Assembly (NCBI GenBank): GCA_030622115.1
Contig: JAUXGN010000005.1
Span: 1 to 64,000 of the forward strand
Origin: Candidatus Eiseniibacteriota bacterium
GTDB taxonomy: Bacteria; Joyebacterota; Joyebacteria; Joyebacterales; Joyebacteraceae
Reading direction: 5' to 3'
Length of the DNA stretch: 64,000 nt
The notes under the pieces are model-generated. The model searched no databases. It was not told the origin of the DNA and saw only the letters and a list, made by a program, of their open reading frames with translations. The position numbers were made by a program, and so were the translations under genes. Shown piece after piece: positions 1 through 64,000 of the stretch (positions are counted from its first letter, which is position 1; every line of letters starts with the position of its first letter).

Positions 1-117
1 CCAAAGGGGGCAAAACACTTGATCCAGGTCTACATGGCTTCAAGACCGGCTCCATAGACACAGAGGACATTTATGCTCTGCTGTTAAGAGGACACTTTCG
101 CTTTGCTACAACAGCTC

Positions 118-132
118 CTCAAAGTTGCAGTG
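118..132. repeat. 15-bp direct repeat, left copy
   Basis: CTCAAAGTTGCAGTG here is identical to 1416-1430 and in the same orientation. It sits 11 bases outside the left inverted repeat. It is the possible left target-site duplication of the IS. Confidence 0.6.
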
Positions 133-143
133 AGGGAACGCAT

Positions 144-162
144 GGGTACATGGTGACCCACC
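144..162. repeat. Left inverted repeat of the IS
   Basis: GGGTACATGGTGACCCACC is the reverse complement of 1387-1405 except for one base (T/A at the eighth position). It is the possible left terminal repeat recognised by the transposase. Confidence 0.55.
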
Positions 163-340
163 CAGCCGGTTGAGGAAGCTGGCCTGCTTCGGCCCCAGGA
201 CCCATAGGCAGTTGAAGGAGATCCTGGCCTCTGAGAGCTTCAGACGGCCCAGACGCCGCTCCAACAGAAGAAAGGGGGACACAAAGAGACGCCTCCGTTA
301 GACTGCGTGTCGATCAGAACCCGCAGACAGAGAGGTGCTC

Positions 341-1438
341 ATGTGTCCCGATGGATACTATAACATGATCCGATCCAAAGACTACACCTTCGATCTCAGG
401 CTCAGGATGGTACAGAACGCTCGTAAGCACGGCATCAGAGCCACAGCACGTGACTTCAAGTGCGCCAGGAACACTGTCAGGAAGTGGGTCAGAAGACACA
501 ACTCCGAAGGTCTCCGAGGACTCAAGGACAGGAGCAGAGCTCCACACTCCTGCCCACACAAGACCTCTCCCGAGACCGAGAAAGCCATCATTAGACAGGC
601 CAGGAAGACTCCAGGCTTCGGAGCAAGACATCTCAAGCATGAGTTCGACCTCCCCTACGGCATCGGCTCCATCGCTCGAGTCAAGCGTGAGAACGGCATC
701 ACAAGAAAACGTCGGAAGAAGCACCAGCGAAGGAACGATCTCAGGGCTATCAAACAGGCCTGCAAGCCCTTCACGCGCTTCCAGATGGACGTCAAGCATC
801 TAAACGACATCCCAAACTACTACCCATGCATCAGAGCCCTCAACCTACCAGGCTTTCTACCAGGCTTTCAGTACACCGTCAGAGAACTTGCCACTGGAGC
901 GCAGTTCGTCTCCTACGGGGACTGCCTCTCACTGAACTACGCCGAGATCACCGTCAGAAGGATCCTCGAACATCTCCAGGAATGCGGCATCGACACCACC
1001 GACGTCAACATACAGACCGACAACGGATCCGAGTTCGAGGGCGGAACAATCAGAGAGAAGCTCTCAGGCTTCGTCCACACCATCGAAAAGATCATGGGGG
1101 CCACCCACACCTACATACCGCCCGGCTGCTGCAATGCCAACGCCGATGTCGAGTCCGTACACGCAACCATCGAACCACACTTCTTCGACATCGAGACCTT
1201 CTCATCGAGAGATGACTTCTTCGCCAAGATCACCATCTACCAGCACTTCTACAATCTCGCACACAAGAACGCTTCCAGAGGTGATCGTTCCCCGCTCCAG
1301 ATCCTCCACGAACGCGACCCCACTCTTGACCCAAGACTCTTCATGCTGCTACCGTGCGACCTCGATCGAACCTTCAGAGACGCAAAGGTGGGTCACCTTG
1401 TACCCGGTCTGACCGCTCAAAGTTGCAGTGCTCTTTGA
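341..1438 (+). CDS. IS481-family DDE transposase (HTH plus integrase core)
   Basis: Encodes 365 residues. A basic helix-turn-helix region at the N-terminus (about 15-70, with KHGIRATARDFKCARNTVRKW) would bind the element ends. An RNase H-fold integrase core follows. The catalytic triad is visible as the D of QMDVKHL, the D of QTDNGSEFEG and the E of ADVESVHATIE, so the enzyme looks intact. ATG 341 is preferred over the GTG at 335 because AGAGGT precedes it at a normal distance. Bases 845-868 are a perfect 12-base tandem duplication that repeats LPGF inside the core. The reading frame runs 33 bases past the right inverted repeat, so the C-terminal tail may be acquired. It is one of only two plus-strand genes in the window. 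Confidence 0.85.
   Translation: MCPDGYYNMIRSKDYTFDLRLRMVQNARKHGIRATARDFKCARNTVRKWVRRHNSEGLRGLKDRSRAPHSCPHKTSPETEKAIIRQARKTPGFGARHLKHEFDLPYGIGSIARVKRENGITRKRRKKHQRRNDLRAIKQACKPFTRFQMDVKHLNDIPNYYPCIRALNLPGFLPGFQYTVRELATGAQFVSYGDCLSLNYAEITVRRILEHLQECGIDTTDVNIQTDNGSEFEGGTIREKLSGFVHTIEKIMGATHTYIPPGCCNANADVESVHATIEPHFFDIETFSSRDDFFAKITIYQHFYNLAHKNASRGDRSPLQILHERDPTLDPRLFMLLPCDLDRTFRDAKVGHLVPGLTAQSCSAL
1387..1405. repeat. Right inverted repeat of the IS
   Basis: GGTGGGTCACCTTGTACCC pairs with 144-162 with one mismatch. It lies inside the last codons of the transposase gene. The 15-base direct repeat copy follows at 1416-1430, and 1416-1439 also forms a 7-base-pair hairpin (CTCAAAG/CTTTGAG). Confidence 0.55.
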
Positions 1439-1482
1439 GGTCGGACCTGTTGGTCAGACGCCCAGGATGGAAGCGGTGCTGC

Positions 1483-2412
1483 CTACCTGTACGTGGCTTT
1501 GATAACCCCCCAGCTTGTCGGCTCAACGGGAACCACGCCGTCGTTCAAATAGAATAGGTTCTGGCCGAAACCGTCAGAAAGGAACAGGTCAGGATCCCCA
1601 TCGCCATCCATGTCTGCCAGCTCGATGCCCAGTGCAAACCCATCAGGAGGGAACCCTGCGCCCACGATCATCTGCGGGTTCTCCACGAACTCGAAGGACT
1701 GCGGCGTTCCGATGTTCTCGAAGCACTCGGGCTGGGTATGGAGGGTGATCCTCACGATATCAAGATCACCGTCGCCATCAAGATCGCCGAGAGCGTGTCT
1801 GGCGTTCGAGCCCATCAGCGGGATCTCCATGATCTGACCCACGTACTCGAAGCTCGGAGCAGTACTAGTCCCCGCGTTGCGAGCGTACAACGTCCTACCC
1901 GTAGGACCCGCATACAGAAGATCCAGATCGCCGTCTGCGTCCATATCAGCCAGCCGTGGCTGACCACCACCCATAGGCATGTACAATCCGGCGAAGACCG
2001 TCAGATCCTCCTCCCAGTACGCCGCCGCGCAGCTGCCTGTGTTCCAGTAGAATCGCACGAAGTCGTCGTCGTAGCAGATCACAGCTAGATCCAGATCCCC
2101 ATCTGCGTCTAGATCACCAAAGCCACCGCATCGGTAGTGGCAGTAGTCCACCTCGGAGAACTGCGAAGTATCCTCGGACCAGATTGGCTCCTCTGCAGAG
2201 CCCACATTCCAGTAGTGTCTGGCTGGGTTGACGCCTAGCATTGTGATGTCGATGTCTCCATCGCAGTCGAGATCACCTGCTGCGAGATTCGAACTCATCC
2301 CCTGTGGCGCCCAGTCATGCGCCGGCACCCACGCGATGTCCTGCGCCTCTGCTGCGAGCTGGAACATAGAGCTTGCCAGCAACACCACTGCAATAGCACT
2401 CCGAATCCACAT
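1483..2412 (-). CDS. Secreted FG-GAP/VCBS repeat protein with C-terminal WG-KA-YR motif
   Basis: Encodes 309 residues with a signal peptide (hydrophobic core VVLLASSMFQLA, likely cleaved near AEA-Q). Five calcium-binding FG-GAP/VCBS repeats follow, each with a D-x-D-x-D-G core at about residues 47, 100, 156, 210 and 267, so the protein is probably a small integrin-like beta-propeller outside the cytoplasm. The last 14 residues (VEPTSWGVIKATYR) match the end of the unrelated secreted protein at 16525-17751, suggesting a shared sorting or anchoring tail. The gene sits with two other secreted-protein genes on the same strand. Its ligand is unknown. Confidence 0.85.
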   Translation of the reverse strand: MWIRSAIAVVLLASSMFQLAAEAQDIAWVPAHDWAPQGMSSNLAAGDLDCDGDIDITMLGVNPARHYWNVGSAEEPIWSEDTSQFSEVDYCHYRCGGFGDLDADGDLDLAVICYDDDFVRFYWNTGSCAAAYWEEDLTVFAGLYMPMGGGQPRLADMDADGDLDLLYAGPTGRTLYARNAGTSTAPSFEYVGQIMEIPLMGSNARHALGDLDGDGDLDIVRITLHTQPECFENIGTPQSFEFVENPQMIVGAGFPPDGFALGIELADMDGDGDPDLFLSDGFGQNLFYLNDGVVPVEPTSWGVIKATYR

Positions 2413-2501
2413 ATTGTCCCCCCTTCCATCGGTGCTGGCCGATCATCTTCAGATAGGAGCATTGGCCGCTGGACTTGTTCTCTTCTCCGTGCGACGCCGT
2501 T

Positions 2502-3104
2502 CTACCGATCGCCATCATCATGCTCTACATCCATCGCCCTCGGCGTGTACCAGACAGTCAGTGTGGCAACGCCTGCCCGCAGGCCACCTGCGAACTCCGG
2601 CAGCATGCTGCCTTCCTCGCCGGCCGATGGAGCCAGCATGAACCCGCGGTTGGCTGCCGCGTCATCCGCCCAGATCGCCGCCATCTCGGTCACATCCAGG
2701 CGAACGAGCGACGAGTCTCCAGCCGCCACACCCCACATGGCGTGAAGAGCACGGTCGAAGGGCTCTGCACCACTACCGTCGAACCCCGTCCAGTCGACGA
2801 GGCCCTCATCCCAGTCCTCGGTCACGAAGAATGCGTTCAGGGTCATACCGCCCACCGAGGCATCGCACTCAACCACCGTAGCGAACTCGACCACGGCAAG
2901 CTCGATCTCCGCTTCCTCGAGATACTCCGGCAGATCGAACTTCGCCAGGAACCTCATGGGAGTCTCGGTACCGGCCTCGATCACAGATCCCGTGACGCTT
3001 GACTCAAGCTCGACCCTGGCGGCGCGGCTGACACCCGCTGCGCTTGCGAGCAGCACTACGGCCATCATGGGGATTACGTAGCACCGACTGTTCCATCCGT
3101 TCAT
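2502..3104 (-). CDS. Secreted DNRLRE/CBM96-like domain protein
   Basis: Encodes 200 residues with a clear signal peptide (VIPMMAVVLLASAAGVSRA). The rest resembles the DNRLRE/CBM96-type jelly-roll domain: FLAKFDLPEYLEEAEIELAV near the start, FVTEDWDEGLVDWTGF in the middle, and LDVTEMAAIW followed by NRGFML near the end. Such modules occur in secreted bacterial proteins, and some bind carbohydrate. AGGAGG lies just before the ATG. It is 10 bases upstream of the next gene on the minus strand and is probably co-transcribed with the C25/FG-GAP locus. It ends in an acidic tail (DVEHDDGDR) without the WG-KA-YR motif. Domain assignment is from pattern only. Confidence 0.7.
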   Translation of the reverse strand: MNGWNSRCYVIPMMAVVLLASAAGVSRAARVELESSVTGSVIEAGTETPMRFLAKFDLPEYLEEAEIELAVVEFATVVECDASVGGMTLNAFFVTEDWDEGLVDWTGFDGSGAEPFDRALHAMWGVAAGDSSLVRLDVTEMAAIWADDAAANRGFMLAPSAGEEGSMLPEFAGGLRAGVATLTVWYTPRAMDVEHDDGDR

Positions 3105-3114
3105 CGGGCGCCTC

Positions 3115-5829
3115 CTACTTCAATAATACCACCTTCTTGACCGATGTTGAACCCTGCGATATCAAGCGACAGAAGTAGACGCCGGAAGAGACCCTGTGCT
3201 GGGCATCATCCCGACCGTCCCAAACGATGTCGTGCCAGCCGGGATCCATAGTGCCATCCACCAGAGTCGTCACACGCCTGCCCGCAACATCATAGATGGA
3301 CAGAGTCACGGCCTGCCGGGCCGGGAGACCGAACCTGAGCGCGGTTACTGGATTGAACGGGTTCGGGGAGTTCTGGATGAGACAGAATGGGATCCCCTCC
3401 TCGACCTCATCACCGTCGCCGGATCCCCCACGCTCGAACGGATCGGCTACAAGGAACGGATGCCAGTCCACCAGCCCCATGAACAGCGGCTCGCCTGGGT
3501 TCGCCGTACCCCACCAGTTCGCCTCCGCTCTGACCGTCGTGAGGCAATATGGGTCAGCGCGCACTCCGTAGCGGAGCAAGGTCCCATTCACACTGTTGTA
3601 GCCGCCGTCTCCCATTGTTATCCCGAGATTGGGGCTCTCGTCGAGGCCGGTAGCCTCTTCGATCCAGAAGCCGTCTCGCTTCTCGACGATGTGGTTCCGC
3701 CTTGGGATGGCCTTGGATTGGTAGAAGTACATGCCCTTCGATGTAGTGGAGACCTGCTGGTCGAGGATCGTGTTGTCTGTAACGTACACCTTGGTCTTGC
3801 CCGAGCCCTGAAACCCACACGTGATGCCACTGGATCGGGCGTTTGTGATGCTGTTGTCTGTGACGTAGGCCGAGCCTGATTGCACATTCAGCCTAATCCC
3901 CGCGAACGGTCCACCGGAGGCAGAGAACGGGAAGGAGATGACATTCCGCGTGATATCGGAGCCTTTGTCCCATGCCATGCTGATCCCGTAACTGCCGCAG
4001 TAGGTGATTGTGTTCGTATCTACCGTCGCGTCGCACCGTTCCAGATCGATGCCCGTCTCTGCATCCGAGATCAGATTATGGAAGATAAGGATGTCGCTTG
4101 TGCCGACGGCGGGGCCCTTGCACTTGATACCGGTCACTTCGCAGCTCTCGATCACGCAGTTCTCCACGGCAAGAACATCGGGCTCGGTGGCCGTGATCCC
4201 GATGAAGGCATCCTTCACAGTACACCCGTCGATCTCACCCGTTCCATCCTCACACACTCTGATCCCATACCAGTCGCCGGGCGAAGGCTCAGAAGCGGCG
4301 GATGCAAAGACCGTGGGGGCAGAGGCTCCATCTCCACTTGCCACCATTTCGCCATGGATGATCAGTTCGGCAAGGCCGGTTTCGACGCCGGAGTCCTGAT
4401 CGTCTTCACCGGCGACAACACGCACGGTTGTGCCGGGCTGGACAAGGAGGCTCGATGTGGCATCGATCGTCACATCGCCTGTGAGGAGATAGTCACCCCA
4501 CCAGGAGGCTTCGGTGGTCTCGGGATAGGGACCTGAAACCGGGGTCTCATACACACCCGTGTGTCGGGCGTCGTGCTGGAAGCACGTCCAGCGGGACAAC
4601 TTGCCCTGTACCGGTGGCTCAAGCTGTGCAAGATCGAGGCAGTGAAGAAGCCCCTCGCCATCGGCAATCCAGATCTCAAGGAAGCCATCCAGATCCGTAT
4701 CGGCAACAAGAGGTGATGCAGTGCATCGACCCCAGAAGAGCAGAGGGCGAGGGAAGCTCGTGTGACGTATGAGTTCCCCTGCAGGAATGTCGAAGTCGAA
4801 AGTGAACACGTGAAGCTCTGTGACAGAACCCAGCCACGGTCCGAACATCTCGTCATGGCTCGCAGTTACGACAATCTCCATCTTGCCGTCCGCGTCCAAA
4901 TCGGCGAGCACGGGCTGCGCCAGACAGGCCCCACCGAGCCCGAGGGAATCCAGCACTGCCCCGTCATCATCGACCACATACAAACAACCAGCGTAGTTCT
5001 CCAAGGAGGTGAAGTTGAGGTGCGTGCCCGTCACGATCTCGAGCGAGCCGTCGCCAGTGAGATCACCGATCGCGAAACCGGCTGCATTGCCCTGCAGCTC
5101 GATCTGCCAGCATTCGTTTCCCCGACTGCTGAGGCACGTGAGATGATCCGTTCCGCAAAGCAGCTCAATGCCCGCGCTGTCAGCCACGACTTCCGCTGCA
5201 GCAACGCTGCATGAGAACTGAGAACCGCCGGCTTCCACCAACGCGAACCACAGTTCTGAACCGTCGTGTCCTCGCCTCGCCCCGATGCGGACAATCTGCT
5301 CCTGCTGATGCATGTGCGCCACAACCACATCCCTGCGGCCATCGCCATCTAGATCGACGACCGTGGGCGAGTGCCCCACGGGAGAAGCGCGAAGGAACGT
5401 ATCATCCAGCTTCTCCCACACGAGGGAGTTCCAGTCCGCGGCTACTGCGGCTACTGCGTGCGTGGGCATCCCGCTGTGCACAGTCCACTCCCGCTCTACC
5501 ACAATCTCGATATCCCCAGCCTCAGTTCCAAGCACGAGGTCCGCGAGCGCGGGGGCGCCACAGAGACCCGTGAGAATGCCGTACTCGCCAACTGAGGTCC
5601 CACTCTCAAGGTTCAGCGCTTCAATCTTGGTTCCCCATGAGACGACGACCTCTCGTACGCCATCGACGTTGATGTCACCCACTGCCACAGGACCGTGGAC
5701 CTGGCTCGCCGAAACAGCGGGTTCACTCCAAACCGTGTCTCCGTCGCAAGTGACTACGACAACGCTCCCCGGTGCAACCGAGCCGGAGATGACTTCGAGG
5801 CCGGCGTCCGAGGTCGCGTCCACGGCCAA
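3115..5829 (-). CDS. FG-GAP / right-handed beta-helix / FlgD-like sorting domain protein (continuation of the C25 protease frame)
   Basis: The frame codes for about 904 residues from the first usable codon, a TTG at 5829. FG-GAP-like propeller repeats fill about 45-400 (DINVDGVREVVV, DLDGDGRRDVVV, DLTGDGSLEIVT, DLDADGKMEIVV). A right-handed beta-helix of NosD type follows at about 440-790. A FlgD Ig-like domain typical of secretion-system C-terminal signals ends the protein (NSPNPFNPVT, IYDVAGRRV, GWHDIVWDG, SSGVYFCRL, VVLLK). There is no signal peptide, ATG or ribosome site at its start. The frame is open back to the TAG of the C25 protease gene at 5884-5886 in the same phase, so this is most likely the C-terminal half of one protein of about 1,715 residues. 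Confidence 0.8.
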   Translation of the reverse strand: MAVDATSDAGLEVISGSVAPGSVVVVTCDGDTVWSEPAVSASQVHGPVAVGDINVDGVREVVVSWGTKIEALNLESGTSVGEYGILTGLCGAPALADLVLGTEAGDIEIVVEREWTVHSGMPTHAVAAVAADWNSLVWEKLDDTFLRASPVGHSPTVVDLDGDGRRDVVVAHMHQQEQIVRIGARRGHDGSELWFALVEAGGSQFSCSVAAAEVVADSAGIELLCGTDHLTCLSSRGNECWQIELQGNAAGFAIGDLTGDGSLEIVTGTHLNFTSLENYAGCLYVVDDDGAVLDSLGLGGACLAQPVLADLDADGKMEIVVTASHDEMFGPWLGSVTELHVFTFDFDIPAGELIRHTSFPRPLLFWGRCTASPLVADTDLDGFLEIWIADGEGLLHCLDLAQLEPPVQGKLSRWTCFQHDARHTGVYETPVSGPYPETTEASWWGDYLLTGDVTIDATSSLLVQPGTTVRVVAGEDDQDSGVETGLAELIIHGEMVASGDGASAPTVFASAASEPSPGDWYGIRVCEDGTGEIDGCTVKDAFIGITATEPDVLAVENCVIESCEVTGIKCKGPAVGTSDILIFHNLISDAETGIDLERCDATVDTNTITYCGSYGISMAWDKGSDITRNVISFPFSASGGPFAGIRLNVQSGSAYVTDNSITNARSSGITCGFQGSGKTKVYVTDNTILDQQVSTTSKGMYFYQSKAIPRRNHIVEKRDGFWIEEATGLDESPNLGITMGDGGYNSVNGTLLRYGVRADPYCLTTVRAEANWWGTANPGEPLFMGLVDWHPFLVADPFERGGSGDGDEVEEGIPFCLIQNSPNPFNPVTALRFGLPARQAVTLSIYDVAGRRVTTLVDGTMDPGWHDIVWDGRDDAQHRVSSGVYFCRLISQGSTSVKKVVLLK

Positions 5830-5883
5830 CGGCGCAATGCCCGGCGCCCCTCCCAGTTCGATCGGGAACCCATCTCGCTCTAC

Positions 5884-8262
5884 CTAAGTGCAGATCGGTC
5901 GGCATGCGGTGTTATTCTCAGTGTCAAGCTCTGCCGGGCCGGTCGTCGGCGTGACTATGACGCTGACCTCCACGTGCCCCAGGTGGGCCAGTGTGGGGGT
6001 CCAGGTGACGCTCGCGGTCTCCGAACTCCACGTCCCGGGTGCAACCTGGGCAGTGTCTGAGAAGATCGTGCTCCCGCCCCCCACCTCTCGAACCTCGAAT
6101 GCCACATCGACGGGACCGTCCGGGACATAGTTGCTCTCATTATGGATCTCAGCCAGAAGCGCAACCTCCGCGCCAACATTGGGAAACGGCGGATCTGTAG
6201 AAAGATCATCCTCGTCAATGGCGTAGTCGGGCGCGGAAGCATACCCCGCGCTACCGGTGTCCGTGAGGAACAGATCCAGAGCAGGGTCACCCAAGAGGTT
6301 GAACCTCACGAAGTTGATGTTCGCCAGAGTCAATGGCTCCGTATCAATGAGGCTCAAGAACTTAATCTTGGCAAAGCCGATGGCCTCGCCGACCCTGTGG
6401 TGATCATGGTCGAACATCCCTTCCCACAGATAGGTCCCGACATCCCTCCAGGGAGCGCCGGCGTTCTCGCTCGAGCCGAAGAATGCAACTGCTCCACCCA
6501 AGTCGGTCTCGTGCATGAGATTCTCGCCCAAGCAATCCCACGGAGTACTTGGATTCTCACTTGGTAGATCATAGGCACCTGTCATGCATGAATAACTCAT
6601 CCAGAAGGCCAAGCTGTCCGCATTCGTGAACTCCGGGACACGCCCATGCTCCAAGCCATTGCATTCGTGAATGGCTCCGTGCGTGCACATCTGCACGAAT
6701 CGCGCACCGCCGTTCACGGCATCGATAAGGAGGGGATTCATGCGACCGTATTGAACCACACAGTGGGCCGGCGGCAGAAGCTCATGTGCGTGGATCTCCT
6801 GAGTCAATATCCCGGCTTCGTCCAGGTAGGTCCCCGCCAAGGCGAAGGCTGCATGAGCGCCGGCCGCCATGTCCTCGTCGATGGCGTCGCACTCAAACCA
6901 TGCGAACCCGCACGCGAAGAGCGCCCTGGACCGCCACGTCTCCGCAGAAACGGCACCGACTTCATAATCGATAGTCCGGGACGCCTCCTCTAGGAGTTCC
7001 AGTGTGTCACTGACACACATCCGTCCGATGCTGAGATCTGGAAGGAGATCATCCTCATCGACGCACGCGTACAGGTGGTCCGTCGTACACATGGAATTCA
7101 ATAGGCCGTAGGGCAGTTCCTTTGCAGGAAGAAGGAAGTGGGGCTCCCCCGCTCTCGCATCTCCCACAAGGAGTACGTAGCCCAAGCGACCATCAGCCAT
7201 GTGTTCGGCATTCCCCAGTTCGTAGACGTCCTGGATGAAGTCATGGATCGCCTGAGCACTGATGGTGCCCCCGCCGGTGGCGTCGGCAACCGTGGTATCA
7301 GGCACGATCGCGACGTTCCACCCGTTGTACGTCGTCCGATGTGCCGCCAGCGTCCTGAGGGCATGGGAACCCATCAAGCTCCCCTCGACGATCATAAGGT
7401 AGTCGACGCCCAGCGAGTCACAACCCGCCAGTGATCGCTTGACTCCCCAACTCCCATTCTCGCCCGGTCCGCGCCAACCTATCGCTCCAGCCCCGCCGTA
7501 CCCGAGGACCAGTCTTGCGGCGATGTCCGAAAAGGGGCCAAGTTCTTCTGAGGTAGTGCCGGAGCCCCCGGTGATCGTGAGAGTCACGAGCATTGACGGA
7601 GTGATCCGCAGTTCTCCGGTGGATGGCGTGAACTGAATCGGCGCGAGTGCAACTCGCGCCACGCCCTGCCCTCGTAAGCTCGCCACCTCCTCTACCTCGG
7701 CCGCGAGCCACGGAGAGCGGTCGCTCGTCGAGTAGGCTGCAGGATCCTTCGCAAACTCCTCAGCGAGATAGGACCAGCCCTCGTTGGTATACCGCGTGAC
7801 CAGATCCTCAACTGGATAGACGAGAACATCCGAGAAGAGGAGGGAATCGAGGAGCACGGCAGAGACAGAGACGTCGCAGCCCTTTGGCACAGCGACGAGA
7901 TGTCTCACGGCCGGCATCGCGGGGTGTCCAACTGCTCCCGAGTACTTGTAGCCCGGAAGCTCGAGGCGATCGTACTCATCTCCTTCATGGACGATGCGCT
8001 CCACGAGCATGCCAGGAACCGTCAGTCTGAGTATGACCTCGGACAGGCTCGAGGAGATCACCTCAACACGGGCCGCAGCAGGAGACGTCGTCACTCCATC
8101 AAAAGAGACCCATCCTTCCTCCGGTCGTCCCGCGCTGGCCGACTCGCAGGAAAGGCAGAGGAACATACAGGAGAGACCGAGCAGGATTGTCCACTCCACC
8201 ATGAGGATGAACATCGACGCCCCGGTGTTCGCACACTTCCATTCGGGCATAGTCTTCTTCAT
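5884..8262 (-). CDS. Gingipain-like C25 cysteine protease, amber-truncated
   Basis: Encodes 792 residues from the ATG at 8262, chosen because GGAG precedes it; the frame is open further to 8337. A signal anchor lies at about residues 17-40 (FILMVEWTILLGLSCMFLCLSC). A propeptide region and the C25 catalytic domain follow (about 285-665). The catalytic His is in MCTHGAIHEC (about 528) and the Cys in SYSCMTGAYD (about 559), and FNLLGDPALDLF marks the usual domain end. A CARDB-type beta domain closes the product (about 675-790). C25 proteases of this kind normally carry further C-terminal modules and a sorting domain. Those are present downstream in the same frame after a single TAG. Secreted protease; substrate unknown. 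Confidence 0.85.
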   Translation of the reverse strand: MKKTMPEWKCANTGASMFILMVEWTILLGLSCMFLCLSCESASAGRPEEGWVSFDGVTTSPAAARVEVISSSLSEVILRLTVPGMLVERIVHEGDEYDRLELPGYKYSGAVGHPAMPAVRHLVAVPKGCDVSVSAVLLDSLLFSDVLVYPVEDLVTRYTNEGWSYLAEEFAKDPAAYSTSDRSPWLAAEVEEVASLRGQGVARVALAPIQFTPSTGELRITPSMLVTLTITGGSGTTSEELGPFSDIAARLVLGYGGAGAIGWRGPGENGSWGVKRSLAGCDSLGVDYLMIVEGSLMGSHALRTLAAHRTTYNGWNVAIVPDTTVADATGGGTISAQAIHDFIQDVYELGNAEHMADGRLGYVLLVGDARAGEPHFLLPAKELPYGLLNSMCTTDHLYACVDEDDLLPDLSIGRMCVSDTLELLEEASRTIDYEVGAVSAETWRSRALFACGFAWFECDAIDEDMAAGAHAAFALAGTYLDEAGILTQEIHAHELLPPAHCVVQYGRMNPLLIDAVNGGARFVQMCTHGAIHECNGLEHGRVPEFTNADSLAFWMSYSCMTGAYDLPSENPSTPWDCLGENLMHETDLGGAVAFFGSSENAGAPWRDVGTYLWEGMFDHDHHRVGEAIGFAKIKFLSLIDTEPLTLANINFVRFNLLGDPALDLFLTDTGSAGYASAPDYAIDEDDLSTDPPFPNVGAEVALLAEIHNESNYVPDGPVDVAFEVREVGGGSTIFSDTAQVAPGTWSSETASVTWTPTLAHLGHVEVSVIVTPTTGPAELDTENNTACRPICT

Positions 8263-8483
8263 CTCGTCTCTCCGGAAATAGAAACCACCTATGATTACTT
8301 GCGTCCGATGCTGCCGTACGCTCCCCCGCTTTGTCAATCATGTTCTACGATTGGGTGATCTGCCGGTTTGGCCCTGTTGCCCAACGTGTGGTGTTCTTGC
8401 AGATCGCGACGGGGTTGATCGAAGATGGTCTAGGCGGAATCGCAGATGCCATTGGGGGGTCGCTGCCTATGGTCGTTCCATAC

Positions 8484-9407
8484 TCAATTCGCTCGTATCA
8501 GGGCACTCGCAAAGATCCCCGGGTCGAACACCTCTATATCGTCGATGCCTTCCCCCAACCCCACGAGATGGACGGGAATCGCGAGTTCCCGCGCGATCGC
8601 CACAGCGATCCCACCCCTGGCCGTCCCGTCCAGCTTGGTCAGAGCGATCCCGCTGATCTCAACTGCATCATGAAACAGCCTGGCCTGTGAAAGGGCGTTC
8701 TGACCCGTGTTGGCGTCGATAACCAGCAGAACCTCGTGAGGAGCCCCCGGCATTCGCTTCCCCAGCACACGTCGGATCTTGGTCAATTCCTCAAGCAGGT
8801 TCTTCTGTGTGTGAAGTCGCCCGGCCGTGTCGACTATGAGCACGTCGGTGTCGCGAGCGATGGCAGCACTCAGAGCATCGAAGGCCACAGAAGCGGAATC
8901 GCCGCCCTCCTCACCCGCAATGAACTGCGAACCACTGCGCTCGGCCCAGATGCTCAACTGTTCACGCGCGGCAGCCCGGAACGTGTCGGCAGCTGCCAGC
9001 ATGACGCTCCGTCCTGCACGTCTCTCAAGCGCCGCCAGCTTCCCTGTTGTTGTCGTCTTCCCGGTTCCGTTGACGCCGACCACCATGATGACGTGCGGCC
9101 GCGCACGCTCAAGCCCGTTCCGCATCGTTCCGGCCTGCCTGAGCACCTGCTCGATATCGCGTGCGATGAGATCCACTGCCGCGTCGACACCGCCCGATGA
9201 GATCTTCGCGGTGTTGCTCCTCAGGAGTTCCACGAGGCTGAGCGCGGTCTCGACTCCTACATCCGCGGCGATCAACGTTTCCTCAATAGACTCCAGCGCG
9301 TTCTCGTCGAGTGCTTGAGAATTGCCGAGCGCGCTCCTCAGGCCCTCCAGGATAGCAGTTCGGGTCTTCCCGAGGCCGCTAAGCAGCCTCGTAAGCGATC
9401 TCCTCAC
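8484..9407 (-). CDS. ftsY: Signal recognition particle receptor FtsY
   Basis: SRP GTPase that docks the SRP-ribosome complex at the membrane. NG-domain motifs are all visible: GVNGTGKTTTTGKLA (G1), DTFRAAAREQL (G2), DTAGRLHT (G3), TKLDGTARGG (G4) and GLGEGIDD. The acidic A domain is minimal. I place the start at GTG 9407, because GAGG lies six bases upstream and this gives the usual short N-terminus (RRSLTRLLSGLGKTR). An ATG at 9431 and a TTG at 9449 are possible. The start overlaps the end of smc, which suggests translational coupling. The matching SRP RNA is in this window near 47044-47295. Confidence 0.95.
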   Translation of the reverse strand: MRRSLTRLLSGLGKTRTAILEGLRSALGNSQALDENALESIEETLIAADVGVETALSLVELLRSNTAKISSGGVDAAVDLIARDIEQVLRQAGTMRNGLERARPHVIMVVGVNGTGKTTTTGKLAALERRAGRSVMLAAADTFRAAAREQLSIWAERSGSQFIAGEEGGDSASVAFDALSAAIARDTDVLIVDTAGRLHTQKNLLEELTKIRRVLGKRMPGAPHEVLLVIDANTGQNALSQARLFHDAVEISGIALTKLDGTARGGIAVAIARELAIPVHLVGLGEGIDDIEVFDPGIFASALIRAN

Positions 9408-12400
9408 TCTCAGCCTCGTTCCTCGCAGCATCAAGTCGCACAGAGACAACCTTGGAGATCCCCGACTCCTCCATCGTGACGCCGTAGAGCCGGTCGGTGG
9501 CCTGCATGGTGACCTTGTTGTGGGTGATAACGATGAACTGTGTCCGGTCGGCGAACTCTCGCAGCATCCGAATGAAACGCTTCACGTTTGCGTCGTCAAG
9601 CGGCGCGTCCACCTCATCGAGTATGCAGAAAGGCGAGGGTTTCACCATGTAGATAGCGAAAAGGAGTGCGATCGCCGTGAGCGCCCGCTCACCGCCTGAC
9701 AGCAAGCTGAGCCGTCCCAGCTTCTTCCCGCCCGGGCTGGCAACGATCTCGATGGGCGAGTCAAGAGGATTGCCGGGCTCAAGAAGCCTGAGATCCGCCT
9801 CACCTCCCTCGAACAGGCGTGAAAACATCCTCGTGAAGTTCCGACGGACAAGCTCAAACGTCTTTACAAACATCTCCTTCGCTGTTGCATTAATCTCCTC
9901 AATGGTCTCAGCGAGCATAGTGCGCGCCTTCTCGAGATCCTCGTACTGCGCCGTCAGGAACTCAAGCCTCTTGCTCTCCTCGTCATATTCATCAAGCGCA
10001 AGTAGATTGACCGGTCCCATCGATCGGAGCCTTGCCTTCAGCCGCTCGGATTCCACTCTTGCAGCCTCGACATCGAACGACGCTTCATCAGCCGACGCTT
10101 CCTCGGGCGAGTCGGCATCGCGACCGGCAAGACTTGCGATCTCGATTCCGTAGTCCTCGCGGATGCGATCCGCGAGCGCTTCACATCTTCCCCTGAGCTC
10201 TGTGTCTCTGAGCTCTATCTCGTGCAGCTCTCTCTGGAGTCGGTCGCGAGACTCACGCGCCTCACTGTTGGCCTCAGCAATGCTCTCGATCCTGCCGCGA
10301 AGAGAGCGTGACTCGCTGCCCGTGCTCTCGCAGCGAGCCCTGAGATCGTCCCTGGTGAGTTGCAGCTCTCCGAGATTCCTGTCATCCTCCTCGATCTTTG
10401 AGGCAAGCTCCTCAGCGACTCGAACATGCTCAGTGCGCTCAGCGGTCTTCCTCTCGATCGCAGATCGAGAGGCCGTAGCCGTCTCAGCAAGCTGCATTCG
10501 CTCGGCTCTCAACTGTCTGAGATTCCCCTGCGAAGACGCCACAGCGACCTCGGCCGACCTCTGTGCCTCAAGGGCCCTCTCTCTTGTCTTCTCAACATCC
10601 TCGAAGTTCCTCTGCAGCACATCAAGACGTTCTCCTACCTCATCCTCTCCCCTCGACAAACCGGCCAATCGCTCTGCGATGCCAGTGATATCCCTTCTGG
10701 TTGCCGCCATTCTGTCGGCGAGGCCGTCCCGGCGAGAGGCCAGATCATCGGCCTTCTCAGCGAGACTTGTTCTTGCAAGTTCAAGCTCCGTGACCCTTCT
10801 CTTCGCGTCCCAGAGATCCGCTTCCGCCTGCTCGACGAGAGCTCCCGCCGACCTGGCGTCCGTCGACATGCGCTCGACGGACGATGAGTGGTCTGAAACG
10901 GCCCTCATCGCCTTGTCGAGTTCCGACTCCAGCCTGATCTCGTCCTGTCGCGCGTTCAGAACGCGTTCGCGTCTTCTGAGAAGTCCCGCGTCATCACTTG
11001 GCAGCCGGCCTCCACCGATGAGACCCGACGAGGAGACTATTTCGCCATTCAGCGTGACGAATGCGAGGCCCGTACTGTCGGAGCGGTGTGCCAAACGCGC
11101 AGCATGGTCGAGATTCTCGACCACGACTGACCCCTCAAGAAGGAACCATGCAAGTGTGCGATGCTCATCTGCGCACGTCACGAATTGCTCACAGCTGCCG
11201 ATGACACCCTCACTCGAGAGGATCTCACTCGGGATATCTCGATGGGTCATAGCACCAAGTTCGCGGAGCGGAAGGAATGTGGCTCTGCCAAGTCCGCGCT
11301 TGGCAAGATGCGCGATACCCGCACGTGCCGACGAGATATCGCTCGTCACGACGTACTGCACGGCGCCGCCCAGAGCAGCCTCGAGAGCGCGGGCCATCGA
11401 TGGTTCGACGTCAAGGATGTCTGCGACCGTCCCGAGCAGCCCCGCAATCTCATGGGATCTGTCGGAAAGAAGGGCACGAACGCCATCCTGATACCCGCCG
11501 TAGCCGTCCCGGATCTCGGTTAGCAGTTCAAGCTTGTGCCGCGCCGATGCCAGCTCGCCTCCAACCCTTGCCTCTCTTTCGCGAGCACTCAGCAGTTCCT
11601 CGCGGGTCCTGTCCAGGTCCGCAGAGTTCGTCTTCTCGCCGGCGCGCGCAACTCTGGATGAGTCGATGAGCACCTTCTCATCCTCCAGAGCTTCGAGGAT
11701 GCCCATTTCCTTCTCCGACAAATCCGCACGCGCTGAAGCCAGCGCCTCCTCGATACCTACGTGTTCATTCATGAGGTCATCGAGTCTCGCACGGAAGCTC
11801 TCCAGCTCGCCCTTGATTCCCGCTGAGCTCTCGAGTCCCTCGAGCTTTGTCTGCTTCTGACCTGCGACATCCGTCTGGAGGGTCCTGTACTCCCTCTCAA
11901 TGTTCTTGAGGAGGGTGGATCTTTCGAGCAGCTTCGCCTCGAGTTCCTGTGCCGCAGCTGCTGCGCTTTCCACATCGGCTTCGAGCCGTTCCGTCTTCTC
12001 CTGGGCCAGAGAGAGATCCGCTCTGGAATCGGTCAGCTCCACATCAAGCTCTTCGGCGCGAAGCCGCGATGACCTCGTCCGCTCGCGCGCCACGAGCAGG
12101 CCGTCGGCAAGATCCCGTGTCCGAGCTTCGAATTCGATAAGCTGCGCGTCGAGGGTCGTCAGCGCTTCATCTCTCTCGCGCAGGTCGACTCGTATGGCAG
12201 CCGTTGTCTCCTCGTCACCCTTCAGGATCTCCTCAATGGCGCCGAGTTCTTCCCTCAGGACGACTGCACGCTCGTGCGACCCATTTCGGATCTGATCCCA
12301 TTCAGCGTAGTCGCGCTTGCCGAGAAGGAGCTCCATGCGTGTGAGTTCGTCGGCGTAGCGCCGATGCCTCCGAGCCTGCGAGAGCTGCCTCTTGAGGGAA

Positions 12401-13008
12401 CGGACCTGCTTCTCCACTTCCCCGATGATGTCTGCCATGCGCTGCATGTCGGATTCTGTCGCAGCAAGTTTGTTCTGCGCTGATCGCTTCCGGACCTTGT
12501 ACTTCATTATCCCGGCGGCCTCTTCGAACATGAAGCGGCGATGTCCGGCAGAATCGGAGAGAACCGAGTCGACCATCTTGCGCTCGATCAAGGAGTAGGT
12601 CCGTGTGCCTATGCCCGTGTCGAGAAAGAGGTCGCGGATGTCGCGGAGGCGACATGTCGACTTGTTGATTGAGTACTCGCTCTCGCCCGACCGATAGATC
12701 TTCCGGCCGATGAGGATCTTGGCGTAGTCGGTCGGGAGGTAGCCGGCGCTATTGTCTATGGTCAGTGTGACTTCGGCTCGTCCCAGGCGCTTGCGCGCCT
12801 TCGTACCATCGAAGATCACATCGGACATGCTGGCGCCGCGAAGCTCGTTAGCGCTCTGCTCCCCAAGCACCCATCGTATTGCGTCGGCGACGTTGGTCTT
12901 GCCGCATCCGTTCGGTCCGACCACTCCCGTGATACCCGGGCCGAACTCGAGCGACAGCTTCTGCGCAAACGACTTGAAACCGAAGATCTGCAGCTTCTCG
13001 AGATGCAC
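9379..13008 (-). CDS. smc: Chromosome segregation protein SMC
   Basis: Encodes 1,209 residues, the full family length. Walker A is at the N-terminus (GVVGPNGCGKTN), followed by IRWVLGEQSAN. Two long coiled-coil arms flank a hinge at about 515-680 (GLLGTVADILDVEP through GLIGGG). The C-terminal head carries the ABC signature (LSGGERALTAIALLFAI) and Walker B (CILDEVDAPLDDAN). It is the ATPase of the bacterial condensin. The start is GTG 13008 with AGGAGG six bases before it. The stop is TAG, which shows that TAG is an ordinary stop in this genome. scpA and scpB are not in the window. Confidence 0.97.
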   Translation of the reverse strand: MHLEKLQIFGFKSFAQKLSLEFGPGITGVVGPNGCGKTNVADAIRWVLGEQSANELRGASMSDVIFDGTKARKRLGRAEVTLTIDNSAGYLPTDYAKILIGRKIYRSGESEYSINKSTCRLRDIRDLFLDTGIGTRTYSLIERKMVDSVLSDSAGHRRFMFEEAAGIMKYKVRKRSAQNKLAATESDMQRMADIIGEVEKQVRSLKRQLSQARRHRRYADELTRMELLLGKRDYAEWDQIRNGSHERAVVLREELGAIEEILKGDEETTAAIRVDLRERDEALTTLDAQLIEFEARTRDLADGLLVARERTRSSRLRAEELDVELTDSRADLSLAQEKTERLEADVESAAAAAQELEAKLLERSTLLKNIEREYRTLQTDVAGQKQTKLEGLESSAGIKGELESFRARLDDLMNEHVGIEEALASARADLSEKEMGILEALEDEKVLIDSSRVARAGEKTNSADLDRTREELLSAREREARVGGELASARHKLELLTEIRDGYGGYQDGVRALLSDRSHEIAGLLGTVADILDVEPSMARALEAALGGAVQYVVTSDISSARAGIAHLAKRGLGRATFLPLRELGAMTHRDIPSEILSSEGVIGSCEQFVTCADEHRTLAWFLLEGSVVVENLDHAARLAHRSDSTGLAFVTLNGEIVSSSGLIGGGRLPSDDAGLLRRRERVLNARQDEIRLESELDKAMRAVSDHSSSVERMSTDARSAGALVEQAEADLWDAKRRVTELELARTSLAEKADDLASRRDGLADRMAATRRDITGIAERLAGLSRGEDEVGERLDVLQRNFEDVEKTRERALEAQRSAEVAVASSQGNLRQLRAERMQLAETATASRSAIERKTAERTEHVRVAEELASKIEEDDRNLGELQLTRDDLRARCESTGSESRSLRGRIESIAEANSEARESRDRLQRELHEIELRDTELRGRCEALADRIREDYGIEIASLAGRDADSPEEASADEASFDVEAARVESERLKARLRSMGPVNLLALDEYDEESKRLEFLTAQYEDLEKARTMLAETIEEINATAKEMFVKTFELVRRNFTRMFSRLFEGGEADLRLLEPGNPLDSPIEIVASPGGKKLGRLSLLSGGERALTAIALLFAIYMVKPSPFCILDEVDAPLDDANVKRFIRMLREFADRTQFIVITHNKVTMQATDRLYGVTMEESGISKVVSVRLDAARNEAESEEIAYEAA

Positions 13009-13016
13009 GTCTCCTC

Positions 13017-14570
13017 CTACTTTCCGGAATCCAGATCCATCGTCGGCTCACGAAGTCTCTCAATCCACGCACCTTCGTATCCAAGTTCCCGTACTGTCTC
13101 AAGAAGATCCGTTGCTTCACCTACTGTTCCAAAACCCGCATCGATTGCTACTCTGTACCAGACTCCCGACTCCTCAAGGTCAACCGCGACGAGAGCCGCG
13201 GGAAGGCCGGATTTCAGCAATGCGCCCATGTCGTAGTGTGCGGCGGTCTCTCGCTTGTGCGAACTGGTGAAGATGACATAGTGCCCCACGGACGCCGGCG
13301 TCCAGTAGAACGCAGATTCTGCATCTTCAGGGAGGGAAGCACGTGACCCCACACTGGTGTGATTCGCTGGTTCCTCATCTGCCGCATTATCATCACGCGC
13401 TCGCGCAAGCTCGTTATCGGGCATGCCCTCGATCGGCTCTTGAGCAGAAGCGATCGGCGCGATGGCGGCATCCGCGGTGCGTTCAGGCTCAGGCGCGCCT
13501 TGCGACGTCTCGAGTGCTCTTCCGCCTTCCTCTGGTTCTTGAGCGGCCCCGTGCCAGAAGATCCGGTACTGCCATCCAACGGCCAGGATTGCGACAATCA
13601 GTACTGTGACAAGTGGAATCCACGAGCGGCCTCGCCTTCGCACCCTCACAACAGCATCGGCGCTGACCGGCTCCCGCGCTGTGACCACGGCGCCTGTGAC
13701 GTTGGTTTCCGCGTGTGTGCCGGCGTCCTCATCATCAGGAGCGACATCGGCGGCGGCTGCTTCCTCGCGGGTTCCCCTGTCGGAGACAGTGTCATCGGAG
13801 GCGACATCATTGGGAATCGCGTTTCCGGAGTCCACTCCAGTGGAAGCGACTCCATCGGGAGGTCCTTCATCTACGGGCACGTCCTCTTGAGAGACGGTCT
13901 CTGTGATCTGCACACGTCGCTCCTCGTGAGGAGGAACGCCCGGGATGCTCACGAGAAGCCGCATGACGTTTCTGAGTCCGGGGCGGACCGAGTCAGTGCT
14001 GACCTCCTCGACAGACGAGATATCTCCTACCGTGCGGCCGACTGCAACCACAGAGTCGAGAACCCACAGAGCGCGCTCCACATCATCCCGAGGAAGAACC
14101 ACAAGGACGAGAGCTCCATCACGGGCAAGTTTATCGAGAACGACGCGGAAGGCGTCGGCGCCAAGCACGCGATTCCTGGATATCGCGCGCGACCCCGCCG
14201 TCACCAGGTTTACGCTCGTGGCCAGAGTCCGGCGTGCCACGATCGACGTCGAAACACCGAATGCGACGGCGTCGACAAGGCCCTCGTCACCATCATCAAG
14301 AAGCGCCTTGGCAATGACCGGATTCTCGATACACGCATCGACCAGAGTGACCTGCCGCCCTCTGGCGCCCATCCAGGCAGCGACCATTGAAGCGATAGAC
14401 GCCGTCAGCAGCGTGTCGCTTCCTGAAACGCCCACGATTGAACCCCTGCACTTCAGAAGAGCTTCCTCGACGTCAGGCATCCATCCCCCGACGAGGTCGT
14501 CAAGGACGGGTCTCACCGGAATCGGCCATTCTGGAGCCTCGCGGAGGGAGATCTCGACTGTGCCGGCCAT
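13017..14570 (-). CDS. MinD-like pseudo-ATPase with transmembrane segment and SPOR domain
   Basis: Encodes 517 residues from ATG 14570, chosen for GGAG upstream. The N-terminal 210 residues resemble a ParA/MinD or tyrosine-kinase-type P-loop fold (VDACIENPVIAKAL and a later ARDGALVLVVLPRDD strand). The loop reads GVSGSDTLLTAS and lacks the GK[ST] lysine, so nucleotide hydrolysis is doubtful. A low-complexity acidic linker leads to one transmembrane helix (IPLVTVLIVAILAVGW, about 317-335). After a further linker a SPOR domain (about 425-507) follows, the fold that binds denuded peptidoglycan at division sites. Topology would put SPOR in the periplasm. It lies between selA and smc and may link envelope and chromosome events. 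Function is inferred from domain order. Confidence 0.65.
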   Translation of the reverse strand: MAGTVEISLREAPEWPIPVRPVLDDLVGGWMPDVEEALLKCRGSIVGVSGSDTLLTASIASMVAAWMGARGRQVTLVDACIENPVIAKALLDDGDEGLVDAVAFGVSTSIVARRTLATSVNLVTAGSRAISRNRVLGADAFRVVLDKLARDGALVLVVLPRDDVERALWVLDSVVAVGRTVGDISSVEEVSTDSVRPGLRNVMRLLVSIPGVPPHEERRVQITETVSQEDVPVDEGPPDGVASTGVDSGNAIPNDVASDDTVSDRGTREEAAAADVAPDDEDAGTHAETNVTGAVVTAREPVSADAVVRVRRRGRSWIPLVTVLIVAILAVGWQYRIFWHGAAQEPEEGGRALETSQGAPEPERTADAAIAPIASAQEPIEGMPDNELARARDDNAADEEPANHTSVGSRASLPEDAESAFYWTPASVGHYVIFTSSHKRETAAHYDMGALLKSGLPAALVAVDLEESGVWYRVAIDAGFGTVGEATDLLETVRELGYEGAWIERLREPTMDLDSGK

Positions 14571-14601
14571 CAGTTCACTCCGTTTCCCATGTTCGCATAG
14601 A

Positions 14602-16023
14602 TCATCCGTCATCATCAATCACCGCCTCTGCAACGGCGTCGATCAGGATCGAGTCCTGCTCTCTGGGCACCGTTCTCAGATCGAGGAGAAGGGTCTCCCC
14701 TGTGGTTCGTCCAATCACGGGCGGATGCCCGGCGCGCAACCTTGCGGAGAGCGACGCGGCGGAGCAGCCGAAATCGGCCAGCTCCAATCCGACGCTCGAT
14801 ATCTCACTTCCAGGCACCGCTCCTCCTCCAACACGCGCCGTGAGTTCACAGACTCTTACCACCGCTCTCGTCCCAACGCGTTTCTGCAAGCGCAGAGTCG
14901 CGTCCCCGGACCTGGCATGGAGTTCCTCCACAGAACTCGCCATCATGCGCAGGACCGGTATCTCTGTCGATTCAAGACCGTTCAGATAAAGGCCGAGCGT
15001 CGCCTGCAGCGCTGCCAGTATCTGTTTGCCGGGTCTCAGAGCTCGCATCAGTGGGTTCTTTCTCATTCTCGCGATCGTATCGGCCTTGCCGACCGCGATT
15101 CCGGCCTGTGGCCCGCCGAGCATCTTGTCCCCGCTGAAGGTCACCACGTCCGCGCCCGCTGACACGCTCTCTCCCACCGTCATCTCCCCGGGCATCTTGA
15201 GGACGTCGGCATCCACCAGCGCGCCGCTCCCGAGATCGTGGATTACGGGGATACCCCATCTGTCGCCGAGCCGCGTCAGGTCCCGGATGTCGACGCGCTC
15301 CACAAAACCCTCGATAGAGTAGTTGCTCCAGTGAGCGCTCAAGAGAGCGCCGGTCCGACGGTTGAGAGCGTCTTCGAAATCAGCGAGTGAAGTTCGATTG
15401 GTCGTTCCCACTTCGACCATGGTTGCTCCGCCTCGCTCAAAGACCTCGGGCAGACGGAACGAAGCACCTATCTCGATCAACTCACCTCGAGAGACGATCA
15501 CCTCACGGCCAAGCGCCAGCGTGTTGATGGCCAGGAGCACGGCCGCCGCGTTGTTGTTTACGACCAGCGCATCCTCCGCACCGGTCAGAATGCACAAGGC
15601 GTCGAGCACCAAGAGGTCGCGTTTGCCTCTCGTTCCCTGAACAAGGTCGTACTCGAGATTCGAGTATCCACCTGCTGTCTCTGCGATGGCTTCAAGCGCA
15701 GCTGACGCAAGCGGCGAGCGGCCGAGATTCGTGTGCAGGATTACTCCAGTCGCATTCAAGACGGGCAAGAGAGCCCTCAGATCAAGCGTCTTCACCTCGC
15801 GTTCGACCTCGGCAAGGATTGACCGCCGCATCTCCTCGAAGGCACTTCCGTAGGAATGCTTTCCTGACTGGATCGAAGCGCGCGCACCGGCAATGACTCT
15901 CTGCACAGAGCGCGTAATCACGCTCCGTGGGTGTCCCTCTCCGAGACCAGACGAATCCAGATGCTTCAAGGCGGATTCAACAGAGGGAATCGCCCGTAGT
16001 ACGTCGCCCCGTGTGTCGTGCAA
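14602..16023 (-). CDS. selA: L-seryl-tRNA(Sec) selenium transferase
   Basis: Encodes 473 residues, full length for SelA, the PLP enzyme that converts seryl-tRNA(Sec) to selenocysteyl-tRNA(Sec). The pyridoxal lysine is in SGDKMLGGPQAGIAVG, and HTNLGRSPL and RRTGALLSAHWSNYSIEGF match the family. The start is a TTG at 16023, which gives the expected RAIPSVESALKHLD N-terminus; no better start is visible. It implies that the organism makes selenoproteins by TGA recoding. selB, selD and tRNA-Sec are not in this window. It is followed by the SPOR protein after 31 bases. Confidence 0.95.
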   Translation of the reverse strand: MHDTRGDVLRAIPSVESALKHLDSSGLGEGHPRSVITRSVQRVIAGARASIQSGKHSYGSAFEEMRRSILAEVEREVKTLDLRALLPVLNATGVILHTNLGRSPLASAALEAIAETAGGYSNLEYDLVQGTRGKRDLLVLDALCILTGAEDALVVNNNAAAVLLAINTLALGREVIVSRGELIEIGASFRLPEVFERGGATMVEVGTTNRTSLADFEDALNRRTGALLSAHWSNYSIEGFVERVDIRDLTRLGDRWGIPVIHDLGSGALVDADVLKMPGEMTVGESVSAGADVVTFSGDKMLGGPQAGIAVGKADTIARMRKNPLMRALRPGKQILAALQATLGLYLNGLESTEIPVLRMMASSVEELHARSGDATLRLQKRVGTRAVVRVCELTARVGGGAVPGSEISSVGLELADFGCSAASLSARLRAGHPPVIGRTTGETLLLDLRTVPREQDSILIDAVAEAVIDDDG

Positions 16024-16318
16024 AGCCGTCTTCCCCAGTGTTGTGCGAGAGGCCTGAGGGCCACATCAGCCGCAGGCAAGTACACCTCCCCGACTCTCGG
16101 AAACATTCCGGCAGTGGGCCAGCGCCGTCAGATTATCCCGCTATATCGCAGCTGGTCAAGAGATTTCGGGCATGCGCGCTGCACGAGCTGATTCGCACTA
16201 TGCGATGTAACAGACCACCGTACACAGCACATCGCCTGGAAGCGGCAGATCAGGGAGGTGATCCTTCACCGGAGATCGCCTGCGGAGGGGGCGCACATGT
16301 ACGTGTCACGGGCGTTTT
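16024..16318. other. Intergenic region between divergent selA and the sigma-54-driven gene
   Basis: These 295 bases separate divergently transcribed genes and contain no convincing coding frame. The promoter of selA must lie here, on the minus strand, but no clear -35/-10 pair stands out. Upstream activator sites for the sigma-54 promoter at 16319 could also lie here. I did not find a strong palindrome. Confidence 0.4.
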
Positions 16319-16335
16319 TGGCACATCGCTTGCAT
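16319..16335 (+). promoter_or_regulatory. Sigma-54 (-24/-12) promoter
   Basis: TGGCAC-N5-TTGCAT matches the RpoN consensus TGGCACG-N4-TTGCW with one mismatch and exact spacing. GG is at 16320-16321 and GC at 16332-16333. Transcription would begin near 16344 and give a leader of about 180 bases before the gene at 16525. A bacterial enhancer-binding protein would be needed; none is in the window. Confidence 0.65.
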
Positions 16336-16344
16336 CTTGGTCCC

Positions 16345-16524
16345 CGTGAGAGCCTGAGAAGAAGACACTTGCTCTGAACGGAGCGCGCGGAAGGAGGCGA
16401 ACTGGACACAGCTAAGGGCGACCCCGGATCATCCGGGACCGGCGGAAACGCCGGATTGGTGGCAGAGGGAGGCAGTGCCTCCAACAGTTCTGAGAAGGAT
16501 CAGCTGACGACAAGGAGAGGACCC
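16345..16524 (+). other. Structured 5' leader of the secreted-protein mRNA
   Basis: Three compact GC-rich hairpins follow one another within about 80 bases: CCCCGGATCATCCGGG, then CCGGCG-GAAA-CGCCGG with a GNRA-type tetraloop, then GGAGGCAGTGCCTCC. The ribosome site AAGGAG is at about 16512. The density of stable stems suggests a structured RNA or protein-binding leader. It does not match the c-di-GMP, cobalamin, SAM or glycine riboswitch cores that I can recall. Function unknown. Confidence 0.4.
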
Positions 16525-17751
16525 ATGCACAGGAATATCGTATTCGTGTTCGTGCTCGCCGTAGTACTCATGGCCTGTACGGTGTCGAGTCTCGCTCGCA
16601 TGCAGGAGGCCGACTACACAACCGGCACACTCGATTCCGGGATCCGCAGTCCGATCATACTCTACTTCGACGATATGGAGAGCGGAATCAATGGCTGGAC
16701 GCACACGGACAACACAGCGACCGCCACACCGAAGTTCCATCTGGACACGTACTACGCATACCAGGGCACATACTCCTGGTGGTGTGGTGAACTGAACGGC
16801 GCCTTCGCGGGCGGCGACGGCTACGGCAACGGATGGGATCAGCTTCTTGTGCTCCCGGATGTCGATGCCTCGGCTGCCTACTACCCCGTTCTCACGTTCG
16901 CCTACCGCTATGACTCCGAGCCCGGCTACGACTTCACATACGTCCAGGCCGAGAGCCTCGGTACCTACGTCAGCATGAACTCCGGCTACAATGGCTCGAG
17001 TGCAGGCTGGCAGGACTACGGTGACTACGGCTTCATCATGGCGAGCTACGACAACCCCGTGCGTGCCCGCTTCCGCTTCATCGCCGATGGTGCGTACGCT
17101 GATTCAGACGGCAACTACGACTCGGACGGCGGCGCGTTCCACGTCGACAATATCAAGATTTTCGACTTCTACGGCGGAGCCGTCTACTTCTACGACGACT
17201 GCGAGGCTGGTGAACTTTGCACACCTACCGTGCCGGCATCAGCGGGCGACTACTGGCACCAGATCACGAGAGCATGCCCCGCCTACAGCGATCCCACAAG
17301 CTGGTGGTGTGGCGATGACGCCGATACTTCTCTCGTACCGCCCAATCTCAACAACTCGCTGCTCTCGCCGCAGGTCAGCATAGTCGGAAGCGCGATCTGT
17401 ACGCTGCGTTTCCTCCTGCACGCCGAGGTTCCCACGGTGGACAACGACTACTGGACCGAAGAGATCTCGGTAGACGGCGGTTCCAACTGGTATCTCACCG
17501 GCGCGTGGTGGGGGGATTTCGCACAGTGTGATGGTTGGGGCACGGCAGGAATCGCCGGTACCGACATGACTACGATGCTCCCTGGTTCTCTGTTCCAGTT
17601 CAAGCTCACGTTCCACACCACCGACAACGGTTGTGGTCCTGGCGCGGCCGGCGGAGCCGGGATCATGCTGGATGACATCTGGCTTGAGGACTGGACCGGT
17701 TCAGCGGTAGAGGTGACGACCTGGGGCAAGTTGAAGGCCCTCTACAGATAG
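16525..17751 (+). CDS. Secreted immune-inhibitor-A-like jelly-roll protein with C-terminal WG-KA-YR motif
   Basis: Encodes 408 residues from ATG 16525, which has AAGGAG upstream; an in-frame extension to 16456 lacks a signal. The N-terminus is a signal peptide (IVFVFVLAVVLMAC); LMAC could be a lipobox or cleavage may follow SSLA. Two repeats of about 170 residues resemble the jelly-roll domains of immune inhibitor A/M6 peptidases (YFDDMESGINGWTHTDN and YFYDDCEAGELC; SWWCGELNGAF and SWWCGDDADTS). No protease motif is present. The last 14 residues (VEVTTWGKLKALYR) match those of the protein at 1483-2412. It is transcribed alone from a sigma-54-type promoter and ends in a strong hairpin. Surface or extracellular role; ligand unknown. 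Confidence 0.8.
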   Translation: MHRNIVFVFVLAVVLMACTVSSLARMQEADYTTGTLDSGIRSPIILYFDDMESGINGWTHTDNTATATPKFHLDTYYAYQGTYSWWCGELNGAFAGGDGYGNGWDQLLVLPDVDASAAYYPVLTFAYRYDSEPGYDFTYVQAESLGTYVSMNSGYNGSSAGWQDYGDYGFIMASYDNPVRARFRFIADGAYADSDGNYDSDGGAFHVDNIKIFDFYGGAVYFYDDCEAGELCTPTVPASAGDYWHQITRACPAYSDPTSWWCGDDADTSLVPPNLNNSLLSPQVSIVGSAICTLRFLLHAEVPTVDNDYWTEEISVDGGSNWYLTGAWWGDFAQCDGWGTAGIAGTDMTTMLPGSLFQFKLTFHTTDNGCGPGAAGGAGIMLDDIWLEDWTGSAVEVTTWGKLKALYR

Positions 17752-17777
17752 CAGGAGTACTCTGGATGACGATCGAC

Positions 17778-17812
17778 AACGGCGGGCAGTCACGAAGCGA
17801 CTGCCCGCCGTT
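17778..17812. terminator. Hairpin terminator between convergent genes
   Basis: A perfect 14-base-pair stem (17778-17791 with 17799-17812) closes a 7-base loop. It lies 26 bases after one stop and 22 bases before the other, between convergent genes. Only a short T-rich tract follows on the plus strand (TTTCGTTGT), so it could serve both directions. Confidence 0.75.
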
Positions 17813-17833
17813 TCGTTGTGCTGCCGATCTTTC

Positions 17834-19147
17834 CTACGAGTATCTGAGAAGGATGTAGGCGCTTGCGATAGAAAGGCAGATCGCAGTCAGCGGAATTCCA
17901 GCTCGCGCAAACACTCCGAATGTGAGCGGCTCCCGCTGCTTCTGAGAGAGTCCGAGCACCGCCATGTTCGCCGCAGCACCCACAACCGTTCCGTTCCCCC
18001 CCAGACATGCTCCCGCGGCAAGAGCCCACCAGAAGGCATGCGCGAGTTCGGGCGAGCCCGTACTCGAGAAGTGGTTTACCACGACTTGGACAAGGGGAAT
18101 CAGCACGGTGACCGTGGGAACCGCAGACAGAAGGGATCCTATCACGGCCGTTCCCCATAGCAGCAAGACTATGAGAATCTGCGGGTTGTCCGATATGGCA
18201 AGGAAACGATTTGCGAGAAACGCCACAACGCCCACTTTATCGAGCGCCCCCACAAGCACGAAGAGACCAATGAAGAAGAACAGCACGGGCCACTCAACTT
18301 CCACCAGGACTTCCTGTGGATCGATTCGCGTCACAACCAGCAGGAGAGCGGCGCCCGCCATGGCCACGGTGGCCGGCTGAAGTCCCATCTGGTGATGAAA
18401 GAGGAATCCTAGAAGAACCAGTCCGAGAACACCACCGGCTCTTGAAAGGAGGCCCCGGTCCTTTATCGCCTGCTCCGCATCCATCGACGCGAGGGCAACC
18501 ATCCTTTTCTCGTCCGGCGGACTGAAGAAATCTCTTCCATTCCAGAAACGCAGATAGATGATCGCGACCACCAGACAGATGAGTACCAGTGGACCGAGGT
18601 GGATCATGAAATCCGTGAAGGTCAGGTGTTCCCCAAGTGGCGGAACTAGTGCGCGACTTCCTATGAGAATGTTGGGTGGATCGCCGATCATGGTAGCCAT
18701 ACCACCGATGTTCGCCATGATGATCTCCATCACGAGGAACGGCACGGCGCTCTTGCCCATGAGATCGGCTATGAGGTAGATGACCGGAACGATCATGAGA
18801 ACCGTGGTCACGTTGTCGATGAAAGCCGACGCAACGGCGGTTATCGCTCCGAATCCGGCGAATATGAGGAAAACCCGCCCGCGACCCTGCTGCGCCACCT
18901 TGAGTGCCAGGTATCGGAATACACCCGTCCTTTTGAGCACGGCTACGATGAGCATCATTCCTACGAGGAGACCAAGCGTGTTGAAATCGATGAAGCCGAC
19001 AGCCTCTTCCTGGGTAAGCGCAAGCCCCGGCAGGAGCAGCACAGCGAGGGCGCCTGCCAGGGCCACTGTCGTTCTATTGATCCTCTCGGTGACGATGAAG
19101 TAGTAGGTGACCGCGAAGATGGCCGTCACCGCAACGACGGGGTACAT
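17834..19147 (-). CDS. ArsB/NhaD-superfamily ion transporter
   Basis: Encodes 437 residues with about 11-12 hydrophobic segments. The sequence fits the ion transporter superfamily members ArsB, NhaD and the P protein: FNTLGLLVGMMLIVAVLKRTG, SAFIDNVTTVLMIVPV, and ANIGGMATMIGDPPNILIG, the last a typical substrate-site loop repeated in weaker form in the second half (GACLGGNGTVVGAAANM). It is probably a Na+/H+ antiporter or an organic-anion/arsenite permease in the inner membrane; the substrate cannot be told from sequence. GGAGGA precedes the ATG. No arsenic genes are nearby. Confidence 0.8.
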   Translation of the reverse strand: MYPVVAVTAIFAVTYYFIVTERINRTTVALAGALAVLLLPGLALTQEEAVGFIDFNTLGLLVGMMLIVAVLKRTGVFRYLALKVAQQGRGRVFLIFAGFGAITAVASAFIDNVTTVLMIVPVIYLIADLMGKSAVPFLVMEIIMANIGGMATMIGDPPNILIGSRALVPPLGEHLTFTDFMIHLGPLVLICLVVAIIYLRFWNGRDFFSPPDEKRMVALASMDAEQAIKDRGLLSRAGGVLGLVLLGFLFHHQMGLQPATVAMAGAALLLVVTRIDPQEVLVEVEWPVLFFFIGLFVLVGALDKVGVVAFLANRFLAISDNPQILIVLLLWGTAVIGSLLSAVPTVTVLIPLVQVVVNHFSSTGSPELAHAFWWALAAGACLGGNGTVVGAAANMAVLGLSQKQREPLTFGVFARAGIPLTAICLSIASAYILLRYS

Positions 19148-19180
19148 GCGCTTGTCCTCCGCTCAATGGTCCGAGCGCGG

Positions 19181-20350
19181 CTACCTGGAAGAGGTTGGGG
19201 CGCCTTCCTCAAGAGCAGGTGTCTCTTTGCCCATGTTCTCGATCATCCACTCCGCTGACTCTCTCAGCTCAGAGTCTGGGTACTTCTCGAGGAGTCGCTC
19301 AAGCGCATTCTTCGCCGCCTCCAAATTCCCGATCTCCTCGGCCTGAATGAAGCCCACCATGAACTGCGCCTCATCAGCGTGCTCACCGTCGGGGAACTGA
19401 AACACCAGCTCTGAGTAGTACCCGAGTCTCGCCATCGGGTCCTCGGTGTTCTGCGCCAGCGTGAAGAGTTCTTCCTCGCTACGCGGCTGCTTCCTGAAGG
19501 CGTCCTCATTCACCGTAACGTTGAGTTCCACCTTCAGCTCCTCGAGCCTCTGGAGGTAGTACTCCCGTGCCTCACCCGGCTTGAGACTGTTGACGATTCT
19601 CTCGCGCACCTCGTCCAGCGGTTTCACACCTTCCTGGGTCAGCTCTTCGATCACGACGATATGCCATCCCCTGTCGGAGCGCAGCGGCTCGGTGATCTGT
19701 CCAACGACACCGTCAAACAGACTCGCGATGAATGCGGCCGTCATCCCCGCGCTCGGAAGCGAGTCGCCCTGGTTCAGGGCGCCGACAAGTCCGCCCGCGT
19801 CCCGTGATGCCGAATCCTTGGAGAGTTCACGCGCGACAGACGCGAAATTCCTGCCTCCGATCACCTGGTTGCGGGCTTCTCTGGCCTGAGCCTCGGTGTT
19901 CGAGAGGATATGCCTGAACTTGATCCGTCCGACCTGCTTGAACTGCTCCGGATGCTCCTCGAAGTATGCCAGGACATTGTCCTCGGAAACCGTCACTGCG
20001 CCCTCGATCTCATCCTTGTAGTACGCCTGAATCATGGAGCGGCGCTGAACCGCTTCGACGGTCCTGACAACTACTGGATCTTGATCGTAACCTGCACGCT
20101 TGGCCGCCTGGTACAGCACCTCCTCCTCGATCACACGATCAAGGAACTCCATGAGCCCCTCAGGACCGGTGAATTGCTGCTGCGTGAACGGGGCGAGTTC
20201 CGCGAATTTGGCTTTGAGCTCACTCGCTGTGATGCTCGTACTACCAACCCGCGCGACCGTCTTCCCTTGCCCAGCCTCATCACATCCCGAAACAAGAAGG
20301 GCCACGACAAGGATCGCCAACAGTATAGTCGGCAGTGTCTTCCTCAGCAT
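19181..20350 (-). CDS. SurA/PpiC-type peptidyl-prolyl isomerase lipoprotein
   Basis: Encodes 389 residues. The signal peptide ends in a lipobox (LLVSGC, Cys 23), so it should be a membrane-anchored periplasmic lipoprotein. A SurA_N-like helical region (about 25-120) precedes one parvulin domain (about 125-250: FRHILSNTEAQAREA, FASVARELSKDSASRDAGGLVG, LRSDRGWHIVVIEE). The C-terminal 100 residues are helical and TPR-like (MVGFIQAEEIGNLEAAKNAL). Likely role: folding of secreted and outer-membrane proteins. It follows the ribosomal protein gene rplI after about 70 bases. Confidence 0.88.
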   Translation of the reverse strand: MLRKTLPTILLAILVVALLVSGCDEAGQGKTVARVGSTSITASELKAKFAELAPFTQQQFTGPEGLMEFLDRVIEEEVLYQAAKRAGYDQDPVVVRTVEAVQRRSMIQAYYKDEIEGAVTVSEDNVLAYFEEHPEQFKQVGRIKFRHILSNTEAQAREARNQVIGGRNFASVARELSKDSASRDAGGLVGALNQGDSLPSAGMTAAFIASLFDGVVGQITEPLRSDRGWHIVVIEELTQEGVKPLDEVRERIVNSLKPGEAREYYLQRLEELKVELNVTVNEDAFRKQPRSEEELFTLAQNTEDPMARLGYYSELVFQFPDGEHADEAQFMVGFIQAEEIGNLEAAKNALERLLEKYPDSELRESAEWMIENMGKETPALEEGAPTSSR

Positions 20351-20419
20351 TCGTTCCTCCTCAACTACTGACCGGTATCACAATGGAGCGTGGTGTGCTC
20401 CCGTACCGGGGGGGGCCGC

Positions 20420-20866
20420 CTACTCCCTGATGACCCACACCTTGATCTCAGCGTCAACGTCCTTGAAGAGATGGATCGTCACCGGGAACACTCCCAGCAT
20501 CTTGATGTGTTCGTCCATGACGATAGACGCCTGATCGATCTCCAACCCCTGATCCTCAAGTGCCGCGATTATCTCCTTCGGCCCAACGGAACCATAGAGT
20601 TTGTCACCCTCGTCGGCCTGCACGCGGACTGTGCATGAGACCCCGGCGAGTCGATCCGCCACAGCTCTAGCCTCGCGCGAGTCCTTCCGGACACGGAGAT
20701 CCTTGAGCTTGGCGATATCCTTGAGTCGGGCCATATTGGCATCCGTAGCCGCCATGGCCTTGCCCGTCGGTATGAGAAAATTCCTCCCGTACCCGTTCTT
20801 CACGGTGACCAGATCACCTTCAGAACCGAGTCTCGGGACATCCTGTGTCAGAATGACCTTCATCAC
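20420..20866 (-). CDS. rplI: 50S ribosomal protein L9
   Basis: Encodes 148 residues, full length. It begins MMKVILTQDVPRLGSEGDLVTVKNGYGRNFLIPTG, the N-terminal rRNA-binding domain, followed by the long connecting helix and a C-terminal domain (KLYGSVGPKEIIAAL). It is the last gene of the rpsF-rpsR-rplI group. A GGAGG-type site lies in front of the ATG. Confidence 0.97.
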   Translation of the reverse strand: MMKVILTQDVPRLGSEGDLVTVKNGYGRNFLIPTGKAMAATDANMARLKDIAKLKDLRVRKDSREARAVADRLAGVSCTVRVQADEGDKLYGSVGPKEIIAALEDQGLEIDQASIVMDEHIKMLGVFPVTIHLFKDVDAEIKVWVIRE

Positions 20867-20896
20867 TGCCCTCCTCGAGACCGCCGTCCTGTCTGG

Positions 20897-21133
20897 CTAC
20901 CCGTGTCTGTGGTGCCTGCCCACGTATGGCAGCAACGCCATGAACCGGGCACGCTTGATCGCCTCTGCCAACTGTCTCTGGTGTCGCCCACATGTCCCGG
21001 TCACTCTGCGGGGAACCATCTTCCCCTGCTCCGTGACGAAGCGCGCCAGCCGCTTCTCATCCTTGTAGTCTACCCGCACTACCTTGTCCTGGCAGAGACG
21101 GCAGAATTTGCTCTGGTATTGGCGCTTTGGCAT
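20897..21133 (-). CDS. rpsR: 30S ribosomal protein S18
   Basis: Encodes 78 residues beginning [17 protein letters not shown], with CRLC as part of a zinc-binding (C+) form. [29 protein letters not shown] is the family signature. ATG 21133 is preferred over the TTG just upstream. It lies between rpsF and rplI; no ssb gene intervenes, unlike in Firmicutes. Confidence 0.97.
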
Positions 21134-21163
21134 CAATCCCTCCGTGAGTGGGAGAAGGCCGTT

Positions 21164-21466
21164 CTACTTGCCCAGCCATTCATCCATGTTGATCATCATG
21201 TGCCTCAGGATCCTCTCCTCGAGACGAAGCACAGGCACAAGCTTCTCGATCGCGGACGGTTCCGCACTGAAGCTGAGAAAGGCGTAGTGGCCCTCCGTAT
21301 GCTTCTTGATCTCGAATGCGAGCCGTCTCTTCGGCCATCGATCCCACTTCTCGGTCGTCCCACCCTCGTTCTTCACCATCTCATCGATCTTCGCCATCAT
21401 CTGCTCCACCCCGGAATCATCGAGCGTTGGGTCGAAGATGAGGGCCATCTCATAGGATCTCGCCAT
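21164..21466 (-). CDS. rpsF: 30S ribosomal protein S6
   Basis: Encodes 100 residues from ATG 21466, which is preceded by AGGAGG; the longer open frame upstream is leader sequence. MARSYEMALIFDPTLDD and WPKRRLAFEIKKHTEGHYAFLSFSAEP match S6, which binds S18 in the small subunit. It is first in the rpsF-rpsR-rplI group. Confidence 0.96.
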   Translation of the reverse strand: MARSYEMALIFDPTLDDSGVEQMMAKIDEMVKNEGGTTEKWDRWPKRRLAFEIKKHTEGHYAFLSFSAEPSAIEKLVPVLRLEERILRHMMINMDEWLGK

Positions 21467-21489
21467 TACTTCCTCCTCTCGGTCTGAGA

Positions 21490-21560
21490 TCCGACCCCAC
21501 CTTTCTGGCGGGGTGAGGAGACCCGACAGCTGCTGCATCATTGCATCCCTGTCGGGGTTC
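21490..21560 (-). promoter_or_regulatory. Structured leader of rpsF
   Basis: Two stable stems lie just before rpsF on the transcribed strand. The first pairs 21549-21556 with 21522-21529 (8 pairs, 19-base loop). The second pairs 21507-21514 with 21494-21501 (8 pairs with one G-U). The first includes CCCGACAG, and CCG elements are part of known S6:S18 autoregulatory leaders. This could be such a site or an intergenic terminator from ychF. Not verified. Confidence 0.35.
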
Positions 21561-21633
21561 CCACGTCTTGCATCACCCATTGCCTCCCGCCAACCCCGGC
21601 GGTCGATCGAAATCACATCCAGGTGACGCGCTA

Positions 21634-22728
21634 CTAATGGAAGTGAACTAGGACCACTTCCCCATCGTGTACCAGGTGATCGCGTCCTTCGGTCCTGACG
21701 CGGCCGTGATCCTTGGCCACGTGCATCGAACCGGCTTCGATCAGATCATCGTAGCTCACCACTTCCGCCTTGATGAACCCCTTTTCCATATCAGTGTGTA
21801 TCTTGCCCGCTGCTTCCGCCACGGTAGTCCCATCCACGACCGTCCACGCTCTCACTTCGGTTCCCTTGATCGTGAAGAACGTTATCAGTCCAAGCAGCCG
21901 GTAGCATGCCCGTATCAACCGTGGGAGTCCGGTCTCCGGTAGACCCAGACCCGCCGTCATCTCCGTGCGATCTTCAAGCGAGAGCGATGCCAGCTCGGAC
22001 TCAAGCTCGCTCGAGAGCGGTAGCACTTTCCACTCGGCTTCCCCGCTGGCCGCTGAGAGCAGCTTCACCCAACGATGCTCTCCATCACCCATATCGCTCT
22101 CAGAGATGTTCGCAACATAGATCGAGTCCAGAGCCGTTATGAAACGGTATCCCGCGATCTCGTGTCGGCATCGATCCGACAGGTCGAGTCTCCTGACTTC
22201 GACTCCGCGCTCAAGACCCGCCGCGACCTTCTCGAGAGGCACAAGCCTCGTCTTCGCTTCCTTGTCTCCCCTCGAGGCGTCTTTCTGCAGCTTCCTGACG
22301 CTCTTCTCGGCCACTTCGAGATCGGACAGAATCAGCTCCGTCATGATTGTGTCCAGATCCCGCGCAGGATCGACAGTACCCTCCACATGACTCACCGTCT
22401 TGGATTCAAAACAGCGGAGGACATGGACGATGGCATCTACCTCACGAACGCCTGCAAGGAAGCGGTTTCCGAGCCCTTCGCCCCTGCTTGCTCCCTTCAC
22501 CAGCCCCGCGATGTCCACGAAGCGTATCGTCGTAGGAGTCAGCTTCTCCGGCTGCAGGAGTTCGCCCAGGCGCTTCAGACGCTCGTCCGGAACCGCCACA
22601 ACCCCCACGTTCTCATCGATAGTACAGAATGGGTAGTTGCTGCACGCAGCTCCCGCATTCGTAAGGGCGTTGAACAGTGTCGACTTTCCTACATTAGGGA
22701 GTCCAACTATTCCAAGTTCCAGAGACAC
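21634..22728 (-). CDS. ychF: Redox-regulated ribosome-binding ATPase YchF (Obg family)
   Basis: Encodes 364 residues, full length. GLPNVGKSTLFNALTNAGAACSNYPFCTIDENVG (G1/G2) and DIAGLVKGASRGEGLGNRFLAGVREVD (G3) are typical. The usual NKxD is replaced by VANISESD, the change that makes this family prefer ATP. A TGS domain follows (ITFFTIKGTEVRAWTV). The stop is TAG. It sits between hppA and rpsF in a conserved cluster. Confidence 0.96.
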   Translation of the reverse strand: MSLELGIVGLPNVGKSTLFNALTNAGAACSNYPFCTIDENVGVVAVPDERLKRLGELLQPEKLTPTTIRFVDIAGLVKGASRGEGLGNRFLAGVREVDAIVHVLRCFESKTVSHVEGTVDPARDLDTIMTELILSDLEVAEKSVRKLQKDASRGDKEAKTRLVPLEKVAAGLERGVEVRRLDLSDRCRHEIAGYRFITALDSIYVANISESDMGDGEHRWVKLLSAASGEAEWKVLPLSSELESELASLSLEDRTEMTAGLGLPETGLPRLIRACYRLLGLITFFTIKGTEVRAWTVVDGTTVAEAAGKIHTDMEKGFIKAEVVSYDDLIEAGSMHVAKDHGRVRTEGRDHLVHDGEVVLVHFH

Positions 22729-22760
22729 CTACTGCTCCTGCACAACTCGTGACCGAAGAC

Positions 22761-24797
22761 CTAGCCTCTCATGAAAAGAGGCGCCAGAACGAGTGCTATG
22801 ACGGACATCAACTTGATCAGGATATTGATCGATGGTCCGACCGTATCCTTCAGAGGATCTCCGACGGTGTCACCTATGACTGCAGCCTTGTGCGCCTCCG
22901 AGCCTTTCCCACCGAAGTGTCCTTCTTCAATGTACTTCTTCGCGTTGTCCATTGCTCCGCCGGAGTTCGCGGTCTGGATGCCCAGCACAATGCCGGTCAC
23001 GACCGCTCCGATCAGGAGTCCGGCCAGCGCCTTCGGATCGTATAGACCCACCACGACGGGTACGACTATCGCCATGATTCCCGGCTTCATCATCCCCTTG
23101 ATCGCACCCTTCGTGCTTATGTCAACGCACGTCTTCGAATCAGGCATGACCTTGCCTTCGAGGAGACCGGGGATATCGCGGAACTGTCGCCGGACCTCAT
23201 CGATCATCTCGAATGCGACCCTGGAGACTGCACTGAAGAGCATTGATGAGAACAGGAACGGCAACATCCCACCGACGAGGAGTCCCGCCATGACCTTCGG
23301 GTCCGACATATCGACCACGTCGATCCCCACCGAAACCATGTAGGCGGAAAGAAGTGCGATGGCCGCGAACGCCGCGGACCCGATCGCAAAGCCCTTGCCG
23401 ATGGCGGCCGTTGTGTTGCCGACAGCATCGAGGTTGTCTGTGACCTCGCGCACTTTCGGATCGAGCCCCGCCATCTCGGCGATGCCGCCCGCGTTGTCCG
23501 CCACCGGACCGTACGAATCGACCGCGACTACCATGCCGGTCGTAGCCAGCATGCCGAACGCCGCCATCGCTATGCCGTACACCCCTGCCAACTGGTGCGA
23601 CACGATGATCGAGATGCCAAGAACAATGACTGGCACCGCCGTGCTGGCCATGCCGACCGCCGTTCCCGCGGTCACCGTGATCGCCGGGCCGCTCTGTGCC
23701 GATTCCGCCAGGTCCTTCACGGGCCTGTATTTGCTCGATGTGAAGTACTCACTCACGAACCCTATGATCACACCACTCGAGATTCCGGCGAGCGTCGCAT
23801 AGAAGGGACCCATGAGGCCGTAGGTCGTGCCGGCAATCGTGAACTCGCTTCCAGTGTTTCGGACGATGAAGAAGCTGGCAAGCGCCGTCAGTCCTGCGGC
23901 CACATACGTTCCACCCATGAGGGCGGCCTGAGGGCTTTTGCGACCCACTGTCTTCACGAACATGATTCCGATGATCGACGCGATTATGCCCGCTCCCGCA
24001 ATGTAGAAAGGCAGCGTCATCAGCGTGTTCCTGATCTCCGCCACACCGATGAGGACTGCGGCCAGAGCCATGCTCGCGATGATTGATTCAACGTACGACT
24101 CAAGAAGGTCGGCGCCGAGTCCCGCAACATCACCGACGTTGTCGCCGACGTTGTCGGCAATCACTGCCGGATTTCGGGGATCGTCCTCCGGGATACCCGC
24201 CTCGACCTTTCCGACGAGGTCGGCGGCCATATCGGCCCCCTTCGTGAAGAGGCCGCCGCCCGAGCGAGCGAAGAGAGCCACGAGACTGGCCCCCATTGCG
24301 TACCCGTTCACTATCACCGGCTCTCTGAATATCAGATAGACGATGATCAGACCGAGGAGCGCCATGCTGGCGACACTCATGCCCATGACCGAGCCGGACG
24401 AGATGGCCACACCCAGGGCCCCCTGGACTCCGTCGTCAGCTGCCGCCTGAGTGGTTCTGGCATTGGCGCGTGTGGCGATGCTCATTCCCACATAGCCGGC
24501 CAGCGCCGAGACGATCGCCCCAAGCACGAAGGTCACCGATGTCTTCCAGCCAAGCACCAGATCCGGGTTTCCCGTCAACGTCGGCGCAAGCGCGATGAGC
24601 AGAGCCACCGCGGCCACGAGAACCGAGACATACGCGTACTGACGCTTGAGAAAAGCCTGTGCTCCCTCTTGGATCGCCTTCGAGATGCGCACCATGAGGT
24701 CGTTACCCTGGCTCTTCTTCAGCACATCGAAGACGAGGTAGATCACGAAAAGAAGACCTACAACACTGGCCAACAAGGGAAGTCCCAGCTGCCCCAT
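22761..24797 (-). CDS. hppA: Membrane-bound ion-pumping pyrophosphatase, K+-dependent type
   Basis: Encodes 678 residues with about 16 transmembrane segments. It hydrolyses pyrophosphate to pump H+ or Na+ across the inner membrane. The substrate-binding signature (GGLFTKGADMAADLVGKVEAGIPEDDPRNPAVIADNVGDNVGD in full, about residue 203 on) and the second acidic site (DTVGDPLKDTVGP) are present. GNTTAAIGKGFAIGSA has Ala where K+-independent enzymes have Lys, which marks the K+-dependent class. H+ versus Na+ specificity cannot be decided here. It stands between pth and ychF, genes that are adjacent in many other bacteria. Confidence 0.95.
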   Translation of the reverse strand: MGQLGLPLLASVVGLLFVIYLVFDVLKKSQGNDLMVRISKAIQEGAQAFLKRQYAYVSVLVAAVALLIALAPTLTGNPDLVLGWKTSVTFVLGAIVSALAGYVGMSIATRANARTTQAAADDGVQGALGVAISSGSVMGMSVASMALLGLIIVYLIFREPVIVNGYAMGASLVALFARSGGGLFTKGADMAADLVGKVEAGIPEDDPRNPAVIADNVGDNVGDVAGLGADLLESYVESIIASMALAAVLIGVAEIRNTLMTLPFYIAGAGIIASIIGIMFVKTVGRKSPQAALMGGTYVAAGLTALASFFIVRNTGSEFTIAGTTYGLMGPFYATLAGISSGVIIGFVSEYFTSSKYRPVKDLAESAQSGPAITVTAGTAVGMASTAVPVIVLGISIIVSHQLAGVYGIAMAAFGMLATTGMVVAVDSYGPVADNAGGIAEMAGLDPKVREVTDNLDAVGNTTAAIGKGFAIGSAAFAAIALLSAYMVSVGIDVVDMSDPKVMAGLLVGGMLPFLFSSMLFSAVSRVAFEMIDEVRRQFRDIPGLLEGKVMPDSKTCVDISTKGAIKGMMKPGIMAIVVPVVVGLYDPKALAGLLIGAVVTGIVLGIQTANSGGAMDNAKKYIEEGHFGGKGSEAHKAAVIGDTVGDPLKDTVGPSINILIKLMSVIALVLAPLFMRG

Positions 24798-24805
24798 ACG
24801 TCCTC

Positions 24806-25399
24806 CTACGCGGCGGTGGGTCCGTCGAACCCCACCCTCTTGTTGTATGTGTTCATCGCCCTATCTAACCCATCGACAACAACAGTTCGTGCAACCCCAC
24901 GCGCCTCAGTTTCCATCACTTCGGCAACCGGAGTCTCGTCCTCGTTGAACTCCCGAAGAACATAATCCGCCAGGTCAAGATCGTCCGGGGGTTCACCGAC
25001 GCCAAGCCTCAGACGCGCAAACGCTTCGGTGCCCAAGGCTTGAATGATCGACTCAAGCCCCCTGTTCCCGCCGTCGCCACCCTTCCTTCTCACCCGTAAC
25101 CACCCGAGCGGCATGTTTACGTCGTCGCAGACGACCAGAAGAACGTCGGGGCTCTCCCCGCGCTCCTCCAAGATGTGCGCGACTGCGAGCCCACTGCGAT
25201 TCATGTATGTAAGGGGCAGGACAAGTAGCACGTCCCGCCCCGAGATGTTGCCCTCACCGACAAGATAGTCTCCACCGCTGGACCGCATCCGGACACCCAT
25301 CTCCTGAGCGAGCATCCTCACCACGCGGAACCCGGAATTGTGACGAGTCCGGCCATATTCGTCACCGGGGTTCCCAAGTCCAACGATGATCCTTACCAC
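24806..25399 (-). CDS. pth: Peptidyl-tRNA hydrolase
   Basis: Encodes 197 residues from GTG 25399, which gives the family N-terminus (VRIIVGLGNPGDEYGRTRHNSGF). The catalytic His is in the RHNSGF segment, and LPLTYMNRSG and VVCDDVNMPLGWLRVRRKGGDGGNRGLESI complete the active site. It releases tRNA from peptidyl-tRNA that has dropped off the ribosome. The open frame continues 53 codons upstream over the rplY tail, but that part is not conserved Pth sequence. Ends 9 bases before hppA. Confidence 0.95.
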   Translation of the reverse strand: MVRIIVGLGNPGDEYGRTRHNSGFRVVRMLAQEMGVRMRSSGGDYLVGEGNISGRDVLLVLPLTYMNRSGLAVAHILEERGESPDVLLVVCDDVNMPLGWLRVRRKGGDGGNRGLESIIQALGTEAFARLRLGVGEPPDDLDLADYVLREFNEDETPVAEVMETEARGVARTVVVDGLDRAMNTYNKRVGFDGPTAA

Positions 25400-25442
25400 G
25401 ATCCTGATCGCCCTCTTCTCGCAGCTGTTCGTTGTCAGACGA

Positions 25443-26117
25443 CTACTTACCCTTCTCTTCAGACTCCTTGCCGGACTCTGAGGCAACGGCTTCGTCCTCA
25501 CCCTCAGCAGGAACCTCGCCCTCAACAGGCTCCGCTCCTTCCACTTCATCTTCCACAAAGAGGGTCGGGAGAAGGATGTCTACGACAGGGCGTTCCGGGA
25601 TATCCAGGAGTTCGACGTTTGCGACCGTGATATCCGAGACGCGTATGACACGCCCGATGTCAAGTTCACTTACGTCCACCTCGATGTTGGCCGGGATATC
25701 CTTGGGCAGACACTTGATCTCGAGCGTTCGCATGGCGTGATCCAGGATTCCTCGCCCCTCGCTCACGGCAAGACACTCGCCCACGAGAAGGACAGGGATC
25801 GTCATATTGATGGGCTTGTTCTCGGAGATTCGCTGGAAATCGACATGCAGAACCTGACGCGTGATCGGATTTCTCGTTATGTCTCGGAGCACAACGCGAG
25901 TCATCTCGGCGCCATCTCGCGTCATTTCGATGATGACGTTGCGTCCCGCCGGCGTTGAGAGGGCGACCTTCAGCGCGTGCTCGCCGATCTCCAGATTCAC
26001 GTTCTCAAGCTGCTCACCATAGAGGATGGCCGGAATCAGTCCCTGCCTGCGAACGCGCTTGGCGCCCTGTCTACCGAGCGCCGTCCTTACTGCTGTTTGT
26101 AGCGTGACTACTGCCAT
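25443..26117 (-). CDS. rplY: 50S ribosomal protein L25 / general stress protein Ctc
   Basis: Encodes 224 residues of the long, two-domain form. The N-terminal L25 domain (RTALGRQGAKRVRRQGLIPAILYG) binds 5S rRNA. The C-terminal TL5/CTC beta domain (IEIKCLPKDIPANIEVDVSELDIGRVIRVSDI) follows, ending in an acidic, Lys-tipped tail. It lies between prs and pth, the usual place. Confidence 0.95.
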   Translation of the reverse strand: MAVVTLQTAVRTALGRQGAKRVRRQGLIPAILYGEQLENVNLEIGEHALKVALSTPAGRNVIIEMTRDGAEMTRVVLRDITRNPITRQVLHVDFQRISENKPINMTIPVLLVGECLAVSEGRGILDHAMRTLEIKCLPKDIPANIEVDVSELDIGRVIRVSDITVANVELLDIPERPVVDILLPTLFVEDEVEGAEPVEGEVPAEGEDEAVASESGKESEEKGK

Positions 26118-26198
26118 TATGTGATCTCCGTGTCTTCAATGGGTCGTCGACTCGAACCGCGCGGCGCACATGTCGCGATGACCACCCGGCAACGTGAA

Positions 26199-27131
26199 TC
26201 AGACAAAAAGCGAACTGACGGACTTCTCCTCGTGAATCCTCTCGATCGCCTCACCAAGGAGTTCCGCCACTGACAAAACCGTGATCTTCGAACCTGTATC
26301 ACTTCTAACCCTGAGTGTGTTGGTCACAACAACCTCAGCGATAACAGACTTCGCCAGTCTTTCTTCCGCGTCCCCGGCAAGCACGGCGTGAGTCGCCCCA
26401 GCGGTGATGCCCAGCGCGCCCAACTCCATGATGGCCTGCGCAGCCTCTATGAGCGTGCTGGCGGTACACACGATGTCGTCGATCATGATCACATGCTTAC
26501 CATCCACGTCGCCCACCACATTCATTACCTTCGTTGCGTCCGGTCTCGGTCTTCGCTTGTCAACGAATCCCAGGGAAGCTCCCAGCCTCTTGGCAAAGGC
26601 GCGTCCCATCTTGATGCTGCCGGTATCAGGGACCATCACCACGAGGTTGTCCTTGATGGTCTGGTCAAAGTACCTGAGCAGCACAGGGGCCGCGTAGATG
26701 TGATCGAGCGGTATGTCGAAGAAACCCTGAATCTGAGGAGCATGAAGGTCCATCGTCAGGACTCTGTCTGCTCCCGCCTTGGTAACCAGATTCGCAATGA
26801 GCTTCGCGGTGATCGCGACACGCGGTCGATCCTTCCTGTCCTGACGAGCATACCCGAAGTATGGAATGACCGCCGTGATCCTGCGCGCTGAGGCCCGCTT
26901 GAGCGCGTCCAGCATTATGAGCAGCTCAAGCATGTTGTCGGCCGGCGGCCCCGTCGGCTGGAGCACGAATGCGTCCACGCCTCTGACGTTCTCCGTGATA
27001 CTGACGCGAATCTCGCCGTCCTTGAACGTGTCCACGACAGCGTCGCCAAGACCGATACCGAGATACTCACAGATTTCGACTGCGAGTTCCTTGTTCGCAT
27101 TCCCGCTGAACAGCCTCAGTTCGTCACGCAT
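26199..27131 (-). CDS. prs: Ribose-phosphate pyrophosphokinase
   Basis: Encodes 310 residues from ATG 27131 (GGAG upstream; a GTG directly before it is possible). It makes PRPP from ribose 5-phosphate and ATP. Landmarks are LRLFSGNANKELA, the ATP loop IPYFGYARQDRKDRPR, MDLHAPQIQGFFDIPLDHIYA, and the PRPP loop VMIDDIVCTASTL. PRPP feeds nucleotide synthesis, and it would also be the donor for the UbiA-type phosphoribosyltransferase at 28667. Confidence 0.96.
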   Translation of the reverse strand: MRDELRLFSGNANKELAVEICEYLGIGLGDAVVDTFKDGEIRVSITENVRGVDAFVLQPTGPPADNMLELLIMLDALKRASARRITAVIPYFGYARQDRKDRPRVAITAKLIANLVTKAGADRVLTMDLHAPQIQGFFDIPLDHIYAAPVLLRYFDQTIKDNLVVMVPDTGSIKMGRAFAKRLGASLGFVDKRRPRPDATKVMNVVGDVDGKHVIMIDDIVCTASTLIEAAQAIMELGALGITAGATHAVLAGDAEERLAKSVIAEVVVTNTLRVRSDTGSKITVLSVAELLGEAIERIHEEKSVSSLFV

Positions 27132-27177
27132 CACTCTCTCCAGTTTTCACTCCATCCGTCGATTCCGGCGCCCCCTC

Positions 27178-27251
27178 TGGCTGGGGCGGGAGGATTCGAA
27201 CCTCCGATGCGGGAACCAAAGTCCCGTGTCTTGCCACTTGACGACGCCCCA
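27178..27251 (-). tRNA. tRNA-Gln (anticodon TTG)
   Basis: The minus strand folds as a cloverleaf: acceptor TGGGGCG with CGCCCCA plus discriminator G, anticodon loop CTTTGGT with TTG, and T arm GGAGGTTCGAATCCTCC. The CCA end is encoded. It lies between spoVG and prs, a frequent position for this tRNA in the cluster. Confidence 0.95.
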
Positions 27252-27318
27252 GCGCCATCGCTGATGCGATTGCCCGATTCCGGCGGCGCTCGTTGCACCT
27301 CCGTCTGGACGTGTGGAT

Positions 27319-27651
27319 CTACTTGTCGTATTCCTCTGCAATCACCAGGACCTGGTCGCCGACAGACTCCACCTCCACGCGCGTCGGCTCCATCCCCACT
27401 TCGAGCTGCCGTCTGTACTCACCCATCACGGCATCCTCGATCATCTCTCGCGTGCTGTTGTTGATGGGGTGCGCTATGTCTCTGAACTCGCCATCCTTCC
27501 GTCGACGACTCGGCATGGCCACGAAGAGCCCCGTGTTACCATCGATAACCTTGAGTCCCCTGACCACGAAGGCATCGTCGAAGGTGATGCTGACAAACGC
27601 TTTGAGACGTTCCTCGCCCCGCAACGTCAATCGTACCTCGGTAATCTCCAT
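27319..27651 (-). CDS. spoVG: SpoVG-family RNA/DNA-binding regulator
   Basis: Encodes 110 residues from ATG 27651. [38 protein letters not shown] and [21 protein letters not shown] are the SpoVG signature. The family is broad; members bind RNA and DNA and act in sporulation or division control in Firmicutes, while the role elsewhere is open. The position between ispE and prs is widely conserved. Confidence 0.93.
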
Positions 27652-27738
27652 ACGTCTCACCGCCCTTTGCCTGAAAAAAGGGACAGGATCATCTCCGGGA
27701 CACACCTCATTGCGCCGTCGCGCTACGGCGCGACGCTC

Positions 27739-28614
27739 CTATGCGCCCTCGACCCGACACCCGGAGTCGATCGGCTCCACGATATGCATCTCCCACCCAC
27801 GCCCCTCAAGGCGTGTCGAGAGATCTGTCGCTTCCTTCCGAGAACGTATCAAGCCAATCACCGTCGGTCCGCTTCCGGACATGACAGCGGCCTGGACGCC
27901 CGCGTCGAGAAGCGTCTCCTTCGCCACTCCAACCTCGGGGTAGCATGAAACAACTCCGGGCTCAAGGTCGTTGCGGAACGCCGTAACCAGCGATCCCAAC
28001 TCCCCTTCCCGGATAGCTGAACAATTGAGTTTAGTGTAGCTTCCGTATCTTGTCAACCCGATTCTGGCCGCCCTGTACGCCTCTTCGGCGCGGACACCGA
28101 ACGCCGGTGTCACGAGGAGAAGCCAGAAGCCGCTGAGCGGGGTCGTCGGTTCGAGGATCTCTCCTCTGCCGGAGCCTCTCGCAGTACCACCGTGGAGCAG
28201 AAACGGGACATCCGAGCCGATCTCGAGCGCGAGGGCGGCCAGCTTCGCATCTGGTACTTCGAGGCCGAATAGCGCTCGTCCTCCCACGAGTACGGCAGCG
28301 GCATCAGCGCTGCCGCCCCCCAACCCCGCTGCAACCGGAATTCTCTTGATAAGATGAATCGCGATCGCCGGCATCGAGAACTCGCGGCTGAGAAGGGCCG
28401 CAGCCTGCCAGGCCAGATTCGACGGCCCGCCCGGCACCTGAATCCCCTCGCATGATAGAGTGATTCCGTTGTCGGATGGCTCGATGAGAAGGGTGTCGGA
28501 GAGTGAGACCGTCTGGAAGAGCGTCTCGATGTCATGATAGCCATCGGGCCTGATGTCTCCCACCGAAAGCCACAGATTGACCTTCGCATGGGCCTCAACC
28601 TGAATGTGTTTCAT
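27739..28614 (-). CDS. ispE: 4-diphosphocytidyl-2-C-methyl-D-erythritol kinase
   Basis: Encodes 291 residues from ATG 28614 (GAGGG upstream). GHMP-kinase fold with AHAKVNLWLSVGDIRPDGYHDIETLFQ and the ATP loop PVAAGLGGGSADAAAVL, and the C-terminal MSGSGPTVIGL. It catalyses the ATP step of the MEP isoprenoid pathway. Isoprenoids made here could supply the prenyltransferase at 28667 and the GGGP synthase at 32859. Confidence 0.95.
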   Translation of the reverse strand: MKHIQVEAHAKVNLWLSVGDIRPDGYHDIETLFQTVSLSDTLLIEPSDNGITLSCEGIQVPGGPSNLAWQAAALLSREFSMPAIAIHLIKRIPVAAGLGGGSADAAAVLVGGRALFGLEVPDAKLAALALEIGSDVPFLLHGGTARGSGRGEILEPTTPLSGFWLLLVTPAFGVRAEEAYRAARIGLTRYGSYTKLNCSAIREGELGSLVTAFRNDLEPGVVSCYPEVGVAKETLLDAGVQAAVMSGSGPTVIGLIRSRKEATDLSTRLEGRGWEMHIVEPIDSGCRVEGA

Positions 28615-28666
28615 GAACGCCCTCGTCGCAATCGTGAATCGTGCCGGATCCCCACTGGAAGAGCAG

Positions 28667-29560
28667 CTACAATGAGTAGACCACATAGATCACGACGCCG
28701 ACCCACAGCAGAACGGCAACTGCGAGGTGGATATCCGATGTCAGCGCCTTTGACGGCTTCGCTCCGCCGCCGTCTGCAAGGACCATGAAGAGATACCGGA
28801 AGAGACCGTAGACCACGAACGGGATCGTATAGACGAGACCAGCACTGCCTATCTTCTCCACGGTCCCGGGCCAGATCGTGTAGATGGAGTACGACACGAT
28901 CGTCGACGCCGTTACGATTCCGATGAGTCCGTCTACGAACACGATCGGGTAGTGGTCAAGAGTCGCGCGGTGTCCTCCCCTGCCCTCGCCGAGCGAGATG
29001 GCCTCCGCCCGTCTCTTCCCAAGCCCCAGAAAGAGAGCGAGAAAGAAAGTGCAGATAAGGAGCCAAGGAGAGAGCTCCGTACCGGGGGCCGCAACTCGCA
29101 GCACCTCAACGCTGGCGGCAGCTCTAAGCACGAATCCGATCGCGATCGACATCACGTCGAGGATGACCACTCGCCGGAGGACGACGCTGTACAGCATATT
29201 GAGGAGGAGATAGCCCAGCGACACGTGTCCGAAACTCGCGTGGATGCTGTAGGCCCAAGCCAGTCCCCCGGCCGCGGCAACCGTACCCGCCGCCGCGGCG
29301 AGTCCCATCGAGAGTTCGCCTGAAGCAAGCGGTCGCATCCTCTTCTCGGGATGTCTGCGGTCCTTTGCGAGATCAACGATGTCATTGATGATGTACACGG
29401 CCCCGGACAGCAGGCAGAACACCATGAACCCCGAGGTGGCAAGTCCGATCAGTTCGCCGTCCGCAAGGCCTCCCGCGAAGATCAGCCCGGCAAAGAGCAC
29501 CAGGTTCTTTATCCACTGATGTGGCCTCAGCGTTTTGAGGAGACCGCGAAGCTGTCTCAT
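28667..29560 (-). CDS. UbiA-family prenyltransferase, decaprenyl-phosphate phosphoribosyltransferase-like
   Basis: Encodes 297 residues from ATG 29560 (GGAGGTGAA upstream). Eight or nine membrane helices; LRPHQWIKNLVLFAGLIFAG and the Mg2+/diphosphate motif NDIVDLAKDRRHPEKRMRPLASG fit the group that moves a phosphoribosyl unit from PRPP to decaprenyl phosphate. In actinobacteria this starts arabinan synthesis; in other bacteria its product use is unclear. A role as the archaeal-type DGGGP synthase is possible but less likely from these motifs. Confidence 0.8.
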   Translation of the reverse strand: MRQLRGLLKTLRPHQWIKNLVLFAGLIFAGGLADGELIGLATSGFMVFCLLSGAVYIINDIVDLAKDRRHPEKRMRPLASGELSMGLAAAAGTVAAAGGLAWAYSIHASFGHVSLGYLLLNMLYSVVLRRVVILDVMSIAIGFVLRAAASVEVLRVAAPGTELSPWLLICTFFLALFLGLGKRRAEAISLGEGRGGHRATLDHYPIVFVDGLIGIVTASTIVSYSIYTIWPGTVEKIGSAGLVYTIPFVVYGLFRYLFMVLADGGGAKPSKALTSDIHLAVAVLLWVGVVIYVVYSL

Positions 29561-29582
29561 TTCACCTCCACAACTCACTGCC

Positions 29583-30197
29583 CTAGGACAGGATATCCTT
29601 GAGCTTCGTTACGATAAGGTCCACAGCGACGACGTTCCTACCGCCTTCGGGAATCACCACATCCGCGTATCGCTTGCTCGGTTCCACGAACTGCAAGTGC
29701 ATCGGCCGGACCGTCTTCAGATACTGCTCGATGACCTGCTCCACGGTCCGTCCCCGCTTTACGATGTCACGCCTGAGCCTGCGGATGAACCTTTCGTCGG
29801 CATCCGTATCGACGTAGAGCTTTATGTCCAGAAGATCCCGGAACTCCGGCTCGGCCAAAACGAGAATGCCCTCCAGAAGAACGATCCTCGCCGGCCGAAC
29901 CCTGACCGATTCGTTCCTCCGTGTGTGGGTCTCATAGTCGTAGATCGGCTTCTCTATCGTCTGTCCGGCTTTCAGCTTCTTCAGATGCTCCAGCAGAAGC
30001 CCACTCTCGAAGGCGTCCGGGTGATCGTAGTTGATGCCCTCCCGCTCGCGCGGTGTCAGATGGCTCCGATCCAGATAGTATGAGTCGTGGTGGATAGTGA
30101 CGACGCTGGCACTCGGAAAGTGCTTCAGAACCTCCCTCGCCACCGTCGTCTTTCCAGAGCCCGTACCTCCAGCGATTCCGATGATTACCGGATCCAC
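29583..30197 (-). CDS. udk: Uridine kinase
   Basis: Encodes 204 residues from GTG 30197, which has GGAGGGA upstream. The P-loop [19 protein letters not shown] and the substrate segments [28 protein letters not shown] and [29 protein letters not shown] match uridine/cytidine kinases of pyrimidine salvage. It ends 22 bases before the prenyltransferase gene. Confidence 0.93.
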
Positions 30198-30231
30198 GGC
30201 TACTCCCTCCAATGTTGCAGGCGCAAGAACC

Positions 30232-30825
30232 CTACGCCCTGAAGAGGTCGTCCTCAACGATCTCGCAGATCGCGTGACCGATTGCGATGTGAATCTCCTG
30301 GATGCGTTGCGTGTCGTGAGACGGCGCTCTCAGTGAATGATCACAAAACTCCTCCATCGCGCCGCCGCTCTCGCCAAGAAGTCCGACGGTCACAAGTCCC
30401 GCCGCCTTGGCCGCCTTCAGTGCCGCCACCACATTCGGCGATGAACCACTCGTAGATATGCCTACCAGAACGTCGCCGGTCTTCCCTAGAGCCTCCACCT
30501 GTCGTGCAAACACAGCTTCATAACCGTAATCGTTCGCCACAGCCGTCAGCGTGGAGGCGTTCACCGTGAGAGCGACCGCCGGAAGAGCGCGCCGCTCAAG
30601 CCTGAGCCGACCAGCGAGTTCGGCTGCCAGGTGCTGCGCATCCGCAGCACTTCCTCCGTTCCCGCAGAAGAGGATCTTCCCTCCCCCCTTCAGGGCTTCC
30701 ACCAAAGCCGCCGCAACTGTCGCTCCGATTGTGGGAAGCGCCTCGGCCGCCCTGGCCAAGGCATCAGAGGAATCGCCCAACGCCGTCCGCATGCGCAGAG
30801 CCGACGCGCCTGTGTCTTCTCTCAT
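30232..30825 (-). CDS. gmhA: SIS-domain phosphoheptose isomerase
   Basis: Encodes 197 residues. [36 protein letters not shown] and the C-terminal [17 protein letters not shown] are typical of GmhA/DiaA SIS proteins. The likely reaction is sedoheptulose 7-phosphate to D-glycero-D-manno-heptose 7-phosphate for LPS or S-layer glycans. DiaA, a DnaA regulator, is a close relative, but the neighbouring nucleotide-sugar genes favour GmhA. The start overlaps the end of rfbD by four bases. Confidence 0.88.
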
Positions 30826-31673
30826 CCCCCCTGCCTTTCCATAAGATAGTCCGCCAGCGCCTCCCGCCAGGACCGCGGCTCCCAGCCAAGTGACTCGGTC
30901 AGCCGAGCAAGCGACAGCACGGATCGCCTCGGACGCTTTGCCGGACGCGTAAACTCCTCGGTCCGCACGGGCTCAACGCGGACATCTGAGAGGCCTGAAA
31001 GATCCAGGATAGCCCTTGCGAAGCTGAACCAGGTGCAGCTTCCTGAGTTCGTGGCGTTGACCAGGCCGCGAACTCCTGTGGACTGAAGGTCCGCGATGAT
31101 CGTGGCAAGATCCGCCGCACTCGTCGGCATTCCCTCCTGATCATCGACGACTCTCAGCCCGTCCCGTTCTCCCGCAAGACGAAGCATCGTTTCAACGAAA
31201 TTTGGGCTGCCGTGACCGTAAAGCCACGCTGTGCGCAGTATGAGATACTCAGCCCCGGATTCCGCAACCGCCGTCTCGCCCGCGAGCTTCGACTCGCCGT
31301 AGACATTGAGGGGATTGGGTGTGTCGCTCTCCGCATAGGGTGAGCTGCTCTCTCCATCGAACACATAGTCCGTACTCATATGTACGATGAGCGCGCCAAT
31401 GTCGTGTGCGGCCAGTGCGACATTCCCTGCGCCGTTCGCATTGACCTGGAAGGCCAGGTCGCGGTTTGATTCAGCGCCATCGACATCGGTGTACGCCGCG
31501 CAGTTGACGATGATATGCGGCGATGCCCTTCGCACGGCCGCCAGTGTCGCAGCGGCATCGACAATGTCGAATGCCGGGATGTCAACTCCAATGACTGCAC
31601 ATCGGCTACTCAGAGCCCGCACGACCGCGCGTCCCAGCATGCCGTCCGCGCCCGTCACCAGGACATCACTCAT
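30822..31673 (-). CDS. rfbD: dTDP-4-dehydrorhamnose reductase
   Basis: Encodes 283 residues. Rossmann motif [22 protein letters not shown] and the catalytic YGESKLAGE (YxxxK) identify this short-chain reductase, the last step of dTDP-L-rhamnose synthesis. The ATG at 31673 overlaps the TGA of the preceding thymidylyltransferase gene, so the two are coupled. rfbB and rfbC are not nearby. Confidence 0.9.
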
Positions 31674-32746
31674 CACGGCACCTCGATGCGGCTCGCATCA
31701 CCTACCATGAACCGGTATGCCCGTGGCATCGTCCCGCTCTTCACGATCTCCACATCCTTGCCGATGAGACTCCGTTCCATGCGCTGGCCAAGATTGACGA
31801 TCCTCGAATTCTCGAGCACGATACTGTGTTCCACCTCGGAGTTGTGAATGACAACATCGTGGTATATCGATGTGAACGGTCCGACGTATGATCTCTCTAT
31901 CCGCGATCCGCGCCCGATGATCAGAGGTCCTCTGAGGACACTGCCCTCAACCACGGCCCCGTCCTCGATCACAACGCTGCCGTCAATCCGGGACGCTGCA
32001 TCGACCATCCCACGATTCTCTCCCTCGAGCGTCTCAAGGATCATGCGATTGGCCTCAAGGATGTCCTCGAGCTTCCCCGTGTCTTTCCACCAACCCGTCA
32101 CCTTGTGCGCTCTCACCGTTCGCTCGTGGTCGACCATGTACTGAATGGCATCGGTTATCTCGAGTTCGTTTCTTTGCGACGGTGTGATGTTCCTTACGGC
32201 CTCGAAGACTGTCTCGTCGAACATGTAGACGCCAACGAGCGCCAGATCGGATTTCGGGTTCTCCGGCTTCTCCTCCAGTCGAACGACGCGGCCGCCGTCG
32301 AGTTCGGCCACTCCGAATTCCGACGGATTCGGAACACTCGCGAGCAGGATCTGAGCATTCGGTTTCGTCTTGTGGAACTCGTTCACAAACTCCGTAATGC
32401 CACCCATGATCAGGTTGTCACCGAGATACATCACGAAGGACTCTCTGCCCATGAAGTCCTCGGCAATGGCAACAGCATGGGCCAGACCCCTGGGAGCATC
32501 CTGAAGCAGATAGGTGACTCTCAAACCAAACGCTGAGCCGTCTCCCACGGCCGCTTCGATCTCAGCCGCCGTATCGCCGACCACGATCCCCACATCCACA
32601 ATGCCCGCTGAGCGAATGGCCTCCAGACCGTAGAAGAGAATGGGTTTGTTGGCGATTGGCACGAGCTGTTTCGCGCTCGTGTGTGTTATCGGCCTGAGAC
32701 GTGTGCCTCTGCCTCCGGAGAGTACAAGAGCTTTGATCTCGATCAC
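31673..32746 (-). CDS. rmlA: Glucose-1-phosphate thymidylyltransferase, long form
   Basis: Encodes 357 residues. ALVLSGGRGTRLRPITHTSAKQLVPIANKPI is the nucleotidyltransferase signature, and VMYLGDNLI and EFGVAELDGGRVVRLEEKP follow. A left-handed beta-helix C-terminal extension (about 250-350) marks the long type known from StrD-like proteins. It makes dTDP-glucose for deoxysugars. The start is GTG 32746 with AAAGG just before it. It pairs with rfbD. Confidence 0.9.
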   Translation of the reverse strand: MIEIKALVLSGGRGTRLRPITHTSAKQLVPIANKPILFYGLEAIRSAGIVDVGIVVGDTAAEIEAAVGDGSAFGLRVTYLLQDAPRGLAHAVAIAEDFMGRESFVMYLGDNLIMGGITEFVNEFHKTKPNAQILLASVPNPSEFGVAELDGGRVVRLEEKPENPKSDLALVGVYMFDETVFEAVRNITPSQRNELEITDAIQYMVDHERTVRAHKVTGWWKDTGKLEDILEANRMILETLEGENRGMVDAASRIDGSVVIEDGAVVEGSVLRGPLIIGRGSRIERSYVGPFTSIYHDVVIHNSEVEHSIVLENSRIVNLGQRMERSLIGKDVEIVKSGTMPRAYRFMVGDASRIEVP

Positions 32747-32858
32747 CGACCTTTCGATTTGCGGATGTCTCGCGACGCACCGAGAGCCCGCGTGCGATCC
32801 CGCCGGAAAGCATGACCAAGTTGAGCGCTTCAGCGCCTTTCAGTCCGCCGGACTCGCA

Positions 32859-33605
32859 TCAGCCGTGGATGGCCGCCGCGAGTTCGGACACCAGTTCCAG
32901 ATCTCTGGAGCGCTCTACAACATCCCCCGTCACAACGAGACGGGCGCCCGCTTCAACAAGTTTGGCGGCTGCTTCCGGCGTCCTGATACCCCCCCCTACC
33001 ATCACGGGGATATCCACGTAGCCTGCGACTGCCTGCACCATCTCTGTCGGCACGTGGGACTCCGCTCCGCTACCTGCATCCATGAAGGCGATCTGCATCC
33101 CAAGATACTGTGCCGCGAGCGCATGGGCCATGGCGATATCCGGCTTGTTTCTGGGAAGAGCCCGCGTACCGCTCATGAACTCGACCGAAGTAGTAGCACC
33201 CCCTTCGACCAACATGTACGCCGTGGGGATCGCCTCCAACCCCATCTTTCTCATTATCGGAGCCGCCTTCACGTGTTCGCCGATCAGAAGCTGCGGGTTT
33301 CGTCCACTTACAAGCGACAGGAACAGAACCGCGTCGGCCTCAGGAACCACGAAGCCCAGATCCCCGGGAAAGATGACGACCGGCAGAGCAGAGGCTTCCT
33401 TCACTCTCCTGACGGTTTCTCCGATCTCACCCCCCATGGAGAGGCTTCCACCGATGAGAATGATGTCGGCGCCCCCTTGAGCCGCAAGCGCGGCCAGGTC
33501 CCCATTCTTGTCCGGAGTGAAACTGTCGGGATCCAGAAGAACCAGATAGAGAGCCTTCTGTGCTTCGAGCTTCTCGTGGATCTGTCTCAGAATCGCATGG
33601 TCCAT
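32859..33605 (-). CDS. Geranylgeranylglyceryl phosphate synthase (group II)
   Basis: Encodes 248 residues, a TIM-barrel prenyltransferase. YLVLLDPDSFTPDKNGD, GGSLSMGGEIGETVRRVK, VIFPGD, FLSLVSGRNPQLLIGEHVKAA and VGGGIRTPEAA match the GGGPS family, nearer to the group II enzymes of Bacteroidetes and some archaea than to Firmicutes PcrB. It would join geranylgeranyl diphosphate to sn-glycerol-1-phosphate, the first step of archaeal ether lipids. No glycerol-1-phosphate dehydrogenase is in the window. It stands just downstream of alaS. Confidence 0.88.
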   Translation of the reverse strand: MDHAILRQIHEKLEAQKALYLVLLDPDSFTPDKNGDLAALAAQGGADIILIGGSLSMGGEIGETVRRVKEASALPVVIFPGDLGFVVPEADAVLFLSLVSGRNPQLLIGEHVKAAPIMRKMGLEAIPTAYMLVEGGATTSVEFMSGTRALPRNKPDIAMAHALAAQYLGMQIAFMDAGSGAESHVPTEMVQAVAGYVDIPVMVGGGIRTPEAAAKLVEAGARLVVTGDVVERSRDLELVSELAAAIHG

Positions 33606-33631
33606 TTCGTTGGCTCTCCAGAGTCTCAGGG

Positions 33632-36328
33632 TTACGCCTGCTCGAGAAGGGCCCCTACAATACCGGGCACTTCCTTGAGGGCCGCATCGAGCTTGCCGGC
33701 ATCGCCGCCACCTTGGGCCATCCGCGGTTTGCCCCCGCCACGGCCACCCATCACTGCTGCCACGCGTCCGACAAGATCGCCCGCCCTAAGGCGTCCGCTT
33801 TTTGACAGATCGTCCGTCACGACGGCGATCAGGACTGCTTTCTCGTCGATCACAGTCGCAAGCACTCCGGCTCCCCCCACCTCCAGACGCTCGCGAAGGC
33901 TGTCGGCCAATGATCTGAGCGACGAGATATCGCGGGCCTCGACATGGCCAGTGACCGCGCGAACGCGGTCTTCTCCGACAAGAACCGCTCCATCGATCAG
34001 CGAGCCGATCGATTCGCCGGCTGCCTCCTGGCGCGTGTGGGCCGCCTCTTTCCTGAGACGAGCGTTCTCACTCAAGAGGCCATGCGTGCGATCGAGAAGC
34101 TCGTCCGGTTCTGTCTTCATTGCCTCGGCCAGAGTTCGCACGAGACAGGCGTCGTTCCTGCTTCTCTGTTCCGCAGCTGCGCCTGTCACCGCCTCTATTC
34201 TCCGAACGCCGGCCGCGACACTCGAGTCGGAGATGATTGTGAATGCTCCTATCTCTCCAGCTCGCCGCACATGTGTGCCGCCGCAGAGCTCCAAGCTGAC
34301 GTCGCTAATGGCAACAGTTCGGACCTGCTCTCCATACTTCTCGCCGAACAGAGCCATCGCGCCTTCCGAGATCGCGTGGTCCAGACTCACGAGGGCATCG
34401 CGAACCGGAGGATCCAGCCGGATCCAGGCGTTGACGGTTTCCTCTATCGTTGCCACCTCGGCGTCCGAAAGCGCCGAGAAATGTGTGAAATCGAAACGCA
34501 GGCGATCGGGTCCCACCCAGGATCCGGACTGGTGAACATGATCACCGAGGGTCCTTCGAAGCGCCGCCTGAAGCAGATGAGTGGCGGTGTGATTCTTCTC
34601 TATCCTCCACCGCCGGGCAAGATCGACCGTCGCGTCAAGATGGCTGCCGGCCGTGACGGGCCGGGCTGTGGATCTTGCCACGTGCACGGTCCGGACCCCC
34701 TCGACATACGTGTTCAGGACATCGAGTTCGACGCCGTCTCCCGTCACACGGCCGGTATCGGCTACCTGTCCTCCGGACTCGGCGTAGAACGGGGTCCCAT
34801 CCAGTACGAACTCGACGAGCGATTCGTCTGCGCTTGCCCTGACTCGAGTTACGACAACACCCAGGGGATCAGAGAAGACACCTGTCGCCTCTCGTTCCAC
34901 CCGCTCCGGGTCCCGGAGTTTGAGCCCACGTCCCACAAACTGAGATTCCTCTGCAGCATCCTTCAGCTCATCGGTCCAGTGACGGTGTCCTTCGACCGCG
35001 TTTGCGAAGGCCGAGGTCCTCCGACCGCGTTCTCTCTGCTCCTTCATGGCAGCTTCAAAGGCGGGTAAGTCGACGTTGAGTTCGCGCTCGCTTGCCATCT
35101 CTTGAGTCAGATCGAGGGGAAATCCATAGGTGTCATACAGTCTGAAGGCGTCATGACCGTCGACAGTCCGGCCCCCGCCGGCCAATGTCCGCTCGATGAT
35201 CTCCTCGAAGAGCGCAGTCCCCTGAGCCAGAGTCGATTGAAAGCGCTCCTCCTCAGACTTGATGGCCAAGGCTATCTGCTCACGCCTGGACACGAGATGG
35301 GGATGTGCCTCACCCATCAAATCGATGACCACTCCCGCGATTCCGTAGAAAAAGGGTTTCTCAATGCCGAGCGATAGCCCTCTTCTGACGGCGCGTCGTA
35401 TGAGCCGTCTGATGACGTACCCCTGACCTTCATTGGAAGGCAGAATGTTCTCGGCAAGTGAGAAGGTGACGGCTCTGGCGTGGTCCGCGACAATGCACAC
35501 ATCTATCCCTATCTCGTCCTTCGGCGCACCACCCCCGGAATCTCCAGCAGCGCGAAGCGTGGCCTCAACGATAGGCATGAAGAGATCCGTCGCGAATATC
35601 GTGCTCTTCCCCTGAACAACTGTTGTCAGGCGCTCGAGTCCCATTCCGACATCAATGCCGGGACGCTTCAGGAGTTCCCGCGTACCGTCGCGAGCCTGAA
35701 GGAACTGCGGGAACACGAGGTTCCCGAGTTCGAAGAATCGTCGGCAGTCACACCCCGGTCTGCAATCGGGGCGTCCACAACCCACATCTTCCCCCATGTC
35801 GTAGTGAACCTCCGAGTCAGGACCGCACGGTCCCGAGTCACCCGCGGGTCCCCAGAAGTTGTCTTCGTCTCCCAGCGGAACGATCCTGTGCTCAGGAATG
35901 CCGATTCGCGTCCGCCAGATGTCGGCAGATTCCTCATCCGTCTCGTGCACTGTGATCCAGAGACGCTCCTTGGGGATAGACAGGACATCTGTGAGAAGGT
36001 CCCAGCCCCACTCAATGGCTTTCCTCTTGAAGTAGTCACCGAACGAGAAGTTCCCGAGCATCTCGAAGAATGTATCGTGATAAGGACTGTGACCGACCTC
36101 CTCGAGATCGGAGAGTCTCAGACACCGCTGGCTTGAGACGGCTCTCCTCATCGGCGGGTCGTCCATGGTGTAGTACCGCTTGAACGGCACCATCCCCGCC
36201 GAGTTGAACAGGAGGGTTGGATCGTCCTTCGGGATCAGAGGCGCGCTGGGAACCACTTCGTGTCCCCGCTCAGAGAAATAGTCTATGAACGCGCTTCTTA
36301 TCTCCGACGAAGTGCTGATCTTACTCAT
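33632..36328 (-). CDS. alaS: Alanyl-tRNA synthetase
   Basis: Encodes 898 residues, full length. Class II core at the N-terminus (RSAFIDYFSERGHEVVPSAPLIPKDDPTLLFNSAGM, motif 2/3 GMGLERLT). The editing domain has HTATHLLQAALRR and the CGGTHV zinc motif. The C-terminal DHHA1 domain contains GGRGGGKPRMAQGGG. The ATG at 36328 overlaps the end of recX. The matching tRNA-Ala with its G3:U70 pair is at 47426. Confidence 0.97.
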   Translation of the reverse strand: MSKISTSSEIRSAFIDYFSERGHEVVPSAPLIPKDDPTLLFNSAGMVPFKRYYTMDDPPMRRAVSSQRCLRLSDLEEVGHSPYHDTFFEMLGNFSFGDYFKRKAIEWGWDLLTDVLSIPKERLWITVHETDEESADIWRTRIGIPEHRIVPLGDEDNFWGPAGDSGPCGPDSEVHYDMGEDVGCGRPDCRPGCDCRRFFELGNLVFPQFLQARDGTRELLKRPGIDVGMGLERLTTVVQGKSTIFATDLFMPIVEATLRAAGDSGGGAPKDEIGIDVCIVADHARAVTFSLAENILPSNEGQGYVIRRLIRRAVRRGLSLGIEKPFFYGIAGVVIDLMGEAHPHLVSRREQIALAIKSEEERFQSTLAQGTALFEEIIERTLAGGGRTVDGHDAFRLYDTYGFPLDLTQEMASERELNVDLPAFEAAMKEQRERGRRTSAFANAVEGHRHWTDELKDAAEESQFVGRGLKLRDPERVEREATGVFSDPLGVVVTRVRASADESLVEFVLDGTPFYAESGGQVADTGRVTGDGVELDVLNTYVEGVRTVHVARSTARPVTAGSHLDATVDLARRWRIEKNHTATHLLQAALRRTLGDHVHQSGSWVGPDRLRFDFTHFSALSDAEVATIEETVNAWIRLDPPVRDALVSLDHAISEGAMALFGEKYGEQVRTVAISDVSLELCGGTHVRRAGEIGAFTIISDSSVAAGVRRIEAVTGAAAEQRSRNDACLVRTLAEAMKTEPDELLDRTHGLLSENARLRKEAAHTRQEAAGESIGSLIDGAVLVGEDRVRAVTGHVEARDISSLRSLADSLRERLEVGGAGVLATVIDEKAVLIAVVTDDLSKSGRLRAGDLVGRVAAVMGGRGGGKPRMAQGGGDAGKLDAALKEVPGIVGALLEQA

Positions 36329-36983
36329 CAACCTCACCCTCTATCTGTTTCATCGCCTCAGCCGCCGCGTCGAATGAAAACCCTCGCCGCAGAAGATGGG
36401 CTTCGAGCCGCGATCGCCGACGCCTGTCGCTTGCCATACCCGTCTTGCCGACTCGCTTCCTCAAAACAGCGAGGGCGAGATCCGCCTCCGCGTGTTCCGT
36501 GTAGACCTCATCCACAACGGCTGCGATCGTCTTGTCTGCGATACGCTTCGCACGGAGTTCGTTTACAAGGAGCATTCTCCCAATCGGTCGCAGGCGAATG
36601 CGCTCCTCCGCCCACAACCGAGCGAATGCTGAATCATCAACCAATCCGGCGACCTCAAGAGCAGAGAGTACCCTCTCGGTCGTCGTGGTATCGAAGCCCT
36701 TTCGCTTGAGCCGGTCCAGGAGTTCCCAACGACTCCGCGCCCGCACCGCCAGAAGCCTGAGCGCCGCGTCGCGGGCCTTCGCTTCGTCCGGACATCTCTC
36801 CGACGACTCCCCGGTGTCTCTGCCCAAAAGGCGCTCCCCGGAGTCCGTCAGTGTCGCGCCGACCCTCAGATCCATTTTGCGGACGACGCCCGCAGACACT
36901 GTGAAGGCGGGCTTCCCGTCCACGTAGACCGTGAGCGCCGAGCTTCCCTCGACGCTCCGGATCTCCGTGATCCTACCGATCAA
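36321..36983 (-). CDS. recX: Regulatory protein RecX
   Basis: Encodes 220 residues. Helical repeat protein with RALRLLAVRARSRWELLDRLKRKGF-like region (about 95-120), VSALEVAGLVDDSAFARLWAEERIR and the C-terminal RLEAHLLRRGFSFDAAAEAM. RecX caps or inhibits RecA filaments. It lies directly downstream of recA, the classical order, and overlaps alaS. The N-terminal 60 residues (ITEIRSVEGSSALTVYVDG) form the common basic extension. Confidence 0.92.
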   Translation of the reverse strand: MIGRITEIRSVEGSSALTVYVDGKPAFTVSAGVVRKMDLRVGATLTDSGERLLGRDTGESSERCPDEAKARDAALRLLAVRARSRWELLDRLKRKGFDTTTTERVLSALEVAGLVDDSAFARLWAEERIRLRPIGRMLLVNELRAKRIADKTIAAVVDEVYTEHAEADLALAVLRKRVGKTGMASDRRRRSRLEAHLLRRGFSFDAAAEAMKQIEGEVDE

Positions 36984-37035
36984 CGTCTGCTCCCGTCAGG
37001 TTGTGACCACCAAGGCTCAGGATTGATCCTCACAC

Positions 37036-38112
37036 CTACTTGGTCGACCCGACGGCCAGCTCCTCGACCTTCTCACCCTCGGGATCCTCAGACGAAGCTC
37101 CGTCATCATCCGGTGGTATGAGGCCAACCGCCTGGCGGATCTCACGCTCGAGCTTCCGACTCACCTCACCATTCTCCTCAAGGAAGGCCCGAGCCTTCTC
37201 TCTACCCTGGCCCAACTGAAGCTCGCCGTAGCTGATCCAGGTGCCCTTCCTCGAAAGAGTCCCCTCCTCAAGTCCGAGGTCCAGAAGGTCACCCTCAAGA
37301 GATATCCCCTTGCCGTATATGAGGTCGAACTCTGCGATTCTGAAAGGCGGCGCGACCTTGTTCTTCACCACCTTGACCTTGGTACGATTGCCGATGATGG
37401 AATCACCTGACTTGATCGCGCCGATCCTCCGGATATCGAGCCGTACACTCGCGTAGAACTTGAGCGCCCGGCCGCCCGATGTTGTTTCCGGATTCCCGAA
37501 CATCACGCCGATCTTCATGCGTATCTGATTGATGAAGACAACGCACGTTTTCGATTTGCTGATGGCGCCCGCCAGTTTTCTCAGAGCCTGAGACATCAGA
37601 CGAGCCTGCAAGCCGACATGCGAGTCTCCCATCTCGCCCTCTATCTCAGCGCGTGGGACAAGGGCGGCAACGGAGTCGATCACTATAATGTCAACTGCTT
37701 TGCTTCGAACCAGCATCTCGGTGATCTCAAGCGCCTGTTCACCCGTATCCGGCTGCGAGATCAGGAGATCGTCCGTGTCCACGCCGAGAGCCCGCGCATA
37801 CCCGGGATCCATGGCGTGCTCCGCATCTATGAAGGCCGCGACGCCGCCGAGTGTTTGCGCATTCGCCACAATGGAAAGCGCCAGAGTGGTCTTCCCCGAC
37901 GATTCGGGGCCGAAGATCTCAATGACACGTCCACGCGGAACCCCACCGATACCGAGAGCCGCGTCCAGAACCAGCGAGCCTGTGGGTATAGCCTCAATGC
38001 CCACCCCGACCTCATCCGAACCCAGACGCATTATGGATCCCTTGCCAAACTGCTTCTCTATCTGCGACACCGCCAGTTCGAGCGCCTTGGTCTTTCCCTT
38101 CTCCTGAGACAT
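37036..38112 (-). CDS. recA: Recombinase RecA
   Basis: Encodes 358 residues from ATG 38112 (GGAGGG upstream). Walker [11 protein letters not shown], the [19 protein letters not shown] segment, Walker [23 protein letters not shown], loop 2 [21 protein letters not shown], and an acidic C-terminal tail. It forms the strand-exchange filament and triggers LexA cleavage. No intein is present. recX follows. Confidence 0.98.
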
Positions 38113-38150
38113 CTTTCCCTCCGCTTCCAGAATCCGTATCCTGAGACTTC

Positions 38151-38762
38151 TCATTGACCGACTGAACCTCTGGTTCCACCGAGCGGCACAACAGCCAAGC
38201 GCTCATGCAGCGCGCCTCCCCTTGCGAGGGTGCTCTTCATCACCTCAATCTCCGTAACCCATGTCCTCTCATCAGGGGCAGCCAGACCGGCGAACACTCC
38301 TCCGCCCTCCCGGTCATCACTCGAGTTCAGTGGCTCCCGAAGTCTCGCGATCGTGATGTGGGGTTTGAAGCGGCGATGCTCCTCCGGAAACCCGAGAACG
38401 CAGAGCTCCCGCTCGATCCCTCCCTGAAGCTCGTAGAGTTCCTGAACCGGCTCCACACCAACCCACAGAATGCGCGGCTGTCTGAGCGACGGGAAGGCCC
38501 CCACCGAACGCGAATCAAACGCAAACGGAGACACGTCGGAAGCAGCGACCCCAATCGCCGCCACTACATCCGGAATCAGAGCCTCCTCGACATCTCCCAG
38601 GAACTTCAGGGTAAGGTGAAGCGTCTCGGCTTGAGGCCAGCTCGCCCGCACCCCTCGACGCTCAAGTTCCCTTGCAAGATTCAGTATGCCCCTCTTGAGT
38701 GCGCCGGACAACTCCAAAGCGACGAACGTTCTTATCGGCCCCGCTGGCTCCTCAGGGCACAT
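38151..38762 (-). CDS. thpR: RNA 2',3'-cyclic phosphodiesterase
   Basis: Encodes 203 residues of the 2H phosphoesterase family. The two catalytic HxTx motifs are [13 protein letters not shown] and [10 protein letters not shown]. It opens 2',3'-cyclic phosphates on RNA (LigT/ThpR). The start lies just inside the end of cinA, and recA follows after about 38 bases; the order cinA-thpR-recA is common. Confidence 0.93.
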
Positions 38763-40011
38763 CGGGCGCTCCAGGCAGATTCAGGAGCACTCTTCTCAGC
38801 ACGTCGAGCGCAGCCTGACAGGCCTGCTCTCTCACGCTGTCCCGCCCCCCCGCGAAGCGGAACTCACGAACCTTCTCGCCCCGTATGCCGGAGACCGCGA
38901 TGTAAACGAGCCCCACGGGTCTCTCATCGCTCCCACCTCCGGGTCCAGCTATGCCGGTTACGCCGATGCCGTACCCCGAACGTGTCTTGGTCTTGACGCC
39001 TAGAGCCATCGCTCGCGCCGTCTCCGCAGATACGGCTCCGTGCTCCTTCAGAATCCCGGCCTTCACGCCCAGAAGCCGTTTCTTGAGCTCATTTGAGTAG
39101 GCGATCATCCCGCCGACGAAGTAGTCCGAACTGCCTGGCGTCTTCGTGAGGGTCCAGCCGAGCCGTCCTGCCGTGCACGATTCCGCGACTGAGACCGTCT
39201 TGTCCTTCATCACCAAGAGGTAGCCGACAACCTGCTCCAGCGACTCTTCTCCTCGAGCATAGACGCAATCACCGAGTTCGTTCGCCAGGCGCTCCTGCGC
39301 GGACTCCGCCGCTACGTTTGCCTTCTTCAGCGTGTCGCCCCGACCCGTGATGCGTATGTCGACTCCCGTCACCCTTGGAAGATACGCCAGGTCGATGCGG
39401 GCAAGTCGCTTCGCGATCCCGCCGATCCGCTGAGACAAGACAGATTCCGGAACACCGGTCGTTCTCAAGAGGCGTTCCGCGGTCAGTCTCTTGAGACCTC
39501 TCCCTTCGAGATACGGGCCGACGTAATTCTCAAGCATTGCCTTCATCTCCACCGGCACACCGGGCAAAACGAAAACGAGCGTCTTCTCGTGCTCCAGAAG
39601 CAGCCCCGGCGCTGTCCCTGCACGATTCTCCAGGGCGCGGGCGCCCTCCGGTACCATGGCCTGCGAGAGATTCGATTCAGGCATCGGAAGCCCGCGTCTC
39701 TCGAAGTGAGCCCTGACGGTGGCCAGAACCGCTTCATCAAGCACCAGCTTTTTCCCGAGGACGCGCGCGATGGCCTGCCTCGTTCGGTCGTCCGCCGTCG
39801 GACCCAGCCCCCCCGTGACAACCACGACGTCCGCCTCCGCGATTCCGTTCTCGATTGCTTTTCTTATGAGTTCGGGGTCATCGGGCACTGTCGTTGCGCG
39901 CGTCACCGACGCGCCGAGTAGAGTGAGGCGCTCACCGATGAAGGCCGAATTCGAATCTACGTGCCCTGTTTCGAGGAGCTCATTGCCGATGGTGATGATC
40001 TCGGCCTTCAC
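38752..40011 (-). CDS. cinA: CinA-family protein (competence/damage-inducible; NMN amidohydrolase)
   Basis: Encodes 419 residues with both domains. The N-terminal MoaB-like domain has IITIGNELLETGHVDSNSAFI and VVVTGGLGPTADDRTRQAIA. The C-terminal amidohydrolase domain has VSVAESCTAGRLGWTLTKTPGSSDYFVGGMIAYSNELKK and GIAGPGGGSDERPVGLVYIA. It acts in pyridine nucleotide salvage. ATG 40011 is preceded by a purine-rich site. Confidence 0.94.
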   Translation of the reverse strand: MKAEIITIGNELLETGHVDSNSAFIGERLTLLGASVTRATTVPDDPELIRKAIENGIAEADVVVVTGGLGPTADDRTRQAIARVLGKKLVLDEAVLATVRAHFERRGLPMPESNLSQAMVPEGARALENRAGTAPGLLLEHEKTLVFVLPGVPVEMKAMLENYVGPYLEGRGLKRLTAERLLRTTGVPESVLSQRIGGIAKRLARIDLAYLPRVTGVDIRITGRGDTLKKANVAAESAQERLANELGDCVYARGEESLEQVVGYLLVMKDKTVSVAESCTAGRLGWTLTKTPGSSDYFVGGMIAYSNELKKRLLGVKAGILKEHGAVSAETARAMALGVKTKTRSGYGIGVTGIAGPGGGSDERPVGLVYIAVSGIRGEKVREFRFAGGRDSVREQACQAALDVLRRVLLNLPGAPDVP

Positions 40012-40035
40012 GGAAGGACACCTCCCGACGATCTG

Positions 40036-40533
40036 CTAGAGACCGGTTGCCAGAAGCATGATCCGAATCAGTATGTTGGCGTAGAGTCCGGCCACCAAGT
40101 CGTCGAGGACAATCCCGAAACCCCCGGGCAGCGCCTCGGCACGCGCGGCCGGGAACGGCTTCAGAACATCGAAGATCCGGAACAGGAGAAAGGCCGCGAC
40201 ATATACGATCAGCGTCTTTGGGAGAAAGAGTACTGCGATGACGAACCCAGCGAATTCGTCGATGACGATTTTCGATGCGTCATGGCCGAACACGGCCTCG
40301 GCTTTGGTCGATGCCCATATGGACATGGCGATGAAGGCCAGAACTGAGATTGAGAGCAGGAGGATCGCGAGCGATCCACTCGCTGCGATATCGTTCGGCA
40401 TCAGGAGCCACAGGAGCACTCCGCAGCCCAAGGTTCCCGCTGTACCAGGAGCTAGAGGAGAGTACCCTAGCCCTCCTCCCGTGGCGATAAGCCAGACCAC
40501 CGGGTGAATATGAGTCTGCGCTCGAGGCGTCAA
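40036..40533 (-). CDS. pgpA: Phosphatidylglycerophosphatase A
   Basis: Encodes 165 residues from TTG 40533, which has GGGAGGTGA directly upstream; a start at 40569 would overlap pgsA and lacks a ribosome site. IATGGGLGYSPLAPGTAGTLGCG, VIDEFAGFVIAVLFLP and the DDLVAGLYANI helix are family marks. It removes phosphate from phosphatidylglycerol phosphate, the product of the adjacent pgsA, in the inner membrane. Four membrane helices. Confidence 0.93.
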   Translation of the reverse strand: MTPRAQTHIHPVVWLIATGGGLGYSPLAPGTAGTLGCGVLLWLLMPNDIAASGSLAILLLSISVLAFIAMSIWASTKAEAVFGHDASKIVIDEFAGFVIAVLFLPKTLIVYVAAFLLFRIFDVLKPFPAARAEALPGGFGIVLDDLVAGLYANILIRIMLLATGL

Positions 40534-40537
40534 GGAG

Positions 40538-41143
40538 TCACCTCCCACGATGGGTTTTTCCAGCGGCACGACCGTTCATGGCTATCGAAAGGACTCTTCC
40601 GTTTATCATGTACTCTACGCCCGAGACCAGAGTAAGAGCAACGGCAATCCCCCCAACAAACAGAAGAACGGACTCGAGCCTCCCTCCAGCCAGGCTGTGA
40701 AGGGGGGAGTCCGTTCCAGTAGTCAGCGAGAGGTAGAGCAGCACAAGTGCGACCCACCCCATCTGCGCGGCCGTCTTCCACTTGGCGGCGCGGCTGGTGA
40801 CAAAGCCCTCTCCGCTTTTCAGCACACCCGTCCGGCATCCGAGAATCAGGAGCTCGCGCCCCACCACAACCGCGACCATCCAGAACGGGACGTATCTGAT
40901 TCCCGAGCGCCAGAACGCGATAAGCAGCAGGGAGACGAGTACCTTGTCGGCGAGGGGATCCATGAGCTTGCCGAGTTCGGTCACGCTATTGGAGCGCCTG
41001 GCGAGGTAGCCATCGCAGAGATCGCTGATCATGGCGATGACGAAGAGCGTGAATGCAAGCCAGAGCCTGCCGCTCATGAGGACTGCAACGATCACAGGCC
41101 CCAGAATCAGCCGTCCCAGCGTCAGTCTGTTCGCCCAGTTCAA
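40538..41143 (-). CDS. pgsA: CDP-diacylglycerol--glycerol-3-phosphate 3-phosphatidyltransferase
   Basis: Encodes 201 residues. The CDP-alcohol phosphotransferase signature DLCDGYLARRSNSVTELGKLMDPLADK holds the metal-binding aspartates. NWANRLTLGRLILGPVIV is the N-terminal helix. It makes phosphatidylglycerol phosphate, and pgpA, the next enzyme, follows immediately. Its presence shows an ordinary sn-glycerol-3-phosphate phospholipid pathway beside the GGGP synthase. Confidence 0.95.
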   Translation of the reverse strand: MNWANRLTLGRLILGPVIVAVLMSGRLWLAFTLFVIAMISDLCDGYLARRSNSVTELGKLMDPLADKVLVSLLLIAFWRSGIRYVPFWMVAVVVGRELLILGCRTGVLKSGEGFVTSRAAKWKTAAQMGWVALVLLYLSLTTGTDSPLHSLAGGRLESVLLFVGGIAVALTLVSGVEYMINGRVLSIAMNGRAAGKTHRGR

Positions 41144-41162
41144 AAGCCCCCCAGAAGCTGAC

Positions 41163-42092
41163 CTACGCCTGAGTCAACTCTTCACGCTTCAGGAGCAGCT
41201 CCCACTTGCGATCCACCTCAGCTTGTATCTCGTCGATGATTCCCTTGTTCGCTTCCTTGAACAGGTGTCTGAATCGTCCCTGTCCCTCGAACCACTTGGA
41301 GACCGGAAGCTTCTCCTTCGGCTTTCTGTTGATCTTGATGACCCCATACTCCACTTCGTACAGGGGCCAGAAGCACGTCTTTACGGCAAGTCTCGCATAC
41401 TCCATAGACTGCTCCGGCGGGAAGCGCCACCCGCGCGTGCACGGAGTCAGCACGTTGATGAACGCCGGACCGTCTATCGCAAGCGCCTTTTCCACCTTGT
41501 CGCTGAAGTCCTTGGGGTATCCCGGTGTCGCCTGCGCAACGAACGGGATATCATGCGCGATCATGATCTCAGTCAGCGGCTTCGGGAACTGCGTCTTCCC
41601 GGGTATCACCTTTCCGGCCGGCGTCGTTGATGTCGCCGTGCCCTTCGGTGTCCCGCCGGACCTCTGGATCCCCGTGTTCATATACGCCTGATTGTCGTAG
41701 CAGATGTACAGCATGTTGTGACCGCGCTCCATCGCTCCGGATAGAGCCTGAAGACCGATATCGTACGTGCCTCCGTCGCCACCCATCGCAACGAAGTTGA
41801 TCTTCTTGTCAATCTTGCCTTGCTTCCTGAGCGACACGTACGCCGCCTCGGCTCCGCTTATGGTGGCTGCAGAGTTCTCGAACGCGTTGTGGATGAACGG
41901 CGTTCTCCATGCCGTGTACGGATAGATGGTCGTCACGACCTCCACACAGCCCGTTGCGCATCCAACAACCGTGTCCTTGCCCGCCGTCAAGAGCATCTGT
42001 CTCATTGCCGTCATCGGTAGACATCCCGCGCACGCGCGGTGCCCACCAGCCAAGAGTTCCTTGCGCTCTGCCAGTTGCTTTGGTGCCGGCAT
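41163..42092 (-). CDS. porB: Pyruvate:ferredoxin oxidoreductase, beta subunit
   Basis: Encodes 309 residues, the thiamine diphosphate subunit. Cluster-ligand cysteines are CAGC near the N-terminus and a later GCATGC; VAMGGDGGTYDIGLQALSGAMERGHNMLYICYDNQAYMNTGIQRSGGTP is the TPP/Mg region. It acts with porA, porD and porG upstream on the same strand to convert pyruvate to acetyl-CoA with reduction of ferredoxin. Substrate assignment as pyruvate rests on overall similarity. Confidence 0.93.
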   Translation of the reverse strand: MPAPKQLAERKELLAGGHRACAGCLPMTAMRQMLLTAGKDTVVGCATGCVEVVTTIYPYTAWRTPFIHNAFENSAATISGAEAAYVSLRKQGKIDKKINFVAMGGDGGTYDIGLQALSGAMERGHNMLYICYDNQAYMNTGIQRSGGTPKGTATSTTPAGKVIPGKTQFPKPLTEIMIAHDIPFVAQATPGYPKDFSDKVEKALAIDGPAFINVLTPCTRGWRFPPEQSMEYARLAVKTCFWPLYEVEYGVIKINRKPKEKLPVSKWFEGQGRFRHLFKEANKGIIDEIQAEVDRKWELLLKREELTQA

Positions 42093-42105
42093 CTGGTATT
42101 CCTCC

Positions 42106-43284
42106 TTAGCCCCTCAGTCCGATGAATCTGACCTCGTCTGCCGGGATCGTCTTGCCGGCCAGCGTCTCGAGCTCCTCGAAGACCGTGCGAATGTGATCCA
42201 GCGAGATGTCGCGTCCACCGAGACCGTAGAGATAGTTGACCACCGTAGCATCACCGGTTCCGCTGAGTGCCGCCAGAATCTCCTTGTGCACAGGGCCACC
42301 GGGAGCGCCGAACGACACCGATCTGTCGAGGACCCCGACCGCCTTGGCTGAGGCGAGTCCGGCGAGGATCTCGGCATGCGGGAACGGACGGAAGGAGCGT
42401 ATCTTCAGAAGCCCCACCCGCTTTCCCTCAGCCCTCATCTCGTCCACAACGACCTTTGCAGTTCCACAGGTCGACCCCAGTGCGACCACGACGTAGTCGG
42501 CGTCGTCGGTCATGTAGTTCTCAGTCATCCCGTAGGCTCTGCCGGATAGCTTCCCGTAGGCCTCACCCACGCTCTTGATAACGCCTGTAGCGTTGTTCAT
42601 CCCCTCGATCTGCTGCCTCTTGTGCTCGAAGTAGTAGTCCTGCAGATCAAGCGGCCCAAAGGTGGCAGGCTCATCGGTGTTGAGAAGCGAGTAGGTGCTC
42701 TTGTAGTCGCCGACCCAATCGCGCGCATCCTTGTCGTCAAGAGCATCCAGAACTTCCACCGTGTGACTGATGATGAACCCGTCGAAGGTGACCATCACCG
42801 GTAGAAGAACCTCTGGGTTCTCAGCGATCAGGATTCCCTGAAGAACATTGTCATAGACTTCCTGGGCGTTCTCCGAGTAGAGCTGTATCCAGCCCGTGTC
42901 GCGACAGCCCATCGTGTCACTGTGATCACAGTGGATGTTGATCGGTCCCGATAGAGCCCTGTTCACAACCGGCATCACGATCGGGAGCCGGTTCGACGCC
43001 GCAATGTAAACGATCTCCCACATGAGCGCGAGCCCGTTAGCCGACGTCGCGGTCATCACCCTTGCGCCGGCCGAAGCTGCACCGACCGCAGCGCTCATGG
43101 CGCTGTGCTCTGACTCCACCAACACCATCTCGGCCTTCACGTCACCGTCAGCCACGAACTCGGCGAACTTATGCATCAACTCGGTCTGTGGTGTGATCGG
43201 AAAACACGTAACCACATCGGGATCGATCTGACGCATGGCCTCTGCGGCCGCATCGTTACCCGTAAGCGTCAGTCTCCTTGCCAC
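42106..43284 (-). CDS. porA: Pyruvate:ferredoxin oxidoreductase, alpha subunit
   Basis: Encodes 392 residues. LTGNDAAAEAMRQIDPDVVTCFPITPQTELMHKFAEFV opens the pyrimidine-binding domain, ESEHSAMSAAVGAASAGARVMTATSANGLALMWE follows, and the C-terminal domain has GVLDRSVSFGAPGGPVHKEI. Thirteen bases separate it from porB. Typical four-subunit archaeal/bacterial anaerobe enzyme. Confidence 0.94.
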   Translation of the reverse strand: MARRLTLTGNDAAAEAMRQIDPDVVTCFPITPQTELMHKFAEFVADGDVKAEMVLVESEHSAMSAAVGAASAGARVMTATSANGLALMWEIVYIAASNRLPIVMPVVNRALSGPINIHCDHSDTMGCRDTGWIQLYSENAQEVYDNVLQGILIAENPEVLLPVMVTFDGFIISHTVEVLDALDDKDARDWVGDYKSTYSLLNTDEPATFGPLDLQDYYFEHKRQQIEGMNNATGVIKSVGEAYGKLSGRAYGMTENYMTDDADYVVVALGSTCGTAKVVVDEMRAEGKRVGLLKIRSFRPFPHAEILAGLASAKAVGVLDRSVSFGAPGGPVHKEILAALSGTGDATVVNYLYGLGGRDISLDHIRTVFEELETLAGKTIPADEVRFIGLRG

Positions 43285-43335
43285 GAATCCCTCTCCCTTC
43301 CTGAAACCTATCTTTGTGCGCTTTCGAGCATGCGC

Positions 43336-43632
43336 CTAGTCGTTTACATCCGTCTCGATCTTCATCTCGATGGCAGAGATCTTGTCCGGGCACTCAAACG
43401 CGCAGATTCCGCAGCCCTTGCAGTGAGCGTAGTCGATACCGATCATCTTCCCATCCTCAAGCAGGATCGCTGAGTCGGGGCAGGCTATCCAACACGCAAG
43501 ACAGTGAATGCACTTCTCCGGATCCCATATCGGGCGGTACGTTCTCCAGGAACCTGTTTCGTAGGTCTCGGCATTCCCTGCATCCTCTATGATCCCGCCG
43601 ATGGGAATCTCTCTCCACGACTTTTCCCTCAT
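43336..43632 (-). CDS. porD: Pyruvate:ferredoxin oxidoreductase, delta (2[4Fe-4S]) subunit
   Basis: Encodes 98 residues. Two cluster motifs are complete: CIHCLACWIACP and CKGCGICAFECP. It passes electrons from the catalytic subunits to ferredoxin. The start overlaps the end of porG by four bases, so the genes are coupled. Confidence 0.95.
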   Translation of the reverse strand: MREKSWREIPIGGIIEDAGNAETYETGSWRTYRPIWDPEKCIHCLACWIACPDSAILLEDGKMIGIDYAHCKGCGICAFECPDKISAIEMKIETDVND

Positions 43633-44201
43633 TCGGACGTCACCTCCTCGTGCGCCCTGTTTATCGCGCGCACGTTCCCATCCAGCACCTCCGGCCTGAA
43701 GCCGTGCGAGAACTTCTTCCTGATCTGCTCGATAACCGAATCGAGCGCCAGAAACGGCGACACCTTAATGAGCGCACCAAGCATCGGGGAATTCGGAATG
43801 GGTCTTCCTATCTCATCGATCGCGATCCCGGTCGCGTTCACGGTGTAGATCGTCCGCCCCTTAAGCCCCAGTTCACTCCTGATTGCCTGCGGCGGCTTCA
43901 GCGTATTGACGATCATGATCCCATCATCCGGCATGCCCGACGCGACATCTGCAGCAGTGAGCAGAGTATCATCGAGCACCACGACGATCTTTGGTGAGTA
44001 GATAGCGCAGTGCACCCGGATGGGCTCTTCGCTGATCCTGTTGAACCCGCGCATTGGCGCACCCATGCGCTCCGGCCCGTAGTCAGGAAACCCCTGACTG
44101 TACTTTCCCTCCATCGCGGCGGCCTCGGCCAGAAGCAGGGACGCCGTCTTGGCTCCCTGACCTCCGCGCCCGTGCCACCGGATCTCCAGCATTTCCGCCA
44201 T
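43629..44201 (-). CDS. porG: Pyruvate:ferredoxin oxidoreductase, gamma subunit
   Basis: Encodes 190 residues from ATG 44201, which has AAGGAGGT upstream; the longer frame to 44276 is not needed. IRWHGRGGQGAKTASLLLAEAAAMEGKYSQGFPDYGPERMGAPMRGFNRIS is the family signature. First gene of porGDAB. The operon implies anaerobic pyruvate metabolism. Confidence 0.95.
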   Translation of the reverse strand: MAEMLEIRWHGRGGQGAKTASLLLAEAAAMEGKYSQGFPDYGPERMGAPMRGFNRISEEPIRVHCAIYSPKIVVVLDDTLLTAADVASGMPDDGIMIVNTLKPPQAIRSELGLKGRTIYTVNATGIAIDEIGRPIPNSPMLGALIKVSPFLALDSVIEQIRKKFSHGFRPEVLDGNVRAINRAHEEVTSE

Positions 44202-44313
44202 AGTAGATACCTCCTTGCAGGCGCAGGAACCACCCCCACGCTCAGATAAATCAACTTGGGAGGTTAGCACCATCAAATGCGTCGGTCAAGGGGAAACCAG
44301 AAGGGCAAACCGC

Positions 44314-44913
44314 TCAGACAGCCCTGCGCTCATCGAGGGCTGTCCCGAGCGTCAGTTCATCAGCCAGATCGAGTTCGCCACCAACGGGGAGACCGCTTGC
44401 AAGCTTCGTCACGTTGATCCCCCGCTGCGAAAGGAGCCGTGCCACGTAGAGTGCCGTGGCCTCCCCCTCGGCCGTCGGGTTCAGCGCCAGAATTATCTCT
44501 GCGATCGTCTTACCTTCAAGCCGATCGAGCAGCCGGTCGATTCTGAGATTCTCGGGACCGATCCCGTCGAGCGGCGAGAGCAGCCCCCCGAGCACGTGGT
44601 AACGTCCTCTGAACCGTCCGGTTCGTTCCAACGCGAGGATGTCACTCGGCCGCTCAACCACGCACACGGTGGATGGATCTCGTCGCGCATCGCTGCAGAT
44701 CGCGCAGGGATCGTCCTCCGTAAGACCGCCGCAGATAGAACACCCGATCGTTCGCGTTCTTGCGTCCATTATGGCGCCCGCCAGCTCGGCACACTCGGCC
44801 TCCGGTGACGTGAGCAGCTTGAGAGCCATCCTGGTCGCCGACTTGCGTCCTATCCCCGGAAGCCGGGTAAAGAGCTGAACCAGTCGTTCCAGCGATGCGG
44901 GAAAACCAATCAT
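44314..44913 (-). CDS. recR: Recombination mediator RecR
   Basis: Encodes 199 residues from ATG 44913 (GGAG upstream). The helix-hairpin-helix LFTRLPGIGRKSATRMAL, the zinc finger CSICGGLTEDDPCAIC, and the Toprim domain (VVERPSDILALERTGRFRGRYHVLGG) are in order. It helps load RecA on gapped DNA. Last gene of dnaX-ybaB-recR. Confidence 0.96.
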   Translation of the reverse strand: MIGFPASLERLVQLFTRLPGIGRKSATRMALKLLTSPEAECAELAGAIMDARTRTIGCSICGGLTEDDPCAICSDARRDPSTVCVVERPSDILALERTGRFRGRYHVLGGLLSPLDGIGPENLRIDRLLDRLEGKTIAEIILALNPTAEGEATALYVARLLSQRGINVTKLASGLPVGGELDLADELTLGTALDERRAV

Positions 44914-44934
44914 GCTATCTCCGGGAACGGCCAT

Positions 44935-45249
44935 CTACCCCAGGCCGGGCGGCATCAAACCGCCGGTTACCTTCGCAAGCTCGGTCGCAGCGATCTCATC
45001 CGACTTCTGTTTGGCGTCACCCATCGCTGACATGAGCAGGTCCTCCAGCATCTCGACGTCCTTGGTGTCCAAAACCTCCGGATCCACCTTGATCGAGATG
45101 ACCTCATGATGCCCGTTCATAGTCACGCGGACGACACCCCCGCCCGCCGTGCCCTCGACTCGCTTGGAGGCCAGTTCCTCTCTGACCGCCGTCATGCGCT
45201 TCTCGAGCTTCTGAGCCTCCTTGAGCATCCTGGACATATCGTTTCCCAT
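44935..45249 (-). CDS. ybaB: YbaB/EbfC nucleoid-associated protein
   Basis: Encodes 104 residues. MLKEAQKLEKRMTAVREELASKRVEGTAGGGVVRVTMNGHHEVISIKVDPEVL is diagnostic, as is a C-terminal LAKVTGGLMPPGL. Small dimeric DNA-binding protein, here in its conserved position between dnaX and recR. Confidence 0.95.
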   Translation of the reverse strand: MGNDMSRMLKEAQKLEKRMTAVREELASKRVEGTAGGGVVRVTMNGHHEVISIKVDPEVLDTKDVEMLEDLLMSAMGDAKQKSDEIAATELAKVTGGLMPPGLG

Positions 45250-45265
45250 CCGTCTTCAGCTCCTG

Positions 45266-46981
45266 TCAGGATCCCTTGACGATCTCGCCATCGAAGATCT
45301 CGATCACCTTGTTGAGCATCGTGTCATCAGTCTCGACGGCCACCACTAGGGCGGGTTTGTTGGCTGTCTTAGGTCGGACCGAAGCTGTCGGCGCGAACCT
45401 CAGTGTCAGCCTCACGGGTCCGCCGTAAACCGATCCCGCCACTCGCTCCATCAACTTCATATTCCTGCGGTCCTCGAGCTGGTCTCGGTGAAAGCGGGAG
45501 CCGTTCCCCACCATCACTGCCAGCTCTCCTCCGGAGAACTGAGCTGCGTCCGCCTCATTCAGAAAGGCCCCGAGCGCCGGCTTCTCGCGCCGGATCGCCG
45601 CGAGCACTTCCGGCCACAACTCTACGCCGCCCGTGTACTCAGCTTTCCGTTCGAGGGTGTCTCCTTCTCCAGGCTGGGGCAACGCCGGCACTCTCTCCAC
45701 GCTGATTCCGCCGTCAGGCTCTCGTGACCCACTGGAACCTCTCGCCGGAGGTGCGGCCCGCGTCATGGATCGCCCGGAATCCCGCGGATCCGGAACGCGA
45801 ACGGACGCGACGCTCTTCTTGAGATTCCCGCCGCCCCCCTTTCCCTCACCTCCGCTTCCGGCGATCGAGCGCACGACGTCGTCAATCGAGACGGTTCGGT
45901 CGAGTCTTGCCATCCGGATCACCCCGAGTTCAACGAGAAGCCTGGGCTGAGTACTCCACTTGACCGCCGATTGGGATTCGATGCCGATTCCGAGAAGGCG
46001 TACCAGATCGTCCGCAAGCATATTGAGCGATGAAGAATCACGATCGCCGTAGTCCTGAAGCCGTCCGGTGAGCTTCGCCGCATCATGAACGGACGTCGCC
46101 AGCAGGAGATTGCCAAGGTGTTCCACGAGGCCGTCGATGAGATCCCGCGGGTCGAAGCCGGCTTCGAGTGCAGCCGTCAGCGCCTCGAGCGCCGCGCCGG
46201 CGTCATGGTCGGCCACGGCATCAGTCATCCGGAAGAAGACGTCCATGTCGGGAATCCCCAGGATGCTCACTACATCCTCCGGGGTAACGGTCGTCTTTCC
46301 CACTGACATCAGCTGGTCAAGAAGACTCTCGGCGTCACGCATGCTCCCGTCCGCTCGCGCCGCGATCAGACGAAGGGCCCCTTGAGCAACCTCAAGCTCT
46401 TCCGACGTCGCAATCTCAAGAAGACGTGATTCGATCTCCGCCGGGGAGATCCTGTGGAAATCAAAGCGCTGGCAACGTGAGGTAATGGTCTCGGGGATCT
46501 TCCCGGGCTCTGTTGTCGCGAGGATGAAGACGACGTGCTCCGGAGGCTCTTCGAGTGTCTTCAGGAGGGCATTAAACGCCTCCCTGGTCAACATGTGTGC
46601 CTCATCTATGATGTACACCTTCTTGCGACCCGAGAGGGGAGCGTACTGCACGGTCTCTCTGATACCGCGTGCGTCCTCGATCTTCCGATTCGACGCGCCG
46701 TCTATCTCGATCACGTCGAGGTTCTTCGCCTTCAGTATCTCGGTGCAGGAGACGCACTTCCCACAAGGAGTGTCAGTGGGACCTTCGTCGCAATTCAGGG
46801 CCTTGGCCAGAATTCTTGCCACCGTGGTCTTTCCAACTCCGCGGGGCCCGGAAAAGAGATAGGCGTGGGCTATTCGTCCCGATCGAACGGCGGCGCCAAG
46901 CGTGGCAACAACGTGTTTCTGGCCGACCACATCGGAGAACGTCTCCGGACGCCACTTCCTGGCAAGTACGACGTAGGACAT
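45266..46981 (-). CDS. dnaX: DNA polymerase III subunit gamma/tau
   Basis: Encodes 571 residues from ATG 46981 (AAGGGAG upstream). AAA+ core: YLFSGPRGVGKTTVARILAKALNC (Walker A), the zinc cluster CDEGPTDTPCGKCVSC, VYIIDEAHMLTREAFNALLKTLEEPP (Walker B), and sensor RFDFHRISPAEIESRL. A domain III collar and a less conserved C-terminal tau part follow. No A-rich slippery run is seen at the domain III/IV junction, so a programmed frameshift to make gamma is not indicated. Its upstream frame overlaps one arm of the SRP RNA inverted repeat. Confidence 0.95.
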   Translation of the reverse strand: MSYVVLARKWRPETFSDVVGQKHVVATLGAAVRSGRIAHAYLFSGPRGVGKTTVARILAKALNCDEGPTDTPCGKCVSCTEILKAKNLDVIEIDGASNRKIEDARGIRETVQYAPLSGRKKVYIIDEAHMLTREAFNALLKTLEEPPEHVVFILATTEPGKIPETITSRCQRFDFHRISPAEIESRLLEIATSEELEVAQGALRLIAARADGSMRDAESLLDQLMSVGKTTVTPEDVVSILGIPDMDVFFRMTDAVADHDAGAALEALTAALEAGFDPRDLIDGLVEHLGNLLLATSVHDAAKLTGRLQDYGDRDSSSLNMLADDLVRLLGIGIESQSAVKWSTQPRLLVELGVIRMARLDRTVSIDDVVRSIAGSGGEGKGGGGNLKKSVASVRVPDPRDSGRSMTRAAPPARGSSGSREPDGGISVERVPALPQPGEGDTLERKAEYTGGVELWPEVLAAIRREKPALGAFLNEADAAQFSGGELAVMVGNGSRFHRDQLEDRRNMKLMERVAGSVYGGPVRLTLRFAPTASVRPKTANKPALVVAVETDDTMLNKVIEIFDGEIVKGS

Positions 46982-47020
46982 GCGTTCTCTCCCTTCGCGG
47001 TCCATCCAAGGATGCTCTTT

Positions 47021-47043
47021 GGAGATCTGAAACCCTGACACGC
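47021..47043. repeat. Right-hand (3') arm of the inverted repeat around the SRP RNA
   Basis: These 23 bases are the reverse complement of 47296-47319 except for one extra base in the latter. In the minus-strand RNA they form a stem that closes the SRP RNA precursor. Such stems are RNase III processing sites for the small cytoplasmic RNA of Bacillus subtilis. Confidence 0.75.
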
Positions 47044-47295
47044 ATCCACTCCGACCCTCGGGACGGAAGCGTAGACCAGCAGTTGGCTCGAGTCAAGCTT
47101 CCCCACGGCACATCGTGTTACCGGCTTACGGCTGCTGCCTTCCGGCCCTGACCGGATTCACCGGACCCGATTGCGCGGGACCTGACCTTCAACACTACTT
47201 GCTTGACCGCGTCCCCCGCACCGAAAAGCCTCGATGGGTGTTCGACCCCGCTGTAGCGGATTGCGGGTCACAGGGCACCGCTAGTTCCCCGTCTA
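47044..47295 (-). ncRNA. ffs: Signal recognition particle RNA, large bacterial (Alu-containing) type
   Basis: On the minus strand the 5' part folds as an Alu domain (CTAGACGGGGAACTAGCGG, then GCCCTGTGACCCGCAATCC and AGCGGGGTCGAACACCC). The S domain contains the Ffh-binding helix 8 with GTCAGGGCCGGAAGGCAGCAGCC, including the GGAA tetraloop and the symmetric loop. Segments GGTCAAGC and GCTTGACTC pair as part of helix 5. The length (about 250 bases) matches the Bacillus or Thermus class rather than the short 4.5S RNA. Ends are approximate and are taken from the flanking inverted repeat. It works with Ffh and with FtsY at 8484. Confidence 0.9.
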
Positions 47296-47319
47296 GCGTG
47301 TCAGGGTTCTCAGATCTCC
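47296..47319. repeat. Left-hand (5') arm of the inverted repeat around the SRP RNA
   Basis: Partner of 47021-47043; 24 bases with one bulged position. In the transcript it lies just before the Alu domain of the SRP RNA. Confidence 0.75.
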
Positions 47320-47377
47320 GGGAGAAGATCGGGGCTGGTCGCTTGCCGGGCGGATGCACACGCCCAGCAACTGCCCG

Positions 47378-47415
47378 CGAAGCCCACCCGCTCTGAGATG
47401 AGCGAGCGGGCTTCG
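47378..47415 (-). terminator. Hairpin downstream of tRNA-Ala
   Basis: Arms 47378-47393 and 47400-47415 pair over 16 positions with three mismatches, closing a loop of about six bases. It follows the tRNA-Ala gene by 10 bases on the minus strand. No T run follows, so it could be a processing stem or an attenuator before the SRP RNA. Confidence 0.35.
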
Positions 47416-47425
47416 AGAGTAAGTC

Positions 47426-47501
47426 TGGTGGAGATGAGCGGGTTCGAACCGCCGACCTCTGCCTTGCGAAGGCAGCGCTCTCCCAACTGAGCTACATCCC
47501 C
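47426..47501 (-). tRNA. tRNA-Ala (anticodon CGC)
   Basis: The acceptor stem GGGGATG/CATCTCC contains the G3:U70 pair that identifies alanine tRNAs. The anticodon loop TTCGCAA gives CGC. The T arm is GGCGGTTCGAACCCGCT-like and CCA is encoded. Confidence 0.95.
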
Positions 47502-47533
47502 GTATCTATCTGTCACACTTGCGCGCTTGATGG

Positions 47534-47624
<91 letters not shown>

Positions 47625-47635
47625 GGACCGCATTC

Positions 47636-47725
47636 TGGCGGTGGGGGTGGGATTCGAACCCACGGTACCCAGAGGGTACAACGGTTTTCGAGACCGTCAC
47701 GATCGACCAGCTCCGTCACCCCACC
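47636..47725 (-). tRNA. tRNA-Ser (anticodon CGA)
   Basis: 90 bases with a long variable arm (GTACCC...GGGTAC). Anticodon loop CTCGAAA gives CGA. Acceptor GGTGGGG with CCCCACC, discriminator G, encoded CCA. Confidence 0.95.
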
Positions 47726-47749
47726 GTGTACCGCCGGCGTACGGCGATC

Positions 47750-48250
47750 TCACCTGCTCCGCGCTCGCAAGGTCGCGAAGAAATCAGAGAGTAGCGCTCC
47801 ACACTCGGTTTCCATTACGCCCGAGCTGATCGCCACGCGGTGATTCAGACGCGGATCATCCGGAATATTCCCCAGAGACCCACAGTAGCCACCTTTCTCG
47901 TCGGCACATCCGAAGACAAGGCGGCTCAGGCGAGCATGCACAATCGCTCCCGCGCACATAGGACAAGGCTCCATCGTAGTATAGATGCTGGCCCCAGTCA
48001 AGCGCGGTACGCCCAATGAGCGAGTGGCGGCTCCAATGGCGATGATCTCAGCATGCGCAGTGGGGTCTCTGAACCTCTCGACCTGATTGTGTCCGCGACC
48101 GATGATCCTGTCCCCAAGAACCACGACGGCGCCCACCGGCACCTCCCGTTCCTTGAGTGCGAGTTCCGCCTCTTTGAGAGCGGCCTCCATCCATCGCCGG
48201 TCCGTTCTGTGTCGTGCACTCGCCCTGATCTCCAAGTCCCTCACCCCCAT
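47750..48250 (-). CDS. tadA: tRNA-specific adenosine deaminase
   Basis: Encodes about 166 residues. The zinc site is TAHAEIIAIGAA (HAE) and EPCPMCAGAIVHARLSRLVFG (PCxxC). It makes inosine at position 34 of tRNA-Arg(ACG); that tRNA is in this window at 59777. The start is not certain: ATG 48250 is listed, an upstream start at 48280 or the ATG of WMEAALKEAE is possible. Expressed next to a tRNA cluster. Confidence 0.92.
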   Translation of the reverse strand: MGVRDLEIRASARHRTDRRWMEAALKEAELALKEREVPVGAVVVLGDRIIGRGHNQVERFRDPTAHAEIIAIGAATRSLGVPRLTGASIYTTMEPCPMCAGAIVHARLSRLVFGCADEKGGYCGSLGNIPDDPRLNHRVAISSGVMETECGALLSDFFATLRARSR

Positions 48251-48381
48251 CCGGTCGCTTGCCAGCGAACAACGTAGCAACGACTCGATGCCCTGTCAAC
48301 CGCATCCAGACCCAACAGCGGGAGACCCTGCTCAACAGGCAGGGCCTCTATAGGTAGCGAGACTGATCACGCCGGATTGTG

Positions 48382-49374
48382 CTAGTTGACGGTGTCGCCT
48401 TCGTAAACCATGACGCGGTTCCTGCCGGCGGCCTTCGCCTTGTAGAGCGCCCGGTCCGCAGCTTCTATGAGTGTGCTCTTTGATGATGCGTGCACCGGGA
48501 AGGTAGCTACGCCGATGCTGATCGTGAGCCGCCCCAGGGGCAGTACTTCCTCGCCCTCGAACTCCGTCTCGTCGACCAGGGTGCATATCCGTTCGGCCAT
48601 CCGCAGAGCTGCATCACCGCTGATTTCCGGCACGATGATGGCGAATTCCTCTCCGCCGTATCTGGCCACGTAGTCGCAACTCCGCGAAGCACGCTGCAGC
48701 GTGTGGCCCATCTGCTTCAATGCCTTGTCGCCTGCCGGATGGCCGTGGGTGTCATTGAAATGCTTGAAGGTATCGATGTCTATCATCAGAAGATTCACGC
48801 TGCGCTCGTATCGCGCCGCGCGACTGATCTCCGTCTCCAGTATCTGGTGGAAGAACCTGTGGTTGTAGAGGTCGGTCAGTCCATCCCTGCGCGACAGTTC
48901 CTTGTAGAATTCACCCTCGGCAGCCTGCTGCCGGAGCCCTCGCTCCTTCACCCGGTTTGCCACAATGATGCGTATCTGATCGATGTTGAACGGCTTCGTG
49001 ATGTAGTCAACTGCCCCGAGCTTCATCGATTCGACGGCGGTCTCCATCGACGCATACCCCGTCATCACTATTACGTCGACTTCGTATGGAAGCTCCTTCG
49101 CGGCTGCAACAACTCCGAGCCCATCAAGCTCGGGCATCACGATATCCGTCAGCACGATATCGAAGGTGGAAGCAGTGAGAAGATCAACGGCCTCTCGACC
49201 GGACGCCGCCAGTTGAATCTCGTAGCCTTCCTCGCGCAGAACCTCATTGAGGAAGGTCCGCATTATTTCCTCGTCGTCCACTATCAGGAGCTTGATCAAG
49301 CGTCCGCGTGACCCAGCGTCCTCCAGTTCGTAGCCCTCGTCTCTCACTGTCTTCTTATTCATGTGATCAGGCAT
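48382..49374 (-). CDS. Response regulator with diguanylate cyclase (REC-GGDEF)
   Basis: Encodes about 330 residues. The receiver domain has LLIVDDEEIMRTFL, the phospho-acceptor in DIVLTDIVMPELDG, MTGYAS and the YITKPF lysine. The GGDEF domain has the active site YGGEEF and an intact inhibitory I-site (RSCD five residues before it), followed by ISIGVATFP and AADRALYKAKAAGRN. It should make c-di-GMP when phosphorylated, with product inhibition. The ATG at 49374 overlaps the stop of the histidine kinase gene, so kinase and regulator are a coupled pair. An ATG at 49362 is an alternative. Confidence 0.92.
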   Translation of the reverse strand: MPDHMNKKTVRDEGYELEDAGSRGRLIKLLIVDDEEIMRTFLNEVLREEGYEIQLAASGREAVDLLTASTFDIVLTDIVMPELDGLGVVAAAKELPYEVDVIVMTGYASMETAVESMKLGAVDYITKPFNIDQIRIIVANRVKERGLRQQAAEGEFYKELSRRDGLTDLYNHRFFHQILETEISRAARYERSVNLLMIDIDTFKHFNDTHGHPAGDKALKQMGHTLQRASRSCDYVARYGGEEFAIIVPEISGDAALRMAERICTLVDETEFEGEEVLPLGRLTISIGVATFPVHASSKSTLIEAADRALYKAKAAGRNRVMVYEGDTVN

Positions 49375-51520
49375 AATCAACTGCGCACCTATTCCCTTCG
49401 TCACCCCGCGTCGAATCCAGCCCTGTCACTGCAGCTGGCAGCCGCACGACAAACGTGGAACCCACACCAGGAGTGCTCTCAATCTCTATCTCTCCACCGT
49501 GCTCGGAAACAATGCCGTAGCTGATCGACAGCCCCAGCCCTGTGCCACGACCCACTTCGCGCCTCGTGAAGAACGGCTCGAAGATGCGCTCCATATCCTC
49601 TCTCGCAATGCCGCACCCCTCGTCGGCAAAGCACACCACAACCTCGGGTCTCTCAGTTTGTGCACCAGAAAGTCTGGATGACAGGGACAGGCAACCGCCC
49701 GTCTCCATCGCGTCTCTCGCATTCAGGGCCATGTTCATGAACACCTGTTTGAGTTCTGCTGCGCTGCCGTGCACGTCGGGAATGGAATTCGCGAGATCAG
49801 CCTCGATCTCGAGACCCCTCATTCGGAACTGTTCGGCCATGATCTCAACGGTCTCGCTCAGGACCTCGTTGATGTCAACGGTGGCCCGAACTGACCCGGA
49901 TGGCTCTGAGAATGCCAAGAGGTTCGACACGATGCCGCTGCACCGCCTGGCCTCGCGCTCAATCTGAGAGAGGTGACCGACGAACCTTCTCACTTCGTCC
50001 TGCCCGAGTCCCTCCGACCCTGCATCGGAGAGCCTCTCCAGGTCGAATTGCGCAAAGCCCAGAATCCCGCCGAGTGGGTTGTTGAGTTCGTGGGCAACTC
50101 CAGCCGCGAGTTCACCCACAGCAGCCAGTCTGCCTGATCGGACTACGTTCGCCTGCATATCCTTGAGATCATGAGTCCGCTCTTCCACCCTCTTCTCGAG
50201 ATCCTCGTTCAACGCTGCCAGCTCTGCCTCCGTGGCTCGCAGGGTGGCCGTTCGGGACTTGACCTCCTCCTCAAGACGGGAGTTCCATTCCTCGACGATC
50301 GTTCGTGACTCCTCCAACCGCTCGTGGAGTCGGATATTCTCCACGATGCGTGCAAGCCGCGAGGCAACTGTCTCGAAGAACTCGAGTTGCTCCCCTCCCA
50401 GGCTCGCCGCCGCGTGCCTCTGAAGCGAGAGAACGCCTATCTGGCGCTCTCCGATCAGCAAAGGAAGACCGAGCCAGCTTCTCATCCGAACAGATTCCTC
50501 TCCTCGGCCTTCATGCTCCTCCAGCGCCTTGCCGTATCTGTCGGTCTCCTGGGTGAGATCGTCTATCTGAATCGAGCTGTTCGCCTCAACAACTCGCCTG
50601 ACGAGAGATTGCTCAAGCCTCAGCCTTGAGATCTCAGTCTTCTCGCCATCGGCCATGCAGATACAATCCTCCCCGGTCTCACTGATCTCATCGAGGAGTG
50701 TCAGACAGATCCCATCTACTCCCAATCGCTCCCGCAGGAGTCCGTGCGTCAATGATATGAGTTCATCCAGATGGAGTGTCGAGGAGATGCCCTGTCCGAT
50801 GTCGTTGAGCAGCTTGAGCTGCTCGACCCGCACCGCAAGACCTTGGCCCGTCTCCCAGAGCCCCTTTCCCGCTGCGCCGACTACGACCAACACAGTGGCC
50901 AGAAGTGGGAACGTGGCCGGCTCTCCCGGAATGTACGATGCAACCATCAGCATCGCGAGCGGGAGCATTGCCAGCTCCGCGACAACGCCACGCGTCCGCA
51001 GCCACTTGACATACTCGCCGAGTGGTTCGTTTCGATAATCTCCCGTAAGCATGTGAAGCACATTTGTCACGGCCCCGAACGCCACGAACATCGCGGCGAA
51101 CCTGCCGACGTCGGTCAACTCGAGCCCCATGAGAGGCATCCTGCCGCCGATTGCGAAGTAGCACGCGCCCGCCGCGAGGATGCCGAGCACACGACTCGCG
51201 GTGTCGCGGAGCGCGTACAAGATCTCGCTTCTGAGCACGAGTGCAGTCAGGATCACTCCTGAGATCGTGACAACCCAAACTGCTACTGCAACTCCGAAGA
51301 GAGCGAGAGTGGCCGCATAGACCGCCATGCCGAAGGAGACGTAATGGCGCTTCGCCACCGGGAACGCGAAGAGTCCCGCAGCCAAGGCTATCGCGCTCAT
51401 GATGCCGACCGCTCCCCAAGCGATGCAGTCCATCCGGAACCCGACAACCGCGACGACGACCCCTGCGACTCCCAACAACAGCCAACCCCTCACCTTCACA
51501 GCCCCCGTCCCCCGAGGCAT
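49367..51520 (-). CDS. Membrane sensor histidine kinase with GAF domain
   Basis: Encodes about 717 residues (start uncertain; the frame is open to a GTG at 51628). Six or seven membrane helices fill the first 220 residues, then a GAF domain (about 245-395), a coiled coil, HisKA with the phospho-accepting His in AAGVAHELNNPLGGILGF, and a HATPase_c domain (VFMNMALNARDAM, DEGCGIAREDMERIFEPFF, GRGTGLGLSISYGIVSEHGG). It probably senses a membrane or small-molecule signal and phosphorylates the REC-GGDEF protein encoded next. Confidence 0.9.
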   Translation of the reverse strand: MPRGTGAVKVRGWLLLGVAGVVVAVVGFRMDCIAWGAVGIMSAIALAAGLFAFPVAKRHYVSFGMAVYAATLALFGVAVAVWVVTISGVILTALVLRSEILYALRDTASRVLGILAAGACYFAIGGRMPLMGLELTDVGRFAAMFVAFGAVTNVLHMLTGDYRNEPLGEYVKWLRTRGVVAELAMLPLAMLMVASYIPGEPATFPLLATVLVVVGAAGKGLWETGQGLAVRVEQLKLLNDIGQGISSTLHLDELISLTHGLLRERLGVDGICLTLLDEISETGEDCICMADGEKTEISRLRLEQSLVRRVVEANSSIQIDDLTQETDRYGKALEEHEGRGEESVRMRSWLGLPLLIGERQIGVLSLQRHAAASLGGEQLEFFETVASRLARIVENIRLHERLEESRTIVEEWNSRLEEEVKSRTATLRATEAELAALNEDLEKRVEERTHDLKDMQANVVRSGRLAAVGELAAGVAHELNNPLGGILGFAQFDLERLSDAGSEGLGQDEVRRFVGHLSQIEREARRCSGIVSNLLAFSEPSGSVRATVDINEVLSETVEIMAEQFRMRGLEIEADLANSIPDVHGSAAELKQVFMNMALNARDAMETGGCLSLSSRLSGAQTERPEVVVCFADEGCGIAREDMERIFEPFFTRREVGRGTGLGLSISYGIVSEHGGEIEIESTPGVGSTFVVRLPAAVTGLDSTRGDEGNRCAVDYA

Positions 51521-51888
51521 ACCACTACCGTTCTCAAGGTCTGTCGTTGTCCCGCCGTCTGCCAGGAATTCCAAGCTCCGGTTCCTCCCCCAAGAAGTGG
51601 TCTCCACTACCCCATTCCGGTTCGGCACGCCTCTACATCAATCGGGTCAGCACATCGTACCGTGCAACCATGTGCCCCTCCAGACCCGACGGCAACCCCG
51701 TCGGGATACTGATCCAGCTCCATAAGTGCAAGTGGCGTGCCACGCTGAGCCGATTGAGTGATCTTCGCCGAGACACCATGAACAGGCCACTTCCAGCATG
51801 GTTTGGCAGAGATCGCCCTCCTCCGAACGCGAGCGCGGGGCGTCTCGAAAGCCGCCCCGCGCCTCGTTCTGTCGCTGGATTCAGAGCC

Positions 51889-52704
51889 TCAGTCGCGAAC
51901 TGCATCCACCGCTATCTCGTGATGCGACAGTCCCCCTGCTACTGATGCTCCCGACAAGGAGATCCTGTTGTGCCCTGAAGCGAGTCGCCACGGCCCGAAT
52001 CGCCCTGCCGCATCAAGGGACTCCGGCCCACGTGTACCGTCATCGTTTGAGAGAGCCACTGAGATCGCCGGCGCCGGCCGCCCCCCCTTCTCCACGCGAC
52101 CCGTCAGTTCCGCGAAGCCGCCGGACCACTCAAGCAGATACTCGACCGTGATGCCGCCTTCCTCTCGCCAGAGCACGTTCACGGCAGTGTGGCGCGATCG
52201 TGCGGCCGCCGCCAGAGGCACATGGGGAGCAACGCTCCAACCCAGAAGCTCTTCGACTGAGGCTGCCACGGTTCTCGCAGTCGTCAGAGTCTTCTCCGAT
52301 ATCCTCACCAAGAGTGTCCGCCGCTCCTCTGTGAGACGCTTCATGACGCGTTCGATGGTCTCCTGCCTGACATCGCATTCGTGGGATTCTCCCATCGCCC
52401 ACATATCTGCCAATTCAGCCAGGCAGCTCCTGCAATGAACGAGATGTCGTTCGAACTCTGCAGCTCCGGATGAGTCCAGTCTTCCATCAGCATAGGCCAG
52501 AAGTTCATCCGACCTGGTGCAAACCGTGTCCGGCACTGCCGGTCCGGCGCGCTCTCTGAGGGCATGCGTCATTGCCGTCAGGATCGCCAGTTCTCTTCGG
52601 CAGCTCGGACAGTTGCGAAGGTGTTTCTCGAGTTCGGCGCGCTCAACTTCAGTCTCAAGGCCCTCGATGTAGGCAAGAAGCCGTTCGCGTGGTGGGCATA
52701 CCAT
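51889..52704 (-). CDS. Double zinc-finger (ZAS) anti-sigma factor, soluble
   Basis: Encodes 271 residues. Two zinc anti-sigma fingers are in tandem: HLRNCPSC (about 28-35) and HLVHCRSC (about 87-94), each HxxxCxxC, each preceded by a cysteine (Cys 3 and Cys 62). An amphipathic helical region follows (about 110-160), then about 100 residues of probable beta structure. There is no transmembrane segment, so the protein should be cytoplasmic, unlike most anti-sigma factors. It starts 13 bases after the sigma factor gene and would bind that sigma factor. Two fingers in one protein suggest an internal duplication. Confidence 0.85.
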   Translation of the reverse strand: MVCPPRERLLAYIEGLETEVERAELEKHLRNCPSCRRELAILTAMTHALRERAGPAVPDTVCTRSDELLAYADGRLDSSGAAEFERHLVHCRSCLAELADMWAMGESHECDVRQETIERVMKRLTEERRTLLVRISEKTLTTARTVAASVEELLGWSVAPHVPLAAAARSRHTAVNVLWREEGGITVEYLLEWSGGFAELTGRVEKGGRPAPAISVALSNDDGTRGPESLDAAGRFGPWRLASGHNRISLSGASVAGGLSHHEIAVDAVRD

Positions 52705-52717
52705 GATCGTCAGTCCC

Positions 52718-53392
52718 CTACTCCGTGTTCCAATGTTCTCTAACTCCCCCGTACTCCCTCATCTTACCAAGCGCCCTGTAGACCATGCCGCTGACTGCTC
52801 CGACCGTCATCCCAAGTCGTTCGCCTACATCTCTGTACGTGTAGCCCTCGAAGTAGATGAGATGAACGGCCAGTGCCTCCCTCGCCGTCAGAACCTGATC
52901 AATGGCCTGTTCCAGCGACAGCCTGAGATCCATCCGGTCCCGAGCGGAACTCCCATCATCCCGGACGGCCGTCGGTGCTCCTCGGTCGTCATCGGCCTCT
53001 TGAACTTCCCCTCTGCGTGCCGCCTTTCGAAGTTCATCGATGCACACATTCCGCGCGATTCTGTAGATCCAGGTCTCAAGGCGACAACGCCCCTGCCAGG
53101 ATGTGAGCGCGGCCGCATCGCGGCGCAAGAGCTTGAATAGCACATCCGCGAACAGGTCTTCCATGACAGCCTCGTCCCATCCCGCGCCGTACCGCCCATT
53201 CACCCTGTTGATGGCGCTGTAGAGAAGCCGTCGGTAGCGCTCAACGAACTCCCTCCACGCTTGAGCATCGCCCGCCGCAAGGCGCGCGATCAGCTTCACA
53301 CTCTCGTTGTCACGGTCCTTGGTAGAACGCAATGGGATTCCCTCGCCACACACTTCCGACGCGCCGGAGACCTTGGTTCTTCGCGCCGTCAT
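52718..53392 (-). CDS. ECF-type RNA polymerase sigma factor
   Basis: Encodes 224 residues. Region 2 spans about 50-125 (YRRLLYSAINRV, DLFADVLFKLLRR, CRLETWIYRIARNVCIDELRK). Region 4 is at about 165-215 (LTAREALAVHLIYFEGYTYRDVGERLGMTVGAVSGMVYRALGKMR). A 30-residue linker and no region 3 make it an ECF factor. AGAGG overlaps the stop of the CHAT gene six bases upstream, and the anti-sigma gene follows after 13 bases, so the three genes form one tight unit. Target promoters unknown. Confidence 0.92.
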   Translation of the reverse strand: MTARRTKVSGASEVCGEGIPLRSTKDRDNESVKLIARLAAGDAQAWREFVERYRRLLYSAINRVNGRYGAGWDEAVMEDLFADVLFKLLRRDAAALTSWQGRCRLETWIYRIARNVCIDELRKAARRGEVQEADDDRGAPTAVRDDGSSARDRMDLRLSLEQAIDQVLTAREALAVHLIYFEGYTYRDVGERLGMTVGAVSGMVYRALGKMREYGGVREHWNTE

Positions 53393-53398
53393 CCGCCT

Positions 53399-54853
53399 CT
53401 AGTCGATGAGTCTCGCAGTCGGGTCTCCGTACAGGATATAGTTTGCCCATGAGAAAGCGTGGAATCTGAAAGATCGCTCACGTGCAGATCGAACCGCTGC
53501 GCCCAGTGTATCGCCATTGAGAACGCTGCCGTAGAAGGCCAGCGCGAAGGCGGCGCTCCCGGCGTCATGAAGCTCCCAGAGAGTCCCCAGATAGGCCGGC
53601 ACACCAGCTTCGGCAAAGGAGAGAGCAAGCCCGCCCCCACCGACCGTGGTCCTTGTTCCCTCTCCGCATGCGTTCGAAAAGACAAGAAGCGGTATTGTCG
53701 CCGGCGAAAACAGATCTCGCCCATCGACTGTTTCACCGTTCGGGAGCACCCAACCCACGGCGCCGCTCTCATCCTGACCGGTGTGCCCCGCATAGTGAAC
53801 GATGTCATACCCTTCATTCAGCGTGGCAGCAAGCTCACTCCGATCACGTGGCGACCGCCTGACCACGCGTAGGAGTTCCGGTCGCAGCGCTCCGAGTTCG
53901 AGGATCTCCTGCGCCTCGCGCTCCGCTTGAGGGAGGCCGCGCCCATCATCACCGTATTCCACATCTGCTATGAGGAGCATCCTGAGAGGTCTTACGGGTC
54001 TGCGCCAAGCTGTCTCCCTTGAGGCGTCCGTCCTGATCTGCCGGGAGACGCAGTAGAGCTGCCACAGGGGCTGACCTCCCGATAGGGGAACCAGGAGTTC
54101 CCACGGGAAAGCGCTCAGCTCGCGCTGGACTCTCAGTAGCAGGTGGTCGCCCGGAAGATCCACCAGTTGTTCCATCGCACCGCCGTCATCGTCTCCGCCC
54201 AGGATGGACGCCAGGCTCCGTCCAAGAGCGTAAACGCGGCGATGCGCATCGGCGATCTCGTCGGCGCTCGGCAATCCATCACCGGCCTCGAATGCCACGC
54301 TCCGTCTGGCCAGATCATCGAGCTCGCGAAGAATCTTCTGCTCGTCCTCGCCGCGGCGATCCAGCGTGTAGTCTTGAGCGATGGCGCCTCGACTGCCGGT
54401 GAAGACCAGCGACAGTCTTCCTTCCGGCTCTGCTCTGATGTGAACATCCGGCGCGAGCACCGCATCAAAGACAGGATGCCTCGCTCGCCGAAGCCCAGCG
54501 AGCCAGAGCATGGTCGCCGCTATGACCAGTGCAGCAATCCAGCCGGGATGACGGAATCCCTCGGCCGTGCGTGTCAGCATGCGATACACGAGCGATCTTG
54601 CTCCGAAATCCGTGAGATTGAGCGCGATCCAGATCGCTACCAGGATCGCAACAAGCCATAGGCTGAATCTACGCATCCCGCGTCCGTCACGACGCATCTG
54701 CGATGGCGGCACTCGGCCCCACGGCAACTCCCTCCTGGACTCGGTTCCACACGACTCGCAGTGTGCCAGGCGCACAAGACGGGCGCTCCCGCGGCTCCAA
54801 GCCTCGCGTTCAACAACGGTGGTCCCACCACACATCGGACAGCGCATTCCCAT
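53399..54853 (-). CDS. Membrane-anchored CHAT-domain protease with N-terminal zinc ribbon
   Basis: Encodes 484 residues. The N-terminus is a zinc ribbon (CPMC at 5-8, CESC at 32-35), followed by two transmembrane helices (about 62-80 and 105-121) that form a hairpin, so both ends face the cytoplasm. A linker (about 130-280) leads to a CHAT caspase-like domain (about 285-484). The catalytic dyad is His 357 in VHYAGHTG and Cys 396 in FSNACGEG. FSWANYILYGDPTARL is the usual CHAT end. Immediately downstream are the ECF sigma and anti-sigma genes, which suggests that the protease acts on the anti-sigma factor. GGGAG precedes the ATG. Confidence 0.88.
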   Translation of the reverse strand: MGMRCPMCGGTTVVEREAWSRGSARLVRLAHCESCGTESRRELPWGRVPPSQMRRDGRGMRRFSLWLVAILVAIWIALNLTDFGARSLVYRMLTRTAEGFRHPGWIAALVIAATMLWLAGLRRARHPVFDAVLAPDVHIRAEPEGRLSLVFTGSRGAIAQDYTLDRRGEDEQKILRELDDLARRSVAFEAGDGLPSADEIADAHRRVYALGRSLASILGGDDDGGAMEQLVDLPGDHLLLRVQRELSAFPWELLVPLSGGQPLWQLYCVSRQIRTDASRETAWRRPVRPLRMLLIADVEYGDDGRGLPQAEREAQEILELGALRPELLRVVRRSPRDRSELAATLNEGYDIVHYAGHTGQDESGAVGWVLPNGETVDGRDLFSPATIPLLVFSNACGEGTRTTVGGGGLALSFAEAGVPAYLGTLWELHDAGSAAFALAFYGSVLNGDTLGAAVRSARERSFRFHAFSWANYILYGDPTARLID

Positions 54854-54960
54854 ATCGGACTCCCATGAAGGCCTTCCACTGCCCTCATGTTCTCACTCCG
54901 CGCCCTCAAGCGCAACGACGCAGATTGAACTCGACGTGCGTATGTCTGTCACTTGGGTGG

Positions 54961-57090
54961 TCAGGAGGATGGTGTCTTGATGGAGGGTAGCCTGATCAGG
55001 TTGACCGGCTGCTCGACGCCGTGGTCCTCACACATGCAGGCGATCACCTGGCGCTCTGTCGACATTTCGCGCATCAGTTCCAGAGCCAGCTCTCGACGCT
55101 CCGGGTCGCAATTGACAAGAGAATCATCGAGTATGAAGGGCGCTCCGTCCTGTGAAGAGAGGAACTCCAGAAGAGCATAACGGGTGGCGAGATAAACCTG
55201 GTCGACCGTGCCGGTGCTGAGATCGCTTTGCAGCACATTGTCCGGGGCCCCGGGGAGGAGCGAAGGGTTGTCCACTGAGACCTCAAGGTCCTTGCTGACC
55301 GACACGCCTGAGTACCTTCCGCCAGTGATCCGCTCAAGAACTCTGCTGATGATCGGTGTGAGCACCTCAGCGGCCTCTTTCTTCGTGCTGCTGAGCGCAT
55401 CCTCGAGTCCACCTGCCGCCAACTGCATGATCCTGATGCGACGCTCCACTCTGTCGATCTCGGCCACGACGGATTCCTGCCTTGCCTCAAGATCCGGAAG
55501 AGCGTCTCCTTCCTCGTCGCGCTCCATTCGGATCTGATCGTCGTCGTTGGCACGTTGCAGACGAGCTTCGAGTTCCTTCTTACTGTCTCGCTCTTCCCGA
55601 AGCTTCGCAAGTCCAGCCCTGTCGACAAGCAGCTCGGCAGCGTCGTTTCCACCGAGCAGCCCGTCGAGTTCTGCTCGTCTGCGGCCCAACGACACGGCCT
55701 CTGTGCGAAGCTGCTCCTCGAATTCCTCGGGGTCTTTGCCGTCACAAACCTCGTCCAGCTGAGCCCTCGAGATCTCGGCGCGACGCCAGAGCGTATCTTG
55801 GATCTCTGTGATGCGCGCGAACTCCGCGTAGCTTGGCACACCAATCTTCATGAGAGCGGACTGAAGGGCAAGCTCCCTCTTTCCGCGCTCCCGCATGTGA
55901 TTCCTCAAACCACGCTCGTACTCGAGTATCCGGGCTAGACGACGGAATTGGACGATCGACCAAAGCAGTAGGACCGAAGCAGCCCCACCCAGCAAGATAC
56001 GGGTCGTAGGATCGTCCACCGTGAAGATCGTAGCTGAGGCAGTCGCAAGCCCAACGATGACCAGCGCAGCGCAGACCGCACCGGTCTTGGAGCTTGAGAC
56101 TCCCTCCTTCAGGGTTGACCCCTCTTTGAATTGACTTATCAGCCGCTCCGTCGCCTCGAGGTCGCCCCTTGCGAACTTGACCACCTCGACCTCCACTGCC
56201 GGAACGCTCTCCTTCTCGCATCCGGCATCGTCCAGATCGGCCTTGAGCTTCCGGATTCTCGCGATCGTGGTCTCTCTTTCAAGCAGCTTCCCTCGAGTCA
56301 GCTCAAGTTCCTCAGATAGCTGAATGCTCGATTCCTGCTCCTCCACAATTCTCACGAGGCGGTCCAGGTCGTCCCTAACGGCGGCCCACTCCTCCCGTCT
56401 GCGCGCGTGCGCCGCCTTCCTTGACAACTGTCTGGTCCACTCCTGGCTAACCAGAGCAATCCTCTGTGCCAGTGTTCGTCCTTCATCCACCAGACTCTTG
56501 AGGCGACCAGGGCGTGCCGCCGGCCGGTCCATACCGACACGGAGTTCCCGAGTGTGCTCCAGAAGCGCTGCGACAACTGCGGCCGCATCGACTCGGCCGC
56601 TCGCGCTCGTCATTTTGCGTTCTATCATCGGGACAAGCTCGGCCCGCCTGCTCTTGCCCGGTTGTCCGCCAAACGCAACCAACTCACCCTGTCGCACCAT
56701 GGCAACCGACTCGAATGCCTCACGGCTCCCGAACCCGATCATCTCGGCGACGAATTCATTCACCTTGCCGCGTTCAGCCACGAGCCCGATATCCGGACCG
56801 CTGAGTTCAACCCGTCCGGTTCCGAAGTCCTTGCTGAGTTCGTACTCTCTTCCGCCGTGCTCGAATGTGAGTTCCAGACGCATTCCCCCCGTCGATCCCC
56901 ATGACTCGAGATCTCGGACGGCCTTCGCCTTCGTGCTCGAATCAACGAACAGCACGACCCCGAGCGCGTCGATGATCGTGCTCTTCCCTGATTCGTTGCT
57001 GCCGATGAGGAGATTGAGACCCGGAGCAAGATTGAGCTCGTAGTCCCCAAACCTCCTGAAGTTCCGCAGCCTGAGTCGCCTCAGTCTCAC
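54961..57090 (-). CDS. YhaN/SbcC-like AAA ATPase with membrane hairpin
   Basis: Encodes 709 residues. RecF/SMC-type head: LRLRNFRRFGDYELNLAPGLNLLIGSNESGKST (Walker A) at the start, and LSTGTVDQVYLATRYALLEFL (signature) with FILDDSLVNCD (Walker B) at the end. Between them two coiled-coil arms flank two hydrophobic segments (about 345-390: GAVCAALVIVGLATASATIF and TRILLGGAASVLLLWSIVQF), so the apex of the coiled coil may be in the membrane instead of carrying a zinc hook. This matches B. subtilis YhaN-like proteins. It overlaps the nuclease gene by four bases and would form an SbcCD-like complex with it. Confidence 0.88.
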   Translation of the reverse strand: MRLRRLRLRNFRRFGDYELNLAPGLNLLIGSNESGKSTIIDALGVVLFVDSSTKAKAVRDLESWGSTGGMRLELTFEHGGREYELSKDFGTGRVELSGPDIGLVAERGKVNEFVAEMIGFGSREAFESVAMVRQGELVAFGGQPGKSRRAELVPMIERKMTSASGRVDAAAVVAALLEHTRELRVGMDRPAARPGRLKSLVDEGRTLAQRIALVSQEWTRQLSRKAAHARRREEWAAVRDDLDRLVRIVEEQESSIQLSEELELTRGKLLERETTIARIRKLKADLDDAGCEKESVPAVEVEVVKFARGDLEATERLISQFKEGSTLKEGVSSSKTGAVCAALVIVGLATASATIFTVDDPTTRILLGGAASVLLLWSIVQFRRLARILEYERGLRNHMRERGKRELALQSALMKIGVPSYAEFARITEIQDTLWRRAEISRAQLDEVCDGKDPEEFEEQLRTEAVSLGRRRAELDGLLGGNDAAELLVDRAGLAKLREERDSKKELEARLQRANDDDQIRMERDEEGDALPDLEARQESVVAEIDRVERRIRIMQLAAGGLEDALSSTKKEAAEVLTPIISRVLERITGGRYSGVSVSKDLEVSVDNPSLLPGAPDNVLQSDLSTGTVDQVYLATRYALLEFLSSQDGAPFILDDSLVNCDPERRELALELMREMSTERQVIACMCEDHGVEQPVNLIRLPSIKTPSS

Positions 57091-58229
57091 GCCAGCACGT
57101 CCTTCCCCTGAAGCAGTGCAACTCCCATCTGAAGGGCCGCCTCCAGATCCTCCCGCTCGTCAGCGTCATCGGCAGCGTCGATCCGCCCCTTCATGAGCCG
57201 AACAAACCGCCCTATGACGAGCCGTTCCGGAAGCGCTTCCAGATCATCCTGCCCAAGTCGCACTTCGTAGTTCAGCCGCGGCGACCTGACATGGAAATAG
57301 TCGGGTCTCAGGATCTTCAACAGCGCTTCCGGCTCAAAGCCGGAAGCAACATGCATGAGACCAGTCAGTGTCACCGAGAGGATCGCGTTCGGGTCCTTGG
57401 GGTGCTCAAGAGCAACCCGACGCGCAACGTCGTCTGTATCCATCGCCCCACCCACGTCGATCTGCACGCTCGACACTGTACGTGCACCCACTCGCACTTT
57501 CGTTACCCGCGCCCCGTCACTGCCGAGACCGATCCGCGCAATGTGTCCGGATCCGCCCTGGTCGGTCGCAATCACCTCCGGTGCTCCCGGGTAGACGGCC
57601 GGTGGACCGTTCCCCTCGATCTCCCTCCAGGAGTGCCAGTGCCCAAGAGCGAAGTAGGACCAGCCTGGCGCCAAAAGCTCCTCGCGCGATATCGGATGGT
57701 CCTCCGGTTCCACAGGGAGCACATCGACCGAGCCGTGCGCTATCGCAATGTTGTACTCGTGGCCCGCATCCGGCCTGAGCTTCGCGAGCCTGTGCTCACT
57801 CGATCGGTTCGCACGCGGCGGGTCTCCGTGTACGACCAGACTTGCGCGGGGGATCACGACCGAACGCAGATCACGCGCGCCCAGAATATGGACGCGCTCA
57901 AGCTGGGCGAACTCGTCGGCGTAGCAGGAGAAGACCGATCCCTCACCCATGTGATCGTGTGAACCCGGCAGGATAACGGCATGAGTCTCGGAGGAACCAC
58001 CCAGACGCAGGAGTTCGCGCAGCACGAACCGCACCGCCGACGCTGGTGGCCGGTTGCTGTCGAAGAGATCTCCGGCGATGATGAGGCAGTCTGCGTCCTC
58101 CTGAATCGTCAGATCGATGATCGACCGGAAGGTCTGCCGGAGCTGGTCGCGCTGATCGGATGCGCGCGCTCCAAGCCAACCGAGCGGCGCCCCGAGGTGC
58201 ACATCAGCTGTGTGAATAACAGTAGGCAA
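57087..58229 (-). CDS. SbcD/YhaO-like metallophosphoesterase (DNA exonuclease)
   Basis: Encodes 380 residues from TTG 58229, which has GGAGGT just upstream. Calcineurin-type motifs are in order: HTADVHLG, IIAGDLFDSN, LPGSHDHM, IAHGSVD and ALGHWHSW. These bind two metal ions in Mre11/SbcD nucleases. A capping domain and a C-terminal helical region for binding the ATPase follow. The overlap with the YhaN-like gene supports a complex that processes DNA ends. Confidence 0.9.
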   Translation of the reverse strand: MPTVIHTADVHLGAPLGWLGARASDQRDQLRQTFRSIIDLTIQEDADCLIIAGDLFDSNRPPASAVRFVLRELLRLGGSSETHAVILPGSHDHMGEGSVFSCYADEFAQLERVHILGARDLRSVVIPRASLVVHGDPPRANRSSEHRLAKLRPDAGHEYNIAIAHGSVDVLPVEPEDHPISREELLAPGWSYFALGHWHSWREIEGNGPPAVYPGAPEVIATDQGGSGHIARIGLGSDGARVTKVRVGARTVSSVQIDVGGAMDTDDVARRVALEHPKDPNAILSVTLTGLMHVASGFEPEALLKILRPDYFHVRSPRLNYEVRLGQDDLEALPERLVIGRFVRLMKGRIDAADDADEREDLEAALQMGVALLQGKDVLA

Positions 58230-58358
58230 GAGACCTCCACAAAACCGCACACGGCACGAGTGATCCGGACACAATCCCCCACATTGCTACAAGTCAAGTG
58301 CCGTGCCATGTTACACGCGTAACAGCTCACATCCTCAGGATAGGACAGCCCCGGCACT

Positions 58359-59597
58359 CTAGCGCCAGTGTTTCTCCTCCCAATCGACAAGGAGTCGCCA
58401 AGTGTCGTTCGTCATCCCCGGGAATATCCCTCCATAGGCCGGGTCCGGACCATCGAATTCCGGATCCGGGAATGTGATCGGCTCGGTAACATACATCGTG
58501 TCGCCGTCGACCGACCACGTGTGCCACGGCAAGTAGCTTCTGAGATCGGGAAGTGGATCGTTGAATAGGGACTCAAGGCTGACATGGATGTCGATATCCG
58601 GTGCATCATCTTCGTACTCATGCAGGTTTACGATCCCCTCCCCGAACAACACTTCCTCAAGAAGGTCTGCCGCGTCGCGCAGCGTCTCCACCGCGCCCGG
58701 CCCCAAAACATCATCATCCTCCAGAACCACCCACCCCGGCTCGGACACCGTGATGAAATCCCACTCCTGGTCGTCGCTCTCGCCTTCGAGAGCATCGCAT
58801 GCATCGCGGAGATGGTAGACGGCTCCCATCAATTCAGCCTCCGCTGAACTCATGAAGTCAGCATCGTTCAAGGTCAGGAAATCCGCGTCCTCTTCGATCA
58901 GATACTCCAGATTCTCTGCTCCGGTCGTGTCGGCGTTGTAGGAAATCCCTAGATAGCAGAGCGCTTGCATGATGTCGACAGCCACGTGCACGAAGTAAGC
59001 ATCGGCGACATCGAATTCCAGGTAGTCCGGCAGCTGCAGCGAATCCGGTAGAGCAGGATCTGTGTAGAGAACAACCACCCCACCCAATTCCTCAAATGTG
59101 CTCAAATAGACATCCACCTCATTGAGCGACGGAAGCACTTCGTCTGTGATGAACTCCTGGATGTCCGAGAAAACGAAATCCCCTCTCCTGCTCGCCCGGA
59201 TGACACTCCGTATCGCCTCGGGATCCGGCAGGGTGAGATACCAGAAGAGGGCATTGTGTCTTGCGCTCCGTGTCTCATCACCGAAGAGCTCCTCCATGAT
59301 GCGACCGAGCTCCTCATCGCCGGCGGTCACCATCGTGCGGCAGAAGGCCGCCATCAGGAGGGCGTCGTCATTATTCGGATCATTCTCCAGGACCGACTCG
59401 AAGCACTCGAGATGCTGCTGAAAATCGACATCCCACTCCCAAGGCAACTCTTCCATGTCCATATCCACAAGGTCCGCCTCGAGCACAACGAGGCAGCTGA
59501 GTTCGGTCGGCCCGTTCTCCTCGGTCGAGCAGCCCGATCCAACCAGCACGAGTATTGCTGCCAGGAAGAGCAGTCCTCTGAGTTTCGCCATCTGCAT
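58359..59597 (-). CDS. Predicted lipoprotein, unknown function
   Basis: Encodes about 412 residues from ATG 59597 (GGAG upstream; a second ATG six bases later). The signal peptide ends in a lipobox (LVGSGC, Cys 23). The mature protein is acidic. CFESVLENDPNNDDALLMAAFCRTM looks like a TPR helix pair, and further helical pairs follow (YFVHVAVDIMQALCYLGISYNAD; YHLRDACDALEG). No enzyme motif is seen. I do not recognise the family. It is upstream of the yhaO-like gene on the same strand with a 130-base gap. Confidence 0.7.
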   Translation of the reverse strand: MQMAKLRGLLFLAAILVLVGSGCSTEENGPTELSCLVVLEADLVDMDMEELPWEWDVDFQQHLECFESVLENDPNNDDALLMAAFCRTMVTAGDEELGRIMEELFGDETRSARHNALFWYLTLPDPEAIRSVIRASRRGDFVFSDIQEFITDEVLPSLNEVDVYLSTFEELGGVVVLYTDPALPDSLQLPDYLEFDVADAYFVHVAVDIMQALCYLGISYNADTTGAENLEYLIEEDADFLTLNDADFMSSAEAELMGAVYHLRDACDALEGESDDQEWDFITVSEPGWVVLEDDDVLGPGAVETLRDAADLLEEVLFGEGIVNLHEYEDDAPDIDIHVSLESLFNDPLPDLRSYLPWHTWSVDGDTMYVTEPITFPDPEFDGPDPAYGGIFPGMTNDTWRLLVDWEEKHWR

Positions 59598-59776
59598 TTC
59601 TGGTGTCTCCGGTGCAGTGGCCCGATACGGGGCCGTGAATTGCTCGCTTCCGGCCCTTGCCGCACCGATGTGCGGGAGGCCTCTATCGACCTCGACACCG
59701 TACCGAACGCATTTGGGCAAGTCAACCATCAAGAAAAGAGACATCCCCGCGCCCTTTCGGGCCCGGGGATGCATTC

Positions 59777-59853
59777 TGGTACGCCCAGGAGGACTCGAAC
59801 CCCCAACCTTCTGATCCGTAGTCAGATGCTCTATCCAATTGAGCTATGGGCGC
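59777..59853 (-). tRNA. tRNA-Arg (anticodon ACG)
   Basis: Acceptor GCGCCCA/TGGGCGT, anticodon loop CTACGGA (ACG), T arm GGGGGTTCGAGTCCTCC-like, encoded CCA. Its A34 is the substrate for TadA at 47750. Confidence 0.95.
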
Positions 59854-59863
59854 TTCACTGATC

Positions 59864-59953
<90 letters not shown>

Positions 59954-59983
59954 GTCCTGCCTTTTCACCTACACCATCCATTG

Positions 59984-60070
59984 TGGCGGAGGGCGAGGGA
60001 CTCGAACCCCCAAGGGCGCAAACCCGGCGGTTTTCAAGACCGCTGCCTTACCAATTAGGACTAGCCCTCC
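59984..60070 (-). tRNA. tRNA-Ser (anticodon TGA)
   Basis: 87 bases with a long variable arm. Anticodon loop CTTGAAA gives TGA, reading TCA codons. Acceptor GGAGGGC with GCCCTCC, discriminator G, encoded CCA. The anticodon is not TCA, so it is not tRNA-Sec. Confidence 0.93.
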
Positions 60071-60115
60071 CCTCGGTCACGCAGTATAGCAATGTGAAGG
60101 GCGGCTGTCAAATCG

Positions 60116-61078
60116 CTACTGCCAGGATCGGTCGCCCCGACGCTTCGTCCGTCCCCTTCCACGTTCCTCTTTCTCCCATTGCTTGAGCTTCCATCTTCTC
60201 GCGCGGACTCGGAGCACAACAGCGAGAACGACGAGAACCGCCGCCGCCAGAAGGAGGGGATTCCACCCGGCCAGGAGTAGGCCTATCCCGAATCTCTCCC
60301 GGAAGAACCCGTCGGCCGCGATATAGAAAGCGGCCCGCGTCATCCCGGTCTGCCTCTCAAGCGCCGCATCGAAATCGCCGTCGGCTTTCACCGCGTTCAC
60401 GAGGTCGCCCACGCGCTCGTGTTCTGTCGCTCGTCTTAGCAACTCGACGGCACGGAAGCTCTCCGCATAGGCAAGCCTGGCTTCCTGAGTCCCTTCCGGG
60501 AATCTTCCTTCCAGTTCGCCCAGAGGAATGAGTCCATTGAACAGTGCTGCGGCGGCCATCGCGCTCGACTGGGTGAGTCGCCACTGCCCAGCCACCGTCA
60601 TTGCGACTCCCTCATCAAACCACCGAGGCACGCGCACAGATCCAAGCACTCGTGCAGTCGCTATGTGAGCCAGCTCGTGAACGACCACCTTCTCGATCTG
60701 AAGCGGATAGTCAACGATCCGCGGGCTCTTGAGGACGATGAGATCCTGACTCGCGATCGCACAGCCGACGCCCCAGTCAGGCACTCCTCTCTGCGTGAGC
60801 TCCGCGAACTTCCTCTCATTCTGAGCAATAAGGACACGGAGGGGGCCGAGTTCCGTGAGTCCCATCTCATCCAGGACGTCCTGCTCCCGGGCCGCGATGA
60901 TCTCACCCACGCGTGCGCCTGCTCGAGCATCAACCCGAGAGAAAAGCACCGTGGTTCTTCCAGCCTGGAGGCTCTGCCATTGCTCTCCATCCGGGGATGC
61001 CGAGGCCGTACATACAATCAGCAGGAGGGCGACAAGCGCCCCCCCTGGGATCCGGCCTGCAACTGTTCCACGGTTCAT
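60116..61078 (-). CDS. Membrane-anchored gluzincin (peptidase MA-like) metalloprotease
   Basis: Encodes 320 residues. Signal peptide at the N-terminus (GGALVALLLIVCTASASP). The zinc site is HELAHI (HExxH, about 134), with the third ligand in WFDEGVAMTVAG. A C-terminal transmembrane helix (NPLLLAAAVLVVLAVVLRV) ends in a very basic cytoplasmic tail. The catalytic domain should be periplasmic. Substrate unknown. It ends just before the tRNA cluster and starts seven bases after the cysteine desulfurase gene. Confidence 0.85.
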   Translation of the reverse strand: MNRGTVAGRIPGGALVALLLIVCTASASPDGEQWQSLQAGRTTVLFSRVDARAGARVGEIIAAREQDVLDEMGLTELGPLRVLIAQNERKFAELTQRGVPDWGVGCAIASQDLIVLKSPRIVDYPLQIEKVVVHELAHIATARVLGSVRVPRWFDEGVAMTVAGQWRLTQSSAMAAAALFNGLIPLGELEGRFPEGTQEARLAYAESFRAVELLRRATEHERVGDLVNAVKADGDFDAALERQTGMTRAAFYIAADGFFRERFGIGLLLAGWNPLLLAAAVLVVLAVVLRVRARRWKLKQWEKEERGRGRTKRRGDRSWQ

Positions 61079-61084
61079 CGGCGC

Positions 61085-64000: not shown

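Follow-up and report, generated by a model that had tools for sequence, protein, structure and literature searches.

A CHAT protease, an ECF sigma factor and a soluble double-ZAS anti-sigma factor encoded as one unit in Candidatus Eisenbacteria: a candidate CRISPR-independent proteolytic switch

In the CASP system of type III-E CRISPR, the CHAT protease Csx29 (TPR-CHAT) cuts Csx30, the inhibitor of the ECF sigma factor CASP-sigma (PMC10028731). The CalpL, CalpT and CalpS proteins are a protease, a soluble anti-sigma factor and an ECF sigma factor, respectively (PMC11417357). The DdvA/DdvS system of Myxococcus xanthus is represented by the PDB entries 8rot, 8rw5 and 8rlz (Bernal-Bernal 2024, cited here from its title as quoted in PMC12288465). 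Lastly, ECF54 sigma factors have CHAT proteins in their genetic context, and proteolysis has been proposed for them; PMC8999054, citing Casas-Pastor 2021, describes the group as devoid of an anti-sigma factor. Regarding soluble anti-sigma factors, this 2022 review reports release by conformational change, partner switching and mechanosensing. An earlier note, made from the letters of the present DNA alone, mentioned neither CalpL/T/S nor DdvA/DdvS nor ECF54, and the system described below is less isolated than that note suggested. A literature search returned no paper pairing a CHAT domain with zf-HC2.

The three genes and their products

The window, i.e. the whole stretch of 64,000 nucleotides analysed, carries on its minus strand a CHAT protease gene (54853-53399), an ECF sigma factor gene (53392-52718) and a double-ZAS anti-sigma factor gene (52704-51889). 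The three genes and their gaps of 6 bases (CHAT/sigma) and 13 bases (sigma/ZAS) had been read correctly in the earlier note, with Pfam and NCBIfam matches well over cut-off, the 6-base gap being dependent on the start since the sigma ORF begins ~20 codons later in several relatives. The source genome (G000) contains a single CHAT gene. SbcC-like (709 residues, short) and SbcD-like genes, co-oriented with CHAT, immediately precede it at positions 54961-58274; this pair lies in the same block in every long-contig relative. An inverted repeat, TGTTACgcgtGTAACA (58309-58324), located ~35 bp upstream of sbcD and partially retained in the relative L028, is a possible operator. The 471-residue protein encoded at 58359-59774 has no clear Pfam or NCBIfam match and is kept at the same place in nearly all relatives, and tRNA clusters (Ala, Ser, Ser; Arg, Ser, Ser) stand on both sides of the block, at 47426-47725 and 59777-60070. 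Footprinting upstream of CHAT and of sbcD did not return any convincing ECF promoter.

The CHAT protein (P0001, 484 residues) matches Pfam CHAT (PF12770, 84.4 bits for a cut-off of 24) and Peptidase_C25 (PF01364, 37 bits). Its CHAT domain covers residues 231-477 (53423-54163) and is predicted to be cytoplasmic. The His/Cys pair of the CHAT family is present: His353 and His357, which delimit a HYAGH motif (53783-53797), and the predicted catalytic Cys396 (53666-53668) are all invariant among relatives in the alignments A1 and A6, which bears out the dyad and the Cys396 of the earlier note. His357 is likely the catalytic histidine. The N-terminal zinc ribbon announced there is also found, as Cys5-x2-Cys8 and Cys32-x2-Cys35 (54749-54841), nearly invariant among 16 relatives and missing in one, L041, as its gene was read. 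The announced membrane hairpin corresponds to two hydrophobic segments, at residues ~62-81 (54611-54670, hydropathy up to 2.23, helix 57-79 in a low-confidence model) and ~103-121 (54491-54547, hydropathy 1.81, helix 104-124 in a low-confidence model). Judging from hydropathy and from the positive flanks of both segments, this hairpin would anchor CHAT to the membrane with the zinc ribbon and the protease domain both in the cytoplasm. A CHAT structure model computed from three sequences reached a mean pLDDT of 44 and was set aside; the alignments behind the structure models are shallow.

The sigma factor (P0002, 224 residues) scores 95.2 bits against TIGR02937 (cut-off 42.9), and Pfam reports regions 2 and 4 only (Sigma70_r2 and Sigma70_r4), confirming an ECF sigma factor. 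The third protein (P0003, 271 residues) matches zf-HC2 in two stretches (52.7 bits, over cut-off). Its first finger is formed by C3, H28, C32 and C35 (52600-52698) and its second by C62, H87, C91 and C94 (52423-52521). These eight ligands are invariant in 15 relatives and the top 19-residue hydropathy is 0.92, devoid of any membrane segment, in agreement with the soluble protein with two HxxxCxxC fingers described before. The AlphaFold2 model comprises eight strands at residues 173-266 (51907-52188; pLDDT about 64-84), preceded by a linker (residues 103-172) with pLDDT below 50, and supports the C-terminal beta region of the earlier note. A PDB fold search with this model gave no match better than E 0.017, and our claim for the domain is therefore limited to an Ig-like beta topology.

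Conservation, apparent loss and recurrence of the unit

The CHAT protein occurs in 18 of the 20 Candidatus Eisenbacteria genomes examined, all belonging to one family. Every sufficiently long contig keeps the order and strand of CHAT, sigma and ZAS, within a syntenic block that reads x58362-sbcD-sbcC-CHAT-sigma-ZAS-HK-RR-tadA-dnaX. As the whole block is conserved, neighbourhood alone proves little in this phylum, and the adjacency of the triplet might simply be inherited gene order without any functional link. This explanation is very improbable and already disfavoured by what is seen in the genome G016 (100% complete), as well as by the enrichment outside the phylum reported below. In G016 the block is intact minus exactly the triplet, with 230 bp from sbcC to the histidine kinase gene. 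The tree of the block genes places G016 beside G017, which possesses the triplet, and loss of the whole unit is therefore the simplest reading, although a single gain of the triplet would do as well if the root lay on the G016 branch. Since G016 keeps SbcCD, the histidine kinase and the response regulator without the triplet, those neighbours are unnecessary for defining the unit.

Outside Candidatus Eisenbacteria, profile searches report CHAT relatives in many genomes. Of 82 such CHAT genes, 27 have a sigma gene no more than 1.2 kb away, against 0.79 expected from the sigma count of each genome itself, and a ZAS protein is also present at 22 of these 27 loci. In a second batch, from which L237 was excluded as it had been taken from a sigma list, 14 of 38 CHAT genes have a sigma gene at such a distance. 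Similarity to the Eisenbacteria CHAT family was the criterion by which the outside genes were picked; the fractions therefore do not extend to CHAT genes at large, many of which are devoid of a sigma neighbour. The gene-neighbourhood search proposed in the earlier note thus finds the triplet conserved in relatives, and this strong sigma enrichment amid different neighbours, like the ZAS-CHAT fusions presented below, is hard to reconcile with mere inheritance of gene order.

The nearest outside CHAT relatives adjoin an ECF sigma factor and a soluble ZAS protein, with different sensor parts. Beside sigma and ZAS genes, L111 (5390-8611), L112 (115-3483) and L116 (6216-9092) encode proteins with a class III cyclase-like part, CHAT, a membrane segment, TPR and a CsgG-like part; L115 resembles this type without the cyclase part. 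The L121 and L122 proteins carry a membrane segment and PEGA on CHAT. In the CHAT domain tree, the Eisenbacteria, cyclase (C) and PEGA (P) groups form one clade (support 0.998), whereas in the sigma tree Eisenbacteria do not cluster with the other groups; we therefore make no claim that the three genes descended jointly. Of note, the 567-residue CHAT proteins encoded at L118 (6281-7981) and L119 (5579-7279) differ in their N-terminal part and lack an adjacent sigma gene. The earlier note proposed that the zinc ribbon, or else the membrane part, triggers the protease. With cyclase-like, CsgG-like or PEGA sensors in the outside relatives and the ribbon missing in L041, the zinc ribbon is a weak candidate for the trigger.

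The loci L121 and L122 also harbour a gene for an AhpC/TSA-like protein with hydrophobic ends (L121, 1551-2105; L122, 8013-8558), inserted between CHAT and sigma, which is a possible redox input. This gene bears on a reading in which the anti-sigma factor itself senses redox state or metal directly, in the way of RsrA and ChrR, with CHAT tuning it without cutting or another protease cutting at Arg169. Soluble ZAS proteins of known function do answer oxidative stress by conformational change (PMC8999054). We nevertheless hold a direct sensor to be unlikely: the AhpC/TSA-like gene is limited to the PEGA group examined and absent from the window, and the CHAT proteins compared keep their catalytic His and Cys, which argues against a mere scaffold.

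A candidate cleavage site and matched compartments

The reading we lean towards, as probable on the sequence evidence, is a CRISPR-independent switch by regulated proteolysis in which CHAT would cut the anti-sigma factor after Arg169 and free the sigma factor. Family membership and gene order suggest that, in the cytoplasm, the double-ZAS protein holds on to the ECF sigma factor. A signal at the membrane or at the ribbon would activate CHAT, which would then cut after Arg169, between the fingers and helices on one side and the beta domain on the other, so that the two parts separate. The part that binds sigma would then let go of it, possibly once degraded further in the manner of RseA and Csx30, and the sigma factor would be released. 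The switch put forward in the earlier note is thereby supported in part: it is favoured by a triplet that is conserved, absent as a whole from G016 and found again in other phyla, by matched compartments and by an invariant Arg, whereas we infer the cleavage, the sigma binding and the trigger.

The proposed cleavage site, Arg169 (AAAAR|SRH, 52198-52200), sits in the low-confidence linker of the AlphaFold2 model, just ahead of the beta domain. When 32 soluble ZAS proteins linked to CHAT, drawn from four groups, are aligned, it is the sole fully conserved column after the fingers. With six more loci, the Arg column reaches 38/38 and the next best column 92%, in an alignment by MAFFT, which may favour aligning Arg, and with an unconvincing Arg context in 2 of the 38 (L174 and L215). 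For four proteins the prediction had been fixed in advance; L230, L217 and L240 are clear fits and L215 is weak. Two loci had been viewed shortly before that prediction, L202 being a clear fit and L174 weak. Small residues flank the Arg (AAAAR|S, PVPVR|G, LPAAAR|R), which is invariant also in the independent Eisenbacteria-only alignment A3. Among relatives in clan CD, gingipain R and separase for instance, Arg is a usual P1 residue. On these grounds, Arg169 is proposed as the CHAT cut site; an invariant Arg can also be a structural or interface residue. Regarding the domain that follows, hhalign reports that the anti-sigma C-terminal domains of the C and P groups are clearly related (98%), and does not return any significant similarity to the others for the Eisenbacteria and T groups. 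The Arg shared by Eisenbacteria and the other groups therefore rests on position and motif.

The compartments of the two proteins agree as well. Among the 22 assessable loci with a ZAS protein devoid of a membrane segment, none has an export signal on CHAT; where the ZAS protein has such a segment, CHAT bears a signal peptide or lipobox in 9 of 10, in a set of loci that are not mutually independent, with signal peptides judged from hydropathy and by eye and with a ZAS membrane segment in L233 that falls under the automatic threshold. In the exception, L221, no export signal was found, and its start is possibly wrong. CHAT would thus follow the compartment of the anti-sigma C-terminal part, as contact between them requires, a pattern that favours CHAT acting on the anti-sigma factor. 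Furthermore, at L234 (8199-11243), a single chain of 1015 residues adjoining a sigma gene combines ZAS, a membrane segment and CHAT, in a DdvA-like manner, and the PDB entries 8rot and 8rw5 exhibit the same succession of parts within a single chain, their N-terminus matching the DdvA ZAS entry 8rlz.

CHAT could instead be the output, the sigma/anti-sigma pair sensing stress alone and CHAT being a co-expressed effector that acts on other proteins. CHAT proteases are effectors in CRISPR settings (PMC11417357, PMC9729208), and as CHAT comes first in the Eisenbacteria triplet it could be co-transcribed with a self-regulating sigma factor. Such a role as a pure effector appears improbable, as it leaves unexplained the compartment match, the ZAS-CHAT fusions and the single invariant Arg of the linker.

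Comparison with known systems

By the cas1 test, the triplet is not a CRISPR system. The PF01867 search reports no cas1 in G000 and 11 other Eisenbacteria genomes, and finds it in 6 of 17 other genomes; no CRISPR-like array occurs among the direct repeats at 40000-64000 of the window. The CRISPR-free setting assumed in the earlier note thereby holds for the 12 Eisenbacteria genomes and this part of the window. A caspase-like switch of this kind, free of CRISPR and with one predicted cut site, would, if real, broaden the roles of bacterial caspase relatives and hint at the origin of CRISPR protease modules. A bolder reading, which we regard as possible though doubtful, is that CHAT cutting a soluble ZAS protein after one Arg represents a widespread CRISPR-independent class with interchangeable sensors, and that Csx29, Csx30 and CASP-sigma were recruited from that pool.

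Similar to CASP, the triplet combines a CHAT protease with a presumed inhibitor of its ECF sigma factor, cleavage being only proposed here. In contrast, Csx29 is soluble and is activated by Cas7-11 and target RNA, while the CHAT protein of the triplet is predicted to be membrane-anchored and the presumed inhibitor is a double-ZAS protein. A profile search of the PDB with the ZAS profile did not match any Csx30 chain at E up to 1. The cut site of Csx30, Met427-Lys428, is also unlike the Arg169 motif. The RseA/RsiW cascades of site-1 and site-2 proteolysis differ in that DegS or PrsW and then RseP cut a membrane-spanning anti-sigma factor, and not a soluble one as here. With CalpL/T/S, the triplet shares a three-part set of protease, soluble anti-sigma factor and ECF sigma factor; however, CalpL is a Lon-type protease that carries a SAVED domain, is switched on by cyclic oligoadenylate and is linked to CRISPR (PMC11417357). 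As for ECF54, an ECF sigma factor is encoded near a CHAT gene, with the difference that an anti-sigma factor is present here. The triplet also resembles DdvA/DdvS, which likewise unites a ZAS anti-sigma factor and a CHAT domain with an ECF sigma factor. However, DdvA is a single transmembrane chain, while ZAS and CHAT are encoded by two genes in the triplet and the ZAS protein is devoid of a membrane segment. Moreover, the CHAT part of DdvA lies in the periplasm and its active site is incomplete, in contrast to the triplet CHAT, which is predicted to be cytoplasmic and has its catalytic pair intact. The triplet is a new CRISPR-free variant that stands beside these known precedents.
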